From Verrucomicrobiota bacterium (GTDB taxonomy: Bacteria; Verrucomicrobiota; Verrucomicrobiia; Verrucomicrobiales; Akkermansiaceae), in the NCBI GenBank assembly GCA_004293445.1, contig RDYP01000017.1, positions 18,443-82,442 on the forward strand: DNA of 64,000 bases. The letters are read 5' to 3'. Position 1 is the stretch's first letter, and every line of letters begins with the position of its first letter. The translations under genes and the position numbers were made by a program. Positions 1-64,000 of this stretch are shown here, piece after piece. A model generated the notes under the pieces. That model saw only the letters and a program-made list of their open reading frames with translations, made no database searches and had not been told where the DNA came from.

Positions 1-2
1 AT

Positions 3-545
3 CTGAAGGAAGAGTCTGCCAAGATGGAGTCGCTCTTCTACCTCCTCGACCAGCTTCACGAGGAAGGTCACAAGGTGCTCGTCTTCTCGCAGTTTGTTTC
101 GATGCTCGACCTGATCAAGGCGCGCCTCGAGCTCGAAGCGCGTCCCTTCCACTACCTCACTGGTCAGACGAAGGATCGCAAGGGCGAGATCGAACGGTTC
201 CAGACAACCAAGGACCCCTCCGTCTTCATGCTGTCGCTGAAGGCTGGTGGTGCGGGTCTGAACCTGACCTCGGCGTCCTACGTGATTCTTTACGATCCAT
301 GGTGGAATCCGGCCGTCGAAAACCAGGCCATCGACCGGACGCACCGTATCGGCCAGAAGAACAAGGTCATCGCCTATCGTCTCCTTACCCGGGATACCGT
401 GGAGGAGAAGATCCGTATCCTCCAGCACCAGAAGACCCAGCTTGTCACGAACGTCCTCGGCGACGAAGGCTTTGCATCGAACCTCGGTTTGGAAGACCTT
501 CAGTTCATCCTCAACCACGGTGGTGAGGAAGAGGAGAACAGCTGA
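3..545 (+). CDS. SNF2-family helicase, C-terminal part (5' truncated by window edge)
   Basis: The frame is open to the left edge (L-K-E-E-S-A-K before the first ATG at 24), so this is the 3' end of a longer gene. It holds the second RecA-like lobe of an SNF2/Swi2 ATPase. Visible motifs are KVLVFSQF (motif IV region), LTGQT followed by an ERF stretch, LKAGGAGLNLTSA (motif V), DPWWNPAVENQAIDRTHRIGQ (motif VI, the hallmark RxHRxGQ) and the VEEKI segment that usually follows. The family couples ATP hydrolysis to translocation on double-stranded DNA or to protein displacement. The N-terminal lobe and any accessory domain lie outside the window, so the specific role cannot be given. Confidence 0.93.
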   Translation: MKEESAKMESLFYLLDQLHEEGHKVLVFSQFVSMLDLIKARLELEARPFHYLTGQTKDRKGEIERFQTTKDPSVFMLSLKAGGAGLNLTSASYVILYDPWWNPAVENQAIDRTHRIGQKNKVIAYRLLTRDTVEEKIRILQHQKTQLVTNVLGDEGFASNLGLEDLQFILNHGGEEEENS

Positions 546-588
546 TCCTCTTTATTCAGAAGGCTGCTCATGCGGCATCCTGCAAAGA

Positions 589-619
589 GCGGACTTCCCG
601 GTGGGGAGTCCGCCTTTTT
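589..619 (+). terminator. Rho-independent terminator of the helicase gene
   Basis: GCGGACTTCCC, a short loop, and GGGGAGTCCGC form an 11-bp stem with one G-T pair, followed directly by CTTTTTC. It lies 44 bases after the helicase stop. Confidence 0.85.
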
Positions 620-682
620 CTTGCCGAGGCTTTGGCTATCGATCTCGTCCGGCTCCGTTGGCTTCTCCCGCTGAAACGCAAG

Positions 683-712
683 ACTCCGAATGCCCATGGG
701 AGCATTCGGAGT
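683..712 (-). terminator. Possible terminator of gltB (minus strand)
   Basis: ACTCCGAATGC and GCATTCGGAGT form a perfect 11-bp stem around an 8-base loop, about 30 bases beyond the gltB stop. The following minus-strand sequence (CTTGCGTTTC) is only moderately T-rich, so it may be a weak terminator or an mRNA 3'-end stabiliser. Confidence 0.6.
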
Positions 713-743
713 GCTAGGATTTCGGAGTGCCGCGAACGGAACT

Positions 744-3700
744 TCAGCGGGTCGATGCCGCCTCGTGCTGCTCTTCCGCGGCTTCGAGGGCGGCGCGTTC
801 CTTGGCGATCACGCGGACGAACTTCTTCAGGCTGTTCTCCCAATCGGCAAGGAGGGCCTTCGCGTGGGGGCTGCCCGTTTTGGTAGCATGATCGGTGACC
901 AGTTGCTTCAGCTCGGCGATGTCCTTTGCCCGTTGCACGGGCAGTGGCACGACCATTTCCGGGTTGATGCGGGAGTAGAGTCGGCCATCGACATCATAGA
1001 CGTAGGCGGTGCCACCCGACATGCCTGCGCCGAAGTTCTTCCCGGTCTTGCCGAGAATGGCGACGGTGCCGTTGGTCATGTATTCGCAACCATGGTCGCC
1101 GACGCCTTCGACCACCGCAGTGGCACCGGAATTGCGGACCGCGAAGCGCTCGCCGGCGCGGCCGTTGCCGTAGAGGGCACCGCCGGTGGCTCCGTAGAGG
1201 GAGGTGTTGCCAAGGATGGTGTTGGTGGCGGGATCGAACTTCGCGTCGGGTGAGACCTTCACGATGATCTCGCCTGCCGCCATGCCCTTGCCCGTGTAAT
1301 CGTTCGCTTCACCGGTAAGCTCGATTTTCACGCCAGAGACCAGGAAGGTTCCGAGCGATTGCCCCGCGGAACCGCGGAGCTTCAGCGTGACGGCGGTGTG
1401 GCCGTTGAAGCCGCGGTCGCCGTGGATCTCGGCGATCCGTCCGGAAAGGCGGGTGCCGATGTTGCGGTCGGTGTTGACGATGTCGTAGCTCAGCTCGACG
1501 GGTTGGCGATCCGGCAGGGCTTGGATCGCGGTAGTGATCACATCGGGAGTCGAGAGCGGACCGTAATCCGGGGTGTCGGCTGGGATCTCTCCGGTGCCGA
1601 TGGCTTTTGCGAGATCGCGCAGGATCTGGAGATCGAGCGGGGTCTTCGCGATGCCGTCATTGCGATCCTGGGTGCAGGTGCGGGCGATCGATTCCGGAGC
1701 CACGCCTTGTTGTTTGGCGAGTTCGGGGACGACGTCCTTGAGCACCGCGCCGAGGTCAACGAGATTGGCTTTCGGATGCTCGGGAACCTCGCGTTGGCGA
1801 AGGAACTCAGGACGGCCGATCAGCTCGTCGAGGGTGCGGACGCCAAGCTTGGCCATCAGTTCGCGGGCCTCTCGGGCGACGCCGTCGAAGAAGTTGATGA
1901 CCATTTCCGGGGTGCCCTTGAACTTGGCGCGGAACTTCGGATCGGTCGTGGCGATGCCGACCGGGCAGTTGTTCAAGTGGCACTTGCGGACGTAGACGCA
2001 GCCCATGGCGATCATGGCGATGGTGCCGAAGTTGTATTCCTCCGCACCGAGAATGGCGGCGGTGACGATGTCCTTACCGTTGCGCAGGCCGCCATCGGTG
2101 CGGACGATCACGCGGTTGCGGAGCTTGTTGATGAGCAGGGTCTGCTGGGCCTCCGAAAGACCGAGTTCCCAAGGGGAGCCGGCGTGTTTGGTGGAGGAAA
2201 GCGGCGATGCGCCGGTTCCGCCATCGTGTCCGGAGATCAGGATGGTATCAGCGCTGGCTTTCGCGACGCCGGCGGCAACGGTGCCGACGCCGGTCTCGGC
2301 CACCAGCTTCACGGTGACGCGGGCGCGTGGATTGACTTCCTTCAGGTCGTGGATGAGCTGCGCGAGGTCCTCGATGCTGTAGATGTCATGGTGCGGTGGT
2401 GGCGAGATCAGCTGGACTCCGGGCTGGGTGTGGCGGAGGCGGGCGATCAGTGCGTTGACCTTCTGGCCGGGGAGTTGGCCCCCTTCGCCGGGCTTGGCGC
2501 CTTGGGCCATCTTGATTTCGAGTTCGTCGGCATTGACCAAGTAGTGGGCTGAGACACCGAAGCGACCGGAGGCGATCTGCTTGATCCAGGAGCGTGCGGA
2601 GTCGCCGTTCGCGTAGGGCTTGAAGCGCACGGAATCCTCACCGCCTTCGCCGGAGTCGGATTTTCCGCCGATGCGGTTCATTGCGATGGCGAGGGTTTCG
2701 TGTGCCTCGGGCGACAGCGCGCCGAGGGACATGGCCGCGGTGGTGAAGCGGCGGCGGATGTTTTCCACAGGCTCCACCTCGTCGAGTGGGATCGGGCCGG
2801 AAGCGGCGGGAACGAACTCAAAGAGGTCCTTGATGGCGACGGGGGTGGTCTCGAGCTGGACCTTGACGTAGTCGTCGTAATCCTCGGCCTTACCCGATTT
2901 CACGAAGGTGTGGAAATTCTTGATGACATCGGTGGTCCAGGCGTGGCGCTCGCCGGATTTGCGGAAGCGGTTGTAGCCAGGGTCGCCGAGGTTGAGGGTC
3001 TCGCCATCGGGGACCTCGGTTTCGAAGGCGGCGCGGTGGCGGATGAGCGACTCTTCCGCGATTTCCGCAAAGCCGATGCCGCCGACCTTGGACTGCACGC
3101 CGCGGAAGGCGAAGTCGATCACCTCTTTACCGACGCCGATGGCTTCGAAGATCTGCGCACCCTGATAGGAATTGAGGACCGAGATGCCCATTTTGGACAT
3201 GATCTTGAGCACGCCCTTCTCGAGGGCCTTGGCATAGTTGGCCATGGCCTTTTCGACGCTGATGCCGTCGAGTTTGCCCTTGCCGGCATCCATGGCGACC
3301 AGTTGGCGCACGGTGGCGAAGCCGAGGTAGGGGCAGACGGCGGTCGCTCCGAAGCCGAAGGCGCAGGAGATTTGGTGCGTGTCGCGGACTTCGCCGGACT
3401 CCAGCACCAGAGAACAGCGGAGCCGCTTGCGGACACGGGTGAGGTGGTGGTGGATCGTGCCGGTGGCCAGAATGGCTGGGATGGGCACGCGGGTCTCAGA
3501 CGCGGCGCGGTCAGAGAGGATGAGGATATTGAAACCGTTTTCGACGGCTGCTTCGACCTCCGCGCAGAGTTCGTCCAAGCGCGTCTTCAGTCCCGTGTTG
3601 CCGGAAGCGAGGGGCCAGGTGATATCGATCACTGCGGCGGGGAATCCGTGCTCGTCGAGGCGTTTGATCCGATCCACCTGGTGTTCGAAGAGGATGGCGG

Positions 3701-5411
3701 ATTCGAGATTGACGATGCGGCAGTGCTCCGGGGTTTCTTCGAGCAGGTTTCGCTCGGGTCCGAGGCCAGCCGAAGCGCTCATCACGGCCCATTCGCGGAT
3801 CGGGTCGATCGGCGGGTTGGTCACCTGCGCGAAGCGTTGCTTGAAGTAGGTGAAGAGCAGGCGGGGGTAGGTTGAAAGGACGGCGAGGGGAGTATCGTCA
3901 CCCATCGAGAACACCGCTTCTTGAGCGGCCTTGATCATGGGCGGGAAGACCATGTCGAGCTCCTCGATCGAGATCCCGTGGGTGACCTGCTGGCGGGAAA
4001 GGTCGAGCGGAGCAAAATCCTCTGCCGGCGCCAGGGCTTCGGGCGAGCAGAAGTGACGGAGTTCGAGGCGGTTCTCGTCGATCCAGCGGCCGTAGGGCTT
4101 CTGCTTGGCAAGGGCTTCCTTGATCTCGCGGTCATTGCGGACGGTGCCTGTGGCGGTATCCACGGAAAGCATCTGGCCGGGTCCGAGGCGACCTTTGCGA
4201 ATGACCTTGGCGTCATCGATGACCACCGCACCGGCTTCGGAACCGATGTAAAGGAGTCCGTCTTCAGTGAGCTTGTAGCGAGAGGGGCGCAGGCCGTTGC
4301 GGTCGAGGGAGGCGCAGAGCTTGGTGCCGTCGGTGTAAACCAGTCCGGCGGGGCCATCCCAGGGTTCGGAGAAGGAGCGGTTGTATTGATAGAAAGCGCG
4401 GAGGTCGTCGGAGATGTCCTCGTCGTTCCGGTAGGCCGGTGGGACGAGCATGCACATGGCGTGCTCCAGCGAGCGGCCGGAAAGGACCAGCAGTTCCAGC
4501 GCGTGATCGAGCGAGGCGGAGTCCGACTCGTGCTCGTTCATCAGGTCGTGCAGCAGGCTGACGTCGTCGCCCCAGATCTCGCTTTGGAAGAATTCCTCGC
4601 GGGAGGCCATCCAGTTGCGGTTGCCCTCGACGGTGTTGATTTCGCCGTTGTGGCACATCATCCGGAAGGGCTGGCCGAGGGGCCATGCCGGGAAGGTGTT
4701 CGTCGAGAAGCGCTGGTGGTAGAGGGAGATCGCCGTCTGGAAATCGGAGTCCTGAAGGTCGCCGTAGAAGGCGCGCAGGGCTGCGGGCATGGCGAGGCCC
4801 TTGTAGGAAATCAGGCGGCTCGAAAAGGACGGCATGTAGAAGCCGTTGAGCCCCTTGGTTTGCTTTTCGATGCTGCGGCGGCAGAGGAAGAGCTGGCGTT
4901 CGAAGTGATCGCCGGACCAGCCTGCGGGCTTCTTGAGCAGGAGGTGTTCGATGTGTGGGCGGGTGGCCAGTGCGAGCTTGCCGAGGGCATCGGGGTCGAC
5001 CGGGGCTTCGCGCCAGCCGATGATGCCGATGCCGCGTTTGGTGACGGCGTCCTCCGCCATCGCTTTGAGTTGTTTTTGTCCCGCAGCGTCGTCGATGGGC
5101 AGGAAGAAGACCGCGACGGCGAGATCGGCTTCGTTTTCAAGCGTGGTGCCGAGCTTGGCGGCGGCTTTGAGGAAGATCGGGTAAGGGATCTGGGAGAGGA
5201 TGCCCGAGCCGTCGCCGGTTTTCATGTCGGCATCGACCGCGCCGCGGTGGGTCATGTTGCAGACCGAGCAGAGGGCGAAGTCGATGACCTGGTAGGAGCG
5301 TTTGCCGTGAATTTGAGCGATGGCCCCCATGCCGCAGTTGTCGCGCTCGGCAGACAGGCGGTGGAGAGATCCGGGGACTAGCGGCGTGCTCGGGTGGTAG
5401 TAGGGGTTCAT
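744..5411 (-). CDS. gltB: Glutamate synthase (GOGAT), large subunit
   Basis: Converts L-glutamine and 2-oxoglutarate to two L-glutamates with electrons from a small subunit or ferredoxin. At 1555 aa it has the usual large-subunit length. A propeptide of about 25 residues precedes Cys26 (in ERDNCGMGA), the Ntn nucleophile of the class II glutaminase domain. The central domain, the FMN-binding synthase domain and the C-terminal GXGXG beta-helix follow. The 3Fe-4S ligand cluster is visible near residue 1136 (CVYVRKCHLNNCPVGIA), as is DGGTGASP in the FMN domain. No gltD lies beside it, so the partner must be encoded elsewhere or the enzyme is ferredoxin-dependent; the sequence does not decide. 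The gene stands alone, with a possible terminator downstream. Confidence 0.97.
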   Translation of the reverse strand: MNPYYHPSTPLVPGSLHRLSAERDNCGMGAIAQIHGKRSYQVIDFALCSVCNMTHRGAVDADMKTGDGSGILSQIPYPIFLKAAAKLGTTLENEADLAVAVFFLPIDDAAGQKQLKAMAEDAVTKRGIGIIGWREAPVDPDALGKLALATRPHIEHLLLKKPAGWSGDHFERQLFLCRRSIEKQTKGLNGFYMPSFSSRLISYKGLAMPAALRAFYGDLQDSDFQTAISLYHQRFSTNTFPAWPLGQPFRMMCHNGEINTVEGNRNWMASREEFFQSEIWGDDVSLLHDLMNEHESDSASLDHALELLVLSGRSLEHAMCMLVPPAYRNDEDISDDLRAFYQYNRSFSEPWDGPAGLVYTDGTKLCASLDRNGLRPSRYKLTEDGLLYIGSEAGAVVIDDAKVIRKGRLGPGQMLSVDTATGTVRNDREIKEALAKQKPYGRWIDENRLELRHFCSPEALAPAEDFAPLDLSRQQVTHGISIEELDMVFPPMIKAAQEAVFSMGDDTPLAVLSTYPRLLFTYFKQRFAQVTNPPIDPIREWAVMSASAGLGPERNLLEETPEHCRIVNLESAILFEHQVDRIKRLDEHGFPAAVIDITWPLASGNTGLKTRLDELCAEVEAAVENGFNILILSDRAASETRVPIPAILATGTIHHHLTRVRKRLRCSLVLESGEVRDTHQISCAFGFGATAVCPYLGFATVRQLVAMDAGKGKLDGISVEKAMANYAKALEKGVLKIMSKMGISVLNSYQGAQIFEAIGVGKEVIDFAFRGVQSKVGGIGFAEIAEESLIRHRAAFETEVPDGETLNLGDPGYNRFRKSGERHAWTTDVIKNFHTFVKSGKAEDYDDYVKVQLETTPVAIKDLFEFVPAASGPIPLDEVEPVENIRRRFTTAAMSLGALSPEAHETLAIAMNRIGGKSDSGEGGEDSVRFKPYANGDSARSWIKQIASGRFGVSAHYLVNADELEIKMAQGAKPGEGGQLPGQKVNALIARLRHTQPGVQLISPPPHHDIYSIEDLAQLIHDLKEVNPRARVTVKLVAETGVGTVAAGVAKASADTILISGHDGGTGASPLSSTKHAGSPWELGLSEAQQTLLINKLRNRVIVRTDGGLRNGKDIVTAAILGAEEYNFGTIAMIAMGCVYVRKCHLNNCPVGIATTDPKFRAKFKGTPEMVINFFDGVAREARELMAKLGVRTLDELIGRPEFLRQREVPEHPKANLVDLGAVLKDVVPELAKQQGVAPESIARTCTQDRNDGIAKTPLDLQILRDLAKAIGTGEIPADTPDYGPLSTPDVITTAIQALPDRQPVELSYDIVNTDRNIGTRLSGRIAEIHGDRGFNGHTAVTLKLRGSAGQSLGTFLVSGVKIELTGEANDYTGKGMAAGEIIVKVSPDAKFDPATNTILGNTSLYGATGGALYGNGRAGERFAVRNSGATAVVEGVGDHGCEYMTNGTVAILGKTGKNFGAGMSGGTAYVYDVDGRLYSRINPEMVVPLPVQRAKDIAELKQLVTDHATKTGSPHAKALLADWENSLKKFVRVIAKERAALEAAEEQHEAASTR

Positions 5412-5556
5412 CGCAGGGAATTGGAGGAAGATGCCTCGGCCCGCGGTGCCGCGCTTTTGAGGCGCGGAAGTAACCCATCGCGGGCGCGGGACTTAACGGC
5501 AGCTTCTGGAGAGTGCCAAGCAGGAATTGTGCCTCGGGTCCGGGAAGCCGGGAGGC

Positions 5557-6411
5557 TCAGGCCGGGGAGGCCAGCGGCAAATCGTCGTCGGGCGCCGGGT
5601 CGAGGAGTTTCAAGTCGACCAGAAAGCGGTCGGCAGCGGCCACACTGAGTTCGTAGTGGAAGCCGGAGACGTTGAAATTGAAGAAGGAATGCTCGGCGTT
5701 CTCGAAATCGACGAGCTCCACTTGATTCCTCCGCCAGCGCATGGCGCGCCGGAATTTTTCCGCCGTGGCGAAGGGGGTGACCCGGTCTTTTTTTCCGTGG
5801 AAGAGGATGATGGGCGGGGCCTTGCGGCGAACCGCGCGGAGGGGGCTGAGTCGCTTGGCGGTGGAGCGATCTTTGAAGCGCGCCAGAATCGTGCGCGGCA
5901 GGGGATCGAGCAGAGCGCTGAAAAGCAGCAGGGCTGCGGCCTGGTAAGCGGGGGGACTTTCGCCTTTACGGAGTTTTGGCAGGGCCAGTGCCAAGGCCAG
6001 AAAGGCACCTCCGGCGGCACCGCCGATGATGACTTTCTCGGGATCGACGCCGAAGTGGGGATCGTGCTCGAGGAGCCACTGGAGGAAGTGGCGGAGGTCA
6101 TCGAGCGCCTCCTCCGGGCCACTGCCGTGAACGGATGCCACGCGGGTCTCCAGAGTCACGGTCACGGCTCCGCGCTGGGCGAAGTGAAGGCAGTGCGGGA
6201 CGAACTGGGTCGACATGGGACTCTCCCAAAAGCCGCCGTGGAGGAAAACGACGAGGGGGCGCCGGTCGCCGGGTTCGAAGCCCAGCGGGGTGAAAAAGTG
6301 GGCCAGGAGGGGACCTTCCTTGGTCCGCTGGTATTCGAAGGAAGTGGCCGACTTCAGCATTTCCCGCTGGCGTGCTTGGCCGATCAGCGGGGTTTTTTGG
6401 AGCAGGCTCAT
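5557..6411 (-). CDS. Alpha/beta-hydrolase-fold protein with the nucleophile serine replaced by alanine
   Basis: A 284-aa protein with the layout of a carboxylesterase-like alpha/beta hydrolase. It has an oxyanion HGG motif (residues 58-60, VVFLHGGFW), a nucleophile-elbow region at 128-136 (VIIGGAAGGAF), a late acid region (HGKKDRVTP) and a late histidine (ENAEHSFF). In this family the elbow normally reads GxSxG (commonly GGSAGG). Here residue 132 is Ala, and the DNA reads GGC GGT GCC GCC GGA GGT, so the canonical nucleophile is absent. It may be a pseudo-enzyme or binding protein, or the alanine may be a sequence error. No signal peptide is evident. It follows gltB with a 145-base gap and diverges from the gene at 6503. 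Confidence 0.75.
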   Translation of the reverse strand: MSLLQKTPLIGQARQREMLKSATSFEYQRTKEGPLLAHFFTPLGFEPGDRRPLVVFLHGGFWESPMSTQFVPHCLHFAQRGAVTVTLETRVASVHGSGPEEALDDLRHFLQWLLEHDPHFGVDPEKVIIGGAAGGAFLALALALPKLRKGESPPAYQAAALLLFSALLDPLPRTILARFKDRSTAKRLSPLRAVRRKAPPIILFHGKKDRVTPFATAEKFRRAMRWRRNQVELVDFENAEHSFFNFNVSGFHYELSVAAADRFLVDLKLLDPAPDDDLPLASPA

Positions 6412-6502
6412 CGAATCGGTCGGGGAGGAGAGGGAGCGGGCTGGTGCCGGTCGCGAAAAGAATTGTTATCTCCGGGGCGGCCTTGTCCAATCCATTTCAT
6501 CC

Positions 6503-7402
6503 ATGCGTCGTTTCCTCTTTTTCCTACTTGTCTTCGCGGTGCCGTTCGTATCAGCGGCGCGGGAGTTGCCGACCGATGCACAGGTTGCTGCGGCTTTGCG
6601 GGCCAGTTACCAGCGCTGGCGGGGGGCGATGCTTCGAAAGGATGTCGAGGCTTGGCGTCGTGCGACGGCAGAGCATCGGCAGGTGGAGGTCCGCAATCAG
6701 CTGCTTTCTGAAAAGCGCGCATTCCCGGCGGCTTTGTTCCAACTGCCCGCGCCTCCACCGGCTTTGGACGGCCTGAAGTTGATTCATCTTTCGCGTCGTG
6801 GTGCGACGGCGACGGTGGCGTTTTTCGGCAGGGTGAATTTCGGGGTTGGGGGTGAGCCGACGGAAAATCTGATGGTGCTGTCCTTCGTCGAGAGTGGCGG
6901 CTGGAGGTATGATCGGGCGGATTTCGTCAATCTCTCCGCCTTGCCGGAGGTGCGAAAGGAATTGGTGGCGGGGGATTTTCGTTACGTGGCGGAGACTCCG
7001 GAGTTTCAGGCGAGCGGCGTGGTGCCGCAGACGCCGCCGGTGGTGCCGCGGGCTCGCTACATCGCGAAGGTGTATGTTTTTTGCCCGGGGCGCGAGGTGC
7101 AGGTGCAGGTGAACCAACTGAGCCGGCATCGCTTCGCCAATGCCAAGGATGCGGAGTTGGTGCTTGGCGGGGCGAAGGACGGGGTGAACACGATCACCTA
7201 CACGGCGAAGGCGCTGGAGGGTGGGACGGGCAGGGAAGCGCTGGCGATCCGGGTTTATCTGATGTCGGAGATCGAGGGGAATCCGCCGATCAAGGCCTAT
7301 GAGTATCAGCTTCGTGAGGGTGAGAGCTTGAAGCCCTTCGGCACGACGACGTTCCGGGTCGATGCCGCTGCGGCGACGAAATTGGTTCCGCCTGGCTTCT
7401 AA
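6503..7402 (+). CDS. Secreted protein of unknown function
   Basis: The tracked ORF begins upstream, but the ATG at 6503 starts a clear signal peptide (MRRFLFFLLVFAVPFVSAA) with cleavage expected after SA-A, so I start it there (299 aa). The mature part has an N-terminal helical stretch (ELPTDAQVAAALRASYQRWRGAM), a middle region with beta-type hydrophobic alternation, and a Val/Gln-rich C-terminal half. I recognise no catalytic motif. It is divergent from the hydrolase-like gene; the 91-base gap must hold both promoters. Probably periplasmic or exported. Confidence 0.7.
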   Translation: MRRFLFFLLVFAVPFVSAARELPTDAQVAAALRASYQRWRGAMLRKDVEAWRRATAEHRQVEVRNQLLSEKRAFPAALFQLPAPPPALDGLKLIHLSRRGATATVAFFGRVNFGVGGEPTENLMVLSFVESGGWRYDRADFVNLSALPEVRKELVAGDFRYVAETPEFQASGVVPQTPPVVPRARYIAKVYVFCPGREVQVQVNQLSRHRFANAKDAELVLGGAKDGVNTITYTAKALEGGTGREALAIRVYLMSEIEGNPPIKAYEYQLREGESLKPFGTTTFRVDAAAATKLVPPGF

Positions 7403-7474
7403 GGCCTCCGCTCCGGTGGCGCTTGGCGCAGGCGGCGCTTGAGTTTGGATCAGGCCTCGGGTTTGCTCGAACCC

Positions 7475-7816
7475 ATGAGCGATCCCGCCTGCCCGATGTG
7501 TGAAATGGCCGAAGTACTGAGCCGTGGAGATCTTCACGAGTGCCTGACCTGCGGGCATGAGTGGAAATCGGATGCCGTGCCCGAGGAAGCGGAGGGGGAT
7601 CGGGTCGTCAAGGACGCCTACGGCAACGTGTTGGCGAACGGCGACGTGGTCGCGATGATCAAGGATCTGAAATTGAAGGGCTCCTCGCAGACGCTGAAGA
7701 TTGGCACCAAGTCGAATGCGATTCGGCTGGTCGATGGCGATCACGAGATTTCCTGCAAGATGGATGGGATCGCGATCGGGCTGAAGGCCTGCTTTGTGAA
7801 GAAGGTTGGAGCTTGA
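7475..7816 (+). CDS. PhnA/YjdM family zinc-ribbon protein
   Basis: From ATG 7475 this is 113 aa. The tracked TTG start at 7439 only adds a non-conserved leader. The N-terminus carries two Cys pairs (CPMC and CLTC-G-H), typical of the PhnA zinc ribbon. It is followed by the conserved PhnA domain seen as VKDAYGNVLANGDVV, LKLKGSSQTLKIGTK and a C-terminal LKACFVKK. The name comes from the E. coli phn region, but a direct role in phosphonate breakdown is not established for this family (YjdM). No phn genes are nearby. The next gene starts 8 bases downstream, so co-transcription is likely. Confidence 0.88.
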   Translation: MSDPACPMCEMAEVLSRGDLHECLTCGHEWKSDAVPEEAEGDRVVKDAYGNVLANGDVVAMIKDLKLKGSSQTLKIGTKSNAIRLVDGDHEISCKMDGIAIGLKACFVKKVGA

Positions 7817-7824
7817 GCATTCGG

Positions 7825-8250
7825 ATGCCTGTTTCTGCCGCCACGCTGCGCTTGTCCCATCTCATCCCGCGCTTGGTGGTGGGGGCTGTGTGGATTTTCC
7901 ACGGACTCTACAGCAAACTGCTCGACGGCATTCCGCGGCATCGAATGATCGTCGCCCGCGTCCTTGGTGAAGAGTTCGCCGAGGTCGCCACCGTGGTGGT
8001 CGGATTGCTCGAGGTCCTGCTGGGGCTTTGGGTGCTGAGTCGGATGCTGCCGCGGGCCTGTGCGGTGGTGCAGACCCTTGCTCTGCTTGCGATGAACTCG
8101 CTGGAAATTGCGCGTGCGCCGGACTTGTTGGTCTCGGCACCTGGAATGCTCCTCCTGAATGCCGGTTTTCTGGCGCTCGCTTGGTATGGGGCCACGCGGT
8201 CTCGCGGGCTCAGTCGAGCCAGCCCGCCTGCAGCGCGCCGCAGGCCGTGA
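7825..8250 (+). CDS. DoxX-like small integral membrane protein
   Basis: A 141-aa protein starting at ATG 7825 (an in-frame TTG at 7813 overlaps the previous stop and is less likely). About four hydrophobic segments are visible: LIPRLVVGAVWIFHGLYSKL, EVATVVVGLLEVLLGLWVL, a segment around VVQTLALLAM, and LLLNAGFLALAWYG. The pattern GAVWIFHGLYSKLL with the later E/L-rich helix matches the DoxX-like family (PF13781 type). The biochemical role of these proteins is unsettled. The 3' end overlaps the convergent gene on the minus strand by 41 bases. Confidence 0.7.
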   Translation: MPVSAATLRLSHLIPRLVVGAVWIFHGLYSKLLDGIPRHRMIVARVLGEEFAEVATVVVGLLEVLLGLWVLSRMLPRACAVVQTLALLAMNSLEIARAPDLLVSAPGMLLLNAGFLALAWYGATRSRGLSRASPPAARRRP

Positions 8251-8638
8251 AGAGGGCGCTTAGCGCGATCCAGATGAGGGTGAAGACCCCGTGCAGGATG
8301 GTTTCAAGTCGTTTGCCGCGCCATAGGCTGGCGGGATAGACGAAGTGCTGGAAATAGAGGCGCAGGGTCCAGAATCCGGCGAAGGACCATGAGATCCAGG
8401 CTCCGGCCCGGGTAGGAGTGAGGAAGATGGTCGGTTCCAAAAGGCAGGGGAGGCCCATGATGACGAGCAGCAGGCAGATGAAGAAGGTGTGGACATGGAA
8501 GATGGCCTCGTTGGCTGCTTGGAGTTTTTTGCCGTCCTCCCGCCAGCCGAGTTGCCGACCGATCGGGATGTGCAGGAAGGCGAGGAGAATGAGTCCGGCG
8601 CCGGCGATGCGGAGGAAGATTGGAAGGACGTCGATCAT
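8210..8638 (-). CDS. Small membrane protein of unknown function
   Basis: The real start is ATG 8638 (142 aa); the long tracked ORF runs through the upstream gene in another frame. Four likely membrane segments are seen: PIFLRIAGAGLILLAFLHIP, FHVHTFFICLLLVIMGLPC, AWISWSFAGFW, and GVFTLIWIALSALFTACG. Several His and Trp residues lie near the membrane borders. Its ATG overlaps the TGA of the methyltransferase-like gene (ATGA), implying translational coupling. I do not recognise the family. Confidence 0.72.
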   Translation of the reverse strand: MIDVLPIFLRIAGAGLILLAFLHIPIGRQLGWREDGKKLQAANEAIFHVHTFFICLLLVIMGLPCLLEPTIFLTPTRAGAWISWSFAGFWTLRLYFQHFVYPASLWRGKRLETILHGVFTLIWIALSALFTACGALQAGWLD

Positions 8639-9390
8639 GAGGGCACGAGAACGAAGAAGCGAACCCAGGGGGTGACGGAGAATTCGTCGGCTGCTCGGAG
8701 TCCTGCGGCCTGCCAGCAGCGTTGCCAGCTTTTGGCGGAGTGAAAGTGCAGGAAGCCGGGGCCGAAGGCGATGAAGTTGGCGGGGTTGCGGAGGTGCTCG
8801 GCGAGAACGATGCGTCCGCCGGTTTTGAGGCAGCGGCGGGCTTCGCGAAACCAAGCGATCCGTTCGTTTTCCAGACGGAATTCGTGGATGGCGAGGAGTC
8901 CGAAGATGAGGTCGCTGCTGCCAGAATCGATTGGCCAGTGGTCGAAGGAGGCCGCGATGGTGCCGGGAGAGGGCGGATGGGATTGTCTCGCCCGATGGAT
9001 CGAGGCCTCGGGCATGCGAGCGGGGTCGAAGTGGTCGAGCGTGGTCCAACTCGGGACTTGGAGGCTGGCCTTGAGCGCTTCCGAGATTTCGTCCAGCCCG
9101 GAGTGGCAGAATGCGATCCGAGTCGGCTTCGAATTGCCGATCGCCCGTGTGAGCCAGCCGAAGCGGTAGAGGTCGGAGCGGTCGTAGATCCAATGGGAGA
9201 CGCCGAGGGAGACGAAGATGAAGTAGCCTGATCCGGCGATGGCGGTGGCGCAGGCGATGCGGAGGAGGGTGGAATCGGCAAGGATGAGTCCGGCGCAAGC
9301 GGCGTGAAAAGCAATCGCTGCCGCGGTGTAGAAGCCACGGTTGAAGTTGAGGATATTGAGCAGCCCGTCCCAGGGTCCGCGAGGAGTCAT
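8635..9390 (-). CDS. Methyltransferase-like protein with N-terminal membrane segments
   Basis: Started at ATG 9390 (251 aa), which overlaps the upstream DUF2071 stop as ATGA. The N-terminus has two hydrophobic stretches (GFYTAAAIAFHAACAGLIL and LLRIACATAIAGSGYFIFVSLG). The rest resembles the C-terminal half of a class I SAM-dependent methyltransferase: SSDLIFGLLAIHEF (motif IV-like), then REARRCLKTGGRIVLAEHLR (the post-motif LKPGGxxxxxEH pattern) and a C-terminal FHSAKSWQRCWQAAGL. The usual glycine-rich SAM loop is not clear to me; IAFCHSGLDEISEAL may stand in. Methyltransferase activity is therefore an inference. Confidence 0.7.
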   Translation of the reverse strand: MTPRGPWDGLLNILNFNRGFYTAAAIAFHAACAGLILADSTLLRIACATAIAGSGYFIFVSLGVSHWIYDRSDLYRFGWLTRAIGNSKPTRIAFCHSGLDEISEALKASLQVPSWTTLDHFDPARMPEASIHRARQSHPPSPGTIAASFDHWPIDSGSSDLIFGLLAIHEFRLENERIAWFREARRCLKTGGRIVLAEHLRNPANFIAFGPGFLHFHSAKSWQRCWQAAGLRAADEFSVTPWVRFFVLVPS

Positions 9391-10139
9391 GCCGGACCTC
9401 CCGCTTTCATGATGCGTCCGCGTTGCCAGCGGTAGGGGATCTGGTCGACGGCGAAGGCATTTGCGGCGATGGGGGCGATGCCTTGGAGGGGTGGCTGGTC
9501 GAAGAGTGCGACTTGCCATGACTCCAATGCGATGGGTCGTGGCGTCCAGTCGTCGCGGGTGCCTTCGACAACGACGAAAGCTCCGTCCTTTCGCGGACTG
9601 AAGGTGAAGGGCATGGGTCCGGCGAAGCGTCTCGCGGTCCGCCAATCCGGAAAAGGCGAGCCGGTGGGAAGCGGGATATCGCCGCCGCGGTCGTCGATCC
9701 GCAGATCAAGCGAGCGGCTGCCCTTGCAGTTCGTGCGGACATGCGTGCGCGTGCCATCGGTTTCGATACTGAGGTTCACGTGGCGATAGGCGTAGCCGGT
9801 CATCAGGTTACCGAGGTGGACCATGCGCCGCTGGTCGGTTTCGCTGCCGATGATTTTCAGCCCGCGCAGGCATCGTCCGGAAGCGGTTTGGAATCGGGTG
9901 AAAATCCGGTAACCCGCCAAGAAGAAATCTTGTCCCAGCGCGGCGGGAAAGCCGAGTGGGCGGAGGTTTCGGGTCCAGACGAGTGCGATGGTGATGAAGC
10001 CGAGGCCGTCGTAGGTATCCAGCTCCAAGCCGGGCGGCAGCATGGGTTGCAGGGTTTTCTCCGGGTAAGCGAAAGAAATCGCGAGCACCCGCTCGAGCGT
10101 CGCTACGACGGGGAAGGGGTGGCGCTTGAGGAAATCCAT
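9387..10139 (-). CDS. DUF2071 (YqjF-like) family protein
   Basis: A 250-aa protein whose N-terminal half has the family pattern: an early hydrophobic strand, LQPMLPPGLELDTYDG, a strand ending in RNLRPLGFP, and a beta-rich core. DUF2071 proteins adopt an acetoacetate-decarboxylase-like fold, but their reaction is unknown. No signal peptide is visible. It sits 6 bases after the DUF5069 gene and overlaps the next gene by 4 bases, so the three or four genes are probably one operon. Confidence 0.78.
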   Translation of the reverse strand: MDFLKRHPFPVVATLERVLAISFAYPEKTLQPMLPPGLELDTYDGLGFITIALVWTRNLRPLGFPAALGQDFFLAGYRIFTRFQTASGRCLRGLKIIGSETDQRRMVHLGNLMTGYAYRHVNLSIETDGTRTHVRTNCKGSRSLDLRIDDRGGDIPLPTGSPFPDWRTARRFAGPMPFTFSPRKDGAFVVVEGTRDDWTPRPIALESWQVALFDQPPLQGIAPIAANAFAVDQIPYRWQRGRIMKAGGPA

Positions 10140-10145
10140 GTTCGC

Positions 10146-10574
10146 TCAGGGCTTGCGGCCTTCTTCGACGTCCATGAGGTCGAAGAAGGTGAGCAGGTCA
10201 TCGCGTTGGGAAAGTCCGGCTTCCTCCTTGCTGAGGAGGAGGCTCGGTGTGCCGGTGTCGCGCCAGCCGCGTTTTTGCATGAAGGTGTTCCAGACCTCGA
10301 TCTGCTCGGCATCGGGCCGACGTCCTGCGGCGAGGCAGCGTTCGAGGATTTCTTCATCCGAGCCACCGGCCCGCACGCTGGCGGTGAAGGTTTCCCAAGA
10401 AATGCCGAGGAAACGGCAGAATCGGTCGTCGAAGGTGCGCTTGCCGGGAATCAACCCGATGTGGTAGCCGGTTGGCAATTTGCCGGCATCGTCCAGCCGG
10501 ACCTTGTCGATCAGGCGCGCGACGAGGACGATGCCCGAGACGCATGCGTGGGGGCTGCGGATGGGGAAAGACAT
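10146..10574 (-). CDS. DUF5069 domain protein
   Basis: A 142-aa soluble protein. The N-terminus reads IRSPHACVSGIVLVARLIDKVRL, followed by GYHIGLIPGKRTFDDRFCRFLG and SVRAGGSDEEILERCL. This is the arrangement of DUF5069, a family common in Verrucomicrobiota and relatives with no assigned role. It begins 52 bases after thiC on the same strand, with no clear terminator between, so it may be read through from the thiamine transcript. Confidence 0.8.
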   Translation of the reverse strand: MSFPIRSPHACVSGIVLVARLIDKVRLDDAGKLPTGYHIGLIPGKRTFDDRFCRFLGISWETFTASVRAGGSDEEILERCLAAGRRPDAEQIEVWNTFMQKRGWRDTGTPSLLLSKEEAGLSQRDDLLTFFDLMDVEEGRKP

Positions 10575-10626
10575 GGCGACGACGCTTTGGCTGAGCCGAA
10601 ATGAATGCGAGTGACGAATCGCGGCA

Positions 10627-12784
<2,158 letters not shown>

Positions 12785-12800
12785 CTGTCGTGTGCTGCGG

Positions 12801-12828
12801 ACTCTAGGGAGCCCGGGCGGAGTGCCAA
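12801..12828 (-). promoter_or_regulatory. Candidate sigma-70-type promoter for thiC
   Basis: Minus strand TTGGCA (12828-12823), a 16-base spacer, then TAGAGT (12806-12801). Transcription would begin about 10 bases before the first base of the riboswitch, which supports the call. Confidence 0.5.
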
Positions 12829-12842
12829 GTGAGAAGTGGTGG

Positions 12843-12968
12843 CTACTTTTTTCCGCAGCCGCAGCCGTGGCCGCAGTTCTTGTTCTTTTTCCGGCCTGCT
12901 TTGCTGGCGAGGAAAAGGAGGGCGAGGATCACCGCGGCGAGGGCGGCCCAGGATTGCCAATCGTTCAT
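12843..12968 (-). CDS. FeoB-associated Cys-rich small membrane protein
   Basis: This 41-aa gene is too short for the ORF track. It starts with ATG 12968, one base after the feoB stop. It has one hydrophobic helix (WAALAAVILALLFLAS), a basic stretch (KAGRKKNKN) and a C-terminal CGHGCGCGKK. This matches the small FeoB-associated Cys-rich membrane proteins often encoded after feoB, which are thought to assist ferrous iron transport. The Cys/His tail could bind metal, which is inference. The position in the feoA-feoB operon supports it strongly. Confidence 0.85.
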   Translation of the reverse strand: MNDWQSWAALAAVILALLFLASKAGRKKNKNCGHGCGCGKK

Positions 12969-12969
12969 G

Positions 12970-14853
12970 TCAGAGGAAGATGGAGCCGATTTGGAAGACT
13001 GCAAAGGCGGCGAGCCAGGCGAAAGCGCTCATGAAGACAAACTGGGCGGCGGCCCATCTCCATGAACCGGCCTCGCGGGCGACCACGGCGCTGGTGGGCA
13101 GGCATTGCAGGGCGTAGATGAAAAAGACGAGCAGGGCGAGGATGGCCGGCAGTGTGAACATGGGGCGGCCGTCGGGCCAGGTTTCGGTGGCGAGTTTCTT
13201 GCGCAGCGCGGTCCAGGTTTCCTCGTCGTTTTCGCCCTGCTCGACGCGGAAGAGTTGGGTCATCGATGAGACGAAGACCTCGCGCGCGGCGAAGGAGGTG
13301 AGGATCGCCGTGCCGGTGCGCGCGTCGAGCCCGAGGGGGGCGGCGATGGGTTCGACGATCTTGCCGACGCGGCCCATGGTGGAGTGGGCGAGTTGCTCGG
13401 CGGGGTCGTCGCTGCTGGACTTGGGGTAAGTCTGAGCCGCCCAGAGCAGGATATTGATGGCGAGGATGAGGGTGCCGGCTTTTTGCAGGAAGGACCAGCC
13501 GCGGCCACCGACATGGCGGAAAATGTAGCTCCACTGGGGCGCGCGGTAGGGAGGGAGCTCCAGCATGAAATGGTGTTTGACCTCATCGGGCCCCAACTTT
13601 CCGCGGAGCAGTCGGGCGACGCCGAGTGCGGCGAGGGTGCCAAGGGCGTAGATGGCGAGGAAAATGGCGGCTTGCTCGAAGGTGCTGGCTTTTCCGCTGA
13701 GGAGCATGGGGACGAGCACCAGATAGACCGGGAGGCGGGCGGAGCAGCTCATCCAGGGGGCGACGAAGATGGTCACGAGTCGTTCTTTCGCGGAGTCGAT
13801 GGTGCGGGTCGCCATGATGCCGGGAATGGCGCAGGCGTAGGAGCTGAAGAGGGGCAAGAACGCCTTTCCGCTGAGTCCGGCGCGACCCATCAGGCCGTCC
13901 ATCAGAAAGGCGGCGCGTGCCATGTAGCCGGAGCTCTCGAGAAGGCCGATGAAGAAGAAGAGAAGCAGGATTTGGGGGAGAAAGACGACCACGCTGCCAA
14001 CGCCACCGATGATGCCATCGACGATCAATCCGCGGAGATCGCCGTCGGGCATGAGGGTCGTGACTCGCTCGGCGAGGAGGGACTGCAGGGATTCGATCCA
14101 GCCCATGGGGACGCTGGCGAAGGAAAAGATCGACCAAAAGACCAGTAGCATCAGCCCGATGAAGGCGAGCGCGCCCCAGAGCGGGTGAAGCAACCAGGAG
14201 TCGAGCTTGTCAGAGCGGGTGCTGGAATGGTGATCCGGTCGACGGGCAGCGACTTCGCAGATTTGGAAAACGCGGCTGCGTCGGCGGGCGGCGATTTCTT
14301 CCTCGGGGCCGGACTTCCAGGGGGCCTCTGGGCGGGCGGGAAAGGGGTGGCGGAGTGCTTGTTTGAGTTCGAGCACCCCTTTGCCGACGTTGGCTTGCAG
14401 GGCGACGACCGGGACTCCGAGTTCTTCGGCAAGTTTCGCCGGGTCGAGCCGCAGGCCGACCTGCTCGGCGAAATCGATCATGTTGAGCGCGATCACCACG
14501 GGCAGGCCGAGCTCGATGACTTCGAGGGCGAGGACGAGGTGGCGCTCGAGGTTGGAGGCGTCGAGGACGCAGACCACGAGGTCGGGTCGCGCTTCTCCGG
14601 GAAACTCGCCGAGCAGGGTCTTGCGGGTGATTTCCTGATCGGGGCTGCTGCCATCGAGCGCGTAGCATCCGGGCAGGTCGACGAGCTGGAGTTTGCGGCC
14701 GTGGGGGGTGAAGAATTCGCCGGATTTTCGTTCGACGGTGACTCCGGCGTAATTGCCGGTGCGCTGGGCGGCACCGGTCAGTGCGTTGAAAAGCGTCGTC
14801 TTTCCAGCATTGGGATTGCCGACGAGGGCGATCGTTTCGAGGGGATCGGGCAT
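12970..14853 (-). CDS. feoB: Ferrous iron transporter FeoB
   Basis: GTP-dependent inner-membrane Fe(II) importer. I use ATG 14853 (627 aa); the tracked start is a TTG two codons upstream. The N-terminal G domain shows G1 GNPNAGKTT, the switch region YAGVTVERK, G3 DLPGCYALDG and G4 NMID. The membrane part has the FeoB Gate features (MARAAFLMDGLMGRAGLSGKAFLP followed by YACAIPGIMATRT, and later LPPYRAP). It is in an operon feoA-feoB-small Cys-rich protein with gaps of 7 and 1 bases. The length is slightly below E. coli FeoB (773 aa) but normal for many bacteria. Confidence 0.97.
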   Translation of the reverse strand: MPDPLETIALVGNPNAGKTTLFNALTGAAQRTGNYAGVTVERKSGEFFTPHGRKLQLVDLPGCYALDGSSPDQEITRKTLLGEFPGEARPDLVVCVLDASNLERHLVLALEVIELGLPVVIALNMIDFAEQVGLRLDPAKLAEELGVPVVALQANVGKGVLELKQALRHPFPARPEAPWKSGPEEEIAARRRSRVFQICEVAARRPDHHSSTRSDKLDSWLLHPLWGALAFIGLMLLVFWSIFSFASVPMGWIESLQSLLAERVTTLMPDGDLRGLIVDGIIGGVGSVVVFLPQILLLFFFIGLLESSGYMARAAFLMDGLMGRAGLSGKAFLPLFSSYACAIPGIMATRTIDSAKERLVTIFVAPWMSCSARLPVYLVLVPMLLSGKASTFEQAAIFLAIYALGTLAALGVARLLRGKLGPDEVKHHFMLELPPYRAPQWSYIFRHVGGRGWSFLQKAGTLILAINILLWAAQTYPKSSSDDPAEQLAHSTMGRVGKIVEPIAAPLGLDARTGTAILTSFAAREVFVSSMTQLFRVEQGENDEETWTALRKKLATETWPDGRPMFTLPAILALLVFFIYALQCLPTSAVVAREAGSWRWAAAQFVFMSAFAWLAAFAVFQIGSIFL

Positions 14854-14860
14854 CGTCAAT

Positions 14861-15112
14861 TCAAGCGACGGCGACCATGACCTGGTTCGCCAGTTCGCGG
14901 CTGAGGGCGAGGCGGGTGCCGCAGACCGAACAGATCAAATTGCGGCCATCGGCCAGTTTGCGGACTTGCAGGCTCTCGCAAAAGCCGAGCTGGCGGAGTT
15001 GCTCACAGGCAGGGCCATTGAGGAAGCGGATGCGAAAGTCGCAGCCGACCTTTGCCTGGCTCAGGCTGAGCAGGCTGTCCGCTTGCAGGTCATTGGCGGT
15101 CGCAAGTCCCAT
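14861..15112 (-). CDS. feoA: FeoA-family protein
   Basis: An 83-aa SH3-like cytosolic partner of FeoB. It shows the FeoA pattern LSLSQAKVGCDFRI, a small insertion, LRQLGFCESLQVRKL and CGTRLALSRELANQVMV at the C-terminus. It carries a CSVC pair just before the last strand, which classical FeoA lacks and which might bind metal. First gene of the feo operon. Its upstream region runs directly into the repeat block, so its promoter must lie in about 90 bases (15113-15200). Confidence 0.9.
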   Translation of the reverse strand: MGLATANDLQADSLLSLSQAKVGCDFRIRFLNGPACEQLRQLGFCESLQVRKLADGRNLICSVCGTRLALSRELANQVMVAVA

Positions 15113-15204
15113 TGCGGGGGAATGCTCGTGTAATTGAGACGAATTTGCAACAAGAAAACTGGAGCTTTGGTGGTTGGGGTCGGGGGTCGGGGGGCTGGTT
15201 AATA

Positions 15205-16060
15205 AATGGTAGGGACTGACCGCTAGGCGGTCCCACTTTACCTGCGGCGGCGGAGGCGGTTCCTTGGCGAGTGCCTCTGCGATCCGCCCTCGGGGGTGAA
15301 AGTCGGCCGGCCCGGCGGTCCAGCCCTACCTTTTTAGGAATGGTAGGGTCCGACTGCCAGGCGGTCCCACTTCACTGGCGGCGGAGGAGGCGGTTCCTTG
15401 GCGGGTGCTTTTGCGATCCGCCCTCGGGGGTGAAAGTCGGCCGGCCCGGCGGTCCAGCCCTACCTTTTTAGGAATGGTAGGGAACGACTGCTAGGCGGTC
15501 CCACTTCACCGGCGGCGGAGGAGGCGGTTCCTTGGCGGGTGCTTCTGCGATCCGCCCTCGGGGGTGAAAGTCGGCCGGCCCGGCGGTCCAGCCCTACCTT
15601 TTTAGGAATGGTAGGGACCGACTGCCAGGCGGTCCCACTTTACCTGCGGCGGAGGAGGCGGTTCCTTGGCGAGTGCTTCTACGATTCGCCCTCGGGGTGA
15701 GAGTCGGCCGGCCCGGCGGTCCAGCCCTACCTTTTTGGGAATGGTAGGGACCGACTGCCAGGCGGTCCCACTTTGCATGCGGCGGCGGAAGAGGCGGTTC
15801 CTCGGCGAGTGCTTTTGCGATTCGCCCCTGGGGTGAGAGTCGGCCGGCCCGGCGGTCCAGCCCTAACTTTTTTGGAATGGTAGGGACCGACTGCCAGGCG
15901 GTCCGACTTTACCGGCGGTGGAAGAGGCGGTTCCTTGGCGGGTGCTTCTGCGATTCGCCCTCGGGGGTGAGAGTCGGCCGGCCCGGCGGTCCAGCCCTAC
16001 CTTTTTAGGAATGGTAGGGACCGACTGCTAGGCGGTCCCACTTTACCGGCGGTGGAAAAG
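15205..16060. repeat. Tandem repeat, about 134-bp unit, six copies plus a partial
   Basis: The string AATGGTAGG recurs at 15205, 15339, 15473, 15607, 15740, 15876 and 16010, giving units of 133-136 bp. Each unit carries an inner inverted repeat (GGGACCG...CGGTCCC) and outer arms GGTAGGG...CCCTACC. A unit can therefore fold as one long GC-rich hairpin. Copies differ by a few substitutions. No convincing coding sequence crosses the block; this accounts for most of the gene-free stretch between feoA and the GNAT gene. Confidence 0.95.
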
Positions 16061-16087
16061 GCGAGGGATTGGTGGGATAAGAGTCTT

Positions 16088-16176
16088 GTTCGGGGCTGGT
16101 GTTCGGGGCTGGTGTTCGGGGCTGGTGTTCGGGGCTGGTGTTCGGGGCTGGTGTTCGGGGCTGGTGTTCGGGGCTG
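16088..16176. repeat. 13-bp minisatellite, six perfect copies plus a partial
   Basis: GTTCGGGGCTGGT is repeated head to tail six times (16088-16165), with a seventh cut short after GTTCGGGGCTG. It lies between the 134-bp block and the GNAT gene. Such arrays change copy number easily by slippage. Confidence 0.95.
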
Positions 16177-16180
16177 TGCC

Positions 16181-16235
16181 CGGGCCAGCAGGCTGGCTCC
16201 GGGAAAGCTGCAGCAGGCTGCAGCAGTCCAAGGGG
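16181..16235. repeat. Dispersed GC-rich element (copy 1)
   Basis: The sequence starting CGGGCCAGCAGGCTGGCTCC and running through CTGCAGCAGGCTGCAGCAGTCC is nearly identical to 46071-46127. It is placed just upstream of the GNAT start, as the second copy is just upstream of the esterase fusion gene. Small internal inverted repeats (GCTGCAGC) are present. Confidence 0.8.
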
Positions 16236-16238
16236 GAC

Positions 16239-16700
16239 ATGCTGGTGCGGCTTTATGATTTGCCGGAGAGCGGCGGCCTTTATGCGAAGGTGGGGGCGCA
16301 GGGGATCACGCTGCGGCGGGCCCGGGCTTTTGAGAAACATACGGTCGCTGACTTCGTCCGGACTCATTTTTCGGCGAAGTGGGTGAGCGAGGTCGAGGTG
16401 GCCCTGTCCCGGCAACCGGTGGCTTGTTTCATCGCGACCCATGAGAAGGCGATTCTCGGGTTCGCGTGCTACGACACCACGATGCGTGGATTTTTTGGTC
16501 CGACCGGGGTGGCGGAGTCCGCGCGGGGGACGGGGATCGGTAAGGCGCTGCTGTTCAAGTCGCTGGAGGCCTTGAGAGAATTGGGACACGCGTATGCTTT
16601 CATCGGCGGGGTCGGGCCGTGGGAATTTTATGCCAAGGCCTGTGGCGCGGTGGAAATTCCGGGTAGCGATCCGGGGATTTACGGAGACATCCTGCCCTGA
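16239..16700 (+). CDS. GNAT-family N-acetyltransferase
   Basis: Started at ATG 16239 (153 aa), because the tracked upstream part is translated minisatellite. The GNAT core is visible: KAILGFACYDTTMRGFFGPTGV (beta 3-4 with the substrate side), then ARGTGIGKALLFKSLEALRELG (acetyl-CoA pyrophosphate-binding R/Q-x-x-G-x-G/A loop and helix), then AYAFIGGVGPWEFYAKACGA. Substrate unknown. Upstream of the ATG is AAGGGGGAC, a usable ribosome site. It precedes the sigma factor gene by 63 bases. Confidence 0.88.
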   Translation: MLVRLYDLPESGGLYAKVGAQGITLRRARAFEKHTVADFVRTHFSAKWVSEVEVALSRQPVACFIATHEKAILGFACYDTTMRGFFGPTGVAESARGTGIGKALLFKSLEALRELGHAYAFIGGVGPWEFYAKACGAVEIPGSDPGIYGDILP

Positions 16701-16763
16701 TGGCCACAAGTCCGGGGAAGATTTTGCAGACAAATCCAGGGTCGGGGGGCATTTTTGACACGC

Positions 16764-17294
16764 ATGGAGATTTCCGCATCGACGGCATGGAAGGCGTGGC
16801 TGGCCGAGTTCGGCCCGCGCCTGCTGCTGTTCGCGCGCGGATGGGCGCCGAGTCGGCACGATGCCGAGGATTTGGTGCAGGAGGCGGTGTTGCGGCTTTG
16901 GCACTATCAGGAAGACAAGGGCGGCGGGGTGCCGGATCTTCCTCTGGCGTTTTCGACGATCCGTTTTTGCGGGCTGAACCATCACCGCTCGGAAAGCCGG
17001 CGGCGAAAGCGTGAGGAATCGATCATCTATCTGAATGACTTCACGGATGTCTGGTTGGATCCTTCGGTGGAGGATGACGAGGACGCCGAGCATTTGCGGA
17101 ATGCGGTGCAGAGGCTGAGTCCGAAGCTGCGCGAGGTGATCACGATGAAGATTTGGGGTGGCTTGACCTTTGCGGAGATTTCGGAGGCCTTGGCCATTTC
17201 CGGGAACACGGCGGCGTCGCGCTATCGTTACGCCTTGGAACAACTGGCGCAGGATATGCGTCGTCTGAAGGAGGAACGTCATGGAATCGCCTGA
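16764..17294 (+). CDS. ECF-type RNA polymerase sigma factor
   Basis: A 176-aa sigma-70 family protein; I prefer ATG 16764 to the tracked TTG. Region 2 is seen as FARGWAPSRHDAEDLVQEAVLRLW, a polar basic linker follows (HHRSESRRRKREES), and region 4 is LSPKLREVITMKIWGGLTFAEISEALAISGNTAASRYRYALEQL with the helix-turn-helix. The gene overlaps the following membrane protein gene by 14 bases. This is the usual layout of a sigma factor with its anti-sigma partner. The regulon is unknown. Confidence 0.92.
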   Translation: MEISASTAWKAWLAEFGPRLLLFARGWAPSRHDAEDLVQEAVLRLWHYQEDKGGGVPDLPLAFSTIRFCGLNHHRSESRRRKREESIIYLNDFTDVWLDPSVEDDEDAEHLRNAVQRLSPKLREVITMKIWGGLTFAEISEALAISGNTAASRYRYALEQLAQDMRRLKEERHGIA

Positions 17295-17763
17295 AGAGTT
17301 GGAAAAAGCCTTGTCGCGTTTGATGCCCTCCGCGCTGAGCGAGGGGGGGCTTCGTTCTCTGGACGAGCTGATCGATGGATTGGCTGCGGGGGAGGATCGG
17401 GTGCCATCAACCCCGGTGAAGGGATTTTCCTGGCAGTGGCTGGCGGGGGGTGCTGCGGCGGCCGCGGCCGTGGTGTTGGCGGTGACTTTCCCTTTCGCCG
17501 CGCCGCAGGATTCGCTCCGCGGGGGCGGGCTTGCGGGGGGTGGGCGCGGAATCGAGAGCGGGATGCTCAAGATCGGGCATTCCGAGCGGGTGGAGGCAGC
17601 GGTGCCGGAAGATTGGCTGTCGGAGAGCGACGGGGTTGCGCATCGTGCCTGGCGACTGCGGGTGGTCGATGTGGAGCGTTTGCAGGACCTTGAGACGGGC
17701 TACGAGGTGAGTGTGTCCCGTCCTCGGGAACAGGTGGTTTTGATGCCGGTGACCGCTTTTTGA
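17281..17763 (+). CDS. Probable anti-sigma factor-like membrane protein
   Basis: A 160-aa protein with a cytosolic N-terminus (about 45 residues, including LDELIDGLAAGED), one membrane helix (WLAGGAAAAAAVVLAVTFPF) and an extracytoplasmic part of about 85 residues. It contains no HxxxCxxC zinc anti-sigma motif, so the anti-sigma role rests on gene order, the 14-base overlap with the sigma gene and single-pass topology. The stop overlaps the TTG region just before the PDZ gene, suggesting a three-gene operon. Confidence 0.65.
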   Translation: MESPEELEKALSRLMPSALSEGGLRSLDELIDGLAAGEDRVPSTPVKGFSWQWLAGGAAAAAAVVLAVTFPFAAPQDSLRGGGLAGGGRGIESGMLKIGHSERVEAAVPEDWLSESDGVAHRAWRLRVVDVERLQDLETGYEVSVSRPREQVVLMPVTAF

Positions 17764-17768
17764 ATCCG

Positions 17769-18509
17769 ATGAAGCCCGCTCTTTTGTTGTTGTTAGCCTT
17801 GTCCGGACTCGCGCTTGCAGAGAAGTCGGCCACCGATGCCGCTGCGGCGGGTCGGATTCTGCGAGGGGTGGGTCAGGCGCCTTGGTTGGGCTTGAGTGTG
17901 GGGCCTTTGGATGACGCGGTGCGGGCGCAGGTCCCGGAGTTGCCGCTGGGTTTCGGTTTTGTGGTGAGCGCCGTGGAGTCGGGCAGCCCGGCGGAGTCGG
18001 CCGGGCTGCGTCCTTTGGATCTGCTTTGGAAGCTCGACGACCAGTGGATCGCGAACGAGGCCCAATTGTTCGCTTTGTTGCGGTTGCGCCAGCCGGGTGA
18101 GCGGGTGCTGCTCGGGATCTTTCGATCGGGGCAGGCTCTGGCTTTGCCGGTCGCGCTTGGAAATTTGCCAGAAGAACGGATGTTGGCGCGTTTGCCGGAG
18201 GCGGTCCGCCCGGTAGTAGGCGATGTTCCGATGAAAGTGCTGAAGCCTGCCGAGCGCAGTGCTGAGATTGAGACGGTGGATGGCAAGGCGGTGTTGATGC
18301 TGGTGGGTGGACGGGCTGAAGTGCGGATCGTCGGCAGCTCCGGAACCGTCATTTACGAGGGGCCAGTCGCTGGTCCCGAAGGCGTTTCGCAGGTTCCGGA
18401 TCCTTGGAAGCCGCGGGTGGGAGCCTTGGAGCGGGCCTTGGCCCACGCGCTGAAACCATCGGCGCCGAGGCCTCGTGTGGGAGTCGCTGTTTCGGGCGAA
18501 GTGAAGTGA
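17769..18509 (+). CDS. Exported PDZ-domain protein
   Basis: Start at ATG 17769 (246 aa) with a signal peptide MKPALLLLLALSGLALAEKS. A PDZ domain follows at about residues 40-130: LGLSVGPLDD, GFGFVVSAVESGSPAESAGLRPLDLLWKLDDQWI, then LFALLRLRQPGERVLLGIFRSGQ. No protease domain is attached. With the sigma and anti-sigma genes immediately upstream it could be the periplasmic sensing or effector part of an envelope-stress module, by analogy with PDZ proteins that control RseA-type cleavage; that is inference. Confidence 0.8.
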   Translation: MKPALLLLLALSGLALAEKSATDAAAAGRILRGVGQAPWLGLSVGPLDDAVRAQVPELPLGFGFVVSAVESGSPAESAGLRPLDLLWKLDDQWIANEAQLFALLRLRQPGERVLLGIFRSGQALALPVALGNLPEERMLARLPEAVRPVVGDVPMKVLKPAERSAEIETVDGKAVLMLVGGRAEVRIVGSSGTVIYEGPVAGPEGVSQVPDPWKPRVGALERALAHALKPSAPRPRVGVAVSGEVK

Positions 18510-18572
18510 CGAACTTGAAAAGCTCGGGAAGGGCCTTGCGTTTTCCGGGGCGGCTTCCCATTTTGCCCCGAC

Positions 18573-21801
<3,229 letters not shown>

Positions 21802-21827
21802 GGTGGGGTTCTGACAAAGATTCCGAA

Positions 21828-21862
21828 GGGTCTCCCGTGAAAGCGGGAGGCCCTTTCTTTTT
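21828..21862 (+). terminator. Rho-independent terminator of eno
   Basis: GGGTCTCCCG, loop TGAAAG, then CGGGAGGCCC (one G-T pair), followed by TTTCTTTTTT. Confidence 0.9.
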
Positions 21863-21880
21863 TGGGGATGGTGGGGATGG

Positions 21881-22265
21881 GCGGTCCCATTTTGTCTGGT
21901 GCTGCGGAGGCGGTTCATGGGCGGGGTCTTTGGCGTCTCGCCCTCGCGGGGGAAGTGGGCGGGCCCGGCGGTCCCTGCCCTACCTTTGTTAGGTGGGGAC
22001 CGCTGGGCGGTCCCATTTTGTCTGGTGCCGCGGAGGCGGTTCATGGGCGGAGCCTTTGGCGTTTCGCCCTCGTGGGGGAAGTGGGCGGGCCCGGCGGTCC
22101 CTGCCCTACCTTTGTTAGGTGGGGACCGCCGGGCGGTCCCATTTTGTCTGGTGCCGCGGAGGCGGTTCATGGGCGGAGTCTTTGGCGTTTCGCCCTCGCG
22201 GGGGAAGTGGGCGGGCCCGGCGGTCCCTGCCCTACCTTTGTTAGGTGGGGACCGCTGGGCGGTCT
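21881..22265. repeat. Tandem repeat, 126-bp unit, three copies plus a partial
   Basis: GCGGTCCCATTTTGTCTGGTG recurs at 21881, 22007 and 22133, with a fourth copy beginning at 22259 and cut short. Units are exactly 126 bp and nearly identical. They share GCGGAGGCGGTTC, TCGCCCTCG, GGGCCCGGCGGTCC and CCCTACCTTT with the 134-bp block at 15.2-16.1 kb, so both blocks come from one family. GGGACCGC...GCGGTCCC forms an inner hairpin. Because 126 is divisible by three the frame stays open and produces spurious long ORFs. Confidence 0.95.
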
Positions 22266-22393
22266 GGGTTCGCAGGATAAGGCTTTTCAGAGCTCTTGCT
22301 TGACCTTGTGGGAAAGGCTTCGCTTTCTGGTGCCGCAGCTCTTTCGAGGAGATAAGTCAGAAAGGTGGATCGCTGCAAAATTGTGTTATCGCC

Positions 22394-24094
22394 ATGAAGA
22401 TGAAGTTATCGCGCCTTTTGATCGCCGCCGTGCTCCTGGTTCTCCCGGCATGCTCAAAGAAACCCGTCGAGGTGACGGGGCAGCTTTTCGTGGTCACGGA
22501 AGGCCGGGACAACATCAAGATGGGCGGGGTTCAGGTTTGGGGCATTCCGGATGAGAACTTTGTGGAAGCGGCGAAGGAGGTGCTGCCGTGGTTTATCGAG
22601 GAGGCCACAAAGGAGGCTCAGTTGAGGACAGATGCTTGGAACCAATCCGAAGTTCTCAGTGAGATCCGTGAGATGGAGAAGGGTGTTGGGAAGTCGATTC
22701 CTGAGCTTGAGGAAATCTGTGAGGAGTTGGTCGAGGAGTCGGGGATTCCGGAGGATTATCTGAGGAAAGAAGTTTCTAAACAGCTGGCGGTGGATCTCGC
22801 GGGCGGAGGTGATCCGATTTATCGCAGAGCAACGTCCAAACTCCTTGATTCCATCGAGGAGAAGCAAGAGATGACCACGGATGCGGATGGGCGATTCTCG
22901 GTTGAGGCGAAGGGGAAGACTTGGTTCATCGCTGCTGGTGAACGATCGGTCGGCAGCAAGAAGGAGTCCTATCTTTGGATCAAGGGCTTCGAGCCTTTGA
23001 CAGGGAGTGCGAAGGCATCGGTCGTTATTTCCAATGATGCTGACATTGACTCCGACCAGCAGCTTCATGAGCTGATTTCGAGGGCGCTTGGAAAGACTGG
23101 AGAAATTGAAGAGCCCGGTGCCGCCGGACAGGTTGATGTGTCGGAGAAGCTGAAGCCTCTTTTTGCCAGCAAGCGCGAAGCTGCGGAGGCAGCGACGGCA
23201 AAGGCGAAGCGTGAAGTTGCCGAAGCGCGGGTGAGGGCGGCGCGTGAGGCGGCTGAGGCGAGGGTGAGGGCGGCACGTGCGGCGGCTGAGGCGAGGGCGA
23301 AGGCGGAACGTGAGGCGGCTGAGGCGAAAGTGAAGGCAGAGCGTGAGGCGGCTGAGTTGCTTGCAAAACAGAAAGCAAATCGCGCTGGGGAGGAGCATGA
23401 TTTCGAAATCGCGCCCGGCGTTAAGATGAGCTTCTGCTGGTGTCCGGCGGGTGAGTTTCTGATGGGAAGCCCGGAATCCGAGGACGATAGAGGTGACGAC
23501 GAAGATCAGGTGAAGGTGACGCTGAGCAAGGGCTTTTGGATGGCCAAGACGGAGGTGACTCAGACGCAGTGGGAGGCGGTGATGGGAGAGAATCCGAGTG
23601 AGTTCAAGGGAGGTAGCCGCCCTGTCGAGAATGTCAGTTGGAATGATGCCCAAGAGTTTTTGCAGAAGCTCAATGGTCGACTGGGGAATGCAGACGGCGG
23701 GAAGATGGTCCTACCGACGGAAGCCCAGTGGGAATATGCGGCGCGGGCGGGACAGCATGGTGTGTATGCCGGTGGTGGCTTGGATGAGGTGGCTTGGTTT
23801 GACGGGAACAGTGGTGATGAAACGCATCCGGTTGGTACGAAGAAAGCGAATGCCTGGGGGCTGCACGACATGAGCGGGAATGTCTGGGAGTGGTGTCAGG
23901 ATTGGTATGATGATGAATTGCCGGGTGGCACTGATCCGAGTGGGCCTGAATCGGGCGCGTACCGGGTGTTCCGGGGCGGCGGCTGGTTCAGCAACGCCGA
24001 CTACTGCCGCGTCGCGGACCGCGACAACAGCCGCATCCCGTCGCCCCAGTACGACTACGTCGGGTTCCGGGTCGCCCGCAGTTCAGTCCCCTAG
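22394..24094 (+). CDS. Lipoprotein with coiled coil and C-terminal formylglycine-generating-enzyme-like (SUMF1) domain
   Basis: 566 aa. A lipoprotein signal ends in LVLPACSKK (lipobox L-P-A-C). An N-terminal region of about 230 residues is mostly helical and of unknown type. A coiled coil near 255-325 is built from degenerate repeats such as EAAEARVRAAR and AEREAAEAKVK. The last 215 residues are an FGE-sulfatase-type domain: GEFLMGSPESEDD, KTEVTQTQWEAVM, PVENVSWNDAQEFL, LPTEAQWEYAARAG, MSGNVWEWCQDWYDD and RVFRGGGWFS. Only one cysteine (ADYCRVADR) occupies the catalytic-pair region; the first is Ser, so true formylglycine synthesis is doubtful. More likely an envelope ligand-binding or structural role. 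Confidence 0.85.
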   Translation: MKMKLSRLLIAAVLLVLPACSKKPVEVTGQLFVVTEGRDNIKMGGVQVWGIPDENFVEAAKEVLPWFIEEATKEAQLRTDAWNQSEVLSEIREMEKGVGKSIPELEEICEELVEESGIPEDYLRKEVSKQLAVDLAGGGDPIYRRATSKLLDSIEEKQEMTTDADGRFSVEAKGKTWFIAAGERSVGSKKESYLWIKGFEPLTGSAKASVVISNDADIDSDQQLHELISRALGKTGEIEEPGAAGQVDVSEKLKPLFASKREAAEAATAKAKREVAEARVRAAREAAEARVRAARAAAEARAKAEREAAEAKVKAEREAAELLAKQKANRAGEEHDFEIAPGVKMSFCWCPAGEFLMGSPESEDDRGDDEDQVKVTLSKGFWMAKTEVTQTQWEAVMGENPSEFKGGSRPVENVSWNDAQEFLQKLNGRLGNADGGKMVLPTEAQWEYAARAGQHGVYAGGGLDEVAWFDGNSGDETHPVGTKKANAWGLHDMSGNVWEWCQDWYDDELPGGTDPSGPESGAYRVFRGGGWFSNADYCRVADRDNSRIPSPQYDYVGFRVARSSVP

Positions 24095-24168
24095 AACCCG
24101 CGGGCAGCGGAGCGACAGGCGGGACGGAGGCGGAGCCCGTCCTGCCAGAGCGGAGCGGAGGGGATTTT

Positions 24169-24189
24169 CCGCGAAGCGGGCAGTTTTTT
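24169..24189 (+). terminator. Terminator after the SUMF1-domain gene
   Basis: CCGC-GAA-GCGG followed by GCAG and TTTTTT. The stem is only four to five pairs but very GC-rich. An upstream hairpin GGCGGGACGG...CCGTCCTGCC (about 24119-24146) may add to it. Confidence 0.55.
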
Positions 24190-24280
24190 CGGGAATTTTG
24201 GCTCCCGAGCCCGATGATCCGCTTCGACTTTTGAGCTTTTCTCTTCCTTTCCCTCTCTCCGTCTTCTCCCGTTTTTTCTT

Positions 24281-25405
24281 ATGAGCCTTCGCATCCTCCA
24301 CACGGCTGACAATCACATCGGCATTCCCTTTGCGCGGTATCCGGATGGGGTCCGCGAGCGTTTGCTGGAGGAACGCTTCGCCGCGCTGGAACGGATCGTC
24401 GCCACGGCGAATGAGCGTCGTGCCCATTTTCTGGTGGTCGCGGGGGATCTCTTCGACAAGCAGGCGGTTCCGAAGGCGATGGTGGAGCGGACGGTGTCGA
24501 TCCTGGCGCGGTTCGATGGCGAGCAGGTGCTGGTCCTAGCCGGAAACCACGACTACCACGAGGGCGGCGACAACAAGTTGTGGCGCTGGTTCCGCGAGGC
24601 GGCGGAGGGGAGCTGCGTGCTGGCCCTGTCGGAGCCCGGCACCACGCGATTTTCCTGCGACGAAGTGGAAGTTCATTTCCATGCCTGTCCCTGCCCGAGC
24701 AAGCACGGCGAGGAGCATCGGATCGGCTGGGTCGCGGACCTGGAGAAGACTGCCGGAGTGCTCCACATCGGTCTGGCGCACGGCAATGTCGAGGGTCTGG
24801 GGCTGGATGCCGAGCAGCGCTATTTCAACATGACGGAGCAGGACCTGCGGGCGGCCGGGGTGCACACCTGGTTGCTCGGCCACATCCACGTCCCGGCTCC
24901 CGCGGTGGGGACGGTCGGCATGCCCTTGTTCTTCATGCCGGGCATTCACAGCCCAGACTCGGTGAAGTGCAGCCATCCCGGTCACGCGTGGTGGCTCGAG
25001 CTCGATGCCGATGGCAGCTGCCGCCACGAGCTCCTGAGCACCGGCGCGCTGAGGTTCGTGCGCTTAAAGCGCGAGCTGCTCGATGCCGGTGGAATCGCCG
25101 CGCTGGGGGCGGAGTGCGCTCGGCTCGATGCCGCCAACACGCTGCTCGACCTGCAACTCGGCGGCCGCCTGAAGGAAGTCGAACTGGCGGAGCTGAGGCA
25201 GAGGCTGGACGCCCTGAAGCCCGCCTTCCTGCACCTGAGCTGCGAACTGGACATCGCCGCGGTGCTCGATGCCACGGCGATCGCTGCGAAGTTCCCCGAG
25301 GGCACGCTGCCGCACGAGCTGCTGCACGCCTTACTCGACGACGCGGCCCATCCGGGCGACGCGCACGACGCTCTCGAAATCATCGAATCCCTCCAACGCG
25401 CATGA
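24281..25405 (+). CDS. SbcD/Mre11-like DNA repair exonuclease (metallophosphoesterase)
   Basis: 374 aa with all calcineurin-like nuclease motifs: HTADNHIG near residue 7, VAGDLFDKQAV, VLAGNHDYHEG, GLAHGNVEG and LLGHIHVPAP. These bind two Mn ions in the family. The C-terminal 130 residues are a helical cap (LGAECARLDAANTLLDLQL...). Its last codon overlaps the ATG of an SbcC-like ATPase gene (ATGA), so the two are co-translated and probably form an Mre11-Rad50-type complex acting on DNA ends. Length and pairing resemble YhaO/YhaN more than E. coli SbcD/SbcC. Confidence 0.88.
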   Translation: MSLRILHTADNHIGIPFARYPDGVRERLLEERFAALERIVATANERRAHFLVVAGDLFDKQAVPKAMVERTVSILARFDGEQVLVLAGNHDYHEGGDNKLWRWFREAAEGSCVLALSEPGTTRFSCDEVEVHFHACPCPSKHGEEHRIGWVADLEKTAGVLHIGLAHGNVEGLGLDAEQRYFNMTEQDLRAAGVHTWLLGHIHVPAPAVGTVGMPLFFMPGIHSPDSVKCSHPGHAWWLELDADGSCRHELLSTGALRFVRLKRELLDAGGIAALGAECARLDAANTLLDLQLGGRLKEVELAELRQRLDALKPAFLHLSCELDIAAVLDATAIAAKFPEGTLPHELLHALLDDAAHPGDAHDALEIIESLQRA

Positions 25406-27840
25406 AGCTCCTCGGCATCCGTCTCCATCCCTTCGGCGGCACGAAGGACCGCCACGTGGCGCTGCAAGAGGGCCTGAACCTTCTTCACGGGCCCAACGAG
25501 TTCGGGAAAAGCACGCTGACCCAGGCCTTGTGGCACGCGTTGTTCACCCCGACCAAGCTCCCGCCCGAACGTCTGAAAAAGACCATGGGTCGTTGGTTTC
25601 CCCGGCCGCAGGGCAGTCATGCCCGCGTCAGCGTGGAATTCGAGGCGGAGGGACGGACTTGGAACTTGCAGAAGTGCTGGGGGACGGGTGCCGCCTCCTT
25701 GCTCACGCCGGCCGATGGGGCATCGATCAGCGATCCCGGCGTGGTCCAAGCGACCCTGGAGCGGCTGGTCCGGCGCAACGAAGCGACCTGGCGGCAGGTG
25801 CTTTTCCTGAACCAAGCGCAGCTGACCCGGACGATTGAGGAACTGAAGGCGAATGCGGGGGATATCGATGACTTGCAGCCCCTCCTGGCGGGGGCGGCGG
25901 CCATCCCCGGAGACATTCCGGCGGACAAGCTGGTGGAAGCGGTGGACGGGCGGATCGCGGAACATTTCAGTCAGTGGGATCGGCTCGCTGGTGGGCCGAA
26001 GGATGGGCGTGGGATCGACAGGCCTTGGGTTCAAAAGGTAGGCCCCTTGCTGGCTGCCTACTACGCGATGGAGACCACGCGGCGGGCGCTGGATGAGGTG
26101 AAGGGTTACGAGATCCGGGTGGACCGGGTGCATGCCGGTTTGCGGGAGGCGGAGGCTCGATTCGCTGTGGATCGAGATTTTGTCGCCACGGGCCGGGGCC
26201 TGCGGGACGGGCTTGCGCGTCGCGAGGGGCTGGCGGAGCGGGTCACGCGTCTGAATGGCGAGCAGGGCCAGCTGCGGCAAGTGCTCGTCGAGTGGCCGGG
26301 CGCGGAGCAGGTGATGGACAACACGCGGGTCGGGATCGAGCAAAGCGCGTCGGCGATCGGCGAGCTGGAACAGGAGCTGGCGAACGCCCGCAAGCGGGCG
26401 GCGGCCGAGGAACTGCGGGCTGGGCACGAGCGGTTGGTGAAGGCGCGCGAGGCTTGGCGGACCGCGCTGTCGATGCTGGAGGCGACGCCAGCGATCCCGG
26501 CCGAGGCCTTGCGCGAACTGCGTGAGCTGGCGGCGGAGAGCGAGCGGCTGCGGATTCAGATCGCCGCGCAGAAGCTGAGCGCCCGCCTCGAGAGCCGTGC
26601 GGAGGTGTCGGTGGACATCGGGCGGGGAGTCGATGCCTTGGAACGGGTCGTCCTGCCTGCCGGCGGCGAGTGGGCAGGTCAGGCGGAAGGAAAGCTGAGG
26701 CTGGAAGTCGGGGAACTCAGCATCGAGGTGGCCAGCGGAAGCGGCGACGTGCAGGGATTGTTTTCCCGGCTTGCTGAGAACGATGCGCGGCGGAAGGAAA
26801 TCCTGAGGGGCTTGAATCTCGAAGATCTGGTGGCGGTCGAGGCTGCCGAATCGCGGCATCGCGAGCGGGTTCAGGAAGAACGGGCTGCGAGGCAAGTGCA
26901 CGCGGCGGCGCTGCAGGGGAAATCCGAGGAAACCTGGGCGGCGGAGATCGCCGGGCTGGATGCCTTGCCGCCGACCCGTGCGGTGGCGGCGCTGGAGGAA
27001 GAACGAGGCAGGGTGCTGACCCGTAAGGCGGAACTGGAAGCCGGGGTCCGACAGGTGCAGGAGAAGGTCGAGCGCTGGCGTCGGGAGTTCGGCGATCTCG
27101 ATGCGCTGACTTCCATCATCATCGACAAGGCGGCGGCGCTGAAGGAGGCGGAGAGCGAGCTGGGCGCTCTGCCCGGGCTGCCGGATGGCTTCGAGAGCGT
27201 GGCGGCCTACCTCGATGTGCTGCGCGTGCGGGAGCAGCGGCAGGCTGCGGCGGCGCAGGAGCTCGAGACCCTGAAGGTCGAGCAAGCGGGCTTGGTGGCC
27301 AAGACGCCGCTTCGTACGGCCGAGGAATTGGGCGAGGAGTTGGAGTCGCGCGAGGCGGAGTTCCGGCGGCATGAGGAGAAAGGGCGCGCGCTCATGCGCA
27401 TCCGAGACAAGCTCGCGGGCATCGTGGCGGAGCGCGGCAATGTGGATCCGATGGCGGGCCTGAGGGCATCGATCGCCCGGAATTTCGAAGCCCTCAGCGG
27501 CGGGCGTTATGTCGGTGTGCGGCTGGAAGGTGGCGCGCCGGTCGAGGTGTCGGGAACGGTGACGCTGGAGGCGGGGCTGCTGTCGCAGGGCACGCTCGGG
27601 TCGTTGGCACTGGCGACCCGCCTATCGTTGGCGGCGCTTTATCTGAAGGACGCGCAGGGCTTCATGGTGCTCGATGACCCCTTTACCGACATGGATCCCG
27701 CGCGTCGTCGGGCGGCGGTCGAGGGTTTGGCGGAGTTTTCGAAGGGTCGCCAAGTCCTGTTTTTCACCTGTCACCCGCAGCATGCGAGTGAATTGCAGGA
27801 GCTTGCGGGAGGGCAGGTGGCTGCCTTTTCCGCTTCGTGA
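25402..27840 (+). CDS. SbcC/Rad50-like (YhaN-type) AAA ATPase
   Basis: Started at ATG 25402 (812 aa), overlapping the nuclease stop; the tracked start is far upstream inside that gene. Walker A is GPNEFGKST (about 31-39). Long heptad-rich stretches fill 150-700. The ABC-type signature region is LLSQGTLGSLALATRL, and Walker B is FMVLDDPFTDMDP at about 753. It ends with a D-loop-like segment and FFTCHPQHASEL. No CxxC zinc hook is visible in the coiled coil, unlike E. coli SbcC. It is short for SbcC (1048 aa). Likely a DNA double-strand-end processing partner of the upstream nuclease. Confidence 0.87.
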   Translation: MKLLGIRLHPFGGTKDRHVALQEGLNLLHGPNEFGKSTLTQALWHALFTPTKLPPERLKKTMGRWFPRPQGSHARVSVEFEAEGRTWNLQKCWGTGAASLLTPADGASISDPGVVQATLERLVRRNEATWRQVLFLNQAQLTRTIEELKANAGDIDDLQPLLAGAAAIPGDIPADKLVEAVDGRIAEHFSQWDRLAGGPKDGRGIDRPWVQKVGPLLAAYYAMETTRRALDEVKGYEIRVDRVHAGLREAEARFAVDRDFVATGRGLRDGLARREGLAERVTRLNGEQGQLRQVLVEWPGAEQVMDNTRVGIEQSASAIGELEQELANARKRAAAEELRAGHERLVKAREAWRTALSMLEATPAIPAEALRELRELAAESERLRIQIAAQKLSARLESRAEVSVDIGRGVDALERVVLPAGGEWAGQAEGKLRLEVGELSIEVASGSGDVQGLFSRLAENDARRKEILRGLNLEDLVAVEAAESRHRERVQEERAARQVHAAALQGKSEETWAAEIAGLDALPPTRAVAALEEERGRVLTRKAELEAGVRQVQEKVERWRREFGDLDALTSIIIDKAAALKEAESELGALPGLPDGFESVAAYLDVLRVREQRQAAAAQELETLKVEQAGLVAKTPLRTAEELGEELESREAEFRRHEEKGRALMRIRDKLAGIVAERGNVDPMAGLRASIARNFEALSGGRYVGVRLEGGAPVEVSGTVTLEAGLLSQGTLGSLALATRLSLAALYLKDAQGFMVLDDPFTDMDPARRRAAVEGLAEFSKGRQVLFFTCHPQHASELQELAGGQVAAFSAS

Positions 27841-27849
27841 GAGCGCGGG

Positions 27850-29154
27850 CTAGACCTTTTCGAAAGTGCCTGTGGAGTCGCCGATCCGTCGGGCCTTGGC
27901 TCCCATGCGATCGAGGAGCGAGAGGTAGAGGTTGGTCATCGGGGTGCCCTCGGGCGCTTCGATGATCCGGCCGGGCTTGAGGGTGCCGTTGCCTTTGCCG
28001 GCGAGGAGGAGGGGGAGGTCGTTGTGATTGTGGCGGTTCCCGTCGGCGATGCCGCCGCCGTAAACGATCATCGAGTGGTCGAGCAGCGAGCCCTCGCCTT
28101 CGGGGGTGTCGCGCATTTTGCGGAGGAAATGGGCGAGTTGCTCGATGTAGAATCGGTCGATCTTTCCGATGGCTTCGAGCGTGTTGGGATTTCCCCGGTG
28201 GTGGGAAAGCTCGTGGTGGGCGGAGTGGATGTCGATTTCCGGGAAGGTCCGGTTGGACCCGTCGTGGGCGAGGAGGAAGGTGGAGACGCGGGTGGTGTCG
28301 GTCTGGAAGGCGAGGTGCATCAGGTCGAACATCGTGCGGATGTGCGCGCCGTAGGTTTGCGGGACGCCGTTCGGACGCTGATCCTCGGGGACTTCGACGC
28401 GGAACTTTTCGGCGTTTTCGATGCGGCGTTCGACGTCGCGGACGGCGGTGAGGTATTCCTCCATTTTCCCGCGGTCGGTGGAGCCGAGGCGCGATTGGAG
28501 GCGTTTGGCATCGTCCATCACGAAATCGAGGATGCTTTGCCGGTAGTGTCGGCGTCGTGCGTCTTCGCGGGCGTTGCCGGAGCCGAACATTTTTTCGAAG
28601 ACGAGTCGCGGGTCGCGTTCGGCGGGGGCGGGGGTGGATTCGTTGATCCAGGAGAGGTTGAATTGGTAGGCGCAAGAGTATCCGGAATCGCAGTGGCCGG
28701 AACTGCGTGGGGGATCGGTCGAAAGTTCGAGGGAAGGGAGTCGGGTGAGGTGGCCGATGTGGCGGGCGGCGATTTGGTCGACGGATTCTCCAACCGCGAT
28801 ATCGGCGCCGGCGGTTTTGCGGGCCTGGCAGCCGGTGAGGAAGGTGGCGTTGGCGCGGGCGTGGTCGCCGGCTCCGTCGCCGTTGGCGAAGGCCTTTTCG
28901 TGGTCCAGTCCGCGGAGGACGGAGAAGTGTTCGCGGAGTTCGGCGAGGGGTTCGAGGGTCTTGGAGAGCGTGTGGTTTTTTCCGGAGCCGCTGGGTCGCC
29001 AGAGGTCGAGGTTGACGCCGTTCGGGATGTAGATGAAGGCCATCCGGGTGGGGGCGGCGGCTTTGGCGCGGGTGGTGGCTGCCTGAAGAGACGGGAGCGA
29101 CGGCAGGGCCAGGGTGGTGGCGAGGCTTTTGAGGAAAGTGCGTCGTGGGGTCAT
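27850..29154 (-). CDS. DUF1552 family exported protein
   Basis: 434 aa starting with a twin-arginine signal (TPRRTFLKSLATTLALP). The body shows features of DUF1552: AFIYIPNGVNLDLWRP, LRGLDHEKA, ATFLTGCQARKTAGADI, SVDQIAARHIG, LPSLELSTDP, CAYQFNLSWINESTP and later MIVYGGGIADGNRHNHNDLPLLLAGKGNG. The family resembles DUF1501/sulfatase-like folds and occurs almost always next to DUF1592-type cytochrome proteins in Planctomycetota and Verrucomicrobiota. The reaction is unknown. It starts 18 bases after the stop of its partner on the same strand. Confidence 0.92.
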   Translation of the reverse strand: MTPRRTFLKSLATTLALPSLPSLQAATTRAKAAAPTRMAFIYIPNGVNLDLWRPSGSGKNHTLSKTLEPLAELREHFSVLRGLDHEKAFANGDGAGDHARANATFLTGCQARKTAGADIAVGESVDQIAARHIGHLTRLPSLELSTDPPRSSGHCDSGYSCAYQFNLSWINESTPAPAERDPRLVFEKMFGSGNAREDARRRHYRQSILDFVMDDAKRLQSRLGSTDRGKMEEYLTAVRDVERRIENAEKFRVEVPEDQRPNGVPQTYGAHIRTMFDLMHLAFQTDTTRVSTFLLAHDGSNRTFPEIDIHSAHHELSHHRGNPNTLEAIGKIDRFYIEQLAHFLRKMRDTPEGEGSLLDHSMIVYGGGIADGNRHNHNDLPLLLAGKGNGTLKPGRIIEAPEGTPMTNLYLSLLDRMGAKARRIGDSTGTFEKV

Positions 29155-29172
29155 GGTCGGGAGGGCTGAGCG

Positions 29173-31479
29173 TTAGGAATCGCCGCGGCGGTATTGGAAG
29201 GGGACGGAATGGACGACGGCGCGGAGGAGGGCGCGGGAACTGCCTTGGGCGGCCTCGGTTTCGGTCACGATGCGGTCGATGGCGGGCTTGTCATACCAAT
29301 CGAGTCCGCGGCCGAGAGCGTAGGTCAGGAGTCGGGAGGCGATGGCGCGGTGGAAATCGGAGCGATGGTCGGTGACGAGGGCTTTTCGTAGTTCTTCGAC
29401 CCCGTGGAATTTTCGGCCGTTGGTGAGTTCGCCCGAGTTGTCGATGGGTTTGCCGTTGTCGAGTTCGCGCCAGGCTCCGGTGGCGTCGAAGTTTTCGAGT
29501 CCGAAGCCGATGGGGTCCATCATTTTGTGGCAGGACGCGCAGCCGGGGTCGTCGCGGTGGCGTTCCATCTGTTCGCGCAGGCTACTGCGGTCGCCTTGGT
29601 GGGAGGGGGGATCGAGCTGGGGGATGTTCGGCGGCGGAGGGGGCGGTGCGGTATCGAGGAGGTTTTCGAGCACGTATTTTCCGCGGAGGACGGGCGAAGT
29701 ACGAAGCGGATAGGAGGTGAGGAGGTGGAAGGAACCGTGGCCGAGAATGCCGTGTCGGCGAGGGTCTTTTAGCGAGACCATGCGGAAGGCATCGCCGCTG
29801 ACGCCGGGGATCTGGTAGTGGCTTGCGAGGTCTTGGTTGAGGAAGGTGAAATCGGCATCGAGCAGCCGCGCGATCGGCAGGTCTTGGCGGATGATGTGCG
29901 CGAAGAGCATTTCGGTTTCCCGGCGCATGTCGCCTTGCAGCTTGCGTTTGAAGGCGGGGAATTCGCGGCGTGCGGGAACGGCGGCCGAGACATCGCGCAG
30001 GCGCAGCCATTGGCCGGCGAAGTTTGAAACGAATTCGCGGGATCGAGGACTGGCGATGAGGCGATCGACCTCGGAATCGAGTTGCTTGCGGAGTTCGCCG
30101 CGGCTGGCGAGCTCCATGAGTCGCTGATCGGGCATGCTGCTCCACAGGAAGTAGGAGAGGCGGGTGGCGAGGGAATGTTCGTCAACGAGGTGGATGTGTT
30201 CCGCGTTGTCGGGTTCTGGCTGGGGTTCTTCCCGATAGAGGAAAGCGGGGGAGACGAGCATCGCTTCGAGGGCGAGGCGGATGCCGTGTTCGATGTCATC
30301 GGCCCCGGCGAGATCGACAAGAGCGAGGTAGCGCGTGACCTCGCCATCGCGGGTGGGGCGGCGGAAGGCCTTGCGTGCGAAAAGATTGAGGACGCGGCTG
30401 GCGTAGGCGCGGTCCTGTTCGCCGGGTTTCCGCTCCACGAAGACGCGGCGGTGGCTCGCGGGTTTCCCGGGTGGCGGGCCATCGAGGGGGCCGATGATTC
30501 GAAGCGAGTGGATCATCAGATTGCGGTCGCGGCGGTCGGGATCGGGAAAATCGGCGTCCCAGAAGTCGTTGGTGAAGGCCAGTGCGATTTCGAGCGCTTG
30601 ATTCTTTTGGAGTTGGATTTCGTGCTGGTAGTTGCGGCCTTGGTCGAGGGGAGCGGCGACGGACCATTGGTGGGATTTTTTGCCGTCGAGGTGGAGCTCC
30701 ATGCTCGGTGGCGTATTGGCTCCCATGGTGCCGCTGGCGGAGACGCTGATGCGGTAGCGGCCGGCCCGGCTTGCTTGGAAGCGGGCGCGCGCCTTGCCGG
30801 GGCTGGTGAGGTAGTGGCCGCCTCCGGAGTGGAGTCCGTCGCCTTGCAGCTTGCTGCCATGGAAGTGTCGAGAGGGCCGAGGCATGGGGCCGGGTTTCAA
30901 GGCGCGATCCAGCACTTGGCGACCCGCCTCGAGGTAGCGCTCGAGGTGGGCGGGGGAGAGCGTGAGAACGTCGCCGATGGTATCGAAGCCGTAGCCCGAG
31001 TCGTCGGGAGGGATGAGGTCGCGGACTTTGAGTTCGAGGCCGAAGAGGTCGCTGAGGGTGTTTTCGTATTCGGTGCGGTTGAGCCGACGGAGAGTGACGC
31101 GACCGGGATCGGGTTTGGCGGGGTCGACGGGGAAAACGGCGTCGTCGATCCAGGCGAGTAGTTTTTCGCGTTCGTCATCCGCGGGCTGGTCTTCGTCGAG
31201 CGGAGGCATCAGCCGATGGCGGATGTGGTCGCGGATCCGTTTCCAGACTTCGCGATGTTGCCGCATGTCGGAGATCGAGTCATAGCGATCGATGGCCAGC
31301 TCGCCTTTCTTCATCCCGTCGGCGTGGCAGTCGTGGCAGTAGGTCTCCATCAGGGGGAGGATTTCCCCCTGCCAGCGGGTTTCCAGTGCCGCGGAGTCCG
31401 GCTCGGCACGGGCGCCGGTCGTCAGCGAAAGGCTGGCCGTGGCGAGAAGTCGGGCGCAAGAATGGAAAAATCGGGGCAT
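29173..31479 (-). CDS. DUF1592-type planctomycete cytochrome c domain protein
   Basis: 768 aa with a signal peptide (ending TTGARA). A first haem c site CHDCH lies at residues 48-52 and a second, CASCH, near 645-649. In between is the typical domain series (DUF1587, DUF1595, DUF1592, DUF1588, DUF1585), visible as LRRLNRTEYENTLSDLFG, a beta-rich carbohydrate-binding-like part, FARKAFRRPTRDGEVTRYL, LATRLSYFLWSSMPD, and GFGLENFDATGAWRE. Probably periplasmic and redox-active, and proposed in the literature to serve degradation of complex substrates; the exact role is not known. Transcribed ahead of the DUF1552 gene. Confidence 0.93.
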   Translation of the reverse strand: MPRFFHSCARLLATASLSLTTGARAEPDSAALETRWQGEILPLMETYCHDCHADGMKKGELAIDRYDSISDMRQHREVWKRIRDHIRHRLMPPLDEDQPADDEREKLLAWIDDAVFPVDPAKPDPGRVTLRRLNRTEYENTLSDLFGLELKVRDLIPPDDSGYGFDTIGDVLTLSPAHLERYLEAGRQVLDRALKPGPMPRPSRHFHGSKLQGDGLHSGGGHYLTSPGKARARFQASRAGRYRISVSASGTMGANTPPSMELHLDGKKSHQWSVAAPLDQGRNYQHEIQLQKNQALEIALAFTNDFWDADFPDPDRRDRNLMIHSLRIIGPLDGPPPGKPASHRRVFVERKPGEQDRAYASRVLNLFARKAFRRPTRDGEVTRYLALVDLAGADDIEHGIRLALEAMLVSPAFLYREEPQPEPDNAEHIHLVDEHSLATRLSYFLWSSMPDQRLMELASRGELRKQLDSEVDRLIASPRSREFVSNFAGQWLRLRDVSAAVPARREFPAFKRKLQGDMRRETEMLFAHIIRQDLPIARLLDADFTFLNQDLASHYQIPGVSGDAFRMVSLKDPRRHGILGHGSFHLLTSYPLRTSPVLRGKYVLENLLDTAPPPPPPNIPQLDPPSHQGDRSSLREQMERHRDDPGCASCHKMMDPIGFGLENFDATGAWRELDNGKPIDNSGELTNGRKFHGVEELRKALVTDHRSDFHRAIASRLLTYALGRGLDWYDKPAIDRIVTETEAAQGSSRALLRAVVHSVPFQYRRGDS

Positions 31480-31571
31480 CGACGGCGGACACTACGGAGC
31501 TTTTCGGGCTGGACTGACAGAAAATCGGGATTTCGGCGACTTTGTTGACCGGGGCTGGGAAAGTTGGGGGG

Positions 31572-31721
31572 GTGGGTTGCTTCGGTGAAAAAAATCTCTT
31601 TTTCGTCTTCTTCCTGATCCTTGCTGTGGCGGGGCTTGTGGCGGCTTGTTCCGACTTCGTAGGGGAATACTTCTTGTCGCGTCGCGCCGTGGCTCTAAGA
31701 CTGCAGAAGCCCTTGAGCTGA
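31572..31721 (+). CDS. Small lipoprotein-like or single-pass membrane peptide
   Basis: A 49-codon ORF below the track cut-off, starting with GTG 31572 after a G-rich stretch (GTTGGGGG) that could act as ribosome site. The product has one strong hydrophobic helix, NLFFVFFLILAVAGLVAACSD, ending in a lipobox-like LVAAC, then a basic C-terminus (SRRAVALRLQKPLS). The stop is 6 bases before the ATG of the membrane protein gene at 31728. That arrangement suggests real translation and coupling. No family recognised. Confidence 0.5.
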   Translation: MGCFGEKNLFFVFFLILAVAGLVAACSDFVGEYFLSRRAVALRLQKPLS

Positions 31722-31727
31722 AGACTA

Positions 31728-32690
31728 ATGACCCCGGATGACTCTTCTTCTCGCCCGCCCGTTCGAAAGGGTGTGGACCGACATTTTATTCAGTCGGGCG
31801 AGCCTCGCTTGCCCGATTTGCAGCGCGTGCGGCGTGCCGGGAGTGTCGGGCAAGCGGGTCGTGTCAGGCGTTCGCGTCGTTCGCGCCGTTCGGGAGACCG
31901 GACTGAGGGGGCGACCGGGCGGGTGAGCCGAGAGGTCGCGATTGGTGCGGCTTTGTTGGTGTTGCTTGGTTTTGCCTGTGTTGGATTGTGGCTGCTGGGT
32001 CGGATGCGGGCGAAGGGGCGGGAAGAGGCGGGGATATCGACGGCGGCGCCCGAACTGGCGAAGGTGTGGACCGGGCCGCATCCTCATGCGGTGGTCGAGA
32101 ATTTCACGAAGGCATCGACCCATGCCGAGCGGTTGAAGTGGGTGCGCAATCCGGATCGGGTCGGGAGGGTGATGGAGGCGTTTTTTGCGACGGGTCCGGG
32201 CTCGACGGAGAAGATCAAGGGGTCTTTTCCGATGACGGTAGGCACGGTGGGTGAGATGCTTTACGAGAATTATCAGGTGGATCTGGAAGGTGGCGGGCGG
32301 CGTTGGCTGAGCGTGTCGGTGGATCCCGATGGGGCCAAGGTGGACTTCGATGCCTATGCGCGGAGGGGTTCGGAGTCGTGGGAGGACCTCCTTTCGGGCA
32401 AGGTGCCGGAGGCGGAGGTGATGCGGGTGCAGCTCAAGCCCGGGGGCTTTTACCTGCATGGTTTTTCCGATGAGCTGCGGTGGATGAACTACAAGGCATC
32501 CTCTCCCGATTTGGCGGAGGACTTGGACTTGTATGTCGAGCGGGGCGGTCCGGCGGAGGCGATGCTGCTGGAGCAGGGTGAACAAGTGGATCACGTCACC
32601 GTGTCGCTTCGTGCGGTGGGGGACAGCGCGGGGCGGCGGCAGTTTGAAATCACCGCGGTAAAGGCGGTGGGCTGGGTATTGGCTGACTAG
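31728..32690 (+). CDS. Single-pass membrane protein of unknown function
   Basis: 320 aa. The N-terminal 65 residues are very Arg/Ser-rich (RRSRRSRRSGDR) and cytosolic. One membrane helix follows (VAIGAALLVLLGFACVGLWLLGRM) and then an exported domain of about 225 residues. The exported part has alternating strands and helices (HPHAVVENFTKASTHAERLKWVRNPDRV, later LRWMNYKASSPDLAEDLDLYVERGG). I recognise no catalytic signature. It is convergent with hflX, only 15 bases apart. The basic tail could touch nucleic acid or lipid head groups, which is speculation. Confidence 0.75.
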   Translation: MTPDDSSSRPPVRKGVDRHFIQSGEPRLPDLQRVRRAGSVGQAGRVRRSRRSRRSGDRTEGATGRVSREVAIGAALLVLLGFACVGLWLLGRMRAKGREEAGISTAAPELAKVWTGPHPHAVVENFTKASTHAERLKWVRNPDRVGRVMEAFFATGPGSTEKIKGSFPMTVGTVGEMLYENYQVDLEGGGRRWLSVSVDPDGAKVDFDAYARRGSESWEDLLSGKVPEAEVMRVQLKPGGFYLHGFSDELRWMNYKASSPDLAEDLDLYVERGGPAEAMLLEQGEQVDHVTVSLRAVGDSAGRRQFEITAVKAVGWVLAD

Positions 32691-32705
32691 TCCGGCCGCC
32701 ACGGA

Positions 32706-33995
32706 TCACTCGGCGAAAGTCTCGAGTCGTCCGGCGATGGCGGCGGGAACCACGGCGGTGACCAGGATGTCATTGTCCTCGTAGTTGGTGGAGAGGACTT
32801 TTGCATCGCGGTGGAGCATGCCAAGGAGGTCGGCTCGGCTTTGTGGGATGCGGTAGCGTTGGCGGCGGACGCGATCGGCGAGGACCGCGGAGCAGCGTTG
32901 GAGGAGATCTTCCATGCCGAGTCCGGTGAAGGCGGAGATCTTGAGAGCGTCCGGGAAGAGCTGGCGGAGTTCGGCAAGTCGTTCCGGGTCGGTGACGCGG
33001 TCGATTTTGTTGAGTACGGTGATGGTTGGCTTGTCGATCGCACCGAGTTCGCCGAGGACCTTGAGGGTGGTCTCGTGAAAGCGTTCGACTTCCGGTGAGG
33101 TGGCGTCGAGCACGTGGATCAGGAAATCGGCGAGCACCGCTTCTTCGAGGGTGGCCTTGAAGGCCTCGACCAATCGGTGGGGGAGGTTGCGAACAAAGCC
33201 GACCGTGTCGGTGATCAGCAGCGGCTGGCCATCGGGCAGTTCGATCTTGCGAGTGGTGGTGTCGAGGGTGGCGAAGAGCATGTCCTTCGCCATCACGTCG
33301 GCCCCGCTGAGTTGGTTGAGGAGGGTGGATTTGCCGGCGTTGGTGTAGCCGACGATCGCGGCGTGGGGCGTCTCCATTTTTTCCCGCTCCTTGCGCTGGG
33401 TGGCGCGCTGTTTGCGGACCTCTTCGAGTTCGCGGCGGGCGCGGTCGATGCGGACATGTGCCATCCGACGGTCGACTTCGATTTGCTTTTCACCCATGCC
33501 GCGCGCTGCGCCGCCGCCTTGACCGCCGCCTGAGCCGCCTTCGCGGTCGAGGTGGCCCCACATGCGAGCCATGCGAGGCAGGGCGTATTGCATGCGGGCG
33601 AGTTCCACCTGGAGGCGTGCCTCCTTCGTTTGGGCGCGCTTGGCAAAGATGTCGAGGATCACCTCTTCGCGGTCGATCACGCAGACATTGGCAGCCTTTT
33701 CCCACTCGCGCTGCTGGGATGGAGCGAGTTGGTTGTCGATGACGATGCAATCGCATTCGTGGGCTTTGGCGAGTTCGATGATCTCGGCGGCCTTGCCGGT
33801 TCCGCAGAGGAATTTGCGGTGCATTTCGCGGCTGCGGGCGAGGACCTTTTCGACGACTCCGATGCCGAGGGTGGAGACGAGTTCGCCGAGCTCTTCGAGC
33901 AGCGCTTCAGACTCTTCTTCCTCGCGGGGGTCGAAATAAAGACGGACTAGCAGGGCGCGCTCGACCAGTTGGGGTTTCTCGCGGACTTCGAACAT
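32706..33995 (-). CDS. hflX: GTPase HflX
   Basis: 429 aa, the normal length. An N-terminal HflX domain (TGKAAEIIELAKAHECDCIVIDNQLAPSQQREWEK) is followed by the Gly-rich linker (GGSGGGQGGG) and helix IEVDRRMAHVRIDRARRELEEV. The G domain then shows G1 GYTNAGKST, TLDTTTRKIELPDG, G3 DTVGFVRNLPHRLVEAFKATLEE and G4 NKID. HflX binds 50S/70S ribosomes and splits stalled ribosomes under stress. It stands alone, divergent from the sulfatase gene. Confidence 0.97.
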   Translation of the reverse strand: MFEVREKPQLVERALLVRLYFDPREEEESEALLEELGELVSTLGIGVVEKVLARSREMHRKFLCGTGKAAEIIELAKAHECDCIVIDNQLAPSQQREWEKAANVCVIDREEVILDIFAKRAQTKEARLQVELARMQYALPRMARMWGHLDREGGSGGGQGGGAARGMGEKQIEVDRRMAHVRIDRARRELEEVRKQRATQRKEREKMETPHAAIVGYTNAGKSTLLNQLSGADVMAKDMLFATLDTTTRKIELPDGQPLLITDTVGFVRNLPHRLVEAFKATLEEAVLADFLIHVLDATSPEVERFHETTLKVLGELGAIDKPTITVLNKIDRVTDPERLAELRQLFPDALKISAFTGLGMEDLLQRCSAVLADRVRRQRYRIPQSRADLLGMLHRDAKVLSTNYEDNDILVTAVVPAAIAGRLETFAE

Positions 33996-34078
33996 TCGGC
34001 CCAGCGCTTAACATCGGTGGGGGGCGTCTGCGAGGGGGAAAAATCGGCCGGGTGCTGGACAGTCGGGAAGGGTCGCTC

Positions 34079-35488
34079 ATGCTGGGCGGGATGTGTTTTA
34101 GAGCGTGGTTCGGATTTCTGTTGGCAGCCTTCGTCGTGGTGGCGGAAGCGGCGCCGAATATCGTGCTCATCCTGGCCGATGATCTGGGTTACGGAGAATT
34201 GGGCTGTTACGGCCAGGATCGGATCGCAACGCCACATTTGGACCGCATGGCGGCGGAGGGACTGAAGTTCGAGCGCTTTTATGCCGGAGCTCCGGTTTGT
34301 GCGCCATCGCGCTCGGTTTTGATGACGGGTCGCCATACCGGTCACACGCGGGTGCGGGGGAATGCGCCGCGGGATCGTCGTGAGATCCAGGCCTTGCGGC
34401 AGGGCGACGTGACGGTGGCGGAGTTGCTGCAAAAGGCGGGCTACGAAACCGCCCTGATCGGCAAGTGGGGTTTGGGCCACGAAGGCAGTGAGGGGGGGCC
34501 GGAGCGGCAGGGTTTCGGCCACTTTTTCGGCTATCTGGACCAGCATCACGCGCACAATCCCTATCCGCCGTTCTTGATTCGAAATGGCGAGCGGATCGTC
34601 TTGCGCAATGGTCATGTGGCGGGGACTGGCAAGGGTGGTGCGGGAATCGCGGCGACACCTGTGGACTTCGCGCCGGACCTGATGGCGAACGAGGTTTTTG
34701 AATGGATCGGCGCGCGTGAGGAAAAGCCTTTTTTCCTGTTTTGGTCGCTGATCACGCCGCATGCCAACAACGAGGGAGCCCGTCACGGGCGTGGGCAGGA
34801 AGTGCCGGATTTGGGGGCTTATGCGAACAAACCCTGGCCTTTGGCGGATCGGGCCCATGCGGCGACGATTGCGAGGATGGATGCGGATGTCGGTCGCCTG
34901 TTCGCCTTGTTGAAGGAGCGGGGATTGGATGAGCGCACTCTGGTGTTTTTCACAAGTGACAATGGGGCGCATCGCGAGGGGGGCAACGCGCCTGAGTTTT
35001 TCGCTGCGAGTGGGCCCCTGCGCGGCATCAAGCGGGATCTGCACGAGGGGGGGATCCGGGTGCCCGGAATTGTGCGTTGGCCGGGGTCGACTCCGGCGGG
35101 CGCGAAGTCGGCCTCGGTCCTTGGATTTGCCGATCTGCTACCGACTTTCGCCGCAGTGGCAGGGACTGGGGAGCGGGTGCCGAAGGGGCTGGATGGGATC
35201 GATTTCTCGCCCTTGCTCCATGGTCGCACCTATGAACCGCCTGCCGGGCGAGTGATGTATTGGGAATTCCACGAGGCCGGGTTTTCGCAGGCTGTTTTGA
35301 TGGATTCCCGCTGGAAGGCGATCCGGTCGAAGAGCTTGGATGCGCCGGTGATGATTTACGACTTGGAGGGGGACGCTGGGGAAGAGATCGACCTTGCGGC
35401 GAGTCGTGAAGATCTCGTGACGCGGGCGCGGGACCTGTTCCAGAGCGAGCGGAGCGAGTCCGCCGACTGGCCGGTGCGGGGTGAATGA
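34079..35488 (+). CDS. Secreted type I sulfatase
   Basis: I start at ATG 34079 (469 aa), which has GGGAAGG about 7 bases upstream. A hydrophobic signal (FGFLLAAFVVVAEA) follows a short basic N-region. The alkaline-phosphatase-superfamily sulfatase core is clear: NIVLILADDLGYGELGCYG (metal-binding Asp pair), then VCAPSRSVLMTGRH, whose CxPSR cysteine must be converted to formylglycine. IGKWGLGHE, ITPHANNEG and LVFFTSDNGAHREGG follow. Arylsulfatase A/N-acetylgalactosamine-6-sulfatase-like in overall pattern; the glycan substrate is unknown. Probably periplasmic or outer-face desulfation of polysaccharide. Confidence 0.94.
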   Translation: MLGGMCFRAWFGFLLAAFVVVAEAAPNIVLILADDLGYGELGCYGQDRIATPHLDRMAAEGLKFERFYAGAPVCAPSRSVLMTGRHTGHTRVRGNAPRDRREIQALRQGDVTVAELLQKAGYETALIGKWGLGHEGSEGGPERQGFGHFFGYLDQHHAHNPYPPFLIRNGERIVLRNGHVAGTGKGGAGIAATPVDFAPDLMANEVFEWIGAREEKPFFLFWSLITPHANNEGARHGRGQEVPDLGAYANKPWPLADRAHAATIARMDADVGRLFALLKERGLDERTLVFFTSDNGAHREGGNAPEFFAASGPLRGIKRDLHEGGIRVPGIVRWPGSTPAGAKSASVLGFADLLPTFAAVAGTGERVPKGLDGIDFSPLLHGRTYEPPAGRVMYWEFHEAGFSQAVLMDSRWKAIRSKSLDAPVMIYDLEGDAGEEIDLAASREDLVTRARDLFQSERSESADWPVRGE

Positions 35489-35502
35489 GAGCCGGGTGGA
35501 GC

Positions 35503-35841
35503 TCAGCGCTCGGTTCTGAGCCACTGTTCGTGGCCCCAGAGACCCCAAACCACGCCGGCGAGTCCTGTCGTCAGGAGAGCGATCGGTGCGAGTGAGATCC
35601 ATTCGCTCAGCGTGGCGCTGGTGGCATCTCCCGTGCCCGGCGTCAGCACCAGAGGAGCGATCAGCACCCAGAGTCGTCCGATCAGAAGCAGGAAGGCTCC
35701 TGTTGCAAGGAGCGAACCGCCCCATGAGCGGTAGCGCTGAGAGAGTCGGACAGCGGCCAAGCCAAGGAGGCCGAGGCCGAGGACTCCGAAGGCATCGAGG
35801 AGGAAGCCGCCTTTGACGAAGACATCAAGCAAGAGGTTCAT
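35503..35841 (-). CDS. Small membrane protein of unknown function
   Basis: 112 aa with about three hydrophobic helices: FGVLGLGLLGLAAVRLS, GGSLLATGAFLLLIGRLWVLIAPLVL and ISLAPIALLTTGLAGVVWGLWG. The start overlaps the end of the upstream membrane gene by 17 bases, so the two are likely one operon. No family recognised. Confidence 0.65.
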   Translation of the reverse strand: MNLLLDVFVKGGFLLDAFGVLGLGLLGLAAVRLSQRYRSWGGSLLATGAFLLLIGRLWVLIAPLVLTPGTGDATSATLSEWISLAPIALLTTGLAGVVWGLWGHEQWLRTER

Positions 35842-36244
35842 GGAGGGGGGATGAGGCGGGGGTGGGGGCTGCGACAGGAGCGGGCGAAGTGGCAGTTTCG
35901 AAAATGCCGGCGTGCAGGGCGAGGCCTAGCCCGAAGAGGAGCCATCCGCCGTTCAGAGACAGCATCTTGACGACGTGCCAGACGAGGGCCCAATCGGGAT
36001 CGACAGGGGCGATGCCGACCATGGACAAGGGGGTGAGGACACCGGCCTGATAGAGCGGCATCACCACGGAGTAGCCGATTGTCAGCATGGAGGCTCCGGC
36101 CATCATGCTTCGTGGGGCCCAGCCTTTGGTGCCACGGGTCATCCTCCAAGCGGTCAGCAGGAGAAAGGCGCCCATGACGATCATGAAAACCGGGCGCATG
36201 GCACCAGTCGACGCGAGTAGAGAGACGGTGGGGGGAAACGTCAT
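35825..36244 (-). CDS. Small membrane protein of unknown function
   Basis: From ATG 36244 it encodes 139 aa; the tracked TTG start at 36280 adds a polar leader. Three or four helices are visible: PVFMIVMGAFLLLTAW, MMAGASMLTIGYSVVMPLYQAG, and ALVWHVVKMLSLNGGWLLFGLGLALHAGIF. A Pro/Ala-rich tail follows. Paired with the next small membrane protein, possibly as a two-component complex. Function unknown. Confidence 0.62.
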   Translation of the reverse strand: MTFPPTVSLLASTGAMRPVFMIVMGAFLLLTAWRMTRGTKGWAPRSMMAGASMLTIGYSVVMPLYQAGVLTPLSMVGIAPVDPDWALVWHVVKMLSLNGGWLLFGLGLALHAGIFETATSPAPVAAPTPASSPLHEPLA

Positions 36245-36514
36245 GTCGGATACAAAGTCGATTCGTAAGTCGCTCTGCAAGAGTAAATTAAATCGTATTT
36301 TAAGAATACAAAGAGAGGTCGATAAGTGTGTTTTTTTGATGGATGGGGTCTCCTTGAAATCAAGGTTTCTTAGACGATCGCTTGCTCAGAGGAGCGGTGC
36401 CGTGGCGATCTTCCCAGTGGGGCTCGATGGGCGGATGGGGATATGGGTTCGCAGGGTGAACGATTCGCTGGATTTGGGGCTTGGAAATCCCGTCGTGGCG
36501 GGCTGAATCGCCGC
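36245..36514. other. Gene-free stretch with an AT-rich island
   Basis: No convincing gene. The first 100 bases are strikingly AT-rich for this chromosome (AAATTAAATCGTATTTTAAG). They contain the inverted repeats GTATT...AATAC and CCTTG-AAAT-CAAGG. It lies between divergent genes and probably carries promoters for both sides. Confidence 0.5.
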
Positions 36515-36964
36515 ATGTTCAGCGCCAGCAAGCTTTCCGATGACCAGAAGTCCGCTCTTCATGCCTGGGCTGCGGAGGGGGCTTCGATCGCCGACTTGCA
36601 GAAGCGCTTGAAGGATCAGTTTGGGATCGCGATCACCTACATGGATGCGCGGTTCATGGTGCTGGATCTTGGCATCGAGCTGCAGGACGCGCCGAAGGAG
36701 TCGGCAGCGGTGATTCCAGAAGTGGTGCCTGCCAAGCCGGTGCCGACGGGAGTGGTCGAAGTGACGATGGACAGCCTCGCGCTGCCGGGGGCCTTGATTT
36801 CCGGCAAGGTGAGTTTCTCGGATGGCGAAACCGCGATCTGGATGCTGGATCAGTATGGGCGTCCGGGGCTCGATCCCGACACCGTCGGGTATCGTCCCTC
36901 GCCGGAGGACATTGCCGACTTCCAGAAGCAGCTCTCGGAGCTGGTCCGCGCCAAGGGGATTTGA
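36515..36964 (+). CDS. Small soluble protein of unknown function
   Basis: 149 aa from ATG 36515; the upstream extension in the track has no support. The N-terminal 55 residues are helical (LSDDQKSALHAWAAEGASIADLQKRLKDQFG), resembling a small winged or clamp helix bundle. A Pro/Val-rich linker follows (VIPEVVPAKPVPTG) and a beta-rich C-terminal half, VEVTMDSLALPGALISGKVSFSDGETAIWMLDQYGRPGL. The helical part ends in YMDARFMVLDLGI, a pattern that recurs in Verrucomicrobiota hypothetical proteins as I remember them. No function can be assigned. Confidence 0.75.
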   Translation: MFSASKLSDDQKSALHAWAAEGASIADLQKRLKDQFGIAITYMDARFMVLDLGIELQDAPKESAAVIPEVVPAKPVPTGVVEVTMDSLALPGALISGKVSFSDGETAIWMLDQYGRPGLDPDTVGYRPSPEDIADFQKQLSELVRAKGI

Positions 36965-36986
36965 AGTCCGAGCCGCGCGGCCTTGG

Positions 36987-39212
36987 TTAGAACGACCCGT
37001 TGAGCTTCCGGCCGGTCCAGAAGATTGCGAGCAGTAGTATGATCCCTGCGACCGTGGCGGCGTGGGACCAGAGTGGCAGGCGATTTTCGATGGGCCGGGG
37101 TTCGGGCAGGGCGACGATTTCGCGGATCAGGTCGGGCAGTTGGTCCGGGTGGATCGTGCGGCCTTTGGCGATGCGTGACATTTCCTCGAGCACTTCCGGG
37201 CGGGCGGGTTGGCCGATGGGTTCGAGCTCGATGCCTTGGGCGAGCAGCGTGGTTTCGATCGCTTCGGCGTCGGCCTCGTCGATGGCTGCTTTGAGTTTCC
37301 ATTCGCCGGGTTGGTTGATCTTGAGTCGTCCGGAGTAGGCACCCCACGCACTGTTGTTTTTTTCGAGGCTGATCCGTCGCAGGCTGCCGTCGGGTGCTGT
37401 GGCATCGACGAAAACCGTGCCCTCCTCGAGGGGCGTACCGTTGGCATCGAAGGCGTTTGCGTTCAGCGCAACGCTGTCTCCGGGAACCGGGCGCTCGGGG
37501 GTGAAGTAGAGTCGGACGCGTTCCCCGGCGGCCATGTTTCTTTGGTAGGACATCCAGCGGGCGACTTGGCCCCAGAAGCGGTAGTGGTATTTGTCTTCCA
37601 CGCCACGGCGCCAACGCCAGGCAGAATCGATGCCCATGAAAAGCACTTTGCCGTAGCCAGCGCTTTTGGTGATGATGATGGGGATGGGACCGAAGCGGCC
37701 GCGGCGGTTGCTGTGGACGGCGAGGACTTCGGCTCCGCCCTTGGATTTGATCACGGGTGCGTGCCAGTGGAAGCCGGGAAGGCTGCGCCAGACTTCGGGG
37801 TTCGCTTCCTCGGAGTCGGCGAGCATGGTCAGCAGCGAGCTGCGGCCTTCGCTGGTCAACGTCAGGGGGGAGGCGACGGGGTCGTGGAAGCCGCGCTTGT
37901 TGGCATCGTCGAGACTAACGGGAACGAGATCGCCAAGGGCGCTGTCGAGCAGGGTGAACTGGTTGCCCTGCGGGCCGGGCATGAAGACGATACCGCTGGC
38001 CTGATTCTCCACGAGGCCGCGGAGCAGTTCGCATTGTTGTTGGGTGAGTTGATCGGGGGCGACGCCGACATCGCCGATGAAGATGACGTCGTAGCTTGAG
38101 AGTTCTTCGGGTTTTTCCGGGAAGTCTTGGATGTAGTCGGGCCCGTTGCCTCTGCCGAGTTGGGGGTGGAAGAGAAGGCAGGAGAGTTCGACGCCGGGGT
38201 CGCGGGAAAGGGCGTTGCGGAGGTAGCGGTATTCCCAGCGTGGCAGGGAATCGATGACCAGCACCTTGATCGATTCGGGGCGTCCGGAGAGGGCGAATTT
38301 GCGGGAATTGTTGGTGGCGATGCGTTCGCCGTCGGCGAGCGGCATGGAGAGTTCGAGGGTCGAGCTTCCTTCTTTTTCGAGTTTCCAAAGAATGGCGTCG
38401 TAGGTTTCGGTTCCGGGTGCGAGGACGATTTCCTTGGTCTTTTCCAAGCCGCTGTCGTCGCGCAGGCGGATGGTGGTGCGGACTTCGCGGTCGAGGGAGG
38501 AGCGGATGGTGAAGGGGATCTGAACGTTTTCTCCGACGATGCCGTAGGCGGGGGCGCTGACGGTGAGGAGGTCGAGATCGGGCAGACGTTTTTCGCTTCC
38601 GACGGGAATGGTGAAGAGCGGGATGCCGCGTTGAAGCAGTTTTTGGGCGGCGACGACGGGAGGGTTGCCGGTGTTGAAATCGCCATCGGAGAGGAGAATG
38701 GCAGCGCGGAGATTGGTTTCGTTCTCCAGCAGATCTTCGATGGGTGAAGAAAGGTCGGTGCCTGCGAGAGCGGGTGGGGTATCGGACGAGGGCGCGGAGA
38801 AGTCGCGGCGGAAGACTTCGTTGGCTCCGCCTTGTGAGAGAGTTTTCCACAAGGGGCTATCGAGGATGCGGTTCGTCCATGAAGCGCGTGAGATGACTTC
38901 ACGTTCGGGAGAGAGGAATTCGGGGAGTTCGGCGTCGAGGGTTTCCATCGACTTCGATGCATCGCGAAGGATGACGATCTGCGGCTTGGTTTCGGGGTGG
39001 ACGACGCTGAGCCACTCGGGTTTCCACAGCAGAAGTACGACGAGTAGCGTACAAAAGAAGCGGAGGGATTCGAGCACGGCGCTGCGCTTCGGGTGCGGGC
39101 TGCGTTTGCAAGCGAGGACGGCGAGGGCTCCGATGAGGACGAGCGAGGTCAGCCCGATCGCCAGAGTGGCCGGGGTAGGGGAGAAGTGGAGGTTTTGGAG
39201 GTGGAAAGACAA
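36987..39212 (-). CDS. Membrane protein with von Willebrand A-like and glutamine-amidotransferase-like domains
   Basis: 741 aa. Two N-terminal helices (TLAIGLTSLVLIGALAVLAC and ALAVLESLRFFCTLLVVLLLW region) are followed by a VWA-like segment with the MIDAS-type VILRDASKSM. Then come an Ig-like part, a class I glutamine-amidotransferase-like Rossmann section (IKVLVIDSLPRWEYRYLRNAL, YDVIFIGDVG), a late beta domain, and a C-terminal helix (AATVAGIILLLAIFW). No amidotransferase catalytic Cys is obvious. Last gene of the MoxR-DUF58-BatA set, with 51 bases to the gene before it. The cluster is likely an envelope-associated chaperone or assembly module. Confidence 0.82.
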   Translation of the reverse strand: MSFHLQNLHFSPTPATLAIGLTSLVLIGALAVLACKRSPHPKRSAVLESLRFFCTLLVVLLLWKPEWLSVVHPETKPQIVILRDASKSMETLDAELPEFLSPEREVISRASWTNRILDSPLWKTLSQGGANEVFRRDFSAPSSDTPPALAGTDLSSPIEDLLENETNLRAAILLSDGDFNTGNPPVVAAQKLLQRGIPLFTIPVGSEKRLPDLDLLTVSAPAYGIVGENVQIPFTIRSSLDREVRTTIRLRDDSGLEKTKEIVLAPGTETYDAILWKLEKEGSSTLELSMPLADGERIATNNSRKFALSGRPESIKVLVIDSLPRWEYRYLRNALSRDPGVELSCLLFHPQLGRGNGPDYIQDFPEKPEELSSYDVIFIGDVGVAPDQLTQQQCELLRGLVENQASGIVFMPGPQGNQFTLLDSALGDLVPVSLDDANKRGFHDPVASPLTLTSEGRSSLLTMLADSEEANPEVWRSLPGFHWHAPVIKSKGGAEVLAVHSNRRGRFGPIPIIITKSAGYGKVLFMGIDSAWRWRRGVEDKYHYRFWGQVARWMSYQRNMAAGERVRLYFTPERPVPGDSVALNANAFDANGTPLEEGTVFVDATAPDGSLRRISLEKNNSAWGAYSGRLKINQPGEWKLKAAIDEADAEAIETTLLAQGIELEPIGQPARPEVLEEMSRIAKGRTIHPDQLPDLIREIVALPEPRPIENRLPLWSHAATVAGIILLLAIFWTGRKLNGSF

Positions 39213-39263
39213 GAGGGGGCAGTGGTCGGTGGTGCTTGCTGTTGATGGCTGGTGGTGTCGAGG

Positions 39264-41252
39264 CTAGGATTTGCCGGTGTGGGTAGAAAGAGCGCTGGGG
39301 ATGGTGGCTGGTTTTTTCGGTAGGCATAGCGCGGCCTCAGCGATGAGGAAGCAGAGCATGGCGATGAGGAAGCCACGCCACGCGTCGCGGGAGATCTTGT
39401 CCGTGGCCGAGGTGCCGCGGTCTTCGAGGAGTGTGAAGCCGGTTCCTTCGAGCAGCTTGCCGAGCTCTTCGCGGGAGAGGATTTCGGGGGCGTCTTCGGC
39501 TGGTGGACGGTTGAGGGCGAGGGTGCGGTCGCCGAGGCGGTGGATGCCGGCTTCGAAGGCGGTGTTGCCGGGGTGGGGCGTGCCGTAATCGTCGAGGCGC
39601 GTGTTCGTTTCGCCGGGGCGGGGAGCGGCCTCGCGGCTGCCGAGGGCGGCGAAGTGATCGTCATCGAAGCGTGCGGCACCTTCTGTCACGGCGCGCTGGA
39701 CGAGGGGCAGGAGGACATCGGCGTCGCCGAGGTTGGACCAGGTGTAGTCGGGGAGCGAGCCCACGAACCAAGCGGTGCCACGGTCGACGATGCGGCGGAT
39801 GAGGAAGGGTGCGCTGTCGTCCCAGCGGGCGAGGGGCGTGGATTCTCCCTTCGGCAGTCGACGTTTCACGGCTTTGAGTCGATCGGCGGGGATGGGGCTG
39901 CCGTCGATGCCATCGCGCAGGAGTCCGTCGTCACGGTCCCAAGAGTCGAGGATGAGGAATTTTCCCCGATCGGACTCGGTGACGGGCGACCACTGGAGAT
40001 CGAGGAATTTCGTGTCGTTATCTGCGGGCGGCGGGAAGAACAGGATTTCGCCTCCCGCGGAGAGGAAGCGGGTGAGGGATTCCGCGATTGCTCCGCTGGG
40101 CAAGGGGGCGGCCCATAGGATGGCGGAGAGGTTTTCGGTTTCCAGACCTGGGATTTGGTGGGGATCGAGCCGCTCTACGGATTGCCCGGCGAATCCGTCG
40201 GGCGCGGCTGCAATGGCGAGGTAGTTGGCCGCCTCGCCGGGTGCGGCGACGACGAGGCTTTTCACGGGGCGCGGCGGGCCGTAGGCAAAAAAGGCGACAT
40301 TGTCGCGCGGGTTACCATCGCCGGGGATCGAGAGCCAACCGTGGCCCGAGTTCCCGCTTGGCGGGATGGGTAGTGTTTTGCGGAAGCGGAGATTTTGTCC
40401 GACGATGCTGAGATTGGAAGTACTACGAATGCCGTTGAGCGTGGCGGTGAGGGGGAGATCGAGAGCGATGTTGGTATCCTGGTCGCGGCTGATTTCGAGA
40501 TCGAGGATGAGCTCGGAGTCGCTGCGACGGGAGGAAAGGATGCGGATGCCCTGATTGGCCGAGGGTTTTCCGCTCAGGGCGAGGATTCGGAGTTTCGGGG
40601 GCTGGGGCAGGGCGGCGAGAGCGGCGCGCGCCGAGGTCCAGCGGTCGTTCTGCGTTTGCCAGTTCGAGGCTTGGAGGTCGGAAGCGATCCAGACTTCCGC
40701 TCGGCCGGGGCTTGCGGCGAGGTATTCGCTGGCGCGTGAGGCGAGGGCGGAGAGATCGGCGGCAGTATCCGTGGCGGCGGTGGACGAGAGCTGATCGAGG
40801 ACATCGGGGCTCGGCACGTCCTGGGCCGTGCCGGATGCGCTGTCGATGAGGACGAGTCGGGTGCCGTCGAGATCGGCCATGGCGTCGCGGACGCGTTGCA
40901 GAGCGAGCTTGCGGCGCGGGAGATTGCCGTTTTTCGGCGTCGCCTCCATGCTGGCGGATCGGTCGAGGATGAGGACGACGAGATCGGGCTTGCCGCCGTT
41001 CCAGCCCATCATGCCGCTGAGCAGGGGGCGTGCCGCGGCGGTGGCGAGGGCTGCGATACCGAGGCAGCGGCAGGTGAGGATGAGGATGTGGCGGAGTTTC
41101 TTTTTGCCTCGCGACTCGCGGGTGGCCTTGAGGAGGAACTGCATGGCGGCCCACATCACCGTCTTGTGCCGCCTGCGGTTGAGCAGGTGGATGATGATGG
41201 GGATCGCTGCGGCGAGGAGTCCCCAGAGCAGGAGTGGTTGGAGGAAAGACAT
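39264..41252 (-). CDS. BatA/aerotolerance-type membrane protein with VWA domain
   Basis: 662 aa. The N-terminus is the BatA domain: FLQPLLLWGLLAAAIPIIIHLLNRRRHKTVMW, a membrane helix, then basic KKKLRHILIL. A VWA domain follows with VLILDRSASME as its MIDAS start (DxSxS) near residue 98. The remaining part is beta-rich with a DUF4159-like/Rossmann section, and it ends in a C-terminal helix (FLIAMLCFLIAEAALCL). It lies 54 bases after the DUF58 gene on the same strand. Bat proteins were first linked to aerotolerance in Bacteroides; here the role is inferred from order alone. Confidence 0.87.
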   Translation of the reverse strand: MSFLQPLLLWGLLAAAIPIIIHLLNRRRHKTVMWAAMQFLLKATRESRGKKKLRHILILTCRCLGIAALATAAARPLLSGMMGWNGGKPDLVVLILDRSASMEATPKNGNLPRRKLALQRVRDAMADLDGTRLVLIDSASGTAQDVPSPDVLDQLSSTAATDTAADLSALASRASEYLAASPGRAEVWIASDLQASNWQTQNDRWTSARAALAALPQPPKLRILALSGKPSANQGIRILSSRRSDSELILDLEISRDQDTNIALDLPLTATLNGIRSTSNLSIVGQNLRFRKTLPIPPSGNSGHGWLSIPGDGNPRDNVAFFAYGPPRPVKSLVVAAPGEAANYLAIAAAPDGFAGQSVERLDPHQIPGLETENLSAILWAAPLPSGAIAESLTRFLSAGGEILFFPPPADNDTKFLDLQWSPVTESDRGKFLILDSWDRDDGLLRDGIDGSPIPADRLKAVKRRLPKGESTPLARWDDSAPFLIRRIVDRGTAWFVGSLPDYTWSNLGDADVLLPLVQRAVTEGAARFDDDHFAALGSREAAPRPGETNTRLDDYGTPHPGNTAFEAGIHRLGDRTLALNRPPAEDAPEILSREELGKLLEGTGFTLLEDRGTSATDKISRDAWRGFLIAMLCFLIAEAALCLPKKPATIPSALSTHTGKS

Positions 41253-41306
41253 GGAGGGGAACGAACCGAAGACGCGCGGAGGTCGCCGAGGAGGTCGCGG
41301 GGAGTT

Positions 41307-42203
41307 TTAGGCGTGGGCTTTTTTGGGGAGGCGGGCGGTGAGGAAGTCGCGGAGCAAGGGTTCGAGCTGGGTGTCGGTGGGGACGAGTTGGTAATCGGCC
41401 GAAGCTTCGTGGCACTTTGCTTTCACGGTGACGAGGAAGTCGCGGAGTGCGCTATGATATTCGTCGGCGACGAGGGTGGGTTCGACAATGAGTGAGGTGC
41501 CGTCTTCGATATCGACAAAACGGTGGGGACGGTCGAACTCGAAGCCGAGCTCGAGGGGGTCCATCAGATGGAAGACGCAAATATCGTGCTTGCGGTAGCG
41601 GAGATGCTGAAGGGCATCGGACAAGCCTTGGGGGTCGGTGAAGAGATCGGAGAGGACAACGATCAGGGCGCGTCGGCCGATTTTTTCCGCGATGTCGTGA
41701 AGGGCCGGGACGAGGCCGGTCTCGCCGGCGGGTTCGAGTTTTCCGAGAGTATCGAAGATCCGTTGCAGGTGGGCGGCGCGGCGGCTGGGCGGGACTTCAA
41801 GGTGGAGCTTGTCGGTGCAGAGCGAGAGGCCGGCGGAGTCTCCCTGGTGGACGAGGAGGTAGCCGAGCGAAGCGGCGATGCGTTTGGCGTAGTCGATTTT
41901 CGACATTCCGCGGCCCGCGAATTTCATGGAGCCGGAAGCATCGACGACAAAGTAAGCGCGGAGGTTGGTGTCCGCCTCAAATTCCTTGATGTAGAATCGG
42001 TCGGAACGGGCGAAGGCCTTCCAGTCGAGGCGGCGGGTATCGTCGCCGGGAACGTATTTCCGATATTCGGCGAACTCGACCGAGGATCCGCGGTGGGGAG
42101 AGCGGTGCCTGCCGGCGACGTTGCCCAGCATGGGGGACCGCGTTTCCAGCGGAATCGAAGCGAGGCGCGCGAGGAGCTCGCTGTCTAGAAAGTCGTATTT
42201 CAT
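41307..42203 (-). CDS. DUF58 domain protein
   Basis: 298 aa from ATG 42203, sharing one base with the TGA of the MoxR gene. The DUF58 signature is YRKYVPGDDTRRLDWKAFARSD, followed by LRAYFVVDASGSM (VWA-like MIDAS) and RRALIVVLSDLF. Soluble. DUF58 proteins are nearly always encoded with MoxR ATPases and are thought to be their partner or substrate. The coupling here supports a joint function. Confidence 0.93.
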   Translation of the reverse strand: MKYDFLDSELLARLASIPLETRSPMLGNVAGRHRSPHRGSSVEFAEYRKYVPGDDTRRLDWKAFARSDRFYIKEFEADTNLRAYFVVDASGSMKFAGRGMSKIDYAKRIAASLGYLLVHQGDSAGLSLCTDKLHLEVPPSRRAAHLQRIFDTLGKLEPAGETGLVPALHDIAEKIGRRALIVVLSDLFTDPQGLSDALQHLRYRKHDICVFHLMDPLELGFEFDRPHRFVDIEDGTSLIVEPTLVADEYHSALRDFLVTVKAKCHEASADYQLVPTDTQLEPLLRDFLTARLPKKAHA

Positions 42204-43231
42204 CAGGATTCCCGCATTTCCGAAATCAGGCGTTCGACGACTTTTTTCGAGGTCACGCCTTGGGATTCGGCGGTGAAGTTGGTGATGACTCGGTGACCGA
42301 GGACGGGGACGGCGACGGCTTCGAGGTCGTCGAGCCCCGCCATGTAGCGGCCGCGGAGTGCGGCCCGTGCCTTGGCGCCGAGGATGAGATACTGAACGGC
42401 ACGGGGGCCGGCACCCCAAGCGACGTGGTCTTTGATCCAAGCGGGTGCCTCGGGTGTGCCGGGGCGGGTCTTGCGGACGATAGAGACGGCGTAGTCGTAG
42501 AGATGTTCGGGGACCGGGAGGCGACGAACGAGTTGCTGGTAGGCGAGCACGGCGGGTCCATCCAGCAAGTGGCTGAGGATGGCGCGTGCACTGCCGGTGG
42601 TCTCGCGGGCGATGCGTTTTTCCTCTGCGGCGCTCGGGTAGTCGACCTCGATCAGGAACATGAAGCGGTCGAGCTGGGCTTCCGGCAGAGGGTAGGTGCC
42701 TTCTTGTTCGACGGGGTTCTGGGTGGCGAGGACGAAGAAGGGCGGTTGGAGGTCGTAGCTGCGGCCGAGGACGGTGACCTTGAGCTCTTGCATCGCCTCG
42801 AGCATCGCGGACTGGGTCTTGGCGGGCGCACGGTTGATTTCGTCGGCCAGCACGATATTGGCGAAGACCGGGCCGCGGGCGAACTCGAACTCGCGTCGTC
42901 CGCCGATGCCGGATTCTTGAATGATATCGGTGCCGGTAATGTCGGCGGGCATCAGGTCTGGCGTGAACTGGATGCGGTTGAAAGACAGGTCGAAGGTGCG
43001 GGCGACGGAAGAGACGAGGAGTGTTTTCGCAAGGCCGGGAACGCCCATGAGAAGGGCGTGTCCTTTGGCGAAAAGGCAGATGGCCAGTTCCTCGATGACC
43101 CGTTCTTGGCCGATGATTGCTTTACCGAGTTCGCTTTTGAGGGCGGCGTAGGTTTGGCCGAGTTGGTCGATGGCGGCGACGTCATCGGGTGGGAGGATAT
43201 GGTCCGTCGGGGCGGGCTGGGTGGCGTCCAT
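42203..43231 (-). CDS. MoxR-family AAA+ ATPase
   Basis: 342 aa from ATG 43231. The tracked ORF extends through the divergent DUF1080 gene and is not real there. Motifs: IIGQERVIEELAICLFAKGHALLMGVPGLAKT (Walker A), NRIQFTPDLMPADITG, ANIVLADEINRAPAKTQ (Walker B), MQELKV, VLATQNPVEQEGTYPLPEAQLDRFMF (sensor 1 and Arg finger region). MoxR proteins act as chaperones, for example for metal insertion or assembly of secreted complexes. First gene of the four-gene unit; the 111-base gap to the divergent gene must contain the promoter. Confidence 0.95.
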   Translation of the reverse strand: MDATQPAPTDHILPPDDVAAIDQLGQTYAALKSELGKAIIGQERVIEELAICLFAKGHALLMGVPGLAKTLLVSSVARTFDLSFNRIQFTPDLMPADITGTDIIQESGIGGRREFEFARGPVFANIVLADEINRAPAKTQSAMLEAMQELKVTVLGRSYDLQPPFFVLATQNPVEQEGTYPLPEAQLDRFMFLIEVDYPSAAEEKRIARETTGSARAILSHLLDGPAVLAYQQLVRRLPVPEHLYDYAVSIVRKTRPGTPEAPAWIKDHVAWGAGPRAVQYLILGAKARAALRGRYMAGLDDLEAVAVPVLGHRVITNFTAESQGVTSKKVVERLISEMRES

Positions 43232-43342
43232 GAATGGGGCGGATTGCGGTATTTCAGGCAAGTTAGAGAGGGCTTGTGCGTTGTCGAGGCGGATGAAAGG
43301 GAAGCGGCTTGCAGCTTTTGGCGGAATGGCCAGCGTGTCGCC

Positions 43343-43993
43343 ATGAAGTGTGCATGCTGGTTGGCGATTTTGGTTGGGCTGGGTTCGGCGATGGCGGAAG
43401 AGCGGCCATGGGTGAGTCTGTTCGACGGGAAGAGCCTGGCGGGCTGGGTTTCGTCGAAGGGTGGGCCGCCAAGTCCGGGTTGGGTGGTTGAAGACGGCTG
43501 CATTCATCGGAAGGCGGGTGGGGGCGATCTCCTTAGTGAAAAGGAATTCGCGGACTTCGAGCTCGAGTTCGAGTGGAAGATTTCCAGCGGCGGCAACAGT
43601 GGCGTGAAGTATCGGCTGCGGAAGACACCGTTGGCATGGGTGGGACCGGAGTATCAGGTGCTCGATGACCTACGGCACGTGAATGGCAAGGTGGCGGATA
43701 CCACGGCGGCCTCGCTCTACGATGTGGTCCCGGCTTCGCGGGATAAAGGATTGAGGGGTCCGGGCGAGTGGAACTTTTCGAGAATCGTCGCCCGAGGATC
43801 GGTGCTCGAACATTGGCTCAACGGGAATTTGGCGATGCGGGTCGATGGCTCCAGCGACAAGTGGAAGCAACTGAAGAAGGACAGTAAATTCGCGAAGCTA
43901 GCAGGCTTTGGTGAGGCCGCGGCTGGACCGATTTTGCTTCAGGATCATGGCGATGAGGTGTGGTTTCGGGGGATTCGGATCCGCTGTTGGTGA
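43343..43993 (+). CDS. Secreted DUF1080 (3-keto-disaccharide hydrolase-type) protein
   Basis: 216 aa from ATG 43343 with a signal peptide (MKCACWLAILVGLGSAMAEE). The domain has the concanavalin-like pattern of DUF1080: WVSLFDGKSLAGWVS, GWVVEDGCIHRKAGGGDLLSEKEFADFELEFEWKISSGGNSGVKYR, GPEYQVLDD, GEWNFSRIVARGSVLEHWLNG, and GPILLQDHGDEVWFRGIRI. Members cleave 3-keto-glycosides or bind glycans in the periplasm. It suits the polysaccharide theme of the sulfatase and esterase genes, though it is not adjacent to them. Confidence 0.93.
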   Translation: MKCACWLAILVGLGSAMAEERPWVSLFDGKSLAGWVSSKGGPPSPGWVVEDGCIHRKAGGGDLLSEKEFADFELEFEWKISSGGNSGVKYRLRKTPLAWVGPEYQVLDDLRHVNGKVADTTAASLYDVVPASRDKGLRGPGEWNFSRIVARGSVLEHWLNGNLAMRVDGSSDKWKQLKKDSKFAKLAGFGEAAAGPILLQDHGDEVWFRGIRIRCW

Positions 43994-44021
43994 ACTTCTC
44001 CCGAAAATTTCGAATTACCTC

Positions 44022-44049
44022 TTGCCAGAGGGGTCGCGTCTGGTAAACA
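44022..44049 (+). promoter_or_regulatory. Candidate promoter for the rpsM operon
   Basis: TTGCCA (44022-44027), a 16-base spacer, then TAAACA (44044-44049). The -35 matches well and the -10 weakly. Confidence 0.35.
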
Positions 44050-44061
44050 GCCCGCCCGCTT

Positions 44062-44098
44062 CCGGGGGTCCGAGCATGTTCGCATGCTCCATCCCCGG
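44062..44098 (+). promoter_or_regulatory. Leader hairpin with UUCG tetraloop before rpsM
   Basis: GAGCATG-TTCG-CATGCTC is a perfect 7-bp stem with a UUCG loop. Outer CCGGGG (44062-44067) and CCCCGG (44093-44098) extend it across a small internal loop. No T-run follows, so it is not a terminator. Position in the 5' leader of ribosomal protein genes suggests autogenous control, which is inference. Confidence 0.55.
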
Positions 44099-44126
44099 GT
44101 CGGCTATCCGCTCACCACAGCATCAC

Positions 44127-44495
44127 ATGGCACGTATTTTCGGTATCGAAATCCCTAACGAGAAGCGCATTGAAGCGTCGCTGCTTTATATGTATGGCAT
44201 CGGCTCGACCACGGCTTCCCGCATTCTCGAGCAGTCCGGCATCGATCCAGACACCCGCACCGGTCAGCTGACCGAAGACCAGCTCGTGAAGATCGCTACC
44301 GTGATCCAGAGCCAAGGGATCATCATCGAAGGCGACCTGCGCCGCGAGAAGCAAGTTCAGCTCAAGCGGCTCACTTCCATCAACTGCTACCGCGGCATCC
44401 GTCACAAGCGTGGCTTGCCTGTGCGCGGTCAGCGCACCCGGACCAATGCCCGCACTCGTAAGGGCAAGCGCCGCACCGTGGGTGTGAAGAAGTAA
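44127..44495 (+). CDS. rpsM: 30S ribosomal protein S13 (uS13)
   Basis: 122 aa from ATG 44127. Conserved text: ARIFGIEIPNEKRIEASLLYMYGIG, the helix-hairpin part LTEDQLVKI, LRREKQVQLKRLTSINCYRGIRH, and RGLPVRGQRTRTNARTRKG with the basic C-terminus. It sits in the 30S head contacting 16S rRNA and the P site. First gene of an S13-S11-S4 operon with 30- and 18-base gaps. Confidence 0.99.
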   Translation: MARIFGIEIPNEKRIEASLLYMYGIGSTTASRILEQSGIDPDTRTGQLTEDQLVKIATVIQSQGIIIEGDLRREKQVQLKRLTSINCYRGIRHKRGLPVRGQRTRTNARTRKGKRRTVGVKK

Positions 44496-44525
44496 TCCGC
44501 GCACAACTCCGAACATTTTTCCCAA

Positions 44526-45077
44526 ATGGCTGACGAAGAAACCAACACACCGGCACCGGAAGCCGAAGCGGCCCCGGTTGCCGCTGAGACCCCGGCTGCT
44601 GCCGCCGTTCCTGCAACGCAGGTCGAAGAGGTCGCTCCCAAGAAGGACGACAAGAAGCGCGATATTTTCGCTGAGATTGCCGGTGCCGAGGAGACCCAGA
44701 TCAAGGTCCACAAGGCCAAGGGCTCCAAGAACATCTCGCGTGGCATCGTTCACGTGACCGCGACTTTCAACAACACCATCGTGAGTGTCACCGATTCCAA
44801 CGGCAACACCCTCGGCTGGTCGAGTGCTGGAAAGATGGGCTTCAAGGGATCGCGCAAGAGCACGGCCTACGCCGCTCAAGTGGTTTCTCAGGATGCTTGC
44901 CGTCAGGCGATGGGTCACGGTTTGAAAGAAGCCGAGGTCCGCGTGAAGGGTCCGGGTTCCGGTCGTGAGTCTGCTGTCCGTGCGGTTCAAGCGCTCGGTA
45001 TCGAGCTCCTTGCCATCAAGGACGTTACTCCTATCCCACACAACGGTTGCCGCCCGAAGAAGGCCCGCCGCGTCTAA
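44526..45077 (+). CDS. rpsK: 30S ribosomal protein S11 (uS11) with N-terminal extension
   Basis: 183 aa, whereas S11 is normally about 129 aa. The canonical part starts near residue 62 and includes [48 protein letters not shown] and [26 protein letters not shown]. The extra N-terminal 54 residues are Ala/Pro/Glu-rich and acidic ([19 protein letters not shown]), then Lys/Asp-rich. The start at 44526 is the only ATG in frame near the rpsM stop and the spacing suits an operon. The extension is probably disordered and lies on the ribosome surface. Confidence 0.98.
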
Positions 45078-45095
45078 TCGAATTTCTCAAGAATC

Positions 45096-45707
45096 ATGGC
45101 TCGTTACACCGGACCCCGCACCAAGATCAGCCGCCGCTTCGGCGTGGCTCTCTTCGGCTCATCGAAGGCACTTGATCGCCGCAATTTCCCGCCTGGCCAA
45201 CACGGCTTGCGCGCAGGCCGCAAAAAGAAGAGTGATTACTCGGTTGCTCTCGGCGAAAAGCAGAAGCTTCGTTTCCAATATGGAGTGCTCGAAAAGCAGT
45301 TCCGTGGTTACTACGAAGAGGCTGCCCGCCGTCGTGGCGTGACCGGCGAGATCCTGCTTCAGTTGCTTGAGACCCGTCTCGACAACGTTTGCTTCCGTCT
45401 CGGCTTTGGCAACAGCCGTCAGGCTGCCCGTCAGCTCGTCAATCACGGTCACGTGTTGGTGAATGGCAAGCGGGTTGACATCGCCAGCTATCAGGTTCGT
45501 CCTGGTGACAAGGTGAAGGTCGGTGGCAAGCCTTCTTCCCAGCAGCTCGCGCTGCGGATGATTGACTTGACGCAATCGGCTCCTTTGGTCGATTGGCTGA
45601 CACTCGACAAGGAGGCCCTCGAAGGCACTGTGTCGCGCGTGCCGGAGCGTTCGGACATCGACCCGCTCGTCAACGAGCAGCTGATCGTCGAGCTTTACTC
45701 ACGCTGA
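45096..45707 (+). CDS. rpsD: 30S ribosomal protein S4 (uS4)
   Basis: 203 aa. ARYTGPRTKISRRFGVALFG, then FPPGQHGLRAGRKKKSDYSVALGEKQKLRFQYGVLEKQFRGYY, and an S4 RNA-binding domain with RLDNVCFRLGFGNSRQAARQLVNHGHVLVNGKRVDIASYQV. The N-terminal zinc-binding cysteines found in some S4 are absent (C-minus form). Primary 16S rRNA binder. In most bacteria rpoA and rplQ would follow, but here the operon ends with a terminator. Confidence 0.99.
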   Translation: MARYTGPRTKISRRFGVALFGSSKALDRRNFPPGQHGLRAGRKKKSDYSVALGEKQKLRFQYGVLEKQFRGYYEEAARRRGVTGEILLQLLETRLDNVCFRLGFGNSRQAARQLVNHGHVLVNGKRVDIASYQVRPGDKVKVGGKPSSQQLALRMIDLTQSAPLVDWLTLDKEALEGTVSRVPERSDIDPLVNEQLIVELYSR

Positions 45708-45731
45708 TCCTTCTGGGATCGCATGTTTCCG

Positions 45732-45767
45732 AAAAGCGCTTGGGGGTAACTCCGAGCGCTTTTTTTT
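45732..45767 (+). terminator. Rho-independent terminator of the ribosomal protein operon
   Basis: AAAAGCGCTTGG, loop, then CCGAGCGCTTTT running into TTTTTT. The A-tract/T-tract symmetry may let it work in both directions. Confidence 0.9.
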
Positions 45768-45789
45768 ATCCTAGGGCGGGGTCAGGGAT

Positions 45790-46130
45790 TGATGAGTGGT
45801 GGGGACCGACTGCCAGTGGTCCCACTTTACCTGCGGCAGCGGAGGCGGTGGATTGGCGAGAGGGAAGTGGGGTTGGCTTTTCAACGGCAAGGCCGTTGCC
45901 TCGGACGGCCGGAAATATGGATTCTGCATTACTCTTCCGTTCGGCACGAGGCAACCCGCTTCGGGGTTGGGGCGATGGGGTGCTTGCTCTCAGGGTAGGC
46001 CACGTTGCGGCCAACCTTGGGCTATGTGAGGTAACGGTTTTGCCGTTCGAGAGGTGGCAGAAGCTTTGGCCGGGCCAGCGGGCTGGCTCCGGAGAAAGCT
46101 GCAGCAGGCTGCATCAGTCCGAGGGGGGGG
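45790..46130. repeat. Remnants of dispersed repeats in a 476-bp gene-free stretch
   Basis: 45798-45860 is a degenerate copy of the 134-bp family (GGGGACCGACTGCCAGTGGTCCCACTTTACCTGCGGC). A palindrome-rich part follows (AACGGC-AAG-GCCGTT at 45883-45897, and AACGG...CCGTT near 46033). At 46071-46127 lies copy 2 of the CGGGCCAGCGGGCTGGCTCC element seen at 16181. No gene is supported here. Confidence 0.75.
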
Positions 46131-46183
46131 GCTGGGGGAGTGGAGGCTCGACAGGTGGCGGTGGGAGGCTTATCCGGGGCGGC

Positions 46184-47794
46184 ATGAAGGGCTTGTTGGG
46201 GATTTTAGCGCTGTGGCCGGTTGTATTGGGGGCGGTCGAGCCGAGGCTGTTGTTACTGGGTGATAGTATCACCTTCGATGGCCGTTGGCCGTCGTGGGTG
46301 GAGTCCGCTCTGCGTGAGGTGCCGGAATTCAAGCGGGCAGAAATTTTGAATCTCGGGCTTTCGAGTGAAACGGTTTCCGGTTTGTCGGAGCCGGATCACG
46401 CGGGTGGTGCTTTCCCTCGGCCTTGCGTTTCCGAGCGTCTAGGGCGAGTGCTGGCGGCATGGCGGCCGACTCGAGTGGTGGCTTGTTACGGCATGAACGA
46501 CGGGATTTTCCTGCCATCGGATCCAGAGCGACTGAAGGCATTTTGCGAGGGAATGAGTCGATTGAAATCCGAGGTGGAGGGGAGTGGCGCGAGCTTGGTC
46601 GTGGTGACGCCGTCGCTTTATCGGGCGGATGATCCGGTGCAGACGGAATACGATCGAGTCTTGGATCGCTTTGCGGAATGGCTTGTTACGAAGCGGAAGG
46701 ATGGCTGGGATGTGATCGACATCCGCCCTTCTTTACGGAAAGCGGTGGCAGCGGCGAAGCAAGAGGATGCCGCGTTCGTGTATTCGGCGGATGGCGTGCA
46801 TCCGGGGGATGCGGGGCATCGATTCATTGCACGAGCGGTGTGCGAGGGCTTGTGGCCCTTGTGGAAACTGCCGGGTGAGCCGCGCTTCGTTGAGGGGCGG
46901 GGATTTTCACTGATCGAAGAACGACAGGACCTCTTGAAACTCGCGTGGCTGGGTAAGATTGGGCATCGGCGTCCCGGAGTGCCGCTTGGTTTGTCGGTGG
47001 AGGCTGCCGAGGCTCGTGCGGTGGAACTTTTGGCGGATTGGTCGGCAAATGAGAGTGCCAGGGAATCGGTCTGGGAAGGCTATCCGCGAACCGATTTTCG
47101 CTATGAAGGGCGGGAGGCCTTGCTGGTGAGACCGAAGAAGGCCGCGCCGGGAAATCCGTGGATTTGGCGGACCGAGTTTTTCGGGCATGAGCCGCAGGCA
47201 GATCTGGCTTTATTGGGGCGGGGCTTCCATCTGGTTTACATCGCAATGCCCGATCTTTACGGGGCTCCCAAGGCGATGGCGGTGATGGATGGCTTCCATC
47301 GTCACCTGACCGAGGTCCATGGGCTTTCCGGTCGGGCCGTGCTTGAGGGGTTCAGCCGTGGCGGACTCTATGCATTCAATTGGGCGGCGAATCGTCCTGA
47401 TGCGGTGGCGGCGCTTTACGTCGATGCACCGGTTTGTGATTTCAAGAGCTGGCCAGGAGGTAAGGGGCGTGGGCCCGGGTCGCCGACGGACTGGCAGAAG
47501 CTGATGGCTGCCTACGGCTTTGCGAGCGATGAGGAGGCCCTCGCATGGCGGGGAAATCCGGTGGATCGATTGGAGCCTTTGGCAAGTGCGGGCATTCCGG
47601 TGTTCGCAGTGCTTGGCGAGGAAGACGAGGTTGTTCCGGTGGAAGAGAATTTCGGACGGGTGGAGGCCGCGTATCGATCGATGGGTGGGCGGATCGCCTC
47701 CGTTCGAAAGCCGGGCGGCAAGCATCATCCGCACAGCCTGCCGGATCCGGCACCGATCGTGGAATTTGTGATCGAAGCCGTCGCGCGCCCATGA
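46184..47794 (+). CDS. Exported two-domain esterase: SGNH/GDSL hydrolase fused to an alpha/beta hydrolase
   Basis: 536 aa from ATG 46184; the tracked start runs through repeats. A signal peptide (MKGLLGILALWPVVLGAVEP) comes first. An SGNH domain covers about 20-230: LLLLGDSITFDG with Ser28, ILNLGLSSETVSG, ACYGMNDG (Asn of block III), and ADGVHPGDAGH (catalytic Asp/His). An alpha/beta-hydrolase domain covers about 300-530: oxyanion region, HGLSGRAVLEGFSRGGLYAF with Ser391, VLGEEDEVVP (acid), and GGKHHPHSL (His). Both triads look complete. Probably deacetylates or de-esterifies plant or algal polysaccharide outside the cytoplasm. Confidence 0.88.
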   Translation: MKGLLGILALWPVVLGAVEPRLLLLGDSITFDGRWPSWVESALREVPEFKRAEILNLGLSSETVSGLSEPDHAGGAFPRPCVSERLGRVLAAWRPTRVVACYGMNDGIFLPSDPERLKAFCEGMSRLKSEVEGSGASLVVVTPSLYRADDPVQTEYDRVLDRFAEWLVTKRKDGWDVIDIRPSLRKAVAAAKQEDAAFVYSADGVHPGDAGHRFIARAVCEGLWPLWKLPGEPRFVEGRGFSLIEERQDLLKLAWLGKIGHRRPGVPLGLSVEAAEARAVELLADWSANESARESVWEGYPRTDFRYEGREALLVRPKKAAPGNPWIWRTEFFGHEPQADLALLGRGFHLVYIAMPDLYGAPKAMAVMDGFHRHLTEVHGLSGRAVLEGFSRGGLYAFNWAANRPDAVAALYVDAPVCDFKSWPGGKGRGPGSPTDWQKLMAAYGFASDEEALAWRGNPVDRLEPLASAGIPVFAVLGEEDEVVPVEENFGRVEAAYRSMGGRIASVRKPGGKHHPHSLPDPAPIVEFVIEAVARP

Positions 47795-47922
47795 ATCGTG
47801 CATCGGGTGAGCGCCGATGGGGATTCTTAGGCGCTAGTGGTTTCCGCGGCCACAGAGGTCTTGGTCGACGATTTCGCAAGATCGCGTTTGCCAGTCCGCT
47901 CGCCGCCGACTAGGGGATCGCG

Positions 47923-48357
47923 ATGACTTTGCTTACCGAGACCTCCGCCGTAATCGTCAAAACCCGCGAGCTTTGCTCCGCGATCGCCAATGACGAGCAC
48001 TTTTCCAAGTTGCAGAAGGATGTGGAGCGCTTCCTTGACGATGATGCCGCGCGCAAGATGTATCAAACGGTTCATCAGCGTGGTGAGGAGCTGCACCAGA
48101 AGCAGCATGCCGGCATGAAGCTCGCTCCTGCTGAGATCAGCGAGTTCGAGGCGGCGCGCGATGCCCTGATGCGCAATGAGGTGGCGAGCGCCTTCCTCGA
48201 TGCTCAGGGCGAGTTGGAGTCCTTGCAGCGGACGATCGGCAAGTATGTGACGATGACCTTGGAGCTCGGGCGTGTGCCGACGGAGGAAGAGATCGCCGAG
48301 GCCGAGCAGGGTGGCTGCTGCGGTGGCGGTGGCGGCGAGGGCTGCTGTTCGCACTGA
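47923..48357 (+). CDS. YlbF/YmcA-family protein with Cys-rich C-terminal tail
   Basis: 144 aa. An all-helical body (SAVIVKTRELCSAIANDEHFSKLQKDVERFLDD, then QTVHQRGEELHQKQ and EFEAARDALMRNEVASAFLDAQGELESLQRTIGKYV) matches the YlbF/YheA-type fold. The tail is GGCCGGGGGEGCCSH, with four Cys and one His in the last 15 residues. In Bacillus, YlbF, YmcA and YaaT form a complex that carries iron-sulfur clusters and supports RNase Y; by analogy the tail may bind a cluster or metal. GGGGATCG precedes the ATG. Neighbours give no further hint. Confidence 0.8.
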   Translation: MTLLTETSAVIVKTRELCSAIANDEHFSKLQKDVERFLDDDAARKMYQTVHQRGEELHQKQHAGMKLAPAEISEFEAARDALMRNEVASAFLDAQGELESLQRTIGKYVTMTLELGRVPTEEEIAEAEQGGCCGGGGGEGCCSH

Positions 48358-48384
48358 GATATGCGAGATGTTTTTTGGCGAGAG

Positions 48385-48409
48385 GGCGGGGCCGTGAGGT
48401 CCCGCCTTT
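48385..48409 (+). terminator. Terminator after the YlbF-type gene
   Basis: GGCGGGGCC-GTGA-GGTCCCGCC followed by TTTG. The T-run is short. It lies between convergent genes. Confidence 0.65.
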
Positions 48410-48423
48410 GTCGTGGGCCGTGA

Positions 48424-48906
48424 TTAGCAGGATCGGCGATTGCTGACTTCCAGCCCGCCGCCACGGCGGTGGGTGAGGGTGAACTCCTCGCGGATGATGG
48501 GTGTAGGAGCGGCGGGTCCGTGTTCGACCGTGACTCGGATGGTCCCAGCGTGGTGGATGATCTTGAGGAGTCGGAAGAGCGGTTCGCGGCGGAGGCGGAA
48601 GAAGCAGAACAGGGGAACGTCTGGGTGGAGGGCGTTCCAGAGCCAAGCGGCGGGTGGGAAGTCCGCGACTTCGGAGAGGGCGGCGAAGATCGTGCGTAGG
48701 CGTTTCTCCCCATGGCGGGCGGCGAGGCGCGCGGCGGTTTTGCGGGCGAGAAGGCCGTCCCACCATGCGGCGATAGGGTTTTCGTGCGCTTCGACGACTT
48801 CTTCGATGAGCCCTCGCGCGTGGAAGGCGAGTGCGGCGTGGAGCTGCTCTCGTGTTAGCAAATCGGCCTCGAAGTCATCGAAGAGCTGCGGTGGGGTTCG
48901 GAGCAT
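48424..48906 (-). CDS. Protein of unknown function
   Basis: 160 aa, soluble. The N-terminal half is helical (FDDFEADLLTREQLHAALAFHARGLIEEVVEAHENP, then ARKTAARLAARHGEKRLRTIFAALSEV). The C-terminal half has strand-like segments, FFRLRREPLFRLLKIIHHAGTIRVTVEHG and PIIREEFTLTHRR. No motif recognised. Codon use looks like that of its neighbours. Convergent with the YlbF-type gene and 78 bases downstream of the mrp gene, so it may be the last gene of the molybdopterin transcript. Confidence 0.7.
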   Translation of the reverse strand: MLRTPPQLFDDFEADLLTREQLHAALAFHARGLIEEVVEAHENPIAAWWDGLLARKTAARLAARHGEKRLRTIFAALSEVADFPPAAWLWNALHPDVPLFCFFRLRREPLFRLLKIIHHAGTIRVTVEHGPAAPTPIIREEFTLTHRRGGGLEVSNRRSC

Positions 48907-48984
48907 TCAGCGGAGGAAAAGTTTCCGGTTCCAAAGCGCCAAGTTCCAAGGGGTACGGGAAGAAACGGGCTGGCTTGGCCTTGC

Positions 48985-50100
48985 TCAACACGGGACTTTA
49001 GCCCGGAGCGCGACGGCGACCTCGTGGAAGGCGGCGGAGACCGGGTGTTCGTCGGCTGGAATGAGTGCGACCGGCGTGCCGGCATCACCGCGTTCCCGGG
49101 TTTGTGGATCGATGGGGATGCGGGCGAGGAGGGGCACATTCATTGCGGCGGCTTCGCGGACGCCACCGCCTTCGCCGAAGAGGTAATAGCGCTGACCGTG
49201 GTCGCACTCGAACCAGGCCATGTTTTCGATGAGGCCGAGGATGGAAACGTTCACCTTGGCGAACATGGCGACGGCTTTCCGGGCATCGATCAATGCCATC
49301 TCCTGCGGAGTGGTCACGATCACGGCACCGTCGACGGCGACCGTTTGGACGATGGTCAATTGGATGTCGCCGGTGCCGGGTGGGAGGTCGAGAATGAGGT
49401 AGTCGAGTTCGCCCCAGGCGACTTGGCGGAGGAACTGCTGGGTGTAGCGGGTGGCCATCGGTCCACGGACGATCACCGGGGAGCGGTCTTCCAGCAGAAA
49501 GCCCATGGACATGAGTTTCAGGCCGTGCGCTTCGATAGGAATGATCTCGTCGTGTTCATTCGCCATCGGGCGCTCGTGGCTCCCGAACATTTGGGCGACG
49601 GAGGGACCGTAGAGGTCGCAGTCGCAGAGACCGACCTTGGCTCCGGACTTGGCGAGGGCGACGGCAAGGTTCGCGGCGACGGTCGATTTGCCGACTCCGC
49701 CTTTGCCGGATGCGACGGCGATCACGCGCTTGACCCCGGGGATGGAGGATTTACCTTGGATCTCGCCGGAAGTGGTGGCGCCTTGGCCTTGGGGTTCCTT
49801 AATCTCGATTTCCACTTTCACCGTCCCGATGCCGGGTAGGGGATCGAGGATGGCGTGGCAGTCCTTGAAAATTTGTTCCGGGACTTTCGGGTCCTTGGTT
49901 TGGACCTCGATTTGAACGATCAACTGTCCTTCCTCGTGGCGGATCGCTTTGACCAGGCCGAAGGAGACGATGTCCCGGGAGAATCCGGGGTAGCGGACGT
50001 TGCGGAGGGCTTCCTTGATGAATTCGGCAGTCACGGCGGCGGTAGCAATGGCGGGATGCGGGTCGCTGTCAACCCGGGTGATGGGAATGGTGGGCGGCAT
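48985..50100 (-). CDS. Mrp/ApbC-family P-loop ATPase (iron-sulfur carrier type)
   Basis: 371 aa. An N-terminal MIP18/DUF59-like domain (VTAEFIKEALRNVRYPGFSRDIVSFGLVKAI) is followed by the deviant Walker A of the MinD/Mrp group, ASGKGGVGKSTVAANLA, then CDCDLYGPSVAQMFG, LDYLILDLPPGTGDIQL, and TTPQEMALIDARKAV. The family carries Fe-S clusters on a CxxC pair after ENM. Here the site reads ENMAWFECDHGQRYY, so the second Cys is absent. The tracked start overlaps moaE by 32 bases; a GTG at 50034 giving VTAEFIKEAL fits the family better. Last of the molybdopterin genes. Confidence 0.93.
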   Translation of the reverse strand: MPPTIPITRVDSDPHPAIATAAVTAEFIKEALRNVRYPGFSRDIVSFGLVKAIRHEEGQLIVQIEVQTKDPKVPEQIFKDCHAILDPLPGIGTVKVEIEIKEPQGQGATTSGEIQGKSSIPGVKRVIAVASGKGGVGKSTVAANLAVALAKSGAKVGLCDCDLYGPSVAQMFGSHERPMANEHDEIIPIEAHGLKLMSMGFLLEDRSPVIVRGPMATRYTQQFLRQVAWGELDYLILDLPPGTGDIQLTIVQTVAVDGAVIVTTPQEMALIDARKAVAMFAKVNVSILGLIENMAWFECDHGQRYYLFGEGGGVREAAAMNVPLLARIPIDPQTRERGDAGTPVALIPADEHPVSAAFHEVAVALRAKVPC

Positions 50101-50518
50101 CGTGGCAGTGGTCGCAGCGGACCCATCCGGATTCGCCGTCGACGAAGTGCTCTTTTTTCCAGATCGGGACGCGGGCTTTCAACTCATCGATGAGGTAACG
50201 GCAGGCGTCGAAGGCGGCGTCGCGGTGGGCGGCGGAAACGGCGACGACGACGGCGAGTTCCCCAACTTTCAGATGGCCGACCCGGTGTTGGCATGCGGCG
50301 TGGAGAATCCCGAAGCGCTCCTTTGCTTCGGCGACGATCCGGTTTCCTTCTTTCTCGGCCAAACTACGATAGGCTTCGTAGTCCAGGGCGTGGACGTCGC
50401 GGCCTTGGTGGTGATTGCGGACCCAGCCTTCGAAAGAGCAGAAGGCACCGGCGGCGGGATCGAGCGCTTGTTGCCGCAGGACAGCCGGGTCGATCGGTTG
50501 GGTGACGATGGTGAACAT
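50069..50518 (-). CDS. moaE: Molybdopterin synthase catalytic subunit MoaE
   Basis: 149 aa. Conserved MoaE blocks: GAFCSFEGWVRNHHQGRDVHALDYEAY, IAVAEAKERFG-like helix, CQHRVGHLKVGELAVVVAVSAAHRDAAFDACRYLIDELKARVPIWKKEHF with the active-site Lys pair. With MoaD it inserts two sulfurs into cPMP. The C-terminus carries an unusual Cys/His-rich tail (RCDHCHDAAHHSHH). Located 3 bases after the mobA-moaD fusion gene that supplies its partner. Confidence 0.96.
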   Translation of the reverse strand: MFTIVTQPIDPAVLRQQALDPAAGAFCSFEGWVRNHHQGRDVHALDYEAYRSLAEKEGNRIVAEAKERFGILHAACQHRVGHLKVGELAVVVAVSAAHRDAAFDACRYLIDELKARVPIWKKEHFVDGESGWVRCDHCHDAAHHSHHPG

Positions 50519-50521
50519 GGG

Positions 50522-51340
50522 TCAGCCGCCGGCGACGGGTGGGATGAAGACGAGTTCGTCGCCATCGACGAGGAGCTGGTCCCAGGTGGTGAAGTCGCCG
50601 TTGCGAGCGACGCGCAGGCTATCGATATCGAGCGGCAGGCGATGGCGGAAGCGGAGTTCGGCGTAGAGTCCGGCGGGGGTGCAGGCGAGGCTGGCGACGC
50701 GTTCTTCGTCAAGGCCTCGGGCCTCGCGGAGCTTGGCGAAATAGAGGACGTTCAGGGTTTTCAGGGTGACGCCGTGCTGCAGCTTGGCGAAGCACTCGGC
50801 GAGTTCGTCCGGGGTGTTCGCATTGTCGAGTGCGGTGGCGTTGGGGAGAGTGAGGATTTGTGGCGCGAGGGCCTCGAGAAAATGGCGGGCGCAGCGTTCG
50901 CCGCTGGCAAGGGCGTGGCTGGCGGCGGCGAGGGATGGGGCGGAGTAGATCGTGCAGAGGGGTTCGGGCCGGGCATCGATGCGGTTGGCGTAACAGGTGG
51001 CAGCCGCCGTGGGATCGTGGTGTTCGACGAGGTGATGGAGGGTGGGCGAGTCGAGGAGGAAAAGATCGCCGCCGATGACGAGAGCGCTGTCGTTGCTTCG
51101 GGCTGCGAGGCTTGCCAGAGCAGCGAGCGGGCCTTCGCCGGGAACGGCATCGGGTAGCGCCGTGACGCCCTCAGGCAGGTTGAGGGTGGGGTCATTGGTG
51201 GAGACGATGATCTCGGAAGAGATCTCGCGGGCGAGTTCCAGCAAGTGGTCGAGCTGGCGGCCGCCATCGGGTCGGAGGATGGAGCTTTTGTCGCGGCCCA
51301 TGCGTCGGCTTTTCCCGCCGCTAAGGATGAGAATGATCAT
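50522..51340 (-). CDS. MobA-MoaD fusion protein
   Basis: 272 aa in two parts. Residues 1-188 form a MobA-like molybdenum cofactor nucleotidyltransferase: ILSGGKSRRMGRDKS (nucleotide loop), DAVPGEGPLAAL, VIGGDLFLLD (metal Asp), and LDNANTPDEL near the end. Residues 192-272 form a ubiquitin-like MoaD: LKTLNVLYFAKLREARG at the start and LVDGDELVFIPPVAGG at the end, with the C-terminal Gly-Gly needed for thiocarboxylation. The reading frame is continuous, with no sign of a frameshift. This joins an early sulfur carrier to a late GMP-attaching enzyme. Lies between moaC and moaE. Confidence 0.9.
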   Translation of the reverse strand: MIILILSGGKSRRMGRDKSSILRPDGGRQLDHLLELAREISSEIIVSTNDPTLNLPEGVTALPDAVPGEGPLAALASLAARSNDSALVIGGDLFLLDSPTLHHLVEHHDPTAAATCYANRIDARPEPLCTIYSAPSLAAASHALASGERCARHFLEALAPQILTLPNATALDNANTPDELAECFAKLQHGVTLKTLNVLYFAKLREARGLDEERVASLACTPAGLYAELRFRHRLPLDIDSLRVARNGDFTTWDQLLVDGDELVFIPPVAGG

Positions 51341-51349
51341 CGCGGTGGC

Positions 51350-51820
51350 CTAGGGGGTGGCTTGGTAGTCGCTTTTTCCGCCGGACTTTTCCAGCAGGCG
51401 AATGCCGTGGATGGTCATGGCCGGGTCGAGGGCCTTGCACATGTCGTAGAAGGCGAGGGCGGCGATGCTGGCACCGGTGAGCGCTTCCATTTCGATGCCG
51501 GTTTTGCCGGTGGTTTTGCAGGTGCAGCGGATGAGGGCTTCCCGACCGGCGAAGGAGGTCTCGAACTTGCAACTGTCGAGCGGTAGCGGGTGGCAGAGGG
51601 GGATGAGGGTAGCGGTCTGTTTGGCGCCCATGGTTCCAGCGAGGATGGCGGTCTGGAAAACGGGGCCTTTTTTCGAAGCGAAGTCGCGTCCGTCGAACTG
51701 GGCGGCGACGGCATCGTTCACCGTGATCCGGGCCTCGGCGGTGGCGATGCGGATGGTGATTTCCTTCGCCGAGACGTCCACCATCGAGGCTTGGTTTTGA
51801 TCGTTGATGTGGGAGAGCAT
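51350..51820 (-). CDS. moaC: Cyclic pyranopterin monophosphate synthase MoaC
   Basis: 156 aa. SMVDVSAKEITIRIATAEA, GPVFQTAILAGTMGAKQTATLIPLCHPLPLDSC, TCKTTGKTGIEMEALTGASIAALAFYDMCKALDPAMTI and KSGGKSDY are the classical MoaC signatures, including the active-site HPL and the Lys/Asp residues. Acts after MoaA to form cPMP. No moaA is in the window. Starts 3 bases after the moeA stop. Confidence 0.97.
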   Translation of the reverse strand: MLSHINDQNQASMVDVSAKEITIRIATAEARITVNDAVAAQFDGRDFASKKGPVFQTAILAGTMGAKQTATLIPLCHPLPLDSCKFETSFAGREALIRCTCKTTGKTGIEMEALTGASIAALAFYDMCKALDPAMTIHGIRLLEKSGGKSDYQATP

Positions 51821-51823
51821 GAC

Positions 51824-52987
51824 TCAGAGGAAGGGGTGGAAAGCCAAGGGGGCGGTGGGGTCGAAGAGGGGGGCGGGTGGTAGTTCGACGAGTCCGATGC
51901 AGCCGGCGACGGAGATGAAATCGCCGGAGTTGGCGGGGGGACGAGCTTGAAGGGTGCCATCGGGGCCTGGTACGACGGTGAGCAGCCATGAGAAATCCGC
52001 GAGGGGTGCGGGAAGGTCTTTCATGGAGATCCGGGATGGAATGGGCTCGTGGCCTTCCATGCGGGAAAGGGCTGGCAGGACGTGGCGGGTGAAGGTGGCA
52101 AGGACGGACACGGGATTTCCTGGGAGGGCGAAAACGGCGGGTGGGCCGGGCCAGAACGCGAGGGGCTTGCCCGGGCGCTGGGCGACGCCGTGGAAGGCGG
52201 GCGGGCCGAGTCGTGCTTCGAGCAGGGTGCGGATGTGGTCCCGTTTGCCTTTTGAGATGCCACCGCACACGAGGAGCAGGTCGGCATCGAGGAGTGCGGC
52301 ATCGAGCAATGCCCCGCAGTTGTCAGGGTCGTCCGGAGCGTGGTCGTGAAAGACGAGGGGGTTCCCGCGCCGATGGAGTATGGCCTCGAGCATGGGGCCG
52401 TTCGAGCGGCGGATCTGCCAGGGGAGCGGAGTGCTGCCGGGCGGGACTGCCTCGTCGCCGGTGGAAAGGAGCGCAATTCGGGCCTGGCGAGTGACCTTGA
52501 TTTGATCGAGTCCGATGGATGCGGCGATGGCAATTTCGATGGGGCCGATGGGGCTGCCTGCGGCTACGAGAGTGTCACCAGCGCGGGCGTCGCTGCCGGT
52601 GGGGTGGATGAATTGGCCGGATCTCCAACCGGGTCGTGGGCGGCCGTGTTCGAGGTGTTCGTAGGGCACGACGGTGTCGCAGTCGTGGGGGACTTGGGCG
52701 CCTGTCATGATTTCCCAGGCCTGGCCCGGGCGGAGTGGAGGCGGTGTGTGGTTGCCCGCGGCGTGGAGTCCGGCGATGACCAGCGGACCGGTGGCGGGGA
52801 TTTGGGAGGAATCAAAGGCAACGCCATCCATCATGGCGCGTTGGTAGGGCGGGAAGTCGCGGTCGGCGATGAGTGGTGAGGCGAGCTTGCGGCCGATGCT
52901 CTGAGCGAGCGGCAAGCTTTCGTGGCCAAGTGCTATGAGGCGGGCCGTTAGCGAGTCGGCCTCGCGTGTGCTGATCAGGCGGTCCAC
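51824..52987 (-). CDS. moeA: Molybdopterin molybdenumtransferase MoeA
   Basis: 387 aa starting with GTG 52987. Blocks: FPPYQRAMMDGVAFDS (N-terminal MPT-binding), GQAWEIMTGAQVPHDCDTVVPYEHL, ALLSTGDEAVPPGSTPLPWQIRRSNGPML, LLVCGGISKGKRDHIRTLLE, FHGVAQRPGKPLAFW, VFALPGNPVSVLATFTRHVLPAL. Inserts molybdate into adenylated molybdopterin. The usual VSxGD reads VCGGISKGKRD. The start is 4 bases after the fbp stop, so transcription probably comes from upstream of fbp. Confidence 0.94.
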   Translation of the reverse strand: MDRLISTREADSLTARLIALGHESLPLAQSIGRKLASPLIADRDFPPYQRAMMDGVAFDSSQIPATGPLVIAGLHAAGNHTPPPLRPGQAWEIMTGAQVPHDCDTVVPYEHLEHGRPRPGWRSGQFIHPTGSDARAGDTLVAAGSPIGPIEIAIAASIGLDQIKVTRQARIALLSTGDEAVPPGSTPLPWQIRRSNGPMLEAILHRRGNPLVFHDHAPDDPDNCGALLDAALLDADLLLVCGGISKGKRDHIRTLLEARLGPPAFHGVAQRPGKPLAFWPGPPAVFALPGNPVSVLATFTRHVLPALSRMEGHEPIPSRISMKDLPAPLADFSWLLTVVPGPDGTLQARPPANSGDFISVAGCIGLVELPPAPLFDPTAPLAFHPFL

Positions 52988-52991
52988 GGTT

Positions 52992-54926
52992 TCAACTGAG
53001 GGGTTTTTCGTGGAGATGGCCCATGCGATAGGCGTCGATGAGTTGCAGAAGAAGGCCGATGATGGAGTCGATCTCGCGTCCGCGTTCCGTATCCCCGACG
53101 CGGCGTGGTGTCGGGTGTTCGCGGAGGCGGGTCATTTTCGGGATGATGTCGATGCGTTCGCGGACGGCGGTATCGGGGTCGGGGAAATTGTGATGCTCGG
53201 CGAGGGTGTCGCCTTCCGGCCCGAGGATCAGGGTGTAGCCGTGGTCGCCGTAGGCTTCGGAAAAGGCGCCATCGATCGAAATCGCATTGCCGCCCCGTTT
53301 CAGAGGGTTTTCGCCTTGGTGGATCTTCACGGGGACGTGGCCGTTGACCAGCAATCCGTCGTGGGGGACCCCCATGTCGCGGGCGATGCGGTCGCAGAAA
53401 TCCCGGTCGTGAACCCATTCGAACCAGGGGCCTGCCTTCTCCTTGTGGGTGCTTTTGTCGGCGATGAAATAGCTTTCGAAGGTCGCCATGTGGTCCTTGC
53501 CAAAGAGTGGTGAGAGGGGTCCGGCCCAGAGGTAGTAGAACCAGTCCTTGTCGTCCTCCGTGGCGCTTTTCGCTCCGGCGCGGAAGGCGCGTTTGATGAC
53601 CTTGGTGAAGGCATCGAAAATCTCAGGGCCTGCTTGGGCTTTGGCATCGACCTCCAGGGGGACGTAGCGGCCTTCTGGATCGACGGGGAGGCAGGCGTGG
53701 AAAATCACGGCATGGTCGCGGACGAGGGCCATCTGGCCGTATTCTGCCAGCCATTTCATGTGCTGCCAGAGGCGAGGTGAACTGATGAAGCTCTCCTCGA
53801 TGCGTTGGATGCATTCTTCCTCATCCTCGGTGAGGCGGTTTGGGTCAGCGGGGTCGATGGTGGGCAATCGCGTGTCGCGCAGCGGGTGGGGTTGGCCGTC
53901 GATGTCGATGCTATGATTCTCGTAGTTGATGCGGCGGAGGACGTCGCGTTCGTCCATGTTCCACTCCGGGTGGCGAGCGATGACCTGGCCTTCGAGTTTG
54001 AATTGAATGATCGAGATCGCTTTCTGCATGCGCGCGACGAGGAGGCCGTCGCGTTTGCCGCTGCGTTTCGCTTGAAAGCAGGTGGCGGGATCGTCGCTGT
54101 AGGCCTTGGAGACGAGGACTTCGAGGGGCTTGGTGAGGAGGCCGTAGCCTTCCTCGATCTGGAACATCCTGAGGTAGCGGAGTGAAATGCGGAGGACGGT
54201 GGCGACAAGCGCGCGCTGGCCGAGGCAGGCTCCCATCCAGATGGCGTCGTGGTTTCCCCAGACGAGTGAGACGTTCGGCTGGTGCATCAGGTAATCGATG
54301 ACGAGGTCCAGCCGTGGGCCTCGGTCGCCGAGATCGCCGGCGACGATGAGTTCCTCGACACTGAGATTGCGGATGAAGCGGGACGCGCTGCGGATGAGAT
54401 CGAAATCGAGGTCCATGGCGATGATTTCGCGCAATTGGACATCGATCATCGCGGGGTCGTGGCCACCGGCAGGGGCATTGAGCAGGGCTTCGAACAATTC
54501 CCGTTGTTCCTTCGGGGCGAGGGTTTTGACATCCTTGCGTCGGCGAGTGCGGATGAGGGCTCGGATGATGGTGAACTGCTGTTCGAGTGTGGATTTCACC
54601 CAGTGCCAGCGACTTTCGGGATCGGCGCGGAGTTTTGAGCGCTTGAGTCCGATGACTTCGGCCGGGTAGTAAAGGACGTTCATGAAGTCCTGGATTTCGC
54701 CGTCGCTCAGGGAATCCCGGAAGGCTTGCTCAACCAGTGGGCGGAGTCGGCCGCTGGCGTTGTTGATCACGTGGCGGAGCTTGCGGTTCTCGCCATGGAC
54801 ATCGGAGATCACGTGGATCACGCCTTTCGGGAGTTCCTTCGCCGCGCGCAGTGCGGCGACCTCTGAGGCGGCCGAGGAAAGGGTGGGATAGTGCTCGGCG
54901 AGGATGCGGAGGGCGGGGTGGACCAT
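52992..54926 (-). CDS. fbp: Class III (Firmicutes-type) fructose-1,6-bisphosphatase
   Basis: 644 aa from ATG 54926; the tracked GTG/ATG 17 codons upstream is not conserved. The family (PF06874, about 640-670 aa) has a calcineurin-like core: VIHVISDVHGENRKLRHVINNASG, VEELIVAGDLGDRGPRLDLVIDYLM, VSLVWGNHDAIWMGA, LVRDHAVIFHACLPVDPEG, WAGPLSPLFGKDHMATFE, and LLVNGHVPVKIHQGENPLKRGGNAISIDGAFSEAYGDHGYTLI. Gluconeogenic. It leads the moeA-moaC-mobA/moaD-moaE-mrp run. A functional link to molybdopterin is not obvious, so this may be chance clustering. Confidence 0.96.
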   Translation of the reverse strand: MVHPALRILAEHYPTLSSAASEVAALRAAKELPKGVIHVISDVHGENRKLRHVINNASGRLRPLVEQAFRDSLSDGEIQDFMNVLYYPAEVIGLKRSKLRADPESRWHWVKSTLEQQFTIIRALIRTRRRKDVKTLAPKEQRELFEALLNAPAGGHDPAMIDVQLREIIAMDLDFDLIRSASRFIRNLSVEELIVAGDLGDRGPRLDLVIDYLMHQPNVSLVWGNHDAIWMGACLGQRALVATVLRISLRYLRMFQIEEGYGLLTKPLEVLVSKAYSDDPATCFQAKRSGKRDGLLVARMQKAISIIQFKLEGQVIARHPEWNMDERDVLRRINYENHSIDIDGQPHPLRDTRLPTIDPADPNRLTEDEEECIQRIEESFISSPRLWQHMKWLAEYGQMALVRDHAVIFHACLPVDPEGRYVPLEVDAKAQAGPEIFDAFTKVIKRAFRAGAKSATEDDKDWFYYLWAGPLSPLFGKDHMATFESYFIADKSTHKEKAGPWFEWVHDRDFCDRIARDMGVPHDGLLVNGHVPVKIHQGENPLKRGGNAISIDGAFSEAYGDHGYTLILGPEGDTLAEHHNFPDPDTAVRERIDIIPKMTRLREHPTPRRVGDTERGREIDSIIGLLLQLIDAYRMGHLHEKPLS

Positions 54927-55054
54927 CGGGTGAGGGGGTGCTTGGTGTCGGCGCGACGTTCGGAACTCGGTCCGCATTCTGTCCCGGAATCAGGGTGTTG
55001 GAAAATGCTTTGTGGGAGAGTGCTGGAAATTGTGACGGCCCCGGGTGTGGGCAC

Positions 55055-55087
55055 AAAAAACCCGGAGGCGGATGTCCGCGCTCCGGG
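55055..55087 (-). terminator. Rho-independent terminator of the EF-hand protein gene
   Basis: On the minus strand CCCGGAG, a GC-rich inner stem (GCGGACATCCGC), then CTCCGGG and TTTTTT. It follows the EF-hand gene by about 20 bases. Confidence 0.9.
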
Positions 55088-55108
55088 CTGAGCTTGATCG
55101 TTTTGGTT

Positions 55109-55594
55109 TTATTCGCCTGCGGGAGGGCCTTGGCGCTTGCCGCCTTCGCCGCGCGGGCCGCGTGGACCTTTGGGGCCCATGAAGCCGCGTGGATGCGGTG
55201 GAAGTTCTTCGCCGGCCGCGCGGGCGGCTTCGATTTCCTCGCGGTTGAGTTTGCCGTCACCATCGGCGTCGTATTGGGCGAGGAGGGCTTCGTGCTTGGC
55301 CATTCGAGCTTCGTGCATGGCCTTGCGCTCGGATTCGTCGAGCTCGCCGTCACCGTCGGCATCGAAGGCTTCGAGCATCTTCTCGCGCATGGCTTGGTGC
55401 TTTTCGCGCATGGCTTCGCGGGCGGTCTTGCGTTCGGACTCGTCGAGCTTGCCGTCGCCATTGGCGTCGAATTGCTCGAGCACGGCGGGTGGGACCCGGT
55501 GTTTCATGTGGGGGCGCTTGCCTTCGGGTTTCGCATCTTGGGCGGAGGCGATGCCGACGAGGGCGAGGGTGACGAGAGTAAGGGCGGTTTTCAT
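55109..55594 (-). CDS. Secreted EF-hand calcium-binding protein
   Basis: 161 aa from ATG 55594 with a signal peptide (MKTALTLVTLALVGIASAQD). Three EF-hand loops are clear: DANGDGKLDESE, DADGDGELDESE and DADGDGKLNREE, linked by Lys/Glu/Met-rich helices (REAMREKHQAMREKMLEAF). The C-terminus is low-complexity Gly/Pro/Arg (PKGPRGPRGEGGKRQGPP). The second hand is probably the best calcium site. Calcium binding is well supported; the biological role is open. Divergent from cdsA. Confidence 0.92.
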   Translation of the reverse strand: MKTALTLVTLALVGIASAQDAKPEGKRPHMKHRVPPAVLEQFDANGDGKLDESERKTAREAMREKHQAMREKMLEAFDADGDGELDESERKAMHEARMAKHEALLAQYDADGDGKLNREEIEAARAAGEELPPHPRGFMGPKGPRGPRGEGGKRQGPPAGE

Positions 55595-55716
55595 GGTAGG
55601 TGCGTTGTTGGTTTGGCGGTTCGGCCTGTGGTGGATGGGTAAACCCGCATCGGCAGAGAAGTTGCGCGAAGGAATCAAATTGCGTCGCATCGTTCCGCCG
55701 TCTTGAATCGCTGCAG

Positions 55717-56649
55717 ATGGCCAGCAGCGTGCCCGACAACTCGAAACGAGCGACCTTTCTCCGCCGGAGCGCAAGCACGCTGGGGCTCTGGGGCTGTGTG
55801 GCTGCGGTGTTCGCGAGCCGCTGGGCTTGGGCCTATGTGGGTTTGATTGGCCTGCTTGCGGTGATTGCGACCTACGAGTATTTCAAGATGCTGCGGGCTG
55901 GAGGAGTGAAATGTTTCCCTCGCTACGGGATGTTGGTGGCGGTGGGATATTCGCTGCTGGTTTACGGATTGCTGTTAGGCGGCGGAAACCTGGGTGCCGG
56001 TGGAGGAGTGGAGCTCTCACAGGGGGTGGATGGATTGGTGGTCTTTGCGGCCCTGGCTGGCGCGTTTTTCTTGCAGCTCCGCTATCCGATCCGCGGTTTG
56101 GAGGCCTTGCAGGCGGTGGCGGTGAACCTCTTGGGTTTCGTTTACCTCGCCTTTCTCTTCAACTTTGCGGCGCGCTTGGTTTTCATCGTCGAGGGCGAGG
56201 GTCAGGTGCCCGGCGCGATGGTGCTGTTGTGGATGATTGCCGTGACCAAGTTCACGGACATGGGGGCCTACATCGTGGGGTCTATGGTTGGGCGGAACAA
56301 AATGATCCCTCACGTCAGTCCGGGGAAGACCTGGGAGGGCTTCGGCGGTGCCATCGCGTTCGCGTTGCTCGCGAGTTGTGGGCTTTACGCTTTGTTTGAG
56401 GAGGACGTTGCGGGTTTTGCCACGGGCTTGCGAGTGCTAGGGGGCTGGCCGCAAGTGATCGGGCTTAGCGTCGTGCTGGCGCTCTTGGCCGTGGTGGGTG
56501 ATCTGGCGGAAAGCGTGGTCAAGCGGAGTCTCGGTGCGAAGGATTCCGGGAGCATGCTGCCTGGCATCGGTGGATCGCTTGATTTGATCGACAGCCTCTG
56601 TTTCACCGCGCCGGCGGTTTATTTTTATCTCAAATGGATGACGCCCTGA
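55717..56649 (+). CDS. cdsA: Phosphatidate cytidylyltransferase
   Basis: 310 aa from ATG 55717. About seven membrane helices, then the conserved C-terminal region FTDMGAYIVGSMVGRNKMIPHVSPGKTWEGFGGA and VVGDLAESVVKRSLGAKDSGSMLPGIGGSLDLIDS. The classical signature ends PGHGGxxDR; here the His is Ile and the following DR is DL, so the signature is slightly relaxed while the KDSG core is intact. Makes CDP-diacylglycerol from phosphatidate and CTP. Overlaps dxr by 16 bases, a common cdsA-dxr pairing. Confidence 0.94.
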   Translation: MASSVPDNSKRATFLRRSASTLGLWGCVAAVFASRWAWAYVGLIGLLAVIATYEYFKMLRAGGVKCFPRYGMLVAVGYSLLVYGLLLGGGNLGAGGGVELSQGVDGLVVFAALAGAFFLQLRYPIRGLEALQAVAVNLLGFVYLAFLFNFAARLVFIVEGEGQVPGAMVLLWMIAVTKFTDMGAYIVGSMVGRNKMIPHVSPGKTWEGFGGAIAFALLASCGLYALFEEDVAGFATGLRVLGGWPQVIGLSVVLALLAVVGDLAESVVKRSLGAKDSGSMLPGIGGSLDLIDSLCFTAPAVYFYLKWMTP

Positions 56650-57818
56650 AGACGTCGCGGAAGCGCAAGAAGGTGGTGCTGCTGGGATCGACTGGATCGA
56701 TCGGTCGCTCGACGTTGGAGGTCGCGAAGCAGCTGCCGGAGTGGATCGAGCTCGTGGGTTTGGCGGCCAACGGGAGCGTTGAAGTGCTTGCGGCTCAGGC
56801 GCGCGAGACCGGGGTGCGGCACGTGGCGTTGTATGATGTTTCAAAGCTTGGTGAGCTGCGTGCCTTGTTGCCGTCGGGGGTAGAGGTTTTCGCTGGGCCG
56901 ACGGGTTTGGCTGAGTTGGCGGCGCTGGAGGGTGCGGACATGGTTTTGGTGGCCATTGTCGGCACTGCGGGTTTGGGACCGGCCTTGGCGGCTATTGAGG
57001 CCGGTAAGGACCTGGCTGTGGCGTCGAAGGAAATTTTGGTGATGGCCGGTGGGGTGGTCACTGCCGCAGCGGAGCGCAAGGGTGTGAAGTTGTTGCCGGT
57101 GGACAGCGAGCACAATGCCATCTTCCAGTGTCTGGACGGACATCGTGGTGGTCCCGACGAGGTGTCGCGTCTGGTTTTGACCGCATCTGGCGGCCCTTTC
57201 CGTACTTGGCCGACGAAGCGTTTGGCAGAAGTGACCTTGGCTCAGGCCCTGAAGCATCCGACCTGGGAGATGGGTCGTAAAATCACGATCGATTCCGCCA
57301 CGCTTTTCAACAAGGGCTTGGAAATGATCGAGGCCCGCTGGTTGTTTGGGATCGGAATGGAGCGGATCGACGTGATCGTTCATCCGCAGAGCATCGTGCA
57401 CTCGATGGTTGAGTTCGTCGATGGCTCGGTGCTGGCGCAGCTGAGTCGGACGGACATGTGTTTCCCGATTCAGTACGCGTTGACGTGGCCGGAGCGGATT
57501 GCGGGCGGTTTGCGGCCGCTGAATTTCGCGGAATTGGCGAAGTTGGAATTCGAAGCACCCCGTCGCGAGGATTTCCCTGCCTTGGATTTGGCAAGTCAGG
57601 CCGGTTTGGTTGGAGGGACGCTTCCCGCGGTTTTCAATGCCGCCAACGAGGTGGCGGTGGATGCTTTCGTCGAGGGCAGGATTGCGTTTCCCGACATCTG
57701 GCGGGTGGTCGGCGAGACGATGGCCGCGCACGATGTCGGTCCGGCGTCGACCTTGGAGGAAATCATCGATGCCGACGCATGGGCTCGGGCTCGTGCTTGC
57801 GGCGTCTGCGCTGGATGA
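56634..57818 (+). CDS. dxr: 1-deoxy-D-xylulose 5-phosphate reductoisomerase
   Basis: 394 aa. VVLLGSTGSIGRSTLEVA (NADPH site), LAVASKEILVMAGG, PVDSEHNAIFQCL (metal-binding Asp/Glu), LTASGGPFRTW, HPTWEMGRKITIDSATLFNKGLEMIEARWLF, VIVHPQSIVHSMVEFVDGSVLAQL, and PAVFNAANEVAVDAF. Second step of the MEP isoprenoid pathway. The 3' end overlaps the convergent PEP-CTERM protein gene by 56 bases. Confidence 0.98.
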   Translation: MDDALKTSRKRKKVVLLGSTGSIGRSTLEVAKQLPEWIELVGLAANGSVEVLAAQARETGVRHVALYDVSKLGELRALLPSGVEVFAGPTGLAELAALEGADMVLVAIVGTAGLGPALAAIEAGKDLAVASKEILVMAGGVVTAAAERKGVKLLPVDSEHNAIFQCLDGHRGGPDEVSRLVLTASGGPFRTWPTKRLAEVTLAQALKHPTWEMGRKITIDSATLFNKGLEMIEARWLFGIGMERIDVIVHPQSIVHSMVEFVDGSVLAQLSRTDMCFPIQYALTWPERIAGGLRPLNFAELAKLEFEAPRREDFPALDLASQAGLVGGTLPAVFNAANEVAVDAFVEGRIAFPDIWRVVGETMAAHDVGPASTLEEIIDADAWARARACGVCAG

Positions 57819-58692
57819 TGGGTAAGCTGATCGCCGCTAGAGCCAAGAGGGAAGGTTCGGGGACGGAATTCAGGCCGATGTAGCTGGAGATGTTCGTTTC
57901 CAGATTTCCGGTGTAAGTGTAGATCGACAGATCGCGGGTGGCGACGAGTGGTCCGGGATCGATATCCGCTTGGGCGATGGCCCAAGCGATGCCCGCAAGG
58001 TAGAGCTGTCCGTTGGAAATGAGCATCAGCGGGCTACCGGAATCGCCGACGGTAAGTTGGGATTCGTAGGTGGTGGTCGAGTAGCCGAAGGCAGTATCGC
58101 CCGAGAAATTGCGGACGGTGATCAGCGTATCGCCACTCGACGACCCGTCACTGACGCCCGGAATGAAGGCCTCGATGCGGTTTGTGCCGACCGCGTGGGC
58201 GAGGGTTTGGCTCGACCCGTACGATGGGCTGGTCGAGACACCGGACAAGAGGGCATTCGCCCCCGCGACGCCGGAGGATGCGAAGTTGCCGCTCGAGATG
58301 GGGATCGTGACGCGAGGGTAGCTTTGGATCGAGGCGGGGAGTGCGCTGGAGAAGTGGCCGATCCAGAGGTCGGTGCCTGCAATTTGCTGGCCTCCGGCAA
58401 CGGTGCGGCTGAGCGAGGTCGCAGCGGGATCGTTGCCCGGGTAGAAGGTCACCGTGCTGCCGATGCCCGGGTGGAAATGGGTGGCGGATACGAAAACGTT
58501 GGGGCTGAGCAGGGTGGCCCATGCTCCCGAATTGGAGCGACCGACGCCCGACCAATTTTGGCTGGCGGCGACGAAGGAGGGATGGTTTGCAAAGCGATCG
58601 TTCGTAGCCGGGCTTGAGCCGGCGATGACGAGGGCTGCCTGCGCTGGTAGTGAGGCTGTGGCGATCAGCAAGACGGCATGGCGGGCTTTCAC
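57763..58692 (-). CDS. PEP-CTERM protein with trypsin-like serine protease fold
   Basis: I use GTG 58692 (309 aa), which gives a signal peptide KARHAVLLIATASLPAQAA; the tracked GTG at 58749 is also possible. The catalytic triad can be traced: VFVSATHFHPG (His), TDLWIGHF (Asp), and VGDSGSPLM (GDSG Ser). The C-terminus is a PEP-CTERM sorting signal: VPEPS, a helix LLALAAISLPII and an Arg cluster (QRRRRKHE). The protein should be processed by an exosortase; none is in the window. Likely cell-surface or extracellular-matrix located. Confidence 0.85.
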   Translation of the reverse strand: MKARHAVLLIATASLPAQAALVIAGSSPATNDRFANHPSFVAASQNWSGVGRSNSGAWATLLSPNVFVSATHFHPGIGSTVTFYPGNDPAATSLSRTVAGGQQIAGTDLWIGHFSSALPASIQSYPRVTIPISSGNFASSGVAGANALLSGVSTSPSYGSSQTLAHAVGTNRIEAFIPGVSDGSSSGDTLITVRNFSGDTAFGYSTTTYESQLTVGDSGSPLMLISNGQLYLAGIAWAIAQADIDPGPLVATRDLSIYTYTGNLETNISSYIGLNSVPEPSLLALAAISLPIIQRRRRKHEPEPMRRHR

Positions 58693-58851
58693 GAAGTGGC
58701 TTGTAACATCCGACGCGGTGGGATGGCAAGGAGATGGTCGATGGTCCACGGGTCGGCATTGGCGCCTGGTTTGTTGGGCATGGCGGTCAAGTGTTGCGGC
58801 TCCCTGTCACGGTAGTTGACGCTCCGCGCCGCATGGTCTCCCATCCGCGGC

Positions 58852-60627
58852 ATGCGAAATGGCGGCGCGGAAAAAAAGCGGGATCTCAAGGGCGGCCTCG
58901 GATGGGTGCTGTCTTACGTACAGCCGTATCGTCACGTGTTCATTCCCTCGGTGATAGCGTTGTTCGTGACCGCGGCCCTGTCCCTTGCTTTCCCCTACTT
59001 TCTCAAGGATCTGGTGGGGGATCCAGCGGACGCCTGGAAGCATGGGGTGGATGCGGTGGCGACGCGAGATCGTGCGGACCGGATCATTCTCTGGTTGTTG
59101 GGGATATTGGCTGTCCAGTCGTTCATCGCATTCTGGAGAGTGAAGGGTTTCACATGGGCGGGCGAGGCCGCATTGAATGATTTGCGACGTGATCTTTTCG
59201 CTCATCTCCTGAAATTGCCGGTGCCCTTTTTTCAGGAGCAGCGTTCGGGCTCGTTGAGCAATCGGGTATCTGCGGACCTCGGCGTGGTGCGTGAAACGCT
59301 GCTGACGACGCTGCCTCAAATGGCGAGACACAGCGTGATCCTGCTGGGTAGCCTGGTGATGATCTTTGTTTTTTCGTGGAAGCTTTCGCTGGTAATGCTG
59401 GCCAGCGTGCCGGTCGTGGTTTTGGCGGTGGCGATTTCTGGGCGGAAGGTCCGCCAGCATTCCAGAGATGCGCAGGAGGCCTTAGCAGAATCGGGAACGG
59501 TGATTGAAGAAAGCGTGCAGGGGATTGCCGATGTGAAGGCCTTCTCGAACGAGGCCTTCGAGAAGGCGCGCTATGATCGGGCGCTCGATCGTTTTTTTGG
59601 CGTGACCTTGCGCGGTGCGAACGCACGGGCGGCATTTCTTTCTTTTGTGATTTTTGCGATGTTCGGGACGATTGGCGGCGTCGCATGGTTTGGTTCGCAC
59701 ATGCTGGCGAGTGGTGAGATCGATCAGAAGAGTTTCACGGCATTCGTTCTCTTCAGTGTTTTCGTCGGGGCCTCGTTGGGTTCGCTGCCGGAGATCGTGT
59801 CGCAGGTTCAAGCGATGTCCGGCGCGACGGAGCGCTTGCGTGAATTGATGGCGGAGGCACCGGAGCCAAGCGGTTCGATGGTTGCAGGGAAGTTGTCCGG
59901 GGAATTGGCATTTGACGGGGTGGTCTTCCGCTATCCGTCCCGGCCGGAGGCTCCAGTGTTGCACGGGCTTTCCTTCACGGCTCAGCCGGGCGAGCGAGTG
60001 GCATTGGTCGGTCCTTCTGGGGCGGGGAAGTCCACGGTTTTTTCGCTGATCCTCGGTTTTAATCGACCGGAGAGTGGGCATTTGCTGTTCGATGGTCGGG
60101 ACGCGGCCGATCTGGAGCTGGCTTCGTTGCGCAGCCAGATTGCGGTGGTGCCGCAGGAGGTGATGCTATTCGGAGGGTCCATCCGTGAGAATATCGAATA
60201 CGGTCGGCCCGGGGCTGGCGTGGAGGAGATCGAGGCGGCGGCGAGGCAGGCAAACGCGCATGATTTCATCGTCGCGCTTCCGGAGGGGTATGACACCGTG
60301 GTCGGTCCACGTGGCGTCAAGCTGTCTGGTGGCCAGCGCCAGCGGGTTGCGATCGCCCGTGCGATTCTGGCGGACCCGAGGATCCTGCTTTTGGACGAAG
60401 CGACGAGTGCCTTGGACACGGAGAGTGAACGTCTGGTCAACGAGGCGCTGGAACGCCTGATGGCGGGCCGCACCAGCCTCGTGATCGCGCATCGGCTGTC
60501 GACCGTGCGCGACGCCGACCGGATCCTCGTGATCAATCACGGCCGCTTGGTTGAGAGCGGTAATCATGACGAACTGATGGCACGGCAGGGGACTTATCGA
60601 TTGTTGGTCGAGACTCAGTTGGCCTGA
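58852..60627 (+). CDS. MsbA-type ABC exporter (fused membrane and ATPase domains)
   Basis: 591 aa from ATG 58852; the tracked TTG start adds twelve unlikely residues. The transmembrane domain (1-330) has six helices and the intracellular-loop pattern LRRDLFAHLLKLPVPFFQEQRSGSLSNRVSADL. The ATPase domain follows: Walker A VGPSGAGKST, Q-loop VVPQEVMLFGGSIREN, signature KLSGGQRQRVAIARA, Walker B RILLLDEATSALD, and H-loop IAHRLST. Half-transporter that works as a homodimer. Substrate unknown (lipid or lipid A-like for MsbA relatives). Confidence 0.93.
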   Translation: MRNGGAEKKRDLKGGLGWVLSYVQPYRHVFIPSVIALFVTAALSLAFPYFLKDLVGDPADAWKHGVDAVATRDRADRIILWLLGILAVQSFIAFWRVKGFTWAGEAALNDLRRDLFAHLLKLPVPFFQEQRSGSLSNRVSADLGVVRETLLTTLPQMARHSVILLGSLVMIFVFSWKLSLVMLASVPVVVLAVAISGRKVRQHSRDAQEALAESGTVIEESVQGIADVKAFSNEAFEKARYDRALDRFFGVTLRGANARAAFLSFVIFAMFGTIGGVAWFGSHMLASGEIDQKSFTAFVLFSVFVGASLGSLPEIVSQVQAMSGATERLRELMAEAPEPSGSMVAGKLSGELAFDGVVFRYPSRPEAPVLHGLSFTAQPGERVALVGPSGAGKSTVFSLILGFNRPESGHLLFDGRDAADLELASLRSQIAVVPQEVMLFGGSIRENIEYGRPGAGVEEIEAAARQANAHDFIVALPEGYDTVVGPRGVKLSGGQRQRVAIARAILADPRILLLDEATSALDTESERLVNEALERLMAGRTSLVIAHRLSTVRDADRILVINHGRLVESGNHDELMARQGTYRLLVETQLA

Positions 60628-60879
60628 CGCGTGGCGGCTTTTGTCAGCGAGAGCGCACGAAGCAGAGCTTGAGGCAGGGGGGGGCTGGAAAAAGGGGGGG
60701 CGACGACAGAGGCGAGAACAAAACGACTTGGAGAAAGCCACGGGCGCGATCGGATCATCGGGGTCGTGGAGGGTGCGAAGTCGTTCGAAATCGACTCTTG
60801 TAACCGTGGATTCAAAAGTTGCATGTCCGCATCGGGGCAATTCATATTTTCGCCAACATACGCTCCAAATTTTTCCTTT

Positions 60880-62310
60880 ATGAATTCCTCCCATGCTCCT
60901 CGAGTCGGTCTTTTCGGCATCGGTCTGGACACCTATTGGCCTCAGTTCGAGGGCTTGAAAGAGCGACTTGAAGGCTATCTCGGAGTGGTGGAATCCAAGC
61001 TTCGTCGGCCTGATGTGGAGGTCGTCAACTTGGGTCTGGTTGATACGCCCGAGAAGGCCCTAGAGGCAGGTCATCGGTTCCGGCAGGAGGATGTCGATCT
61101 GATCTTTCTGCATGTAACGACCTACGCGCTATCGTCGACCGTGCTGCCTGTCGTGAGGCGGGCGAAGGTCCCGGTCATTATCCTGAATCTTTCGCCCGAG
61201 GCGGCGATCGACTATGCGAGTTTCAATCGGATGGGCGACCGCACGGCAATGACCGGCGAGTGGCTTGCCCATTGCGGGGCCTGTCCGGTTCCAGAGATCG
61301 CCAACGTTTTCCAGCGCTCAGGCATTGCCTTCGAGCAGGTGACCGGAATGCTGCACGACGACCCGGAATGTTGGGATGAAGTCGGTGATTGGATCGAAGC
61401 TGCGAGAGTGGCCCACGTGATGGAGCACAATCGCCTGGGACTGATGGGGCATTACTACAACGGAATGTTGGACATCTATTCCGATACCACCCTTCAGTGC
61501 GCGGTTTTTGGAGGCCATTTGGAGATCATTGAGGTCGACGAGCTTGCTGCCTTGCGGCGCGAAGTCTCGGCGGAACAGATTGCTGCGCGGGTGGCGGATT
61601 TTCATCGGCACTTCGATGTGCAGCCGGACTGCTTGCCTGAGGAGTTGGATCGCGCCGCTCGTACCTCGGTGGCCTTGGACAGGCTGGTTGCCGAGCATCG
61701 ACTCGGATCGATGGCATACTATTACATGGGTAGTGGTGTGCCTGAGAACGAGGACGCGGTGAGTTCGATCATTCTTGGCAATTCCTTGCTGACGGCGCGC
61801 GGGATTCCTGTGGCTGGTGAATACGAGGTCAAGAATGCCCAAGCGATGAAGATCATGGACGCCTTTGGCGCAGGTGGATCGTTCACGGAGTACTACGCGA
61901 TGGATTGGCGCGATGATGTGGTGCTGATGGGCCACGATGGCCCCGGGCATATTGCCATTGCCGAGGGCAGGACCAAGGTCCGACCACTCAAGGTGTATCA
62001 TGGCAAAGTAGGTCGGGGGCTATCGGTGGAGATGTCGGTGAAGCACGGAGCGGTCACGCTGCTTTCGGTGGTCGAATGCGAGGGTAGTTTGAAGCTGTTG
62101 GTTGCCGAAGGCGAGTCGGTGCCCGGGCCGGTGCTTGAGATTGGCAACACCAACAGCCGCTATCGTTTTCCGATTGGCGCACGGCGATTCGTGACGGAGT
62201 GGAATGCTCAAGGTCCTGCCCACCATTGTGCGGTCGGGGTGGGTCGTATTGCTGCGAAGATCGAGAAGTTGGGGCGCCTGCTGGGGATTCGCACCGTCCG
62301 GGTTTGCTGA
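60880..62310 (+). CDS. L-arabinose/L-fucose isomerase-fold protein (AraA-like)
   Basis: 476 aa from ATG 60880; the upstream ORF part is not conserved. The N-terminal Rossmann-like domains start RVGLFGIGLDTYWPQFEGLKE, then DLIFLHVTTYALSSTVLPVV and VPVIILNLSPEAAIDY. The middle carries GLMGHYYNGMLDIYSDTT and VAGEYEVKNAQAMKIMDAFGAGGSFTEYYAMDW, a stretch with Glu residues placed like the metal ligands of AraA. A late His pair (GPAHHCAVGVG) matches the fourth ligand area. Probably a Mn-dependent aldose-ketose isomerase, but the sugar cannot be read from sequence. The 252 bases before it are gene-free, with no clear promoter. Confidence 0.85.
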   Translation: MNSSHAPRVGLFGIGLDTYWPQFEGLKERLEGYLGVVESKLRRPDVEVVNLGLVDTPEKALEAGHRFRQEDVDLIFLHVTTYALSSTVLPVVRRAKVPVIILNLSPEAAIDYASFNRMGDRTAMTGEWLAHCGACPVPEIANVFQRSGIAFEQVTGMLHDDPECWDEVGDWIEAARVAHVMEHNRLGLMGHYYNGMLDIYSDTTLQCAVFGGHLEIIEVDELAALRREVSAEQIAARVADFHRHFDVQPDCLPEELDRAARTSVALDRLVAEHRLGSMAYYYMGSGVPENEDAVSSIILGNSLLTARGIPVAGEYEVKNAQAMKIMDAFGAGGSFTEYYAMDWRDDVVLMGHDGPGHIAIAEGRTKVRPLKVYHGKVGRGLSVEMSVKHGAVTLLSVVECEGSLKLLVAEGESVPGPVLEIGNTNSRYRFPIGARRFVTEWNAQGPAHHCAVGVGRIAAKIEKLGRLLGIRTVRVC

Positions 62311-62421
62311 GATCGGGGGGATCCGTGCTTTTGGGCACATGGCCTCGCAAAAGGTCGGCAAAGTAGCTTTTCGCATGGAATGCCAGTTCGGCGTTGGATC
62401 GGGCAGGTCTCGGTGCAAGAT

Positions 62422-62452
62422 GGGACCGCCTTGGCGTAGGCGGTTCCTTGAG
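62422..62452. repeat. Short remnant of the GGGACCGC repeat family
   Basis: GGGACCGCC-TTGGCGTA-GGCGGTTCC is an inverted repeat with one G-T pair, followed by TTGAG. It matches the GCGGTCC and GGCGGTTCCTTG blocks of the 134-bp units. Only about 30 bases are preserved in this 227-base gap. Confidence 0.6.
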
Positions 62453-62537
62453 AGGGGTCTCGTGATTCCAAGGAGAGGAACTGAGCGGCTTGACTATCGC
62501 TTGCTTGCCGGAACGCTGCTTTTGTAAATCTTTCGCC

Positions 62538-63530
62538 ATGAAATCTTGGTATTATCACAGCGCCTCCGGTTCCACCGCGACAACGTCCGAAGAGAATCTT
62601 TCCGAACTGGTTCAAAACGGCATCTTGACTCCTCAAACTCTGGTCTGGACCCAAGGTATGGCGGGTTGGGAGACAGCGGGTAAGGTCTTGCCGGGGCTTT
62701 TTGATCGTCCCGATCTACCGCCGGCGCTCCCTCCCGGTCCGCCACCGTTGGTGGGAAAGCGCTCTCACGAGATTGACTACGAAATCATCGGCGAGTCCAT
62801 CCAGATGGTTGAGATCGAGCTGGATCCTGGTGAGGCGGTGATTGCGGAGGGCGGTGCCATGAATTACATGGAAGACGGGATCGTATTTGAGACCAAGATG
62901 GGCGATGGCTCGAATCCGGACAGTGGGTTGATGGGCAAGTTGATGGCGGTGGGTAAGCGCGCGCTGACCGGAGAATCGATCTTCATGACCCACTTCACCA
63001 ATCGTGGGGCTGGAAAAAAGCGGGTGACTTTTGCGGCGCCCTATCCAGGCACTGTGGTGCCGGTCGATCTCGCACAGCAGGGTGGCGAATTGCTATGTCA
63101 GAAGGATGCATTCCTCTGTGCGGCTCTTGGCACTCAGGTTGGGATCGCATTCAACCGCAAGCTAGGCGCTGGTTTGTTCGGTGGCGAAGGATTCATCCTG
63201 CAGCGACTGCAAGGTGACGGTATGGCCTTTGTTCATGCCGGTGGGACGGTGGTCCGTAAGGAACTGAAAGGCGAGAGGCTCTTTGTCGATACAGGTTGCC
63301 TTGTCGCGTTTACCCGTGGGATTGACTACGACATTCAGCGTGCTGGGAATTTGAAGTCGATGATCTTTGGCGGTGAGGGTCTGTTCCTTGCGACGCTTCA
63401 AGGTCACGGCACCGTTTGGCTGCAAAGCATGCCATTCGCGCGTCTCGCACAGCGGATCACTGGCATGTATGCGAGTGGCAAAGGAGAGGGTTCGGCGCTT
63501 GGTGGATTGGGAAATCTTTTCGGCGACTGA
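62538..63530 (+). CDS. AIM24-family protein with N-terminal GYF_2 domain
   Basis: 330 aa. Residues 1-55 are a GYF_2 domain ([42 protein letters not shown]), followed by a Pro-rich linker ([12 protein letters not shown]). The AIM24/TIGR00266 beta-helix-like domain follows: [70 protein letters not shown], and [21 protein letters not shown]. Cytosolic as far as seen. GYF_2 domains are often attached to membrane-associated proteins in these phyla. Biological role unknown. The ATG follows the repeat-containing gap. Confidence 0.9.
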
Positions 63531-63786
63531 AAGCTGGCGTGATTTGTAGTGAGAGTCACAGCGTGGGCTTTTCGCTCGCTGCAGGGAATTTGGACTTCGA
63601 TGGCTTCTGCTGGAGGCGGTGGTTTTGCCTGCTGCGAGGTGTCCACATGGCCGTTTTGTTTGCGGTCTGGGCCCTGGTTGTTGGGATTGGATTTCTCCCT
63701 GTGGCTTGTTGTGGTGGTCTTGGGTGTTTGTGATCAATGGCTTGAGTGCTTGGTGAAAGTTTTCTCAAAAAACGTGTCGAAAGGTA

Positions 63787-63814
63787 TTGACCCCGGGGTC
63801 GATCCGGGTAGTTT
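63787..63814 (+). promoter_or_regulatory. Candidate promoter near the window end
   Basis: TTGACC (63787-63792), a 16-base spacer, then TAGTTT (63809-63814). The upstream AAAGTTTTCTCAAAAAACG is AT-rich, like an UP element. Confidence 0.4.
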
Positions 63815-63853
63815 CCGCCCCGCCGCAGCAACCAGCGGCGCGAGAGACGGGAG

Positions 63854-63889
63854 TCGATCGCGACCTCAAAAGGGTCCGATCGGCTTTTT
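63854..63889 (+). terminator. Terminator- or attenuator-like hairpin
   Basis: CGATCGCGACC, loop TCAAAA, then GGGTCCGATCG with GC pairs at both ends, followed by GCTTTTTAG. It lies 40 bases after the candidate promoter's -10. Confidence 0.55.
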
Positions 63890-64000
63890 AGTCCCCTCGA
63901 GAGAAGATCTTTCACAGACATGGCCCGGCCCATTGGCTCAGGACTCGTTGGCGTTTTGCTAGCGGGAATCGTGCCTGAAGAAGCCGGGTGAAGAGGAAAA

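Follow-up and report, generated by a model that had tools for sequence, protein, structure and literature searches.

We have found that, in a 64,000-nt stretch of an Akkermansiaceae genome (hereafter the window), a MobA-type nucleotidyltransferase and a MoaD are encoded by one frame. The product is probably an uncleaved bifunctional protein, in which the MoaD tail would be free for MoeB and MoaE and the MobA half would make MGD. The frame begins with ATG, has no internal stops and encodes 272 aa that end with VAGG, in agreement with the initial annotation, in which a single MobA-MoaD frame ending in Gly-Gly had been recognized. Pfam NTP_transf_3 (PF12804) covers residues 4–158 with 92.5 bits (gathering cut-off 27) and ThiS (PF02597) residues 198–272 with 52.9 bits (gathering cut-off 22.5). 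The MobA half matches E. coli MobA (1e5k) in phmmer searches, and its top Foldseek matches are E. coli MobA structures; the MoaD half matches the PDB MoaD chain 1fm0_D by sequence, and its beta-grasp fold matches the MoaD chain 1nvi_D in Foldseek with a TMt of 0.82. Both halves score below the cut-offs of the NCBIfam equivalogs (62.9 vs. 151.85 bits for TIGR02665 and 51.9 vs. 66.15 bits for TIGR01682), and we assign the MobA half at the family level only and the MoaD half by Pfam and operon context only.

An alignment of 40 intact fusions contains 22 invariant columns, including P268, G271 and G272 as well as G8, G9, R13, G15, K18, D92, N173 and N175, the last eight of which are shared with E. 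coli MobA. The GG-x-S-x-RMG-x-x-K loop of MobA, the metal-site Asp and the N-x-N close to the domain end are all present in the fusion, and the C-terminal GG is found in all intact fusions.

Features of the fusion gene and its operon (positions in the window).
Feature	Position	Strand	Basis or remark
moeA (molybdenum insertase), first operon gene	51824..52987	-	Pfam MoeA_N and MoCF_biosynth
moaC (cyclic pyranopterin monophosphate synthase)	51350..51820	-	Pfam MoaC; NCBIfam TIGR00581 above cut-off
mobA-moaD fusion gene	50522..51340	-	One frame, 272 codons and stop
MobA-type nucleotidyltransferase domain, residues 1–189	50774..51340	-	Pfam, phmmer, Foldseek; end from DSSP of AlphaFold2 model
Codon of Cys150 (C-A-R motif), MobA domain	50891..50893	-	Column comparison across fusions and separate mobA
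Linker, four residues 190–193	50762..50773	-	DSSP of AlphaFold2 model
MoaD domain, residues 194–272	50525..50761	-	Pfam ThiS; PDB MoaD chains by sequence and fold
C-terminal Gly271-Gly272, expected thiocarboxylation residues	50525..50530	-	Identical in all 40 intact fusions of the alignment
moaE (MPT synthase large subunit), partner of the fused MoaD	50069..50518	-	Pfam MoaE, 135.1 bits
mrp/apbC-type iron-sulfur carrier gene	48985..50100	-	Pfam ParA/NUBPL; overlaps moaE 3′ end

The adjacency of moeA, moaC and moaE described in the initial annotation is borne out by Pfam, which identifies all three on the same strand, and three bases separate the stop codon of the fusion from moaE. The mrp/apbC-type gene still adjoins the decayed fusion gene in the relatives L056 and L058. 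The annotation had further called the operon moaA-less, which is correct for the operon itself, where none of moaA, mog/moaB and moeB is found, but not for the genome (G000, 97.4% complete; genome-wide statements rest on family searches). A search of the genome for moaA and moeB, as had been suggested, revealed one moaA away from the operon and a MoeB-type protein combining ThiF and rhodanese domains on contig C8. Both partners of a MoaD, moaE and a MoeB-type E1, are encoded in G000, as is a TcdA-like ThiF protein. Besides the fusion, there is one other ThiS-family gene, adjoining a radical-SAM gene that we take to be ThiH-like, and apart from this gene G000 has no MoaD other than the fusion. 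Nine other genomes with intact fusions have two ThiS-family matches each, one of them the fusion itself, except G074 (three) and G268 (one). Two MGD-type enzymes are encoded in G000, a formate dehydrogenase alpha subunit and a NasA/formate-dehydrogenase-like protein, both with a molybdopterin-dinucleotide domain; a third PF00384 match is presumably NuoG. Two findings go beyond the initial annotation: the MoaD half has decayed in relatives alongside a second pathway cluster, and Mog/MoaB was not found anywhere in G000, where the genome-wide PF00994 matches are CinA (L043) and the MoeA of the window only, this search covering G000 alone.

Conservation analysis of 388 genomes of a phylum sample and 260 genomes of Akkermansiaceae showed that the same fusion, which the annotation had proposed to look for in other genomes, recurs in the genus, the family and other families. 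Of the 260 family genomes, 131 have a match, and in 87 of these it runs as a single, unbroken stretch to residue 272. Because the same uninterrupted frame recurs in dozens of genomes, a sequencing error, named at the outset as a possible refutation, is ruled out, as is chance. The loci analyzed in detail, which include some duplicate loci from one genome, comprise 76 with one frame, 45 with separate adjacent genes and 13 without an adjacent MoaD. The two domain matches lie at a near-constant distance (36–42 bases in most fusions), and the main clade keeps the fusion near-universally, down to ∼35% identity. Unfused relatives share the operon order, and their moaD directly follows mobA, the two genes either overlapping or being separated by between a few and a few dozen bases. 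The gene order indicates that the fusion has its origin in a conserved moeA-moaC-mobA-moaD-moaE operon, where the frames of the neighboring, often overlapping genes mobA and moaD would have merged.

Fusions beyond the main clade were detected in G125, G074/G268 and G480, and independent fusions have apparently occurred elsewhere in the Verrucomicrobiota. A quick MobA-domain tree requires 6 changes between intact fusion and the other states, of which well-supported branches force at least 4, and 5 changes between fused (including decayed) and separate genes; as each change could be a gain or a loss, the count of independent fusions is approximate. In the metagenome-assembled genome of locus L036, mobA and moaD are separate although it falls inside the fused clade. 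Genome G559 carries two full-length copies of the fusion (C1:2793950-2794744 and 3036311-3037105), and its moaE is at 3214785. The mobA and moaD genes of a Komagataeibacter plasmid, which were considered as a further case, are not fused but separate genes with a 13-base overlap.

The stop codon of mobA might simply have been lost beside moaD, giving a long protein that works without further consequence. Such a neutral merging, to which we give somewhat less than an even chance, fits the observations that the two genes overlap or nearly touch in unfused relatives and that fusion apparently took place several times; its near-universal retention across deep divergence, the constant spacing and the compact model described below argue against it. 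It is compatible with the bifunctional mechanism and conflicts only with a benefit of the fusion.

An AlphaFold2 model based on the 40 aligned fusions (mean pLDDT 96.3, pTM 0.91) has both domains well folded, with only the end of the tail uncertain. The last MobA helix (177–189) is followed by the first MoaD strand (194–200), and the linker region between them is of high confidence with no disordered stretch. Strand 1 of a beta-grasp fold begins away from the C-terminal tail, and therefore MobA need not block the tail of MoaD. An N-terminally His6-tagged MoaD is still thiocarboxylated by MoeBR/MoeZR (PMC3227635).

In-frame ATG, GTG or TTG codons occur in the fusion of the window at codons 1, 14 and 33 only, so that a free MoaD could arise only via proteolysis or an unusual start; an internal start for a separate MoaD is thus unlikely. 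Of the 68 genes with a fused frame, whether intact or decayed, 22 lack such a codon around the MoaD border; these 22 include the six decayed genes. In the other 46, the codon is ATG in 16 only, and it mostly lacks a ribosome-binding match. A precursor split by proteolysis into ordinary MobA and MoaD proteins, the other refutation named at the outset, would resemble MoaX of Mycobacterium tuberculosis, which is cleaved and requires this cleavage into MoaD and MoaE (PMC4326299), and the many relatives with separate neighboring genes indicate that separate proteins work in this lineage. However, the cut in MoaX is needed because MoaE blocks the C-terminus of MoaD, which is already free in the fusion. 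With only four linker residues leading from helix to strand at high confidence and without disorder in the model, and with a near-constant spacing of the domain matches in most fusions, we regard such processing as unlikely.

The window's genus offers a natural experiment on the fused MoaD, as the MoaD half is decayed to graded extents in six of its species, all of which keep the MobA half conserved. The MoaD half scores 79 bits in G446, 63 in G451, 37 in G449 and 24 in G448 and falls below the threshold in G179 and G252, whereas the MobA scores of the six remain at 174–202. The Gly-Gly is lost in five of them and retained in G446. N173, which does not vary among the intact fusions, has been substituted in three of these six species, with the other motif residues retained. 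In G179, G252, G446, G448 and G451, the main MoaE belongs to another type and is encoded elsewhere, beside another moaD ending with PPVSGG, and these five genomes have a second, unrelated cluster with moeA-moaC-mog and moaD-moaE; G449, which is 72% complete and has a weak MoaE match only, was left out of this comparison. The other-type MoaE is present in 5/5 genomes with decayed and 0/25 searched genomes with intact fusions (Fisher 7e-6, where the decayed genomes may form one clade, with support 78, and represent perhaps one event). Two genomes with intact fusions, G510 and G452, have an extra weak MoaE match, apparently to an antisense frame.

Substitution patterns follow the same division. 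In five closely related intact pairs, pN/pS is 0.03–0.13 for MoaD and 0.14–0.30 for MobA, and it is higher for both halves in intact pairs at larger distance. For the decayed pair L204/L205, the values are 0.68 for MoaD and 0.09 for MobA (Fisher p 2e-8). Given the low pN/pS of the intact pairs and the decay alongside a second moaD-moaE, the fused MoaD is therefore strongly constrained unless another moaD exists. As judged from these gene comparisons, its decay where a replacement pathway was acquired shows that the MoaD half is normally in use. In L058 and L202, the decayed MoaD half of the C-terminal part is in frame, without stops, and contains a conserved GL-x-x-EL stretch; it may have a structural role. 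A model of L058 still predicts a fold for the decayed MoaD half (mean pLDDT 89.2), a weak indication as 8/9 alignment rows are intact fusions. A divergent second Moco cluster, with moeA-moaC-mog beside moaD-moaE, is found in several family genomes (L149, L150, L275–L280), and its patchy occurrence suggests horizontal transfer.

In the bifunctional protein that we favor, the MoaD half of the fusion would serve as the MoaD of the cell. Its free C-terminus, Gly272, would be adenylated and thiocarboxylated by the MoeB-rhodanese protein encoded elsewhere, and the intact, thiocarboxylated fusion would then dock into MoaE, the product of the next gene, so that the MoaD half could donate sulfur for the conversion of cPMP to MPT. 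The MobA half is predicted to add GMP to (Mo-)MPT, yielding the dinucleotide cofactor that would serve the formate dehydrogenase and nitrate-reductase-like enzymes of G000. The fusion would be retained because its MoaD half is indispensable, and any gain would lie in the fixed stoichiometry and in the proximity of MobA to MPT synthase. We infer the lack of cleavage, the enzymatic activities and the advantage of proximity. The initial annotation had described the fusion as linking the first and last steps of the pathway, which is imprecise: MoaA and MoaC carry out the first step, and MoaD and MoaE the second.

The decayed fusions also differ at residue 150 of the MobA half. This position is Cys in 64/64 intact fusions and in 42/43 separate mobA genes neighboring a standard moaD. 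In the six decayed fusions, it is occupied by His, Arg or Gly (Cys in 0/6). With added rows, the standard set has 109 Cys and 2 Ser and the other set Cys in 0/12, that is, Cys150 is lost in 12/12 rows with the set of the Mog-bearing clusters versus 2/111 standard rows. The other set here includes G449 on the basis of its clade, G244 and G499 on that of their type of moaD-moaE, and L093/L094 because a mog lies near their MobA. In the replacement clusters L149, L150 and L275–L280, mog follows moaC (the comparison comprised nine loci of the clusters of eight genomes, and all eight named loci matched), and the mog of L149 matches the NCBIfam molybdopterin adenylyltransferase above cut-off. The association of Cys150 loss with mog-bearing clusters is suggestive, not established: only 3 independent pairs differ on supported branches (5 on the whole tree), these 3 all in one direction (sign test p 0.25), and as the gene sets are exchanged whole, with MoaD, MoaE, MoeA, MoaC and Mog changing together, the cause is not separable. 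In L229 (G526, about 1489–2560), a genome with the other moaD-moaE type, the MobA frame continues into an apparent domain that we take, by eye, to be MOSC, giving an apparent MobA-MOSC fusion.

The Mog step is usually deemed necessary for efficient molybdenum insertion, and the association of mog with position 150 makes it testable whether MobA can replace Mog. In a pathway without Mog, the MobA half, or an adjacent MobA bearing Cys150, would guanylylate metal-free MPT straight from MPT synthase in place of the adenylylation by Mog, and MoeA would then load the guanylylated pterin with molybdenum. In this way, the fusion would link consecutive steps, Cys150 would help to receive MPT, and upon acquisition of a Mog-bearing cluster the MoaD half and Cys150 would both lose constraint. 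The restriction of the PF00994 matches of G000 to MoeA and CinA, the position of mog in the replacement clusters, and the joint decay of the fused MoaD and of Cys150 in genomes with such clusters are in line with this pathway, which we consider quite improbable. Against it stand the few independent pairs, the exchange of whole gene sets, a Mog search that covers a single genome, and the known substrate of MobA, which is metal-bearing MPT. Moreover, the Komagataeibacter genes keep the order mobA-moaD-moaE without Cys150, and in Methylorubrum a molybdenum-formate dehydrogenase was matured normally without mog, but with moaB present (PMC13197769).

Fusions in Moco biosynthesis are common, and MobA joined to MoaD is without description in the literature searched. 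Neither "MobA-MoaD" nor "MoaD-MobA" was named there (subscription papers and annotation databases were outside its scope), and no such fusion appears in the parts consulted of a survey of archaeal fusions (PMC11237513) and a survey of molybdenum utilization (PMC6147048), where other fusions are listed; it may already be recorded as a domain architecture. MobA is likewise fused, without MoaD, in the MobA-MobB (NF011059/PRK14490) and MoaC-MobA (NF011070/PRK14500) proteins, which are the top NCBIfam models for the MobA half, with scores far under their cut-offs (83.6 vs. 354 and 81.3 vs. 606 bits, respectively). In the MoaD-MoeB(R) fusions of Thaumarchaeota and others (PMC11237513), MoaD is also linked to a pathway enzyme, but to the activating enzyme instead of MobA. 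Apparent MoaE-MoeB fusions in one open frame were seen at L071, L073, L074, L076, L080, L097, L098 and L039, whose hosts are other Verrucomicrobiota and one gammaproteobacterial metagenome-assembled genome. MobA and MoaD of E. coli have the same folds and key motif residues as the two halves of the fusion, but are two proteins; E. coli also has Mog, and position 150 of its MobA is R, not Cys. The MoaX-like MoaD-MoaE fusions of Mycobacterium tuberculosis, Deinococcus and some archaea likewise combine MoaD with a protein of the Moco pathway in one frame. The present frame contains no MoaE domain, and moaE is a separate frame. In the MoaX-like fusions, MoaD is N-terminal and its Gly-Gly has to be released by proteolysis (PMC4326299; PMC11237513). 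In contrast to the MoaX type, the fusion described here carries MoaD at the C-terminus, with its tail free and MobA as its partner.
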